Below are positions 1-35,096 of a stretch of 35,096 nucleotides of DNA, in pieces; the first letter of the stretch is position 1, and each line of letters starts with the position of its first letter. The notes beneath the pieces were generated by a model. The model saw nothing but the letters and a program-made list of their open reading frames with translations, was not told the DNA's origin and ran no database searches. A program made the translations under genes and the position numbers. This stretch comes from Candidatus Liptonbacteria bacterium. Its GTDB lineage: Bacteria > Patescibacteriota > Minisyncoccia > UBA6257 > 2-01-FULL-56-20. Location: contig JAHFLJ010000009.1 in assembly GCA_023244935.1 (NCBI GenBank), positions 1 through 35,096 on the forward strand, read 5' to 3'.

Positions 1-505
1 GATATCCTTCGAGCTGATTGAATAGGGCTGGTTTAATATACACCATTTTAGATTCCATCATGGAAGTTATTTTGCTCTCGAGTTTAGCCAAATCATTCAT
101 ATTGCTTGCATAAATTGAAAAATAAGTTCCAACCGAAAACATTTTCTCCTGTGACTGTTGGAGCATATCGCGCAGACCTTCCACGTCTCCAAGGGCGGTC
201 TCCAGCATCGGGTCTCGCACAAGGCCTTTTTCTTCTACGTCTATGAGTTGAGATTCAATCTGCGCGGACTTTTTGCGGAGTTTTTTCAGAGTTTCTCCGG
301 TGTCGGTTGGATTTATAAAAATAGAGATATCAAACAAATAGGGCAGGTTGATTAACGGCTCAAACCATCCGGTAGAAAGGAAGCGTGGGTAAGAATGAAT
401 AAAAAACGTCTTAACGAATTTATTTCCAACTTTCAAAAACCCTGAATCAACTTCAACTCCGGCCGGCGCGATTATTTTTTTAATATCTTCGAAATTTTCT
501 TCCAT
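1..505 (-). CDS. VirB4/TraC-like conjugative ATPase, N-terminal part (truncated by window edge)
   Basis: Open frame on minus strand from ATG at 505 to the window edge: MEENFEDIKKIIAPAGVEVDSGFLKVGNKFVKTFFIHSYPRFLSTGWFEPLINLPYLFDISIFINPTDTGETLKKL...; typical VirB4-type N-terminal domain; next to PrgI-type gene. Confidence 0.75.
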   Translation of the reverse strand, partial: MEENFEDIKKIIAPAGVEVDSGFLKVGNKFVKTFFIHSYPRFLSTGWFEPLINLPYLFDISIFINPTDTGETLKKLRKKSAQIESQLIDVEEKGLVRDPMLETALGDVEGLRDMLQQSQEKMFSVGTYFSIYASNMNDLAKLESKITSMMESKMVYIKPALFNQLEGY

Positions 506-506
506 T

Positions 507-1187
507 TTAATTATTTTCTTCTGGTTTATTTTCGCTCGGGAGAACAATGTCTTCTTTCTCGGTGGATTCCGGATTGTAGAAATTGTATAAAAGCTCAACG
601 AGTTGTTCGTCATTGGCAACTAAAACCTCCATGCCCACCGAAGACAATCCTTGTATTACTTGATCTACTCTTTGACCCAATTGCTCTAAATTCTTTTTGA
701 ATTCCGCATCGTTTTCGGCAGCGGTCGCTTTTTTCTGGTCTTCTGTGGGTTTTTTTGAAAGAAAGGGTATCGCGCTGGTTACTCCGCCCGTAGATGCAGC
801 TACTCCTACCGGATAAAACGGAACGACCACAAAAAAAGCTTTTGACATAATGTCGTGGTCTTGCACGAACTGTCGAATAAACTCTTTATATTCATTTATC
901 TGGTTTTGCAGAAGCGGAGATGGTTCTTCTTTTATTTTGTCATCCAAATTTTTGAGATACTTGTCAATATTGACCTTGCGGGAATGAACCACTATTTGAA
1001 TCCCAAAATCAATACTATTTAAAAAGTTTTGATAGGCGGCAGAGATACTATCTTGTTCCTCTTCATCCTTCAGTTGGAAATTTAGTCCTCCGACAAGCAT
1101 AATCTGTCTAAGGCTCCCATCCTTCATTATTATAGTGGAGTCTTTTATCCCTCCTACTCCAACCAAGTCTTGCGTGTTTCCTGGCAT
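507..1187 (-). CDS. TraC-like domain protein of a type IV secretion cluster
   Basis: 226-aa ORF (MPGNTQDLVGVGGIKDSTIIMKDGSLRQIMLVGGLNFQLKDEEEQ...), directly upstream of the VirB4-like gene; family call from context and N-terminal pattern. Confidence 0.6.
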   Translation of the reverse strand: MPGNTQDLVGVGGIKDSTIIMKDGSLRQIMLVGGLNFQLKDEEEQDSISAAYQNFLNSIDFGIQIVVHSRKVNIDKYLKNLDDKIKEEPSPLLQNQINEYKEFIRQFVQDHDIMSKAFFVVVPFYPVGVAASTGGVTSAIPFLSKKPTEDQKKATAAENDAEFKKNLEQLGQRVDQVIQGLSSVGMEVLVANDEQLVELLYNFYNPESTEKEDIVLPSENKPEENN

Positions 1188-1213
1188 TGTTAAATTATAT
1201 AATATAAATTGAT

Positions 1214-1738
1214 TTATCGATAATCTACGCGTTTGGCGACCGAGCGTGCCCCGCTTATCTCTCGGACAACCTGGAACATTTGTTTATTCTCCTGAATTTT
1301 TGGCGCATCCGCTTCTTTTGGAACGTCTTCCCCTGCCTTACTTCCGGTTTCAACATATCCCATGGCACTTTTTAGGGCCATTCCGGCCAATATTTTTTCA
1401 AAAGAGAACCCCGGAGAAACTTCCCCCTTCATGTTCTCTTTGGTTTTCGGCAGATTCGGCTTATTTGGTTGCCAAACATAAATTCTTTCGTTCCAATAAA
1501 AAAGTATCGAAGAAACAAAGATTTTTACGAAAGGCCGGCCGTTGATTTTGATAAACGCAAAGGCGCACCCCACCCCAATTGCAATAAGGGAGATAATAAT
1601 CGCCGGCACTATTGCCAAAGAAAAATAAGAGAGCATGGCAATCGCTCCGCCTCCGCCGACATAAAAGAACTGCTTCAGAGTGAGCGGGCCAATTATTTTA
1701 TCTTCTGCCTCCGCAAATTGTGGTACCTGAAATTGCAT
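1214..1738 (-). CDS. PrgI family membrane protein
   Basis: MQFQVPQFAEAEDKIIGPLTLKQFFYVGGGGAIAMLSYF... matches PrgI N-terminal pattern with two TM segments. Confidence 0.8.
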   Translation of the reverse strand: MQFQVPQFAEAEDKIIGPLTLKQFFYVGGGGAIAMLSYFSLAIVPAIIISLIAIGVGCAFAFIKINGRPFVKIFVSSILFYWNERIYVWQPNKPNLPKTKENMKGEVSPGFSFEKILAGMALKSAMGYVETGSKAGEDVPKEADAPKIQENKQMFQVVREISGARSVAKRVDYR

Positions 1739-1820
1739 GATCTTTAATCTGCCTTAATTATATCTTTAATTTTTCCAAAATTCTATATGGATTTTCCCAT
1801 CCTCGTTTCCCGGACTTGTC

Positions 1821-1843
1821 ATTGCCTAGTTTAACTAGGCAAT
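1821..1843. repeat. Perfect palindrome ATTGCCTAGTT-T-AACTAGGCAAT
   Basis: 11-bp arms with 1-nt centre, inside the 162-bp gap between two T4SS-cluster genes. Confidence 0.8.
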
Positions 1844-1900
1844 CCAGTCTTCTTGTCTGTTTATATTAATAATAAAGAAGAATACTCGTTCAGAACTAAA

Positions 1901-2896
1901 CTATAAAAGAGGCTTTGGAGGTTCAAATTTTGGAGCCGGCGGAGGGATTGGCTCTTTTTGGTTCAGAGCGGTGGGGGTAGGGATTTTTAGAGAAGGAAGC
2001 GAGTCCTCTTTTTTTGCGGAAGCAGGAGCATCTATTTTTGGGGCGGGGACAGGAGAAGAAAAAGTCGGCGCAACCGGAGCTCCATATCTCACCGAGCTTT
2101 TTTGGGTTTCAAAAGTAAAAGAAGAAGGCGAAACCGGTTTTCTCTCGGTCGGCGAAAAACCCAACTCAATTTTCGCCGGGCGCGGAGCACTTCCAAAGGT
2201 TGGGGCAGACGATCCTCCAAAAGCCGAGCCGGTTAGAGATCCGGCAGTTTCCAGTTTAAATTTTGGAACATTCCCAACCGGAGCGGATTGTCCGCCGGTT
2301 TGAGTTACAAAAACCATCGGCTTTGGAATCTCGGTCGGCGTCGGGGCGAGCGAAGGAGTCTTTGTAAGCGTCAGCGGGGAAATTTTCGCCGGAACAGTTG
2401 AAGGAGTATTAGTCGGCGCCGGAGCTGTTGGAATTTCTGGAACCTTAGCGGTCGGGAATGAAGCCGGAGGAATAGATGGCATCGGTGCCGGCTTTGGCAT
2501 ATTCTCGAACGACATTGGCTTGTTGGGGACTATAGAATCAAGAGATTTGGCCCCGCCAAGAGTTGCCTTGGATAGAGGAGAATATATCTTTTCCAAAAGA
2601 TCCGTTACCGGAGCAAATAATTTTTTATTAAGTTCGTTTTGCAACTCGTTTGCAACCATCGGATTTATCGCAAGCGCTTCCTGTAATTCTTTTCGGGTGT
2701 CATCGTGATGCAAAAATCCAAGAAGGACAAGTCCCGCGACTCTTCCAAGTTCATAGGTTTTTGCACTATCTAGATGATTTTCTTCGCCGACGTGGTCGAA
2801 GAGTTCTTTCGTTGTCTCGGCAAAAATCAAATCCTGCAATTCTTTAGGAATTACCTTATATCTTTCTCGTCCCTGTTGTGGTGTTATGGTTAGCAT
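1901..2896 (-). CDS. Hypothetical protein with long Pro/Ala/Ser-rich C-terminal half
   Basis: 331-aa ORF directly abutting the 747-aa membrane protein; ordered N-terminus then low-complexity Pro-rich tail. Confidence 0.7.
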   Translation of the reverse strand: MLTITPQQGRERYKVIPKELQDLIFAETTKELFDHVGEENHLDSAKTYELGRVAGLVLLGFLHHDDTRKELQEALAINPMVANELQNELNKKLFAPVTDLLEKIYSPLSKATLGGAKSLDSIVPNKPMSFENMPKPAPMPSIPPASFPTAKVPEIPTAPAPTNTPSTVPAKISPLTLTKTPSLAPTPTEIPKPMVFVTQTGGQSAPVGNVPKFKLETAGSLTGSAFGGSSAPTFGSAPRPAKIELGFSPTERKPVSPSSFTFETQKSSVRYGAPVAPTFSSPVPAPKIDAPASAKKEDSLPSLKIPTPTALNQKEPIPPPAPKFEPPKPLL

Positions 2897-5140
2897 TTAT
2901 TCGTCAAGATTGTCTCCTGCCTCTAAATCTTTGAGGGTTTCTTCTGAATAGAATCCACCACCCTCGCGTTTCAGGCGTTCACGAGTTTTATTTCTCCTTT
3001 GTTCTACGGATTTAATTTTTTTTCCATCTGCGTTCTCTCCGATGCCATGATATTTTCTCGCCTTAGCAAATAGTTCTTCTCCCATTACAGACGCGCCATC
3101 AATTCCGAGGTTCTTCAAGGCTCCGTTTTCTAACGCCTTAGCTATAGAAGAGCCAATATCTTTTGCCTCCAACCCTTCAAAAAGCCCCTTAACCGAATCA
3201 AGTCTACCGTCCTCGGACGCTTGTTGAATCATCTGGGTAAATTTACCTGCCGGCCAACCGTTCGGCCCGGCTAGTCGCTTCATTATGTTTTTAGCCCTTT
3301 TTTCATCTATGATTTCTCCGTCCTTATTAAAAATTAAATTGTTTGCCGCTTCCGGCGTAAGTTTTTTAAGGGCATCGGTTAATTCCTTTTCAGCTTTAAT
3401 CAGCGCATCATTAGCGGACTTCTTTTCTTCGTCGGTAGCATTCTCTTTAGCATCCATGTCCTTTTTAGCTTTTTCGGCGTCATCAACATTCTTTTGCTTG
3501 TCCTCATAAGTTTTTCCACTGGCCAAAAGAGCCGACTCGTGCGCGTCTTTGAACCCGTAGCGTTCGTATGTCGCTCTTTCACCGGGGAGACTATTATTCA
3601 CCCCTTCTCTAAAGCCATCAACGTTCATCAACTTCGCCATCAATTTTGGATCTTTAGCCGCGCGTTCCAGCATAGCCGCTCTCTCTAGGCCAGTCGCCCT
3701 TTCGGCTCGTATCAAAAGTTCCTTTTCTCCCATCGCGGATACATCTTTTGTAGACTCCTTTGAGACCGCCTCGCTCAACACTTTCTCTCCTCGCGCCGTC
3801 CACGCCCTAGCTTGCGTGCTAACTATTTTACCGGCACTGCCAAGCGCGCCACCAACCACGGGAATCGTGGCTATCCTTTTGCCTAGTCCGCTTACTGTCT
3901 TATTGTTAGAAGCCCAAGATCCGGCTTGTTTTGCTCCGGCTATGGCGCCGACGCCGGCTCTCCTCGCCCCAGTTTTAACTTTTCCGGTAGCCCACCCTTT
4001 CATTTTCTCCGTAGTTCCAAGCGCCGCCGAGGCTCCCACAAGCCCAATCTGTTTAGCGGCATATGAACCACCAAGAATGATGCCGACCATGATAATTTTA
4101 TCAAGAAATAGTTGGAGCGGAGCAGAAATCAAATTATGCAAAAATCCGGCGGAAGCCTCAATTGGCACTCTCAGCGTATTTTTGTATGAGGCATCTTCGG
4201 CTATGCGAAGAGCAAGCCATAAGAAAAAGATTACCACCGGAGGGTAAAAAACATTTTCGATAAATCCTGACCACCACTTAGAACTCCAATTTTTTAGCGG
4301 TGGGAAAATAGAGGCCATCCAAGCCAGCGGAAGCAGTATTAAATAAAAAGTAAGCATCAGATATCGTTTAATGAAGGTGGCAATCAGAGAAAAGAAAGCG
4401 ACAATCATAATTACCATAGTCGCGATGGTTATATACAGACCGGTTATCGGAATAATCGTAGATCCCATCCCGGCTCCCAGAGTAGCTGCCGCGGATGGCG
4501 TGGGTGATGCGCCGGTCGGAACTTCTTTGGCGTCAAAATCCGGCATCTCGTCCGGAGTCATTCCCATAATAACCGTTCCGGGATTCATCGCTCCGGTGAT
4601 TGTTTTGGCTAGATTTAACGGGGATCCTCCGGTCATAGAATCCAAAAAATAATTTGTAATTCTATTCGAAAATCCTAAAATTGCGCCGGAAATAACCAGC
4701 CCGAAATTAACCATCACCGCCATAATAATTACCTTTGCTAAAAGTTGTTTTATCCCATAGCTTTCTTGCCTTAAAATGGTCGCTACCGCAATTACAATCA
4801 CCGCCAAAACAAAACCAAGGTTGGCTATCGATAAAACAATCGGGAAAGCGGTTTGGACCGCGGGAGAGTTGACGATGTTGTCGCTCGCTAGAACTATAAT
4901 TTGGAGGACCCAAATCAGAACTGAAACAATCATCCCGCCTAAAAATGCTATCAGACCTCCAACTAAATAAAATAACTTTCCAATCCCTGAGCCGGTAAAT
5001 TCAAAAACCTTGCCGATTAAAAAGCTAAACGGACTGGCATGAGCGGTGCTCGGCGTCATTAAAAGAATCGGCGCAAGTAGAGTCAAAAATAATATTTTGG
5101 ATTTAGCCTTTTTCGCAAGATTTTTTAAATAACTGAACAT
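2897..5140 (-). CDS. VirB6/TrbL-like polytopic membrane protein with charged C-terminal extension
   Basis: 747 aa; signal/TM N-terminus, several TM segments in residues ~1-380, then Lys/Glu-rich tail; T4SS neighbourhood. Confidence 0.65.
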   Translation of the reverse strand: MFSYLKNLAKKAKSKILFLTLLAPILLMTPSTAHASPFSFLIGKVFEFTGSGIGKLFYLVGGLIAFLGGMIVSVLIWVLQIIVLASDNIVNSPAVQTAFPIVLSIANLGFVLAVIVIAVATILRQESYGIKQLLAKVIIMAVMVNFGLVISGAILGFSNRITNYFLDSMTGGSPLNLAKTITGAMNPGTVIMGMTPDEMPDFDAKEVPTGASPTPSAAATLGAGMGSTIIPITGLYITIATMVIMIVAFFSLIATFIKRYLMLTFYLILLPLAWMASIFPPLKNWSSKWWSGFIENVFYPPVVIFFLWLALRIAEDASYKNTLRVPIEASAGFLHNLISAPLQLFLDKIIMVGIILGGSYAAKQIGLVGASAALGTTEKMKGWATGKVKTGARRAGVGAIAGAKQAGSWASNNKTVSGLGKRIATIPVVGGALGSAGKIVSTQARAWTARGEKVLSEAVSKESTKDVSAMGEKELLIRAERATGLERAAMLERAAKDPKLMAKLMNVDGFREGVNNSLPGERATYERYGFKDAHESALLASGKTYEDKQKNVDDAEKAKKDMDAKENATDEEKKSANDALIKAEKELTDALKKLTPEAANNLIFNKDGEIIDEKRAKNIMKRLAGPNGWPAGKFTQMIQQASEDGRLDSVKGLFEGLEAKDIGSSIAKALENGALKNLGIDGASVMGEELFAKARKYHGIGENADGKKIKSVEQRRNKTRERLKREGGGFYSEETLKDLEAGDNLDE

Positions 5141-7701
5141 TATTGAAGTAAGGGGTTGCAGTCAGCTTTAGCGACCGATAAGCTACAGGAGTTCGGATCT
5201 AAATTAATTCTTCTCGCGGTGTAAAGTATCGAGCAAGCATCGTCGGCAAGCTTAACCGAGGTAGCCTTTAAGTCGCCTACGCCCCGAGCCATTTCCAGCG
5301 CGGTCCAAAACTTCTTCGCGAAAGGCGAGGCGGAAGACTCCATCTGATTCGAAAGTTTGGATACAAAGTTAGCCACATTTTGGTCGTCGCTTAAAGTTTC
5401 TTTAAAAATTACCCCAAGTGCCAGAGATGTATTAAGCTCTTTAAGTTTCTCGAGATTTTTATCGGCGATGGCGTCGTTTAATTCCTGGAGCGTATTAATT
5501 ATTCCTCCACTGCCCTCAACCCCGACAATCTCCGGAATTTTTTCTTCAGCCTCTTGTATCTTCCCGACGACAAAATCATAATTTTGCGCTACATACGAGC
5601 CGGCATCAATTACATCTCCAACTGTGGAACTAATAAACTCTGCCGAGCAAGTTGAACTCGCCAGTTCCAAATAGTATTTTGCCTGTCCGCCCTTGGATAA
5701 TATTTCGTTATATGTCCCTGCCATTTCGGCATACGAAGAAACCAGATTGTTGAGACCGTCGGTTACATTTTTGGCATTTAATTCATCCAATTCCCCGGTT
5801 ACGCCACCAATATCCCCATCCGCCTCTTCAGTACATTCTTGTATCTCCGCCGGAGTCCTAGGCCTTCCATCAATATAGCCGGTGCACAAACTGGAAGTAG
5901 TTCCTCCTTTGGAGGCGAGCTCTTTATTCGTCAGCCCGGCAACACCTTCTTGTGCCAGCCCAACTAGTTTTGTGATGGCGGCGTTAACCAGAGCGCTTGC
6001 AAGCGCGCCGAGGTCCTCAATATTAACCAAGCTGGCAATCGGCGACTGACTCAAGGCATCGGTCGTTGCCTTAGAGGCGATCGCGCCAGGAGTTGTTGTC
6101 TCCCAATCCCCTTTAGGACACCAGGTTACAGTTTGACATCTCGTGGCGCAAGTAGCGCTAATAAACTTATCGCCTAGATTCTTTTTTGCATCTTCGACTG
6201 TCTCGAATTGCCCGGCTCCTTGCGCCGCAGTGAGAGTTTCCGGAGTTTTACATTTTTTCATACTCAAAAATCCGTTTCCGGATTGAATATCCTGCTTCTT
6301 ATCTTCTATTTTTTTATCTTGTTCGTCGGAAATCCTATCCGCGATATCAATTGAAGATCCAAGGAAGCTCCCTTGCGGAGTTGTTAGCACCCGATTAAGG
6401 GTAATCCACCCGCCGTTTGAAAAACTTTTTTTAAAATCTTCAAGGTTGGCTCCGAGTTGGTCTACGGTGCAACTATACGAGGAGTCGCTTATACCGGGAG
6501 ATATTGAAGTATCGCCACCGAAGGCAATTTTAATCGCCGGAACTAATCTTGGACAGGATCCATCCCCGGTAATAATTTTCATCATATCCGACAAAACTCG
6601 GTTCTCCGCGCTCTTTAAGGTATCGTTAATTACACGCCCAAAATTTTCCACATATTGTGGTTTGCCGTTGAATCCATTATTCGCCCAGTTTATCGTTTGT
6701 TGGACAAGTTTCTTTATGAGCACATCTTTCAATATATTAATCGCCAAGTCCTGTGCATATTTCCAAATAGTTTTAAATAACTGAGCATTTTGTGTTATGG
6801 CATCAGCAATTCTTTGGACTAATGCGCCGGTATCCACCCAGGCCATTGCCTGATTTACGCCAATATACTTAGCGAATAAACTGCTTCCGTTTTTCGGGAA
6901 TAAAAGCGAGAGCTTTTTATTGAGGTTGCCGGTTGCATCCGACATTATTTTGTTCTCAATCGAGGCCATGGTTTCAAGGTTCTGCGCGTAAAAATAAGAG
7001 CGGAGAGGGTCATTATTCAGCCCGGTTAGACCACCGCGCGTCTTCAGCGTCTTGATAATTGCCGAATGATATTCGGCAACTTCCGTCGGGACCTTGACGT
7101 TATATAATTTTGCCAATTCATTCGATAGGATAAAATCCAAGGAACTAAAAGAAGCGGCCGTCACCGCCGTCTCCGAATAAAATTCGAGTCGATCGTTGAA
7201 ATCCTTAGAAGCCGTTTCCACGATTGGCATCATCTCCTCAAAATATTTTTGTATGTCTGCGGGAGTATTTTCTTTCCGTGTTTTAATATCAGCGGGGTTT
7301 ACGGAGGCAACCAGGGTTACCGCCGGATCTTTCAAAAAATATCCAAGACCGGAATCCATATCCGGAATCTCAAAGGAGACTCCTTTCCCGTTGGTATTTA
7401 TAAGACCGGAAGAATTATCTTCCGCCAGTTGGCCAAGCATTTTTTCGGCAAAATAATCCGTGAGATTATCCTGCACCTTTCCATCTTTAGCCGCTAAAGT
7501 ATTATACGTCGAAAATCCGGCAATCTGCCGAATAGATTCGTCCGCAAAAGCGCTACTTGGAAGTTCGTTGGTGATCGCTACTTTTTCGGCTTGAACTTCA
7601 TTCGAAGCTCCGTTTGTAGCGAATATTAAAACCGAAGAACTCACCGCTATGGAAAGGATTAGAAAAGAAGATATTAATTTTTGTGTGTTGATAGAATTCA
7701 T
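5140..7701 (-). CDS. Large exported hypothetical protein of T4SS-like cluster
   Basis: 853 aa, N-terminal hydrophobic signal (LISSFLILSIAVSSSVLIFATNGA); stop overlaps next start (TAATG), implying translational coupling. Confidence 0.7.
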   Translation of the reverse strand: MNSINTQKLISSFLILSIAVSSSVLIFATNGASNEVQAEKVAITNELPSSAFADESIRQIAGFSTYNTLAAKDGKVQDNLTDYFAEKMLGQLAEDNSSGLINTNGKGVSFEIPDMDSGLGYFLKDPAVTLVASVNPADIKTRKENTPADIQKYFEEMMPIVETASKDFNDRLEFYSETAVTAASFSSLDFILSNELAKLYNVKVPTEVAEYHSAIIKTLKTRGGLTGLNNDPLRSYFYAQNLETMASIENKIMSDATGNLNKKLSLLFPKNGSSLFAKYIGVNQAMAWVDTGALVQRIADAITQNAQLFKTIWKYAQDLAINILKDVLIKKLVQQTINWANNGFNGKPQYVENFGRVINDTLKSAENRVLSDMMKIITGDGSCPRLVPAIKIAFGGDTSISPGISDSSYSCTVDQLGANLEDFKKSFSNGGWITLNRVLTTPQGSFLGSSIDIADRISDEQDKKIEDKKQDIQSGNGFLSMKKCKTPETLTAAQGAGQFETVEDAKKNLGDKFISATCATRCQTVTWCPKGDWETTTPGAIASKATTDALSQSPIASLVNIEDLGALASALVNAAITKLVGLAQEGVAGLTNKELASKGGTTSSLCTGYIDGRPRTPAEIQECTEEADGDIGGVTGELDELNAKNVTDGLNNLVSSYAEMAGTYNEILSKGGQAKYYLELASSTCSAEFISSTVGDVIDAGSYVAQNYDFVVGKIQEAEEKIPEIVGVEGSGGIINTLQELNDAIADKNLEKLKELNTSLALGVIFKETLSDDQNVANFVSKLSNQMESSASPFAKKFWTALEMARGVGDLKATSVKLADDACSILYTARRINLDPNSCSLSVAKADCNPLLQ

Positions 7702-7773
7702 GTGTGGACACTCCGTCCTATATGCAAATTATAACACCTATTCTATATATAGTTATCCCCAACGAGGCACAAT

Positions 7774-8559
7774 TTATGCCGACCGAGAGAAAAATTTTTC
7801 GAAGTTTTTCGCAATGCTAAAAATCTGTTCAACATCCAAATCTTGTGGCCGGGAATTCTCAAAAATATTCAAATCTTTAATTTTTTCAAAAACATCCGCC
7901 TTTGGCATATTCACAGCTGTGGATAAGTTGTTTAAAAGCGTTTTTCTTGGCTGGGCAAAAATGGCGCGAATTACCAGATAAATGCCGGAAAAATCCGACA
8001 GCCGGTCATTTTCGGCACAATTTATCTCAATTATCGCCGATTCTACCTCCGGAGGTGGCGAAAAGTCTCCTCTTGGAACTATCCCTAGGATTTTAGGTTT
8101 TCCCCAGATTCGGATTGAGGCCGACAAACGATTCATTTTGCCCTTTTCGGCGCAAATTCGTTCCGCCACCTCTCTTTGAAGCATAAAAATGCATTTAGAT
8201 GGCTTATTTTTAGAATCTCCAATTTCGCGAAGCAAGAATCCGGTTATGTAATATGGAATATTCCCGACCAACGCATATTCTTGCGTCTGTTCGGCCATTA
8301 ACTCCGGCAAAATTTTTAAAACATCACCTTCGGTAATTTCCGCTTTTGGAAATTTTTCGCGAAGGTAGGAGATAAATTTTGAATCTTTCTCTATCGCTAA
8401 AAATTTTGCGGTTTTTGGAATGCTTAGAACAATTTGTCCGGTGAGAGCTCCGCCTCCGGGCCCAATCTCAATCACATTTTTAAATTCAGAAATTTCGGAA
8501 GCCATAAGCTCCGCCCATTTTTTATTTTTCAGAAGATGTTGTCCTAGTTTTTGTCGCAT
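7774..8559 (-). CDS. rsmA: 16S rRNA (adenine1518/1519-N6)-dimethyltransferase RsmA/KsgA
   Basis: MRQKLGQHLLKNKKWAELMASEISEFKNVIEIGPGGGALTG...VGNIPYYITGFLL; start moved to ATG at 8559 from ORF-track 8616. Confidence 0.93.
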   Translation of the reverse strand: MRQKLGQHLLKNKKWAELMASEISEFKNVIEIGPGGGALTGQIVLSIPKTAKFLAIEKDSKFISYLREKFPKAEITEGDVLKILPELMAEQTQEYALVGNIPYYITGFLLREIGDSKNKPSKCIFMLQREVAERICAEKGKMNRLSASIRIWGKPKILGIVPRGDFSPPPEVESAIIEINCAENDRLSDFSGIYLVIRAIFAQPRKTLLNNLSTAVNMPKADVFEKIKDLNIFENSRPQDLDVEQIFSIAKNFEKFFSRSA

Positions 8560-8560
8560 C

Positions 8561-10102
8561 TTAGTTAACCAGAGAATAATAGAAGGAAGCATACTCACGA
8601 AAATAAGAGTTTGCAACCGGAAGAAATAATTTCTCGGTAGGTGAAAAATCGTCTGTTAAAACTTCGGCTCCGGAAAGATCGAAATTATTCTTTGCTATAA
8701 GTGAGGCTAGCCACTCGCCATCCTCTTCTTCGCGCAACTGTCGAGCCAGTCCCTGAGCATCTATGCTTCTATCGCTGTTCACGCCGACGATAATTATATT
8801 TTGCGGCCACTTTTCAATTGCCCCGAGGGATATAACTAAATAATTCGGAAAAATTGCCGAAAAAGTTTTCAGCACCGACTTGAAAAGATTTGAATTTCGT
8901 CCATCGACAGCAGACACCATGTTCAAAGCGTAGATTCCGCCATCCGTCAATCGCGACTTTGCCAACTTGTTAAATTCCTCGGTTAGTAGATGGTTGGGAA
9001 CGGAGGCTAAAGAGCTGAAGGCATCTCCAAAAATAAAGTCATATTTTCTGTCGCTACGAAGCAGATCGGTTCTTGCATCTCCGATAACAAAATCGATATT
9101 TTTGTCCCCTGCCGAAAAATATTCTTTTGCAACCGCATTAACTGCCGGGTCTATTTCGACGGATCGGATATTCAGATTCGGCCTAAAAGAAAGCATATTT
9201 TTATTTATTGTTTGCGCTCCGCCACCTATCGAATATATGTCTTTAATGTTCGGATTAATAGCAAAAAAAATCGGGAAAGCCTCGGGATAACTTCGCATCT
9301 TAATCCCGCTCTCATTTTCCATGCTATGCGAGCCGGCATCCAAGAATAATATTTTAACGTCACCATAAGGAAATATTTTCTTTTTAATTACTTCAATAGA
9401 ATAATAATTACTTTCTTTTTTGTATACCGAAGCAGGAGATTTTATCGACATATCCACCGGTAAAAAAGACAGAAGGAGGAGCACGGCAAATAGTAACTCC
9501 CTTTTTTTGGAGAAAATAAATGAAATAAAAATAAATATTCCCGCAGTCAGCAAAATTATTTTCTGACTACCAAGTATCCCCACTAGGAAAAATCCGGTAA
9601 GCACCGTTCCGGCTATACTTCCGAGGGCCCAAAACGAAGAGAGCAGGCCGGACTGGAAGCCAACCCCGTTAATCTCGGTAGTTTTCAGTTTTAAGAGACA
9701 GGGCGATATGGCCCCGATTAGTATGGACGGAATAAAGAACAATACTAATGCGGAAGCCATCGAGATAAACGGCATGGGAATATTTAGCACGGCCAGCTTC
9801 GGCAATATTCTGACAAAAATGTTTATTAAAAAAATAAATAGAGCCGAGCCCAGAGAAAAACGAAAAATTACCTTTGGCGAAGGACTTTTATCTATGAGAA
9901 AGCCTCCCCAAATGTAGCCGATTGCTGAGCCCAAAAGAACAGTTCCGATTATCGACGACCAGGTGTATAGCGAGCTTCCGATATATGGCGCAACTATTCT
10001 GGTTGCGACGAGTTCGAGGGTCATCAAGCCGAAACCGGCGAGGAAAGAAGAAAATAAATATTTATAGTCACCTCGGAAATTATTTAATAGAGATTTAATC
10101 AT
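8561..10102 (-). CDS. Membrane-fused spermidine synthase-like protein
   Basis: N-terminal TM domain (FLAGFGLMTLELVATRIVAPYIGSSLYTWSSIIG) followed by SpeE-like Rossmann fold (GGGAQTINKNML..VEIDPAVNAVAKEYF..DARTDL..YDFIFGDAF); start at 10102 preferred over 10165. Confidence 0.8.
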   Translation of the reverse strand: MIKSLLNNFRGDYKYLFSSFLAGFGLMTLELVATRIVAPYIGSSLYTWSSIIGTVLLGSAIGYIWGGFLIDKSPSPKVIFRFSLGSALFIFLINIFVRILPKLAVLNIPMPFISMASALVLFFIPSILIGAISPCLLKLKTTEINGVGFQSGLLSSFWALGSIAGTVLTGFFLVGILGSQKIILLTAGIFIFISFIFSKKRELLFAVLLLLSFLPVDMSIKSPASVYKKESNYYSIEVIKKKIFPYGDVKILFLDAGSHSMENESGIKMRSYPEAFPIFFAINPNIKDIYSIGGGAQTINKNMLSFRPNLNIRSVEIDPAVNAVAKEYFSAGDKNIDFVIGDARTDLLRSDRKYDFIFGDAFSSLASVPNHLLTEEFNKLAKSRLTDGGIYALNMVSAVDGRNSNLFKSVLKTFSAIFPNYLVISLGAIEKWPQNIIIVGVNSDRSIDAQGLARQLREEEDGEWLASLIAKNNFDLSGAEVLTDDFSPTEKLFLPVANSYFREYASFYYSLVN

Positions 10103-11879
10103 ATTCAATATATCTTTCCTCATCATCGAAAGACAAGAACCCACGATTATTGTTCGGCGTTTCATATTCCGTAACCTCCGCCGGAAGTGCTCCGAGGAAT
10201 CTTGAAGGTATCCCGTAAAAGGAAATAAATAATCTTTTCTTGGCCCTGGTCATTGCCACATAAAGAAGTCTTCTTTCTTCCTCTATCTCTTCTTCATTGT
10301 AGTATGTTCTGCCGTGAGGGATAAGCCCTTCTTTTACACCGGCAATAAAAACGTTATCGAACTCCAATCCCTTGGCTAAGTGAATGGTTGAAAGAATTAT
10401 TTGGGAAGGATTATTTTTTTTATTGCCAAAATTATCGGTTGTTTGCAGAAGGGAAACTTGTTCCAGGAACGAAGAAAGATCCGCGAACTCTTCGGCAAAC
10501 CTGACGAGCTCGGCGATGTTCTCTTTTCGGTCTTCTAGGTTCCCTTCGGACTTATCCAGAATTTCCAAATAGCCGGTAACCCTCATAAAGTCAGAGATAA
10601 GCTCCTTCGGCGCTTGTGGGGTGTTTTCTTGGGCAATAAACTCTTCGTAGGTTTTAACGCGTTTTTTCAATATATTTTTTTGCAGTCTATCCTTGCTGAT
10701 TTCATCCTTGCTATTTACCCGGAGTCGCAGACCGGCCAGAATATCCTTAATTTCCTTACGCTCGTAAAAACGCAAACCTCCGAATATTTTATACTCTAAT
10801 CCGGCGCGAATTAATTCTTGTTCTATCGCACGGGATTGCGCATTTGTTCTATATAATATTGCCGAAGACTCGCCCGCCTTAACCGGAGGCGCAATCTTTT
10901 TTGCAATCCAGCAAGCTTCTTCTTGTTCTCCCTTCAATTCAGCCAAAGTCACTTTGTCTCCGGCAGGATTTTTTGTGTAAAGTTTTTTCTCGAATCTGCC
11001 GGTTAAGTAATTATTTCCGGCAAGAACTGCCGAGGCCGCGGCAATAATATTCGCGCTACTCCGATAATTTTCTTCCAGCGGGATAATGGTTGCGTCTGCC
11101 CAATCCTTTTCGAAATTCAAAAAAATTTTAATATTCGATCCTCTCCAGGTATAAATTGTTTGCGCCGCATCGCCGACCGCGCTAACCGCCCCTTTCTTCC
11201 CCGCCAAAAATCTAATCAGCTCATATTGCATATCATTCACGTCTTGATACTCGTCGACAAGCACATGTCGGAATCTTTCTTGGTATTTTTTTAATACTTC
11301 CGGATTATTTTTCATCGCGCTAACCGGTTTTTCCAATAGATCATCAAAATCAAAAGCATTGTGAGCCCTTAACCGATTTTCGTATTCTTCGAGAGCGGTA
11401 TAGGCCAAATCCTCATCTAGCCCCTGTGGGGGCTCGACCCGGTCAAAAGTATTTTTACCCGAAGATATAAAATTAGAGACAAGGGATGGTTTTATGTCTT
11501 TATCCCCGATCTCCTTTATTATTTTCTTAATCAGAGCAAAGGAGTCGGCCGAATCAAAAATAAAAAAATCCTTACTTCGTCCATATAGTCCTGCCTCTTC
11601 TCTCAACACCCTAGCGCCGAACGAATGAAACGTTCCAATGAACGGCTTAGGATTAAGCCCGGGATTTTTTGCGAGAATTCGGTGCTCCATTTCTTTCGAA
11701 GCTTTATTGGTAAAGGTTATAGCCACAATTTTTTCCGGAGGAATCCCACTATTAATAAGGAAGCTGAGACGGCTGGTTAGCGTCTTAGTTTTTCCCGTTC
11801 CGGCACCCGCCACTATTAATAACGGTTTTTGTTCCGCTTCTACGGCCCGCTTTTGTTGAATATTGAGGTTTTGGTCCAT
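10095..11879 (-). CDS. UvrD/PcrA/Rep-type superfamily 1 ATP-dependent helicase
   Basis: LNIQQKRAVEAEQKPLLIVAGAGTGKTKTL; DEYQDVNDMQYEL; GDAAQTIYTWRGS; TIHLAKGLEFDNVFI; EEERRLLYVAMTRAKKRL; start MDQNLN at 11879. Confidence 0.93.
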   Translation of the reverse strand: MDQNLNIQQKRAVEAEQKPLLIVAGAGTGKTKTLTSRLSFLINSGIPPEKIVAITFTNKASKEMEHRILAKNPGLNPKPFIGTFHSFGARVLREEAGLYGRSKDFFIFDSADSFALIKKIIKEIGDKDIKPSLVSNFISSGKNTFDRVEPPQGLDEDLAYTALEEYENRLRAHNAFDFDDLLEKPVSAMKNNPEVLKKYQERFRHVLVDEYQDVNDMQYELIRFLAGKKGAVSAVGDAAQTIYTWRGSNIKIFLNFEKDWADATIIPLEENYRSSANIIAAASAVLAGNNYLTGRFEKKLYTKNPAGDKVTLAELKGEQEEACWIAKKIAPPVKAGESSAILYRTNAQSRAIEQELIRAGLEYKIFGGLRFYERKEIKDILAGLRLRVNSKDEISKDRLQKNILKKRVKTYEEFIAQENTPQAPKELISDFMRVTGYLEILDKSEGNLEDRKENIAELVRFAEEFADLSSFLEQVSLLQTTDNFGNKKNNPSQIILSTIHLAKGLEFDNVFIAGVKEGLIPHGRTYYNEEEIEEERRLLYVAMTRAKKRLFISFYGIPSRFLGALPAEVTEYETPNNNRGFLSFDDEERYIEYD

Positions 11880-11924
11880 ATGTAGTAGTCTCAAAGTATT
11901 CAAAGAATACCAGAACAATTAAAA

Positions 11925-12539
11925 ATGAACAAAAAGCCATTATCCGTGGCTCTTTTTTTCCTGCTTATCGCGGGCATGTTCCCTCTGCTTTTGCCGACCA
12001 GCAAGGGTTTTGCCGGTTTTTTTGGCGATTTCAAAGGAAAAAACAGCAATACCGGCGTCGGCCGGAGCGAATTGGCTCTATTATATAGAGTGCCAAACCC
12101 GGCGGGGAGTATTTTAAAAGAGAGTTTCGATAGTCAAATCTCAGATAGCGATGGGTATTTGTTGAGTGATTCGACTAAAGGGCCAAAACTTAGTCCATCG
12201 GCTAGCGGATATTTCGAATATACCGTGGCAAAAGGAGATAATCTGGCGAGAATAGCCGAAAATTTCGGAATTTCGATTGGAACAATCTCGTCGGCTAACC
12301 CCAAAATTAGAGGCGTATCCGTAAAAATCGGAGAAAAACTTAAAATTCTGCCCAGAGACGGCTTTGTTTATGCAGTAAAAGACGGCGAAACGGCCGAATC
12401 CATTGCTTCGACTAACGGATTAAACATTTCTCAGCTAGCCAAACTGAATCAAGGAGTAAATATGGCCACACTCGGAGTTGGCTCTAGGTTAATTATCCCG
12501 GGCGGTCCACGTGTCGCGGACGAGGAACTAAATTTATAA
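11925..12539 (+). CDS. LysM-domain exported protein (two LysM repeats)
   Basis: Signal-like N-terminus; EYTVAKGDNLARIAENFGISIGTISSANP and VYAVKDGETAESIASTNGLNISQLAKLNQ. Confidence 0.85.
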   Translation: MNKKPLSVALFFLLIAGMFPLLLPTSKGFAGFFGDFKGKNSNTGVGRSELALLYRVPNPAGSILKESFDSQISDSDGYLLSDSTKGPKLSPSASGYFEYTVAKGDNLARIAENFGISIGTISSANPKIRGVSVKIGEKLKILPRDGFVYAVKDGETAESIASTNGLNISQLAKLNQGVNMATLGVGSRLIIPGGPRVADEELNL

Positions 12540-12561
12540 AACATCATCCCCAGGAAAGCGT

Positions 12562-14082
12562 TTAAACTTCTTCCTTGAAGCGGAAGGTCCAGGCTTCCGC
12601 CAGATGTTCCGCGGAAATTTGTTTACAATCGGCCAAATCGGCAATGGTGCGCGCAGTCTTAATTAATCGAAAATATCCGCGCGGGGAAATTTTACTTTTA
12701 TCGAGAGAAGCCAAAAATTTATTGGCATCTTCCCCTACCTCCGCGAGGGTTTCGGTCTGCCTAGAAGTCATTTCGGAGTTGGTAGATATTCCCAGGTTTT
12801 TAAAACGATTTTTTTGGATATGCCGAGCGGCTTCCACCGAAGCACGTATTTTATCACTCTCTCTTTCGGCATTCTGATTCTCGGCGCGCAAATCCGAAAC
12901 TTTTGTTCGGGAAACTTTAACCTGCAAATCAATTCTGTCCAGCAACGGTCCGGATATTTTTCGCTGATATTTAATAACTTCATATGCGCCACACCTGCAT
13001 TCCTTTTCCGGATCTCCATAGTATCCGCAAGGGCATGGATTCATCGCCGCAACTAAAGAAAATTTTGCCGGGAAAGAAAGCGATCCCTTGGCGCGAGAAA
13101 CATTTATTACCCCGTCTTCCATCGGAGACCTCAAGGCCTCCAAAACACTTCTCGGAAATTCCGGAAGTTCATCCAAAAATAAAATTCCTTTATGAGCCAG
13201 GCTGGCTTCTCCGGGTCGTGGGTTCGGTCCGCCCCCAACCACGGAAACCAGAGACGAGGTCTGGTGAGGAGAGCGAAACGGGCGCGTGGCTATAAGTCCG
13301 CCAGGGTGGAGCCCGACCGCCGAATAAATTTTCGTAATTTCAATCGAGTCCTCCCGAGTGAGCGAAGGAAGAATTCCGGCAATGGCTTTGGCAATCATGC
13401 TTTTCCCGGATCCTGGAGGACCAACCATCAGCAGGTTGTGCGCTCCGGCGGCAGAAATTATTGCGGCGCGTTTTGCTTGGAACTGACCTTTGATTTCTGA
13501 AAAATCCGAAATATTTTTATCCTCCCCTGTCTCCGGCGAAAATTCATGCGCCGGTATCTCGATTTTGTTTTCAATAAATTCCAGGGCTTCTTTTAGGGTT
13601 CCAATCGGAATTATTTTTATTCCGTAAACAGCGCTTGCTTCATTTGCATTCTCTTTCGGTAAAAGCAAAAATTCAAACTTTTTGTTACTCGCCATTTCGG
13701 CAATATTCAAAGCTCCGTCAATTGGACGGAGTCGCCCATCCAGCGCGAGTTCCCCCGCAAAAATAAATTTAGAAAAATCGTTTTCCAAAATTTGTTTTGT
13801 CGCTAAAAGATATCCGATGGCGATTGCCAAGTCGTAGTGGGTGCCATTCTTTTTAATTTGAGCCGGCGCTAAGTTCACAGTGATCCGTCGGTTCTCTCGG
13901 TTTGGAGGTTTTACTCCCAAATTTTTTAGTGCAGAGTTTACTCTCTCCTTCGCCTCGTTCACCGCTTTGTCGGCGAGTCCGACAATATTAAAAGAATGGA
14001 GGCCGACATTTAAGTCGACCTCCACCTCAATCGGTTTAGCTTGAATGCCTTCCAGTTCCGCAGAATAAATTTTCGCGGGCAT
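12562..14082 (-). CDS. comM: YifB/ComM-family Mg-chelatase-like AAA+ ATPase
   Basis: VEVDLNVGLHSFNIVGLADKAVNEAKERV; MVGPPGSGKSMIAKAIAGILP; GILFLDELPEFPRSVLEALR; MNPCPCGYYGD. Confidence 0.93.
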   Translation of the reverse strand: MPAKIYSAELEGIQAKPIEVEVDLNVGLHSFNIVGLADKAVNEAKERVNSALKNLGVKPPNRENRRITVNLAPAQIKKNGTHYDLAIAIGYLLATKQILENDFSKFIFAGELALDGRLRPIDGALNIAEMASNKKFEFLLLPKENANEASAVYGIKIIPIGTLKEALEFIENKIEIPAHEFSPETGEDKNISDFSEIKGQFQAKRAAIISAAGAHNLLMVGPPGSGKSMIAKAIAGILPSLTREDSIEITKIYSAVGLHPGGLIATRPFRSPHQTSSLVSVVGGGPNPRPGEASLAHKGILFLDELPEFPRSVLEALRSPMEDGVINVSRAKGSLSFPAKFSLVAAMNPCPCGYYGDPEKECRCGAYEVIKYQRKISGPLLDRIDLQVKVSRTKVSDLRAENQNAERESDKIRASVEAARHIQKNRFKNLGISTNSEMTSRQTETLAEVGEDANKFLASLDKSKISPRGYFRLIKTARTIADLADCKQISAEHLAEAWTFRFKEEV

Positions 14083-14094
14083 TTAAGATTTATT

Positions 14095-14430
14095 TTATAT
14101 TTCCAACTTACAGTTTTCGCAGAGCGCCGACTCCGGCACTAAATCCAAAACTCTAGTTTCAATATCCGCTCCGCACTTTTCACATTTTCCGTAAGTTCCC
14201 TTTTGGATTCTTGCGAGAGCCAAATCAACTTCGCTTAAAGTCTCTTTGAGAGATGCCTGTACGGCGAGCTGATCGTTCATGTCCTCAGCTTCATCCGATT
14301 CTTCGGATAAATCACTTTCGACATCCCCGCCGAAATCCTGCGGTTCGGCTTTTTCAATCTCCACCAAAATTCTTCTTTTTTCCTGCTCAAGCTGTGTTTT
14401 ATATTTTTCTATCTCTTCTTTTGAAAGCAT
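14095..14430 (-). CDS. DksA/TraR-type C4 zinc-finger protein
   Basis: 111 aa; CEKCGADIETRVLDLVPESALCENCK. Confidence 0.85.
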   Translation of the reverse strand: MLSKEEIEKYKTQLEQEKRRILVEIEKAEPQDFGGDVESDLSEESDEAEDMNDQLAVQASLKETLSEVDLALARIQKGTYGKCEKCGADIETRVLDLVPESALCENCKLEI

Positions 14431-14760
14431 AACCTAATTATATTATCCAAACATTCATCACGCAACCGGCGAGCATGGCGCGCAACTTCTAACCTGCAAC
14501 GTTCAAAGAAAAATCCGTTGCACCGCTATTTTCCCGAGAGCTTAATTCATCCGGCTAGTTTTAGATTCGCAAACCTTAAAAGATTCTGCGGTCTACCAGG
14601 AGGCTGGGCATGCCAGGAGGTGATGTAACTTCGACATTGCCGTATTTTATGCTACAAGTTACACGCTATCTGCTACAGGTTTTTAATTCGGCAAAGTAAT
14701 TCGGCAATATATCGGCAACAGGAATCCACCAAAAAGAACTAAAATAACATCAATTTTGAG

Positions 14761-14783
14761 CTGATAAACACTTTTGTTTATCA
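14761..14783. repeat. Inverted repeat TGATAAAC-N6-GTTTATCA plus first copy of 19-bp direct repeat CTGATAAACACTTTTGTTT
   Basis: Arms 14762-14769 and 14776-14783; direct repeat copy 14761-14779 recurs exactly at 14872-14890. Confidence 0.85.
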
Positions 14784-14842
14784 AGATATATATTTCAAAA
14801 ACCCATTCGTCAAGTAAATGCTAGGGTTTTTATGAAATACAA

Positions 14843-14870
14843 AAAAAGTGTTTAGCGCTAAACACTTTTT
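14843..14870. repeat. Perfect 28-bp palindrome AAAAAGTGTTTAGCGCTAAACACTTTTT
   Basis: Base-by-base complementarity centred between 14856 and 14857. Confidence 0.9.
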
Positions 14871-14901
14871 CCTGATAAACACTTTTGTTTGTTTATTTTT
14901 T

Positions 14902-14923
14902 TGTGTAAATCGCTAAACACTAA
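14902..14923. repeat. Left copy of 22-bp terminal-like inverted repeat (TGTGTAAATCGCTAAACACTAA)
   Basis: Reverse complement of 15343-15364 with a single mismatch (21/22). Confidence 0.85.
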
Positions 14924-15338
14924 TTATTGCTTTTACTATCCCTGGGATTTGCCTATGCCCGGAAGGAACCATATCCAGCTTTTTCATATTCTTAATCCAA
15001 TCTTTAAATTTCTGAAGCTTGTCGCCGGTTAAATATTTTGCCGAAAAAGGTATTATGGAATCCTTCAACTCACCTATGTCGCGAGTTATTAGCATACAAA
15101 AACCAGAACGGAAGTATCCATCCTTGCCGATGGATCCGCTGTAAGTGTAGATTTTTGATTTGATTCCAAGCTCACGCTTTACTAGCTTCAAAAAATACAC
15201 TTCCGACTGCTTGGACTTAATGCAGAAGTATGGAACTTTATATTTATACTTGCCTTGAGTTGAAAACGAAAATATTCCCTTTTGGTTAAATAGTTCTATA
15301 ATTATATTAAGATATTTCGGATTAATTTCAGGCGACAT
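14913..15338 (-). CDS. LAGLIDADG-type homing endonuclease-like protein, probably catalytically degenerate
   Basis: MSPEINPKYLNIIIELFNQKGIFSFSTQGKYKYKVPYFCIKSKQSEVYFLKLVKRELGIKSKI...IIPFSAKYLTGDKLQKFKDWI resembles LAGLIDADG single-motif family; start reassigned to 15338 from ORF-track 15512. Confidence 0.65.
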   Translation of the reverse strand: MSPEINPKYLNIIIELFNQKGIFSFSTQGKYKYKVPYFCIKSKQSEVYFLKLVKRELGIKSKIYTYSGSIGKDGYFRSGFCMLITRDIGELKDSIIPFSAKYLTGDKLQKFKDWIKNMKKLDMVPSGHRQIPGIVKAIISV

Positions 15339-15342
15339 AAAT

Positions 15343-15364
15343 TTAGTGTTTATCGATTTACACA
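15343..15364. repeat. Right copy of 22-bp inverted repeat (TTAGTGTTTATCGATTTACACA)
   Basis: Pairs with 14902-14923; lies between divergent LAGLIDADG-like gene and yraN. Confidence 0.85.
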
Positions 15365-15370
15365 CATTAT

Positions 15371-15781
15371 ATGTTACACGAAAAAACAAACAAGCGAGCA
15401 GTGGCCGGGAGGGTTGGTGAAGATATTGCCGGAGAGCACCTCGAGGGGCTGGGGTATAAAATTCTGGACCGCAATATTCGGCAAAAGTTTGGAGAGATAG
15501 ATATTCTGGCAAGGGACAAAAAGAACATCTTGTGCTTTGTGGAAGTCAAAACAATTTTGACTAGTTTCTCAAAATTTTCCGGCTTGGAGCCGGAAGATAA
15601 CCTGACCGCTTCTAAGCTTCGCAAAATGAAAAAGATGGCTGAGTGGTATGCAAACAGCCACGAGAAAGAGGTGGGAAAAGGTGGCTATCGCATAGACCTG
15701 GTTTGTGTAAAATTAGAAGGAGAGGGGGATCCTGATTATTCAAAAAACACGGAGATTAAACTTTACACAAATTTGATTTAG
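15371..15781 (+). CDS. YraN family (UPF0102) nuclease-fold protein
   Basis: GRVGEDIAGEHLEGLGYKILDRNIRQKFGEIDILARDKKNILCFVEVKT. Confidence 0.92.
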   Translation: MLHEKTNKRAVAGRVGEDIAGEHLEGLGYKILDRNIRQKFGEIDILARDKKNILCFVEVKTILTSFSKFSGLEPEDNLTASKLRKMKKMAEWYANSHEKEVGKGGYRIDLVCVKLEGEGDPDYSKNTEIKLYTNLI

Positions 15782-15787
15782 TAGTGG

Positions 15788-15815
15788 TTGACAAACCCTC
15801 GCAAAAATATATTAT
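15788..15815 (+). promoter_or_regulatory. Candidate sigma70-type promoter upstream of nusA
   Basis: TTGACA at 15788-15793, TATTAT at 15810-15815, 16-bp spacer. Confidence 0.55.
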
Positions 15816-15830
15816 ATAGAAGTTGTAAGA

Positions 15831-15855
15831 CCACTCCCGCCCGAGTGGATTTTTT
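15831..15855 (+). terminator. Hairpin plus T-tract in nusA leader (terminator/attenuator-like)
   Basis: CCACTC(15831-15836)-CCGCCC-GAGTGG(15843-15848) followed by ATTTTTT. Confidence 0.6.
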
Positions 15856-16005
15856 ACAAAATAGGGGGCGCCCCAAATAATTACGCAAAATTAAAAACTA
15901 AATAAGGTCGCAACAAAAGAATAAATAACTTATTACTTATCACTAATAGCAAAAAATAGAAACTAAAATGTTTTAGCAATTGGTCATCAGTCATTAGTAA
16001 AAACC

Positions 16006-17211
16006 ATGTTTGAAATAAAAGAATTAGGCAGAGCCTTGAAACAGGTCGCCGACGAAAAAGGTTTGGCGCCGGAAAAAGTTTTAGAGGCCGTGGAAGCAGC
16101 TCTCGCTGCGGCGTATAAAAAAGAATACAAAGAGAAGGGGGATATCGTTCGCGCCAAGCTTGATTTGCAAACCGGCGAAATGAGTTTCTGGCAAGTCAAA
16201 TTGGTTGTCGACCCGAGCGAAGTTCGAGTTGTAACCGACGAAGAACTTTTAGCCGAAGCCGAGGCGGACAAAGAAAAAGAGAATATTGTAGACGAAGAAG
16301 AAAAGAAAATTCCACGTTATAATTCCGAAAGGCACATTTTTTTGGAAGACGCCAGGAAAATTAAAAAAGATGTGGAACTTGGAGAAGAATTAACTTTCCC
16401 GTTGGAAGTTCACGAAGATTTCGGAAGAATCGCAGCGCAGATTGCGCGCCAGACAATTGTTCAGAAGCTCCGCGACTCCGAGAGGGAATCGGTGATGAAA
16501 GAATGGCACGGAAAGGAAGGGTCAATCATTAGCGGAATAATTCAGCGCTTTGACCGAGGGAATGTTTACATCGACTTGGGAAGAGCAACCGGAGTTATGT
16601 TCGCCAACGAAATTATTCCCGGCGAACATTATCGAATGGGGGAAAGACTTCGCTTCTTTGTCCTTTCGGTTCAGGAAGATACCCGTCTTCCGGGAATCGT
16701 CCTCTCGAGATCTCATCCTAGGTTTGTAAGTAAACTTTTCGAATTAGAGGTTCCGGAAATTGCCGATGGCACCGTAGAGATAAAAGCTATTACTCGCGAA
16801 GCCGGCAATCGAACCAAGCTCGCGGTATTCTCTTCAGCTCCAGGAGTTGATCCAATCGGCGCCTGCGTCGGCCAGCGAGGAACTAGAGTTATGGCCGTGA
16901 ATAATGAACTTGGGCAGGAAAAAATCGACATCGTTGAATGGGATGAAAATCCGGAGAAATTTATTGTGAACTCTCTTTCGCCGGCGAAACCGGATAGTGT
17001 CGAAATTTTGGGGCCACGCGAAGCGCGCGTATATGTCCCGGAAGATCAGCTTTCTTTGGCAATCGGTCGAGGAGGACAAAATGTCCGAATGTCCGCGAAA
17101 CTTACCGGTTGGAGAATCGATGTCCGTTCTAAAACCCGTCCGGAAGAAGTTCAGGAGGGAGGAGTGGCCGAAGCTCCGATGAATAAAGTTTCTACCGAAG
17201 ACGAAGAATAA
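16006..17211 (+). CDS. nusA: Transcription termination/antitermination factor NusA
   Basis: MFEIKELGRALKQVADEKGLAPEKVLEAVEAALAAAYKKEY...; S1 and KH regions (GACVGQRGTRVMAVNNELGQEKIDIVEW; LAIGRGGQNVRMSAKLTGWRIDV). Confidence 0.96.
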   Translation: MFEIKELGRALKQVADEKGLAPEKVLEAVEAALAAAYKKEYKEKGDIVRAKLDLQTGEMSFWQVKLVVDPSEVRVVTDEELLAEAEADKEKENIVDEEEKKIPRYNSERHIFLEDARKIKKDVELGEELTFPLEVHEDFGRIAAQIARQTIVQKLRDSERESVMKEWHGKEGSIISGIIQRFDRGNVYIDLGRATGVMFANEIIPGEHYRMGERLRFFVLSVQEDTRLPGIVLSRSHPRFVSKLFELEVPEIADGTVEIKAITREAGNRTKLAVFSSAPGVDPIGACVGQRGTRVMAVNNELGQEKIDIVEWDENPEKFIVNSLSPAKPDSVEILGPREARVYVPEDQLSLAIGRGGQNVRMSAKLTGWRIDVRSKTRPEEVQEGGVAEAPMNKVSTEDEE

Positions 17212-17372
17212 CTAAAATTTTTGGAAATCTATTCGCCGAAAGAAAATATATTCTCGGCGGATAGTAACTAAAAGTTAAAAACAGGCGAAAAGTCTCAAGC
17301 CACTCCGTAATCGGCATGACTAACCAGAGATACCCCTGCGACAATAATAATTAACAACAATAAACTAAATTA

Positions 17373-19781
17373 ATGAATAGATTAAAAAAAATGTTCTTCA
17401 GAGTTTCGACAATCATCGGCGGGCTATTGGTGTCCGCCACTCCGACTTTTGCGAGAGCAAGCGAAGCGGACATCATCCTTCCGGATTTTAAAACAGTATA
17501 TTTTTGGGGAATGAGCGGATATAGTCTTCTTCTTTGGGGAATCATCGTGTGTCTTCTGGGGATGGGCTTTGGTTTTATGGTCTATACTAAGTTGCGAAAT
17601 CTCCCGGTGCATAAATCCATGCGCGAAGTTTCAGAGCTTATTTATGAGACCTGTAAAACTTACCTTATAACCCAAGGGAAGTTCTTAATATTCCTGGAGG
17701 CATTCATCGGAATTATAATTGTTACCTACTTTGGTTATCTGCGAGAATTCGGAGCCTTAAGAGTAGTTATAATTCTTTTATTCAGCATTCTTGGTATTCT
17801 GGGCAGTTATGCGGTTGCTTGGTTCGGAATTCGTATCAACACTTTTGCGAATTCTAGAACTTCTTTCGCGAGTTTGCGAGGGAAGGCCTATCCGATATAT
17901 GAAATCCCGATAAAAGCCGGAATGAGTGTCGGAACCTTACTTATCAGTACCGAGCTTTTGCTTATGCTTGGCATCTTACTTTTTGTTCCTCGGGATTATG
18001 CCGGCGCGTGCCTCATCGGTTTTGCGATTGGAGAATCTTTGGGAGCCGCCGCTCTGCGTGTTGCCGGAGGTATATTCACTAAAATTGCCGATATCGGTTC
18101 CGATTTGATGAAAATTTTCTTTAAGATCAAAGAAGATGATGCCAGAAATCCGGGCGTAATCGCAGATTGTGTCGGCGACAACGCCGGAGATTCGGTTGGT
18201 CCGACCGCGGATGGTTTTGAAACCTACGGCGTAACCGGCGTAGCTCTTATTACCTTTATTGTTCTCGCCGTCGCCAGTGTTGATATTCAGGCACAGTTGT
18301 TGGTTTGGATTTTTGCGATGAGAATTCTTATGGTTGTAACCAGCGTTGTCTCTTATTGGATTAATCAAGCGATAGCTAAATTCCGCTACTCAAAGTTGGA
18401 TGAAATGAATTTCGAAGCGCCTCTAACTATTTTAGTTTGGATTGCCTCCGGCATCTCTATCCTCGCGACATATCTTGCCTCCTATTTATTACTTCCGAAT
18501 CTGGGAGACGGAACGCTTTGGTGGAAGCTCGCAACAATAATTAGCTGTGGAACTCTAGCCGGCGCGCTTATCCCTGAGCTGGTAAAATTCTTTACTTCGA
18601 CCAAATCAAAACACGTCAAAGAAATTATTAGTTCTTCACGCGAAGGGGGAGCCTCGTTAAACGTCTTATCCGGTCTTATTGCCGGAAATATGAGCGCCTA
18701 CTGGATTGGAATTTCAATGGTTGCGTTGATGGCGGTTGCTTATGGAGTCAGCTCTCTTGGACTCTCTGCTATTATGATTGCCCCGGCAGTATTCGCCTTT
18801 GGTTTGGTCGCCTTCGGCTTTCTGGGTCTTGGCCCGGTTACTATTGCGGTTGATTCTTACGGCCCGGTAACCGACAATGCTCAATCGGTATATGAGCTTT
18901 CTACAATAGAAAGTTTGCCGAACATCAAAGAAGAAATAAAAAAAGATTTTGGTTTTACTCCTGATTTCGAAAAAGGGAAATGGCTATTGGAAGAAAACGA
19001 TGGAGCCGGAAATACTTTTAAGGCGACTGCCAAGCCGGTATTAATCGGCACCGCGGTGGTCGGCGCGACGACTCTTATCTTCTCTATTATTATGGTGCTA
19101 ACCGAAGGATTAAAGCCGGAGTTGGTTTCGAATCTTTCGCTTCTGCATCCGCCGTTTCTTTTAGGCATTATAACCGGCGGAGCAATAATCTACTGGTTTA
19201 CCGGCGCATCCATGCAAGCCGTGGTCTCCGGTGCCTATCGAGCAGTAGAATACATTAAGAAAAAAATTAAGCTTGATGATTCTTCCACTAAGGCCTCAAT
19301 CGAAGACAGCAAGAAAGTTGTTGAGATCTGTACGCAGTTTGCTCAAAGAGGGATGGTTAATATTTTTATGGGAATATTTTTCAGCACTTTAGCCTTTGCA
19401 TCTTTGGAGCCATATTTTTTCATTGGGTATTTGATAGCTATCGCAACTTTTGGTTTGTATCAAGCAATCTTTATGGCTAACGCCGGAGGAGCTTGGGACA
19501 ACGCCAAGAAACTTGTCGAGACCGAACTTCATGAAAAGGGAACTCCTCTTCACGACGCTTCCATTGTTGGAGATACCGTCGGCGATCCTTTCAAAGACAC
19601 TTCTTCGGTTGCCATGAACCCGATAATCAAATTCACTACGCTTTTCGGATTACTTGCGGTGGAGTTGGCAATCACTCTCAACCGAAGCACCAGCTTAATT
19701 CTCTCCGGAATATTTTTCTTGATTTCCGTAGTATTCGTCTGGCGCTCATTCTATTCGATGAGAATTAAGCACGAAGCTTAG
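17373..19781 (+). CDS. hppA: Membrane-bound (ion-translocating) pyrophosphatase
   Basis: 802 aa polytopic; KEDDARNPGVIADCVGDNAGDSVGPTADGFETYGVTG, GAGNTFKATAKPVLIGTAVVG, SIVGDTVGDPFKDTSSVAMNP. Confidence 0.93.
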   Translation: MNRLKKMFFRVSTIIGGLLVSATPTFARASEADIILPDFKTVYFWGMSGYSLLLWGIIVCLLGMGFGFMVYTKLRNLPVHKSMREVSELIYETCKTYLITQGKFLIFLEAFIGIIIVTYFGYLREFGALRVVIILLFSILGILGSYAVAWFGIRINTFANSRTSFASLRGKAYPIYEIPIKAGMSVGTLLISTELLLMLGILLFVPRDYAGACLIGFAIGESLGAAALRVAGGIFTKIADIGSDLMKIFFKIKEDDARNPGVIADCVGDNAGDSVGPTADGFETYGVTGVALITFIVLAVASVDIQAQLLVWIFAMRILMVVTSVVSYWINQAIAKFRYSKLDEMNFEAPLTILVWIASGISILATYLASYLLLPNLGDGTLWWKLATIISCGTLAGALIPELVKFFTSTKSKHVKEIISSSREGGASLNVLSGLIAGNMSAYWIGISMVALMAVAYGVSSLGLSAIMIAPAVFAFGLVAFGFLGLGPVTIAVDSYGPVTDNAQSVYELSTIESLPNIKEEIKKDFGFTPDFEKGKWLLEENDGAGNTFKATAKPVLIGTAVVGATTLIFSIIMVLTEGLKPELVSNLSLLHPPFLLGIITGGAIIYWFTGASMQAVVSGAYRAVEYIKKKIKLDDSSTKASIEDSKKVVEICTQFAQRGMVNIFMGIFFSTLAFASLEPYFFIGYLIAIATFGLYQAIFMANAGGAWDNAKKLVETELHEKGTPLHDASIVGDTVGDPFKDTSSVAMNPIIKFTTLFGLLAVELAITLNRSTSLILSGIFFLISVVFVWRSFYSMRIKHEA

Positions 19782-19804
19782 TTTTTGACCGATAAACGCA
19801 GAAT

Positions 19805-19838
19805 AAATTCAAAAACCCCGAAAGGGGTTTTTGAATTT
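19805..19838. terminator. Intrinsic terminator after hppA
   Basis: Perfect inverted repeat AAATTCAAAAACCCC-GAAA-GGGGTTTTTGAATTT. Confidence 0.9.
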
Positions 19839-19859
19839 GGTAATAGTGAATGCGCGTCT

Positions 19860-19986
19860 GAACCAAGCACATAAATGTGCTCGGTTCATATTGGTAAAAA
19901 TATTATCAAAAGATTAGTCCTTTGCATTCTGACGAAAATGGATTAATATGAACTTGTCGAAAAATTTGACTAATCATTTTTACCAA
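19860..19986 (+). promoter_or_regulatory. Structured clpP leader: hairpin plus nested long-range inverted repeats
   Basis: Hairpin 19860-19872/19875-19887; 19884-19892/19945-19953; 19891-19901/19976-19986; 19912-19919/19968-19975. Confidence 0.65.
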
Positions 19987-19987
19987 C

Positions 19988-20572
19988 ATGAATTTAATAC
20001 CAACGGTTATCGAGAAGTCGCAGTATGGCGAGCGCGCCTATGATATTTACTCCCGCCTTTTAAAGGAAAGGATTATATTTTTGGGGGGACCGGTAAGTGA
20101 CGATGTGGCGAACATTGTTATTGCCCAACTTTTGTTTTTGCAACACGAAGATCCGAAAAAAGACATTTTACTCTATATTAATAGCCCAGGGGGATCGGTT
20201 ACCGCCGGACTCGCAATCCTCGATACCATGCAACACGTTAAGCCGGACGTTTCCACGATTTGTGTAGGTATGGCCGCGTCAATGGGCGCAGTGCTTCTCG
20301 GTGGTGGCAAAAAAGGAAAGCGGTTCGCCCTTCCGAACTCGGAGATTTTGCTTCACCAGGTAATGGGAGGAGTCGAAGGACAGGCAAGCGAAGTGGAAAT
20401 TACTGCTAGGCAGATTTTAAAGATTAAAGACAAACTGAATCAAATTCTCTCCAAGAGCACCGGTCAGCCAATCTCTAAAATAGAGAAGGACACCGATCGC
20501 GATTACTATCTGACCGCGCAAGAAGCAAAAGATTACGGACTGATTGATGAGGTAATTAAAGGGAAGAAATAG
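19988..20572 (+). CDS. clpP: ATP-dependent Clp protease proteolytic subunit
   Basis: 194 aa; [41 protein letters not shown] catalytic motifs. Confidence 0.97.
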
Positions 20573-20577
20573 AAGAT

Positions 20578-20617
20578 AAAAATACCCGGATAGTCCATGG
20601 ACTATCCGGGTATTTTT
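20578..20617. terminator. Intrinsic terminator after clpP
   Basis: 40-bp perfect palindrome AAAAATACCCGGATAGTCCATGGACTATCCGGGTATTTTT. Confidence 0.92.
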
Positions 20618-20704
20618 TATATCAGGCTTGAATTTTTTGGTCGGAATTACTATTATTACTAAATCGCAATAGCTAATTCCTCACTGCGCTACCGAGGATA
20701 TGGT

Positions 20705-20786
20705 GGGCTCTGTGCCCGCCGAAGCTTTAGCGTTACGTCAGGGGGGTTAAGCGGGCTGTGCCCGCCGAAGCCTTGGCGGAGGCGGG
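20705..20786. repeat. Two imperfect copies of a GC-rich palindromic repeat (GGGCTsTGTGCCCGCCGAAGCyTTrGCG), second copy running into tRNA-Gly
   Basis: Copies at about 20705-20732 and 20753-20778; extension CCCGCCGAAGCCTTGGCGGAGGCGGG overlaps tRNA 5' end. Confidence 0.7.
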
Positions 20787-20852
20787 TGTCGTATAATGGC
20801 AATACCTCAGCTTTCCAAGCTGAAGCCAGGGGTTCGATTCCCCTCACCCGCT
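20782..20852 (+). tRNA. tRNA-Gly (anticodon TCC)
   Basis: GCGGGTG...CACCCGC acceptor, TCAGC-TTTCCAA-GCTGA anticodon arm, GGTTCGATTCC T-arm. Confidence 0.95.
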
Positions 20853-20855
20853 CAT

Positions 20856-20896
20856 CAACTAAAAAATGCCGACCTCATGTTGGCATTTTTTAGTTG
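20856..20896. terminator. Intrinsic terminator after tRNA-Gly
   Basis: CAACTAAAAAATGCC...GGCATTTTTTAGTTG, 15-bp perfect arms. Confidence 0.85.
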
Positions 20897-20992
20897 TATC
20901 TGTAGCCTAGGGAATCGAACACTCGAAAAGGGATGAGGAAACGACAGTTTCCCCAATGCGGAGTATGTGAGATTTTCCCTTCGCCCGCTCAT

Positions 20993-21034
20993 AAATTACA
21001 ACACCCAATTCTTAAGGACTAGGTGTTGTAATTT
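20993..21034. repeat. Inverted repeat AAATTACAACACC...GGTGTTGTAATTT (terminator-like)
   Basis: 13-bp perfect arms, 16-nt loop. Confidence 0.7.
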
Positions 21035-21133
21035 GTCCGGATCATAGAGATCAAATTATTGGTTGTGGACAACCTGTGGAGTAGTCTATGGGATTGATTT
21101 TTAGGGTCATTTGCATATAGAATAGAGCAATCA

Positions 21134-21721
21134 ATGAGCCGAAAAAATAAATTTTATATTGGCTTTGTGGTTATAGTAATCGTCGGGTATGTTACCTATA
21201 AGGTAATTTTAGTATCCGCTTTTGGAACCCCAAAAGATTTCAGCGATGCCCGCGAGAGAGGCGCATTAATTTCTCAAGAAATAGTCGGGCTTTCCAATGA
21301 TTTAAATTCTAGGCTCAAAGAAATAAACGAGTTGGATAAAAGCGGAAATTTAACCGAGGCGCTCCAAAAAACTACCGAGTTGGCAACTAAAAGCGTAGAA
21401 ATAAGAGCAAGAGCAGTTGACCTTTCCGCGGAGATGGAAAAGATGACTTCGTCTCTTCCAAAAATAAAAGAAGAAGAGGCCAAGCAAGCAGTTCTTGACT
21501 CGGTGAGTAATCGTTTGGCGCTAATTAGCCGATTGATCAATTACAGCGACTATGTGTATCAGCTCCTCGATGTTTTGCGCCAAAGATTTACAAATCAATA
21601 TGTCGAGAGCGGTAAAGTTAGTTCTCTAATTTCAAAAATAAACGACGAGGTTCAGGCTATCAACACCTTTAACCAGTCTGCAATCTCGGCGATGGAGAAG
21701 TTTGACGCAATATCAAAGTAA
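21134..21721 (+). CDS. Hypothetical membrane-anchored coiled-coil-like protein
   Basis: 195 aa, single N-terminal TM, then helical charged region; no family recognised. Confidence 0.7.
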   Translation: MSRKNKFYIGFVVIVIVGYVTYKVILVSAFGTPKDFSDARERGALISQEIVGLSNDLNSRLKEINELDKSGNLTEALQKTTELATKSVEIRARAVDLSAEMEKMTSSLPKIKEEEAKQAVLDSVSNRLALISRLINYSDYVYQLLDVLRQRFTNQYVESGKVSSLISKINDEVQAINTFNQSAISAMEKFDAISK

Positions 21722-21768
21722 ATTTTCTTGAAAACTACGCCTCAAAAGCGTATTCTATTAAGCGTGTT

Positions 21769-21841
21769 GGGCCAGTAGCTTAGCGGCTAAAGCATCAAGC
21801 TTATACCTTGACGATCGAAGGTTCGAGTCCTTCCTGGCCCA
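21769..21841 (+). tRNA. tRNA-Ile (anticodon TAT)
   Basis: GGGCCAG/CTGGCCC acceptor, GCTT/AAGC D stem, TCAAG-CTTATAC-CTTGA anticodon arm, GAAGG-TTCGAGT-CCTTC T-arm, A73. Confidence 0.85.
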
Positions 21842-21895
21842 CAAAGGCAAGCATTTCGGCGACATACACGTTCCGTATTCGGTGAGCTCAAGTCT

Positions 21896-21917
21896 CCGCC
21901 TTCGGCGGGCAGGCAGG
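21896..21917. repeat. GC-rich palindromic repeat fragment CCGCCTTCGGCGGGCAGGCAGG
   Basis: CCGCC-TTC-GGCGG hairpin followed by GCAGGCAGG, half of the 20-mer seen at 32153 and 32583. Confidence 0.55.
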
Positions 21918-22010
21918 AATGCGCACAAAAAAACAGATATCTAACTCCTTCACACCTATTTGGGCACAGGGGTAATTTAACCAACGAGTATTAACGCGGG
22001 CAAGGTAGGT

Positions 22011-23846
22011 TTAGGCAGTTAGAATTTTTATCTTGAACGGCTTAAGCAGTTCTTCAAACTCTTCTTTCTCTATCGTTTCTTTTTCGATTAAAGTCTCGGC
22101 AATTTTCTCCAATGCTTTTTTATTCGCCGTCAAAACTTTGGTCGCGGTCTCGTAGGCGCCATGAATAAATTTTGAAACTTCGCCGTCAATCTGCCGGGCA
22201 ATTTCTTCCGAATAATTTTTTTCGGTAGTCATTTCTCTTCCCAAGAAAATCATCTCTTCGGTATTGCCAAAAGTAACCGGGCCCAACTTCTCACTCATTC
22301 CATATTTGGTTACAAGTTTTCTGGCAAGGGCAGTGGCCTCTTTCAAATCGTTAGAGGCCCCCGTGGTCACATCTCCGAAGGTTAGCTTTTCGGAAACGAA
22401 CCCGCCGAGCATCATCGCCAAATCATTCAAGAATTGCGCCCGAGATTTAAGATGTCGGTCTTCATCGGGGAGTTTAAGTGTATACCCTCCGGCCAATCCT
22501 CGGCTGATAATCGAAATTTTATGCACCGGATCCGACCCTTCGAGTGACGCCGAGACCAGGGCATGGCCTCCTTCATGATAGGCGGTTATTTCTTTTTCTT
22601 TAGCGGAGATTGTTCGGCTTTTTCTTTCCGGTCCGAGTATCACTTTTTCTACCGAATCAAGAATCTCTCTTTCTTCGATTATTTTTTTATTTTTTCTGGC
22701 GGTCATAAGCGCGGCCTCGTTCATTAAGTTCGCCAAATCCGCGCCGGAAAATCCGGCAGTTCTTTGGGCAATTTTTTTGAAATCAATTCCGGGCACCAAC
22801 GGTTTGTCCTTGGAATGAATTTTTAATATATCTTCTCGATCATTGATGTCCGGCAAATCCAGAATTACGTGGCGATCGAATCTCCCCGGTCTAAGCAGGG
22901 CAGGATCCAAAACATCCGGCCGGTTAGTGGCGGCGATTACAATTACTTGAGTATCTCGATCAAATCCATCCAACTCAACTAATATTTGATTCAGGGTCTG
23001 TTCTCTTTCGTCGTTGCCTCCTCCCATTCCGGTACCGCGTTGTCGGCCGACCGCGTCAATTTCATCAATGAAAATTATTGCCGGTGACGCCTTCTTTGCG
23101 ACCGCAAAGGCATCCCTAGTTCTTGAAGCTCCGACTCCGACAAACATTTCTACAAATTCCGAGGCAGAAATACTAAAGAACGGGACACTGGCCTCTCCGG
23201 CGACTGCGCGGGCCAGTAAGGTCTTTCCGGTCCCCGGGGGGCCAAAAAGCAAAATTCCACGCGGGATCCTCGCGCCTAAATCCAGAAATTTTTTGGGATT
23301 TTTCAAAAAATCTACAACTTCAATTAATTCTTCTTTAGCTTCTTTTAGCCCGGCGACATCTGCGAAAGTAGTCTTATCTTTTTTGAAATTGGAAAGTTTC
23401 ATATTTGACTTCCCAAAGCTAAATGCCTGGTTAACTCCTCCTTTTGCCTGTCGGAATAAAAACCATAAAAATACTCCCATAATTAATATCGGGATAAGCA
23501 GAGGCAAGACAGTTGTCAAAAATATTTTAGAACCGCTTTCGTCCATTATGCTAATCTCTACCGCGCGAAGCCTTTCATCGGACACGCCAAAGTTTTTAAG
23601 AGTTTGGGTCAGGCCAGCCTCTCCTTCTTTTTGAGTTTCAGCCTTGGTGTCATCTTTTAACACCGCCTCAATGGAATTTCCGCTCACGGATATTTTTTTA
23701 ACTTCTCCCGCTTCAATTTTTGAAGACAACTCACTAAGCGTGAGTTTTTGAATTTTTTCTGTATTTCCTGCGAATTCGGCAAAAATCGCCGAAACTACAA
23801 CGAGAATTACAACCGCCCAAAAAATGTTTTTAGCAAATGGTTTCAT
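22011..23846 (-). CDS. ftsH: ATP-dependent zinc metalloprotease FtsH
   Basis: [75 protein letters not shown] (HExxH-type). Confidence 0.97.
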
Positions 23847-24029
23847 AAGTTTTAATTGTTAATTTATTTAAAGTCTAGTCGAATAGCGGGGAAGAATCAA
23901 ACCCTGTAGTAGATCCGGCGAAAATGTTTTTTATCGATTTCAGACAAAAAAATCTCTTTTTTAATATGAACCCCCGAAGATTATTTTTGGTTAGCACGCG
24001 GAAAAACAGGTGCCGGATTCACTGCGGGG

Positions 24030-24653
24030 TCAAACCCCTCCATCTTCTTTTTTATGCAAATATTTAGCAATAAGTTTCCCGGAGATGGAGGTAATAATTA
24101 AGAATAAAAGTAGACCCGCCGCCAGTAAATGCTCTATTCTATTAAAAATATTTTTTGCTTCAACGGCGTTGAATCCGGAGGAAAGGCCAAAAGTAAGTCC
24201 GGCGATAATAATTACCGAACTAAAGATTGCCAACATAGAAGATTTTATAAATTTTTTAAAAGGAACATTGACCCATCCGGCGGAAAATATTATTGCGAAG
24301 GTTGAAGATGGAATATATTTGGCGAGGAATACCCACTTGCCTCCGTGTTTTTCTAGGTGGCCGGCAATATCTTTTGCCTTCGGTATCCTTGAGTGCAACT
24401 TCTCTCCAAACGGCGTTCCGCGTAATTTTTTTCCCATGTAGTACCAGGTTAAATCACCGCAGATATCCGTCAAAATAACAAAAGAGACAAGCCAAGCAAT
24501 TGTTGAGAAGCTAAACTGTTCCTGAAATGCCAGCCAGAAGGTGGAAAAAGTTACCGGATTACCGATAATTATTATAGAAAGAAAAAGCCCCGGATAAGTT
24601 AATAGGGGGTAGTTAACCATTAAATTCGCCAAAAATCCGGAAACGTAATCCAT
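24030..24653 (-). CDS. DedA-family-like membrane protein
   Basis: 207 aa polytopic; LTDICGDLTWYYMGKKLRG...HLEKHGGKWVFLAKYIPSSTFAIIFSAG resembles DedA/SNARE-associated Golgi family. Confidence 0.7.
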   Translation of the reverse strand: MDYVSGFLANLMVNYPLLTYPGLFLSIIIIGNPVTFSTFWLAFQEQFSFSTIAWLVSFVILTDICGDLTWYYMGKKLRGTPFGEKLHSRIPKAKDIAGHLEKHGGKWVFLAKYIPSSTFAIIFSAGWVNVPFKKFIKSSMLAIFSSVIIIAGLTFGLSSGFNAVEAKNIFNRIEHLLAAGLLLFLIITSISGKLIAKYLHKKEDGGV

Positions 24654-24770
24654 GGAATGTATATCATATCACAACCGGCGCGGACCAACGAGGCGAAGAG
24701 CGATGTGACGAGATACATATACAACAAACTATCGACGTCTTAAAATATAAATACTTGCTAGCATACACAT

Positions 24771-25243
24771 GTGCCTCAGCTTAAATGTAAAATATGGGAA
24801 GCTGATTTCTACGCCAAACCATGATATATCAGAAGGGGCTGGGATAAAAGCATTATTCTCTCGTCCGTAACAACAAAGGGGCTCTAAACGGCAAAATTGT
24901 CGGTTGCGCAACATGCAAGCAGGGTATCTATCGCCGTCAAAAAGAGCTTCTAACTTCTAAAAACCAAAGATATTTTTGTGATAAATCGTGTTTTGTAGCC
25001 CGGAAGAATAGTTATTTACTAATATGGGAAAAGCATGTAAACTGGAAATCCAGCCTTAGTGTCTATCGGGCGATAATGGCCCGTGCCGAGATTTTTCCTT
25101 TTTGTTCAAGTTGTGGATTTGCAGATAAAACGGCTTTGGTAGCTCATCCCAAAAACTCGAATCGACTAAATAATCGCATAGATAATCTGAAGTGGTTATG
25201 TAAAAATTGTCACTATCTGGAATATAACGGCAAAACGATATAA
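24771..25243 (+). pseudogene. Decayed HNH endonuclease with zinc-ribbon N-terminus
   Basis: Frames read in pieces: PQLKCKIWEADFYAKP / LNGKIVGCATCKQGIYRRQKELLTSKNQRYFCDKSCFVARKNS / FCSSCGFADKTALVAHPKNSNRLNNRIDNLKWLCKNCHYLEY; needs about two frameshifts; not in ORF track. Confidence 0.7.
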
Positions 25244-25264
25244 GATTTTATAGGAGAATACGAT

Positions 25265-25336
25265 GGTGTCTGTAGCTTAGTGGTAAAGCGCCGCTCTGTG
25301 GCAGCGGTAATGTGGGTTCGATTCCCATCAGACACC
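25265..25336 (+). tRNA. tRNA-His (anticodon GTG), includes G-1
   Basis: GGTGTCTG...CAGACACC acceptor with extra G, CCGCT-CTGTGGC-AGCGG anticodon arm. Confidence 0.95.
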
Positions 25337-25345
25337 CCAAAAAAC

Positions 25346-25372
25346 AAAAACATCCTCAATTAGGATGTTTTT
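25346..25372. terminator. Intrinsic terminator after tRNA-His
   Basis: AAAAACATCC-TCAATTA-GGATGTTTTT. Confidence 0.85.
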
Positions 25373-25665
25373 AATTGACAATCATGGGACGAAGATGGCC
25401 AACAAACAATCGCCACAAGAAGTGATAACGAATCACGAGCCCTTGAGCACGGAATACCATTCAGGTCGCCCCTTGAGGCGAAAATTATTAAATTGTTGAT
25501 TTTATTATAGCACTGTTGAAAATTTATCGGAAGTGTGCAAAAAGTTTACCTTTTAATATTGAGACACTATTGTCCTATTGCCGAAATACGTAAAATACAG
25601 CCAACACCAATTTAGTAAATGGCTATAAAAAGCCTCTATTTTAGGGGAGAAACAGGCACTAGACT

Positions 25666-25712
25666 TTACTATATCACTAGAGTAATATAGTAAGTGATGT
25701 TACTATATCATT
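25666..25712. promoter_or_regulatory. Iterated operator-like motif TTACTATATCAYT (two direct, one inverted copy)
   Basis: 25666-25678, inverted 25684-25695, 25700-25712; perfect IR ATATAGTAA-GTGATG-TTACTATAT at 25685-25708. Confidence 0.6.
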
Positions 25713-25731
25713 TAAAAAGTATATAAAATAT

Positions 25732-27165
25732 ATGGAAGAAACGCTTAAATATGTACAAAATCAGCTCGTCCAAGCCCCTTTCCGGCTACAGTCCTATGTG
25801 CAAGATGAGCAAGGCAAAAAGTATCCTCAAAGAAATATTTATATTAAAGTTGATAAATATTTGAGGGATTTTTTGCATAATCCGGAAGCTCGAGATCGCT
25901 GGATAATTATTCCCGGCCTGCGTGGTGTTGGTAAGACCACAATCCTTGCCCAGTTATTCCTTAATCACTACCAAGAAGTTGGCCAGCAAAGAATGCTTTA
26001 TATTTCACTTGATGAAGTGGTGAATGTTCTTGGCTCATCTCTTAAAGATGTCTTGTCTGCTTATGAAAAAATAATCGGTGAGAGTTTCGAAAAACTTACC
26101 AAGCCGTTATTTATTTTTATTGATGAGGCACAGTATGATCCAAAATGGGCATCCGTATTAAAAACTGTCTACGACAGATCAAATAAAGTTTTCGTGGCTT
26201 GCAGTGGTTCCTCGGCTGTTTCTTTGCAAACAAACCCGGATGTTATTCGTCGAGCGATTTTTGAGAAGTTATTTCCAACAAGCTTCTGCGAGTTCCTAAT
26301 GATTAAAGATAGCAAGTATCCTATCACTGGCTTAAAGAAAAACATCAAAGATGCTTTGTTTGCATCAGAATCGGCAAAAGAAGCTTATGATAAATTAAAA
26401 AGCTTTGAGCAGTCAGTGCTTAGTTTCTGGTCGCAAGTAGATCGTCATTACATTGATGAGTACTTAAAAATTGGTACGCTCCCATTCGCAATTAGGATTA
26501 AGGACGAAGCTCGTGTCTATCAAACAATAACTCTATTGCTCGATAAGGTTATCAATCAAGATGTACAAAGTCTTGGCCGTTTTGATCTGAAAACCATCGG
26601 TTATATTAAAAGGGTTTTATTTCTGCTAACCGAGTCTGAAGTTTTGAGTGTACAAAACTTAGCTAAAACGCTTGAAACCAGTGTTAATACAATTTCAAGT
26701 ATTCTTGAGGTGTTAGAGCAAGCCGAACTATTGATAAGAGTTATGCCGTATGGTTCTAACACAAAAAAAGTAAGAAAGCCGTCTAAATATCAATTTATGT
26801 CATCAGCTATGCGATCGGCTTTTTTGTCGGTTGCCGGCAATCCGCAGATATTTGCTCAACAAAAGGGTAGATTAATGGAAGATATTGTTGCCATGACTTT
26901 ATATCGTGAGTTTGTAGCCAGCAGTCGAGGTGCCTTGAATCACGATAGTTCAAAGGGTGGTGCCGATTTTATTCTAACTATTGCGGAAAAGAATATAATC
27001 CCAATTGAAGTAGGCATGGGTGAAAAACTTGGCACGCAGGTTAGAAGTACTATGAAAAAGGTCGGTTCTGCTAAATATGGCGTAGTGGTTTGTCGGAACT
27101 CCCTGACTCTTTTAGAAGATGCCAATGTTATTAAAGTTCCGTTAGATTACTTTTTATTAATCTAA
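25732..27165 (+). CDS. AAA family ATPase, AAA_14/DUF4143-like
   Basis: 477 aa; WIIIPGLRGVGKTTILAQLF (Walker A), PLFIFIDEAQYDPKWASVLKTVYD (Walker B), C-terminal nuclease-like region (GRLMEDIVAMTLYRE...GGADFILTIAEKNIIPIEVGMG). Confidence 0.85.
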   Translation: MEETLKYVQNQLVQAPFRLQSYVQDEQGKKYPQRNIYIKVDKYLRDFLHNPEARDRWIIIPGLRGVGKTTILAQLFLNHYQEVGQQRMLYISLDEVVNVLGSSLKDVLSAYEKIIGESFEKLTKPLFIFIDEAQYDPKWASVLKTVYDRSNKVFVACSGSSAVSLQTNPDVIRRAIFEKLFPTSFCEFLMIKDSKYPITGLKKNIKDALFASESAKEAYDKLKSFEQSVLSFWSQVDRHYIDEYLKIGTLPFAIRIKDEARVYQTITLLLDKVINQDVQSLGRFDLKTIGYIKRVLFLLTESEVLSVQNLAKTLETSVNTISSILEVLEQAELLIRVMPYGSNTKKVRKPSKYQFMSSAMRSAFLSVAGNPQIFAQQKGRLMEDIVAMTLYREFVASSRGALNHDSSKGGADFILTIAEKNIIPIEVGMGEKLGTQVRSTMKKVGSAKYGVVVCRNSLTLLEDANVIKVPLDYFLLI

Positions 27166-27352
27166 TTTTCTCATTCAATATGGAAATCGCCAACAAAACC
27201 AAAAAAGAAACTTTCATCAAAGGCCAAAATACAGTGATGAGTTTGTTGGCGGTACCAAGAAAAAGATGGCTTACTGCCGATACAAGTCTATTTTTCACGC
27301 GAGGTTTTTTGGTAGAATTTCCCCGACCGAGAAAATATTAAACAGCAAAAAC

Positions 27353-28081
27353 ATGGTCCCAAAATATAATTTAGATAAAATTAAATTTGCCACCGATCCA
27401 CAAACTTTTACAAAAGCGGTATCTCTCTACGAGGCCGGTAAGGTTACACAATTTAAAGAGGACATTAATTATTATTCAGCTATCGTTTTAGGGACTAAGC
27501 CATATCGAGTTTCAGTCAAAGTTCGCCATTATGATTATGGTCACTGTGAGTGCTATCTCGGTCAAACCGGTGTGCTTTGTAAGCATTTGGTGGCTGTGGC
27601 GATTTATGCCGTGATGGGTGGGCAGGAGCTGAGCCACGATGACAAAACAGGGATAGCGGAACCAAAGTGTAGTCGAAAACTGGGAGAATTGACCAAGGAA
27701 GATTTAGATAGAGTTAAAAAATCAATTTCTTCGGCAATGAAATACATTAAAGCTTACAATGGTCCGTCTCGGACATGGTTTGCCTATCAAGATTCTTTAA
27801 GTGAGGGATGCGGTCGTTTAGCCAAAATTGTTTCCGAGTTACCGGTAAACGAACAAACTACAAAATTGCTTATTGAGATACTTTTGCGACTTGATAAAAA
27901 ATTATGCGAGGGTGGTGTTGACGACTCCGATGGCACGGTTGGTGGATTTATGGAAGCGACCGTTAGTATCCTTGAAGAGTATGCCGAACTTAACCCCGAT
28001 TGTATTAAAGCTTTTCGTAAAATTAAAGGCAGAGAGACATGTTTTAGCTGGGAAGAGCCTCTCGCTAAGCTTATTGCTTAA
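27353..28081 (+). CDS. SWIM zinc-finger domain protein
   Basis: HCECYLGQTGVLCKHLVAVAIYAV (CxCxnCxH); start MVPKYNLDKIKF at 27353 preferred over 27266. Confidence 0.8.
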   Translation: MVPKYNLDKIKFATDPQTFTKAVSLYEAGKVTQFKEDINYYSAIVLGTKPYRVSVKVRHYDYGHCECYLGQTGVLCKHLVAVAIYAVMGGQELSHDDKTGIAEPKCSRKLGELTKEDLDRVKKSISSAMKYIKAYNGPSRTWFAYQDSLSEGCGRLAKIVSELPVNEQTTKLLIEILLRLDKKLCEGGVDDSDGTVGGFMEATVSILEEYAELNPDCIKAFRKIKGRETCFSWEEPLAKLIA

Positions 28082-28101
28082 CTTTTTTATAATTGAGCAA
28101 G

Positions 28102-28121
28102 TCTGTCTGTCGACAGGCAGA
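28102..28121. repeat. 20-bp near-palindrome TCTGTCTGTCGACAGGCAGA
   Basis: One mismatched pair; differs from CCTGCCTGCCGGCAGGCAGG by transitions only (5 of 20). Confidence 0.65.
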
Positions 28122-28296
28122 TCATTCTAAGCTCTCAAATTTCGTTAAGCCGCCAGGGCGGTTTTTTAATCAACCCCGGCATATTCGCACAGGGAGGAGA
28201 GCATATTTATCGGACGGGTGTATCATTTTATTATATAAATCCGTAAAAATAATCGGTTGTAAACGGGGAATCAACTTTTGGAATAACTGGAGTTGA

Positions 28297-28635
28297 CGAA
28301 TTGTTTTAGCTAGAGAACAAGGCTCGCCGATTAAAGCGGTCGCGGTTATCTATAAAATAAATCCGGTCTGCGCGTATTCTTTTAAATCCAGCGTCATTAC
28401 CAATCCGGCGGAGTTTATCGGAAAGACCGTTGGCTTGGAAAAAGGGATTAATGTCGAGTGCCTATATTCGGCGATGCCGGGTAAATTAAAAATAGATCGC
28501 ACAAAAATTAAAGAAGTTCAAATTGGTTTTACCGCAAAAGGACTTCTTTCCGGACAGGCTGGTGTTTCCGGCGCCTACGCTATGGAATTTTGGATAAAAT
28601 TTATTCCAGAAAATAGAGAGAGACAAGGTCGCTAG
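28297..28635 (+). pseudogene. N-terminally truncated NMT1/THI5-like ABC substrate-binding protein
   Basis: Open frame upstream of ORF-track start reads GSPIKAVAVIYKINPVCAYSFKSSVITNPAEFIGKTVGLEKGINVECLYSAMPGKLKIDRTKIKEVQIGFTAKGLLSGQAGV...; no plausible full N-terminus (TGA at 28294). Confidence 0.6.
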
Positions 28636-28687
28636 AATTTTTTTTCAAAAGGTATATCCTGGGAGTAGGACATTTTAGAGGAGGTTT

Positions 28688-28984
28688 ATGATGAGCGACA
28701 AAGAACACCTCAAAAACTGGAGACGCTCGGGCTCGTTCAGAATCAAACTTCGGGGCGGAGTAGCGAAGGCAAACGTCCCTCGCAGTTCTTTTGTCGGCAT
28801 TTTCGGTGACGAGATTCGAATTATCCAGGGATCTGCCGAAAAAGTAGGGGCCAGATGGACTTTTTTGGTCAAAGAAGATTCCTTTGGCTGGGATGATTTT
28901 GAAATCGGAGAAATTATCGCCGATGGGAAAGTTATTTTTGATGGATTAAGCGCCTTCCTGGATCTTTCGGGGGGCGAAGATTAA
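28688..28984 (+). CDS. Hypothetical protein
   Basis: 98 aa with GAGGAGG upstream of ATG; no family recognised. Confidence 0.65.
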   Translation: MMSDKEHLKNWRRSGSFRIKLRGGVAKANVPRSSFVGIFGDEIRIIQGSAEKVGARWTFLVKEDSFGWDDFEIGEIIADGKVIFDGLSAFLDLSGGED

Positions 28985-28996
28985 CTAGAATTTATT

Positions 28997-29041
28997 ACCG
29001 CATCTGCTCACGCCAATAAGCGGGAGTATGCGGTTTTTTTA
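28997..29041 (+). terminator. Intrinsic terminator
   Basis: ACCGCAT...ATGCGGT with inner pairing, followed by T-tract. Confidence 0.7.
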
Positions 29042-29083
29042 TGCCGGTTGTTTTTTGTGAGGTATCCCTTAAACTGATAACAA

Positions 29084-30040
29084 ATGATTTCTCGTCAGAA
29101 AAATATAGTTGTTATTGGGGGTGGGACCGGGATATTCTCGGTCTTGACCGGTTTAAGAAAATATTTCGATAACATTGTTTCAATTGTAACCATGGCTGAT
29201 GACGGCGGTTCAACCGGTATATTGCGGGAAGATTTTGGAATACTGCCTCCCGGAGATGTCCGCCGTTCGCTTATAGCGCTTTCGGAAACCGACGACAAAA
29301 TACTTTCAGAGTTATTTAGTTACAGGTTTAAGGAGGGGAAGGGGTTGATTGGACATAGTTTCGGGAATTTAATGTTAACCGCCCTGGAGCGGATTACCGG
29401 TGATTTTGAGAAAGCGATAAAGGAAGCCGAAAAGATACTTAGGGTAAACGGAGAGGTTATTCCGGTAACCCTGGACAATCCTCGACTTTTAGCCGAGCTG
29501 GAGAACGGGAAGATTATAAAAGGGGAATCGAACATAGATACGCCGGCTCACGACGGAAGAATTAAGATAACGAAAGTTTGGCTATCTTCTCCCGCGAAGA
29601 TAAATCCCAGAGCGAAGCAAGCCATTTTGGAAGCGGATATTGTCATTATTGGACCCGGAGATTTGTATACGAGCATTTTGCCGAATATCTTAGTTGGAGG
29701 AGTTCCCGAAGCGCTTCAAAAAACTAAAGGAGTAGTTGTATACGTCTCTAATCTAATGACAAAACACGGAGAAACTAACGGATTTACGGCACACGATTTT
29801 TTGGAAACAATTAACAAGTATATTCCGGCGGGAACCCTTGATTATTTTTTGGCAAATGACAAAAAGCCGACACCCTCGCGTTTAAAAAAATATACAACCG
29901 AACACTCTGCTTTCGTCGAGCTGGATAGAGACAAATTTAACGGGAAGCCGGTGTTACTGGTCGGGGATTTATTGCGTAGTCACGGATTTATTCGCCACGA
30001 CCCCGAAAAAACCGCCAGAATGATTATGGGTTTGATGTAG
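29084..30040 (+). CDS. yvcK: YvcK/CofD-like protein (gluconeogenesis factor family)
   Basis: VVIGGGTGIFSVLTGLRKY...TMADDGGSTGILREDFGILPPGDVRRSLIALSE...GHSFGNLMLTALE. Confidence 0.93.
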   Translation: MISRQKNIVVIGGGTGIFSVLTGLRKYFDNIVSIVTMADDGGSTGILREDFGILPPGDVRRSLIALSETDDKILSELFSYRFKEGKGLIGHSFGNLMLTALERITGDFEKAIKEAEKILRVNGEVIPVTLDNPRLLAELENGKIIKGESNIDTPAHDGRIKITKVWLSSPAKINPRAKQAILEADIVIIGPGDLYTSILPNILVGGVPEALQKTKGVVVYVSNLMTKHGETNGFTAHDFLETINKYIPAGTLDYFLANDKKPTPSRLKKYTTEHSAFVELDRDKFNGKPVLLVGDLLRSHGFIRHDPEKTARMIMGLM

Positions 30041-30083
30041 CCAAATTTGTTTTTGGACTGGTTATAGGGGTATTATTTAAAAA

Positions 30084-30893
30084 ATGAAAATTGACGGGAA
30101 AATAATTTCAGGCGAAATCTTGGCTAGGCTAAAAAACGGGCGGCTGCCCCAAAAATTTTTGGCCGGAATTTTGGTTGGGGTCAATAGCGCTTCCAAGAGT
30201 TTTTTAACACAAAAAAAGAAAACCGCCGAGGAGATTGGCGTTGACTTCAGAATTTATGAATTTCCGGAAAGTATGTCAACCGACGTTCTTCGCAAAGAAA
30301 TTTTAAAAATCGCCAATCATAGATCTTGTGGAGGAGTAATTGTTCAACTTCCGCTTCCGGGACAAATCAATGCGCAATATATTTTAAACGTCATCCCTCC
30401 GAATAAAGACGTGGACGTTTTGGGCGAGCGAGCCCTCGGATCATTCTATGTCGGACGTGGCAAAGCCTCTCCTCCATCGGTCGGAACCGTTGAAGAGATT
30501 TTACGGAAGGTGCCGATTGATTTAAGTAGCGCGTCTGTCGCAGTCGTCGGTCCTGGCCAGTTAATCGGCAAGCCGATTTCAGTTTGGCTTTCCGGAAAAG
30601 TGAAGGAGCTAATCGTCTTGGATAAAGGGAGCGATTTTGGGTTATTAAATAGCGCGGATTTGGTTATTAGCGGAGTAGGGACTGCCGGGATAATTAAAAA
30701 AGATATGTTAAAAAAAGATGGCGGGGTTATTGATTTCGGTTATGGGAAAAATGAACAAGGTAAAATCTCCGGCGATTTGGATTTGGATTCTGTTGAAGAG
30801 TATTTATATTTTTACACCCCTACTCCGGGCGGAACCGGCCCGATTTTGGTTTCTAAACTTTTGGAAAATTTTTACAAGTTGAACACCAAATAA
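30084..30893 (+). CDS. folD: Bifunctional methylenetetrahydrofolate dehydrogenase/cyclohydrolase FolD
   Basis: GGVIVQLPLPGQINAQYILNVIPPNKDVDVLG; VVGPGQLIGKPISVWL; YTPTPGGTGPILVSKLLENF. Confidence 0.92.
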   Translation: MKIDGKIISGEILARLKNGRLPQKFLAGILVGVNSASKSFLTQKKKTAEEIGVDFRIYEFPESMSTDVLRKEILKIANHRSCGGVIVQLPLPGQINAQYILNVIPPNKDVDVLGERALGSFYVGRGKASPPSVGTVEEILRKVPIDLSSASVAVVGPGQLIGKPISVWLSGKVKELIVLDKGSDFGLLNSADLVISGVGTAGIIKKDMLKKDGGVIDFGYGKNEQGKISGDLDLDSVEEYLYFYTPTPGGTGPILVSKLLENFYKLNTK

Positions 30894-30894
30894 T

Positions 30895-30916
30895 AAAGAG
30901 CCCTGAGGCTCTTTTT
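30895..30916. terminator. Intrinsic terminator between convergent genes
   Basis: AAAGAGCC-CTGA-GGCTCTTT then TT. Confidence 0.85.
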
Positions 30917-31520
30917 AAAATACGACTACATGAAAGTGGCGTGAAAGAATTTCCAGAAAGGCGTCAATTTTTCCGCTAGCCCGATCATTCACTAGATATT
31001 TCGACAAGAACAAAATCTCTTCTGGCGTCATTTCGTTTATCGAAAAGTCGAAGGCGGTGCAGGCAAGATGTGCCGATTGTATTTCTCCTCTGCTCGCATC
31101 TGCAAAACTGATACCTGTCTGATAAAGCTGTTTCTGCCTGGTTTCGGTTCTGCAAATAGAAGTTATTTTCAGCGGTTTGCGGAAGTTGTGATAATAATCT
31201 TCTCCGAGACACTCGAGATATCTTTTTGCCTCCGGCCGTAGAAATCTTGTCTTCGGATCTACCGACGGATGGATGTAGTATCCAGGCATCACATCTAAAA
31301 CGCGCGAAAGTTTTCCGGTCTCCAAAAAAGTTCTTATGTCTTGATGCGTTTTAACTCTCGGGATTTTTAAGGAATCAATCCTGGCATTTTGATATCGTAG
31401 CGATTCAATATTCCCCTTGAGGGGATTATTGTCACGAGTGATTATAAACGTGTTTTGCGAAAGCAGAATACTCATAGCTAGCGCAAGCTGGAAAGACATA
31501 TATTGCCTCCTTAGTTTCAA
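30915..31520 (-). CDS. Exported peptidase M15/DUF5715-like protein
   Basis: PLKITSICRTETRQKQL...SAHLACTAFDFSI...LSRHFHVVVF: HxxxxxFD and HxH-type motifs of LD/DD-carboxypeptidase-like fold. Confidence 0.6.
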   Translation of the reverse strand: MKLRRQYMSFQLALAMSILLSQNTFIITRDNNPLKGNIESLRYQNARIDSLKIPRVKTHQDIRTFLETGKLSRVLDVMPGYYIHPSVDPKTRFLRPEAKRYLECLGEDYYHNFRKPLKITSICRTETRQKQLYQTGISFADASRGEIQSAHLACTAFDFSINEMTPEEILFLSKYLVNDRASGKIDAFLEILSRHFHVVVF

Positions 31521-31641
31521 ATCTACTAAAGATATTATAGCTAATTAAAAAGGAAAATACCCACTAGGCGGGGCAATGTTTTTCTATATTTTCTACTCCT
31601 CCCAACCCCATCTTTCAGTTCTATTTCCTCCTCGAAAATAA

Positions 31642-31661
31642 AATAACCCTTTCGGGTTATT
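31642..31661. terminator. Intrinsic terminator, downstream of minus-strand tRNA-Arg
   Basis: AATAACCC-TTTC-GGGTTATT. Confidence 0.75.
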
Positions 31662-31671
31662 CTATTTAATG

Positions 31672-31743
31672 TGTCCTCGCGAGGAATCGAACCTCGATCT
31701 ACTCCTTAGAAGGGAGTCGTTCTATCCGTTGAACTACGGGGAC
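31672..31743 (-). tRNA. tRNA-Arg (anticodon TCT)
   Basis: Minus: GTCCCCG...CGAGGAC A; ACTCC-CTTCTAA-GGAGT anticodon arm; CGAGG-TTCGATT-CCTCG T-arm. Confidence 0.93.
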
Positions 31744-31842
31744 GAATTTCATCCAGCGTTGATTCTAAATCAAAAATAGTATAATTTAAAGGGGTTGCCA
31801 TTGGTCTCTTGTGGGTTTGTCCCGCTAAAGATTTAGAGAATA

Positions 31843-31913
31843 CGGGCTGTCGTATACCGGTAGTACGTGTGTTTTGGGAACACATAGACAGGGTTCAATT
31901 CCCTGCAGCCCGA
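31843..31913 (+). tRNA. tRNA-Pro (anticodon TGG)
   Basis: CGGGCTG...CAGCCCG A; TGTGT-TTTGGGA-ACACA. Confidence 0.92.
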
Positions 31914-31931
31914 CAAAATCCTGTTTGAAGT

Positions 31932-32005
31932 GGGCGGCTAGCTCAGTTGGTTAGAGCGCTTCATTTACACTGAAGAGGTCACAGGTTCGAATCCTGTGCC
32001 GCCCA
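31932..32005 (+). tRNA. tRNA-Val (anticodon TAC)
   Basis: GGGCGGC...GCCGCCC A; CTTCA-TTTACAC-TGAAG; ACAGG-TTCGAAT-CCTGT. Confidence 0.95.
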
Positions 32006-32109
32006 CTTTGGACAAGATGATATATGGTGAATAGTTGGGAAGTGCTCGCGACTCCTCTTTATATTGAAGTTCTAAATTGTTTCTGCTATTCTGGAATCTA
32101 GCCAATATA

Positions 32110-32180
32110 GCCGGGCTAGCTCATCGGTACCTGCCAGAACGGCGTTGGCAGGCCTGCCTGCCGGCAGGCAGGGAGCGCTA
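32110..32180 (+). pseudogene. tRNA-Phe 5'-half remnant interrupted in the D-loop by a 43-nt palindromic insertion
   Basis: GCCGGGCTAGCTCATCGGTA (32110-32129) + insert 32130-32172 + GAGCGCTA (32173-32180); identical to 32431-32458 once insert is removed. Confidence 0.85.
32130..32172. mobile_element. Palindromic insert (CCTGCCAGAACGGCGTTGGCAGG + CCTGCCTGCCGGCAGGCAGG)
   Basis: Absent from the intact tRNA-Phe copy at the equivalent position. Confidence 0.6.
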
Positions 32181-32196
32181 TAAACGGCATTGCAAA

Positions 32197-32451
32197 ATGT
32201 ATTGCGTTTATACTTTGAAAAGCGAAAAAGACGGGACATATTATACCGGTCTAAGTAAAAATGTAGACAGGCGAGTTTATGAGCATAATAAAAACGATAC
32301 CAAAAGCACAAAATCTAAAAAGCCATGGGTTTTGGTCTACGTTGAAAAATGTGAATCGTTAAAGCATGCTAGAGAGCGAGAAAAGTTTTGGAAGAGTGGA
32401 GAGGGAAGGGATCTGAGAGATAAAATAATTGCCGGGCTAGCTCATCGGTAG
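32197..32451 (+). CDS. GIY-YIG nuclease-family protein
   Basis: MYCVYTLKSEKDGTYYTGLSKNVDRRVYEHNKNDTKSTKSKKPWVLVYVEKCESLKHAREREKFWKSGEGRDLRD; start reassigned to 32197; stop codon lies inside tRNA-Phe. Confidence 0.85.
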   Translation: MYCVYTLKSEKDGTYYTGLSKNVDRRVYEHNKNDTKSTKSKKPWVLVYVEKCESLKHAREREKFWKSGEGRDLRDKIIAGLAHR

Positions 32452-32502
32452 AGCGCTACCCTGAAGAGGTAGGCGTGCCCAGTTCGACTCTGGGGCCCGG
32501 CA
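32431..32502 (+). tRNA. tRNA-Phe (anticodon GAA)
   Basis: GCCGGGC...GCCCGGC A; CTACC-CTGAAGA-GGTAG; CCCAG-TTCGACT-CTGGG. Confidence 0.95.
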
Positions 32503-32692
32503 CAAACAAATTTAAATTAATAGCGACAAGAGAGGTGATATAATCCAAATTACCTTTGGAAGAGGTAGGCGTGCCCGAGTTCCCTGCCTGCCGGCAGGCA
32601 GGGACTCTGGGGCCCGGCACAAACAAATTTAAATTAATAGCGACAAGAGAGGTGATATAATCCAAATTACCTTTGGAAGAGGTAGGCGTGCC
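32463..32692 (+). repeat. Tandem repeat of ~96 bp: tRNA-Phe 3' half plus 3' flank, two copies and a 17-nt partial third
   Basis: Unit starts GAAGAGGTAGGCGTGCC at 32463, 32559, 32676; unit lengths 96 and 117 (= 96 + 20-nt insert + 1 nt). Confidence 0.92.
32583..32602. mobile_element. 20-bp perfect palindrome CCTGCCTGCCGGCAGGCAGG inserted in the T-loop of the second tRNA-Phe 3' copy
   Basis: Empty site GTTC^GACTC in copy 1 (32482-32490) vs GTTC-[20 nt]-GACTC in copy 2. Confidence 0.7.
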
Positions 32693-32737
32693 ATGAGTGT
32701 AGTCGAAGGGTAAATAATTCGCGCACTGAATTCTCGT

Positions 32738-32765
32738 TTGACTTTTCACGGAGTGAGAATAAAAT
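32738..32765 (+). promoter_or_regulatory. Candidate promoter, TTGACT-N16-TAAAAT
   Basis: -35 32738-32743, -10 32760-32765, same layout as 33776-33803. Confidence 0.55.
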
Positions 32766-32800
32766 GGATTAAAGGGTTAAACAAAAAAAGATAAAGCAGA

Positions 32801-33097
32801 ATGAATTTCGAAAAACCAAATTTGGAGGGACAGGAGGAGCAGGAAGCGGACTGGGCAAAGGCCGCTCGCTTAGAGGCGGAGTCCGCGGAAGAAGCAAGAA
32901 ATAACGAACTTGAAGAGATTAACAAGTCAGCGGAGGAGGCGGCCAGAAAAAAATTAGAAGGGTTTGCTATAGACAAGCTCACTGGTGTTTATGCAGAAAT
33001 CGGGTATGCCGGCGTTGTGCCCAAGACGGCGGTAGATTCTTTTATAGATGCTATGTCCGTCGAGCAAAAAAAGAAAATACTTTTGGAAGGCGAATAG
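32801..33097 (+). CDS. Small acidic hypothetical protein
   Basis: 98 aa, Glu/Ala-rich N-terminus; own promoter and terminator. Confidence 0.65.
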   Translation: MNFEKPNLEGQEEQEADWAKAARLEAESAEEARNNELEEINKSAEEAARKKLEGFAIDKLTGVYAEIGYAGVVPKTAVDSFIDAMSVEQKKKILLEGE

Positions 33098-33101
33098 ACA
33101 G

Positions 33102-33141
33102 CACAAATAAAAATTCCCCGGAAGGGGGATTTTTATTTGTG
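33102..33141. terminator. Intrinsic terminator
   Basis: CACAAATAAAAATTCCCC-GGAA-GGGGGATTTTTATTTGTG. Confidence 0.85.
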
Positions 33142-33182
33142 TGCTATTGGTCAGCAATTATTTCACATGCTAAAATATTTAC

Positions 33183-33698
33183 ATGAATATCCACCCACTT
33201 TTTGTGCATTTCCCAATAGCGCTACTTGCGATATATGCGGTGCTAGAGTTAGTCCGAATCAAAAAGATTAAAGACTTCACAGCTTGGATTTATATAAAAG
33301 CATCTTTTCTATTCGTCGGAGTTGCCGGAGCTCTCGCTTCGTTAGAGACAGGAGAATCGGCCGCTGAATTTCACCGCGACCAAAGCGAACTCGTAAGGAT
33401 GCATGAGACATTTTCACAGCTAACAACGGCAATTTTTCTGATTTTGGGCATTAGATATTTTTTTGTAGTGGTCGACAAATTGTTTGGAGAGAAAATTAGG
33501 TCTTCCAAATGCCAAAAATTCTGGAGCAATTCTTTGATTTTCGTAACTAAAATATTCTCCGGCTGGTTGCTGGTTGCGCTGGCTTTAGTTGGAGTGACGG
33601 GATTGGTTATAACCGGAGCTCTCGGAGGAACGATTGTCTACGGGCCGGACATGGATCCGATAACTACTTTTGTAAACAAGCTTTTGTTCGCGAAATAG
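33183..33698 (+). CDS. DUF2231-like membrane protein
   Basis: MNIHPLFVHFPIALLAIYAVLEL...ETGESAAEF; four TM segments. Confidence 0.75.
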   Translation: MNIHPLFVHFPIALLAIYAVLELVRIKKIKDFTAWIYIKASFLFVGVAGALASLETGESAAEFHRDQSELVRMHETFSQLTTAIFLILGIRYFFVVVDKLFGEKIRSSKCQKFWSNSLIFVTKIFSGWLLVALALVGVTGLVITGALGGTIVYGPDMDPITTFVNKLLFAK

Positions 33699-33705
33699 GA
33701 ATAAT

Positions 33706-33731
33706 CAAAAATCCCCGGAAGGGGATTTTTG
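33706..33731. terminator. Intrinsic terminator
   Basis: CAAAAATCCCC-GGAA-GGGGATTTTTG. Confidence 0.88.
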
Positions 33732-33775
33732 TTTTGCCTAGTGGCTATTGGCTAATCACTAACTATTATCTCTGT

Positions 33776-33803
33776 TTGACTTTGCGGGGGGGGGTATTAA
33801 AAT
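33776..33803 (+). promoter_or_regulatory. Candidate promoter with a G9 tract in the spacer
   Basis: TTGACT 33776-33781, G9 33786-33794, TAAAAT 33798-33803. Confidence 0.55.
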
Positions 33804-33839
33804 GAATCAAAAGGTTAAACCAAAAAATAAAATACAGAT

Positions 33840-34253
33840 ATGGGATTTGAGTCAATGCCGTCCACGCCCGACGAACTAAACGAAGCGCCTCCCATTGAAA
33901 ACAATGGCGAAAAGAAAGAAGGGGCAGCCGAAAGCGAATACACCACTTCTCCTGAAGAAGTTTTAGAAGGCATCGCCGCACACATTAAAAAGTATGAAGA
34001 GCAGGGAGTCAAGAATCAAGACGCAGCACGAGATCAGATTTTTAAATTATATGATTTAGCGATAAAAGCAATGAAGCAAAAGATTCCTTTCGATGTAGAT
34101 AAGGTGAAAGCTGTGTTTGGAGATGCAGCCAATAATAAAATAATTGCTGAAAAATTGAACAGTCGTTTCCAAAGATTATCTGGATTATATAAAGACTATG
34201 GGGAATACCAAGAATATAAATGGGATATGGAGGGTAGGGAGATAGACTATTAA
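33840..34253 (+). CDS. Hypothetical acidic protein
   Basis: 137 aa (MGFESMPSTPDELNEAPPIENNGEKKEGAAESEYTTSPEEVLEG...); flanked by promoter-like and terminator-like sequence. Confidence 0.65.
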   Translation: MGFESMPSTPDELNEAPPIENNGEKKEGAAESEYTTSPEEVLEGIAAHIKKYEEQGVKNQDAARDQIFKLYDLAIKAMKQKIPFDVDKVKAVFGDAANNKIIAEKLNSRFQRLSGLYKDYGEYQEYKWDMEGREIDY

Positions 34254-34259
34254 GAATTA

Positions 34260-34286
34260 ACAAAACCGCCGGGTAGGCGGTTTTGT
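34260..34286. terminator. Intrinsic terminator
   Basis: ACAAAACCGCC-GGGTA-GGCGGTTTTGT. Confidence 0.85.
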
Positions 34287-34430
34287 TATATAATCAGGAA
34301 AGATTGTGTTTCAGCTAATTACGGGGCTCCGCTTACGCGGGGATTACGTTTCTCATCATTTCTGCTATTGATTGCAACCGACCATATTCACATTTGCAGG
34401 GGGGGGAGCGAGGGTGGTTATAATAAGTAT

Positions 34431-34799
34431 ATGAATAATAAATTGCCGGATGGCGTAAAACTCAAAATAACTTATCAGGGCTCAGTCTTTGAATGTAGTA
34501 TGTTTATTGGATACCTTCTAGATTTTAACGATTGCATCTCAATTTCTTCAGAGTTTCGAGATAAGGCAATCTCGGACGGAATAGCCGATATCGCGCTAGC
34601 GTCTGTTGCCGAAAAAGCAGCAGAGATTGAAAGTATCAAAGAAAATAAAATTATTAAGATACTCCTCGGAGGTAAAGCGAAAATTAATTCCAAAAAGAAG
34701 GGGGATGTCGAAATCGCGTTACTCGGAGTCCGCGTAGGCGCTGACGAGGCAAACCCTGATCGGTGGATCACGGCCGAATCTGATGCCGGGAAAGGTTAA
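34431..34799 (+). CDS. Hypothetical protein
   Basis: MNNKLPDGVKLKITYQGSVFECSMFIGYLLDF...; start reassigned to 34431, just downstream of TATAAT (34419-34424). Confidence 0.6.
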   Translation: MNNKLPDGVKLKITYQGSVFECSMFIGYLLDFNDCISISSEFRDKAISDGIADIALASVAEKAAEIESIKENKIIKILLGGKAKINSKKKGDVEIALLGVRVGADEANPDRWITAESDAGKG

Positions 34800-34902
34800 T
34801 CATCTTAACGGTTCGTGGACTAATACTCCTATGGCTTTCGTTCGGAGGATCTGGCGCATCCAGAGGTAAGATTTCCGGATGGTGGCATATTCGAAAAAGA
34901 TA

Positions 34903-34940
34903 AGAATAAAAAATCCCCCGAAAGGGGAATTTTTTATTCT
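34903..34940. terminator. Intrinsic terminator
   Basis: AGAATAAAAAATCCCCC-GAAA-GGGGAATTTTTTATTCT. Confidence 0.85.
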
Positions 34941-34942
34941 GG

Positions 34943-34962
34943 ATTCCCGCCTTCGCGGGAAT
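34943..34962. repeat. Short REP-like hairpin ATTCCCGC-CTTC-GCGGGAAT
   Basis: 8-bp perfect arms, 4-nt loop. Confidence 0.7.
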
Positions 34963-34971
34963 GGCAGTTTT

Positions 34972-35096
34972 TTATTTCTTCATCTTCAAGATCATTCTCT
35001 TTTCGTCCGGTTTAAGGGAGGAAACTTCGAACTTGTATTCTTTCTTCAGTTCAAGCTCTTTTTTCATCTCGTCTACACTGCCAAATTCGGAAACGT
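34972..35096 (-). CDS. C-terminal part of probable S1-domain protein (ribosomal protein S1-like)
   Basis: Minus frame: VSEFGSVDEMKKELELKKEYKFEVSSLKPDEKRMILKMKK*, resembles end of an S1 RNA-binding repeat; truncated by window. Confidence 0.6.
   Translation of the reverse strand, partial: VSEFGSVDEMKKELELKKEYKFEVSSLKPDEKRMILKMKK

Follow-up and report, generated by a model that had tools for sequence, protein, structure and literature searches.

Interrupted tRNA genes, GIY-YIG nuclease genes and palindromic hairpins at a tRNA-Phe locus of Candidatus Liptonbacteria and in other bacterial phyla

How does one short palindrome come to occupy two different arms of tRNA-Phe copies, with an intact tRNA-Phe lacking it in between? 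The question is raised by the window, that is, the whole stretch of 35,096 nucleotides from a Candidatus Liptonbacteria bacterium analysed here. A sequence-only reading had proposed a mobile REP/MITE-like palindrome that targets hairpin loops. The palindrome, hereafter P, is CCTGCCTGCCGGCAGGCAGG in its 20-nt form, and a 16-nt form occurs in some loci. It was found exactly at both sites that had been named (Table 1), and this is beyond chance, as P had no match, even with up to 3 mismatches allowed, in 100 dinucleotide-shuffled versions of the window. In the T-loop copy it lies, as claimed, between GTTC and GACTC, and the intact tRNA-Phe reads GTTCGACTC at that point. The D-loop insert of the 5' remnant is indeed 43 nt long (32130-32172), consists of two hairpins, CCTGCCAGAACGGCGTTGGCAGG and then P at its end, and has no counterpart in the intact tRNA. 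Copy starts are spaced by 96 and then 117 (96+21) bases, which agrees with the unit lengths announced (96 vs 96+20+1).

Table 1. Features of the tRNA-Phe locus, in coordinates of the window
Feature	Position	Strand	Basis
tRNA-Phe 5' remnant (tRNA positions 1-28), D-loop interrupted	32110..32180	+	tRNA 1-20 exact at 32110-32129, GAGCGCTA at 32173-32180
First hairpin insert, CCTGCCAGAACGGCGTTGGCAGG	32130..32152	.	folds as hairpin
Palindrome P, flush with D-loop/3' D-stem border (GGTA^GAGC)	32153..32172	.	exact sequence match
GIY-YIG nuclease ORF, 84 aa	32197..32451	+	PF01541 E 4.5e-17; reading frame
Intact tRNA-Phe(GAA), the empty site	32431..32503	+	ARAGORN; RF00005 56 bits
Group I intron 3'-end scrap	32525..32558	+	alignment to end of G001 tRNA-Phe group I intron
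tRNA-Phe 3' half (anticodon onward), T-loop interrupted	32559..32620	+	
Palindrome P in T-loop (GTTC^GACTC)	32583..32602	.	exact sequence match
Second tandem copy: intron 3' end and first 17 nt of the 3' half	32642..32692	+	

The locus is thus ordered as a 5' tRNA-Phe half, a GIY-YIG nuclease ORF, an intact tRNA-Phe, a group I intron scrap and a 3' half. The earlier description had the tRNA remnants and P right and passed over the GIY-YIG ORF that separates the 5' remnant from the intact tRNA. Likewise, what it called tandem copy 2 does carry P in its T-loop but is not a whole tRNA; it is a 3' half, in front of which lies a group I intron 3' end. The stop codon of the nuclease ORF falls within the intact tRNA-Phe, and the GIY-YIG residues Y5, Y16, G18, R26, H30 and E62 are invariant in an alignment of 16 relatives. 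An open frame at 32077-32451 includes P and would encode ..QACLPAGRER.. there; such a peptide, given by in-frame P, could turn up in annotated proteins of these genomes.

The intron scrap scored 62 against the end of the tRNA-Phe intron of a relative, G001, and 1000 shuffles reached at most 28. The G001 intron is an RF00028 group I intron in the anticodon loop, and because the scrap aligns with its last bases, the resident tRNA-Phe gene of the window probably held an intron at some time. RF00028 gave no match at E<=1 in window positions 31600-33200, where only the 34-nt 3' scrap remains. A group I intron carrying the GIY-YIG ORF was rejected for the window, there being no intron fold around the ORF. 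Among relatives, tRNA-Phe genes with an RF00028 intron in the anticodon loop were seen at L233 (G001) 1499-1867 and L247 (G051), and the sequence of G016 (L246) resembles such a gene but stays below the family cut-off. The G001 intron itself holds a CCTGCC..GGCAGG hairpin.

The reading that we favour, and judge rather probable, has two layers: homing-type GIY-YIG cassettes carrying a replacement tRNA, and mobile hairpins that accumulate in the dead halves. A cassette would consist of a single-domain GIY-YIG nuclease of ~80 aa directly followed by a complete tRNA, and would enter, at the anticodon arm, a resident tRNA gene whose isotype matches that of the carried tRNA. The predicted nuclease would cut the tRNA gene and repair would copy the cassette in, leaving the resident gene's 5' half dead upstream of the cassette and its 3' half, if retained, dead downstream of it, with the carried tRNA replacing the broken one and keeping the cell alive. 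In the second layer, tRNA arms bear short hairpins rich in GC, with P as the most frequent family here, at fixed points: GGTA^GAGC or GGTAGA^GC for the D-arm, TTC^GA for the T-loop and GCT^C for the D-stem. A putative enzyme would insert the hairpins as DNA, either where the sequence resembles (A)TC^GA(T) or where a loop meets a stem. Dead halves would retain them, since such a hairpin would do damage in the only working copy of a tRNA. Selection may even favour the hairpins, as they would interrupt either the direct repeat that the remnant forms with the intact tRNA, through which the cassette could otherwise be deleted, or the leftover recognition site. That the tRNA fragments would stem from invasion by a GIY-YIG and tRNA cassette is what the sequence-only reading appears to have overlooked.

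Evidence for the first layer came from the tRNA-Phe genes of 41 genomes. In G002 (L235), halves reading GCCTGGG..CCCTGAAG (5') and ..GATTCACCGTCCAGGCAC (3') enclose a GIY-YIG ORF and a second tRNA-Phe, GCCGCGG..CCGCGGCACCA, that differs from them. The resident type is whole in the congener G024 (L238), with similar sequence downstream. One orthologous site is therefore filled in G002 and empty in G024, within a single genus. P is in both halves of G002, as the 16-nt form in the D-loop (GGTA^GAG) and as the 20-nt form in the T-loop (GTTC^GATTC). Such a foreign-type carried tRNA was seen in G002; the carried and resident tRNA-Phe of the window are near identical. G020 has the architecture of the window, with P at the same D-loop point, and tRNA-Phe is plain in G011, G023, G049, G021 and others. 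In the window's own genome, a second pair was found at tRNA-Met, where an intact gene adjoins a 5' copy that bears P at GGTA^GAGC. Filled and empty sites for P, which had been claimed from the window, thus exist as clean pairs both in this genome and in relatives.

We then considered the nucleases independently of P. All five single-domain GIY-YIGs of the own genome flank tRNAs. Searching the nuclease alignment against 59 genomes gave 70 loci, which were read, and 71 distinct ORFs. A tRNA on the same strand starts at most 150 bp downstream of 35/71 ORFs and belongs to many isotypes, and about half of the related ORFs have no tRNA directly downstream. Among 19 recognisable 5' remnants beside such nucleases, a sample not selected on P, 14 are interrupted, either in the D-arm or in the anticodon arm, by inserts of 20-71 nt. 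This hairpin excess extends over many sequences, for instance TCGTCCAGAGGACGA or CCCGCC..GGCGGG, and nearly all of the inserts are strong hairpins. P itself is in only 2 of the insert-bearing remnants, one being the window, and other hairpin families occupy the same tRNA arms. The own-genome tRNA-Glu and tRNA-Gln fragments, for example, carry other palindromes, at CGT^CTAG and TTC^GA. A composite palindrome of ~66 bp (TCCCGAT..ATCGGGA) was noticed in two tRNA-Glu fragments (L022 8930-9260 and L124), at the same D-stem point and beside two GIY-YIG genes.

Such an excess raises the possibility that the hairpin is a selected part of the cassette, either spoiling the leftover recognition site, so that the donor is protected from its own nuclease, or silencing the half-tRNA. 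It would fit with unrelated hairpins being found in the D- or anticodon arm of 14/19 remnants and with both halves being marked in G000 and G002. Yet 5/19 remnants are hairpin-free, short nuclease-free loci also bear hairpins, and the intact tRNA, which retains the same sequence, would need protection too. We regard this explanation as possible rather than likely. The own-genome tRNA-Lys(ctt) halves are hairpin-free as well, and several 3' copies are contiguous, i.e., uninterrupted. Because of these contiguous copies and the bare remnants, the hairpin is not obligatory, and a universal T-loop hairpin in 3' halves, which we had entertained, was dropped. A stronger version holds that the nuclease, or a host activity resolving its cuts, would itself write hairpins into the D- and T-arms of displaced halves in a structure-directed two-part system, by which the halves would be labelled dead and the donor allele protected. 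We think this unlikely; if true, palindromes would move without a transposase, by a route used across several phyla.

To see how far the arrangement extends, P in a D-loop was searched in 84,980 species, which gave 76 stretches with 78 sites, from Patescibacteria, Omnitrophota, Bacteroidota, a Nitrospirae and a few other MAGs, MAG titles being liable to misname organisms. The search pattern (P after a D-arm) presets the D-arm, and the informative features are the offset, the truncation and the intact tRNA downstream. The offsets were almost only A^GAGC or GA^GC, most P-bearing copies broke off close to the anticodon, and 57/78 sites were followed by an intact tRNA of the same kind. In 22 of these 57 the intact tRNA was far (about 250-520 bp) and a nuclease was nearly always present; in the other 35 it lay at 140 bp or less and there was no nuclease.

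These short loci bear on whether the tRNA pieces are specially mobile at all. They could result from tandem partial duplication, by replication slippage or template switching, followed by neutral hairpin gain. The prevalence of short nuclease-free loci (35/57), the long duplicated upstream sequence of some of them and the 96-bp tandem repeats of the window are as expected from such a process; indeed, that local tandem duplication could yield the short loci without homing counts against the cassette reading. However, local duplication cannot produce the tRNA of G002, which is unlike the halves around it, nor does it explain the same nuclease family in the same slot beside many isotypes. As an account of the tRNA pieces, it appears improbable to us.

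The recurrence also speaks to a palindrome-born assembly or library artefact. Many sources are MAGs, and two P-bearing contigs (L050, L074) end at the element. Against this, the borders are exact and recurrent and the architecture is common to many independent assemblies, including Sinomicrobium sp. N-1-3-6, the non-MAG, genus-named record of the scan, and the single-contig or curated records CP070684, NZ_CP019384 and MEWB01000001. An artefact is hence extremely improbable. In the Sinomicrobium record (L066), a tandem tRNA-Asn array alternates intact copies with P-bearing ones, in 16- or 20-nt forms. The P-bearing tRNA of L074 still scores as a tRNA (59 bits). Three candidates for a sole functional tRNA with P in its D-loop were rejected, as an intact tRNA-Phe lies elsewhere in the genome for L074, and intact copies are on the same contig for L057 and L082; L059, L101 and L113 are still candidates. 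One Omnitrophota MAG has complete-looking tRNA genes with hairpins in D-stem and D-loop (L101 60-210, L113 5990-6130).

What, then, moves the hairpins? The own genome (712 kb, 31 contigs), of which ~95% was read as stretches, contains 22 exact and ~9 near copies of P, dispersed and at few recurrent points in tRNA arms, in line with the dispersal that had been anticipated. Hairpins with a CCTGCC arm numbered 53/405, and P was present in 50/121 relatives and in 86/380 genomes of the phylum. Copies are also found away from tRNAs. Nevertheless, 11/28 lie within 200 bp of a tRNA, compared with 7.3% of random noncoding positions (p 2e-6). The flanks of the 28 non-D-loop copies tend to ATC^GAT, near the T-loop consensus. 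P is flush with a stem of at least 6 bp at 4/28 of these other sites (3 independent) versus 0.33 expected (0/2000 permutations), and the pairing of all P flanks was weakly above permutation (SW 5.46 vs 4.70; 11/300 reach it). Of these two comparisons, the flush one is the stricter and gave the stronger signal. The flush placement at the borders of other hairpins weakly fits the hairpin-loop idea, the numbers being small. The proposal that P targets hairpin loops is thus well supported for tRNA D- and T-arms, and weakly so elsewhere.

The REP/MITE-like nature initially proposed fared less evenly. As with REP/BIME elements and their RAYT (Y1) transposases, P is a dispersed, intergenic and non-coding palindrome, and its filled/empty pairs are clean. 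It might be moved in trans by a Y1 (TnpA-REP) enzyme preferring hairpin loops, the GIY-YIG being incidental. The 22 exact copies, the clean insertions lacking target duplication and the preference for tRNA arms plus some other hairpins would all suit this. However, the linked transposase that had been predicted was not found: PF01797 had no match in the genome, which is listed as 100% complete, whereas control genomes gave matches. Neither was a GTAG-type (RAYT) tetranucleotide seen beside the 28 non-D-loop copies, whose flanks follow the other motif given above. We therefore hold a REP/RAYT origin to be very unlikely.

Some known systems resemble parts of what is described here. Palindromic elements of Rickettsia and Wolbachia are small palindromes inside genes of reduced genomes; P is much shorter (20 nt), and the likeness is one of description. 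tRNA genes are known as landing sites of large integrase elements; in the present case a ~330 bp cassette with its own substitute tRNA would enter them, at the anticodon arm, in hosts that include ultra-small bacteria with some of the smallest bacterial genomes. Closer to the first layer are the mobile-ORF (mORF) gene hybrids of fungal mitochondria, in Allomyces atp6 and in Glomus atp6, atp9, cox2 and nad3 (PMC3630166). There, an endonuclease ORF in a gene brings a foreign replacement for the part that it displaces and the native end becomes a relic, as with the cassette; in contrast, the cassette described here brings a complete tRNA and a nuclease made up of a single GIY-YIG domain of ~80 aa, its host is bacterial and the relics hold hairpins. 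The second layer recalls the repetitive hairpin elements (RHE) of mitochondria, mobile short GC-rich palindromes (PMC2800124), and the Neurospora mitochondrial palindromes that, as cited there, flank tRNA genes (Yin et al. 1981, via PMC2800124). RHE and the Allomyces double-hairpin elements are short, GC-rich, non-coding single or double hairpins, and double hairpins occur here too; unlike them, those described here are in bacterial chromosomes, inside D- and T-arms of dead tRNA halves beside an intact copy, and are linked to a nuclease. The clustering of P at tRNA genes may be compared with that of RHE as a likeness of behaviour, not of descent. Finally, GIY-YIG insertions outside recognised introns are found in CPR rRNA genes, mostly at tops or bases of stem-loops (PMC11270868), and phage SegB is named alongside them as a near system. 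Our loci differ in that tRNA genes are affected, a replacement tRNA is brought along and the relics are marked by hairpins. None of this is mentioned in that paper, from whose main text the word tRNA is absent.

In the literature covered, to which most subscription papers did not belong, we found no description of the palindrome core, of its read-through protein motif or of GIY-YIG with tRNA fragments in Patescibacteria. A nuclease-tRNA cassette with hairpins as two-layer mobile DNA seems undescribed in bacteria. The cassette would offer a natural path to horizontal replacement of tRNA genes and an origin for the small GIY-YIG genes of Patescibacteria. With many filled/empty pairs having exact borders, the long-standing question of how palindromes move without a transposase becomes testable. 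For annotation, tRNA fragments, P-bearing tRNAs that score as tRNA and ORFs ending within tRNAs would have to be taken as relics of this process.

Other tRNA-associated structures were noted. In the own genome, intact tRNA-Lys genes lie between long inverted repeats at L129 3375-3449 (ctt) and L117 7645-7716 (ttt), each between its own 5' and 3' halves, that is, nested in the anticodon loop of a copy, and nuclease-free. A probable initiator tRNA-Met with an odd D-arm, uncalled by ARAGORN, lies between two P copies at L030 ~13345-13425. A second kind of tRNA-bound repeat follows tRNA-Arg(tcg), Leu(taa), Arg(gcg), Pro(ggg), Lys(ctt) and others (L017, L029, L140, L027, L129); it begins beyond a terminator hairpin and comprises, over ~150-350 bp, a T-arm copy in inverted orientation, a repeated GGAGGGGGTCGGGGAACC..GGTTCCCCGTG.. 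stretch and a sense copy of the tRNA 3' end.
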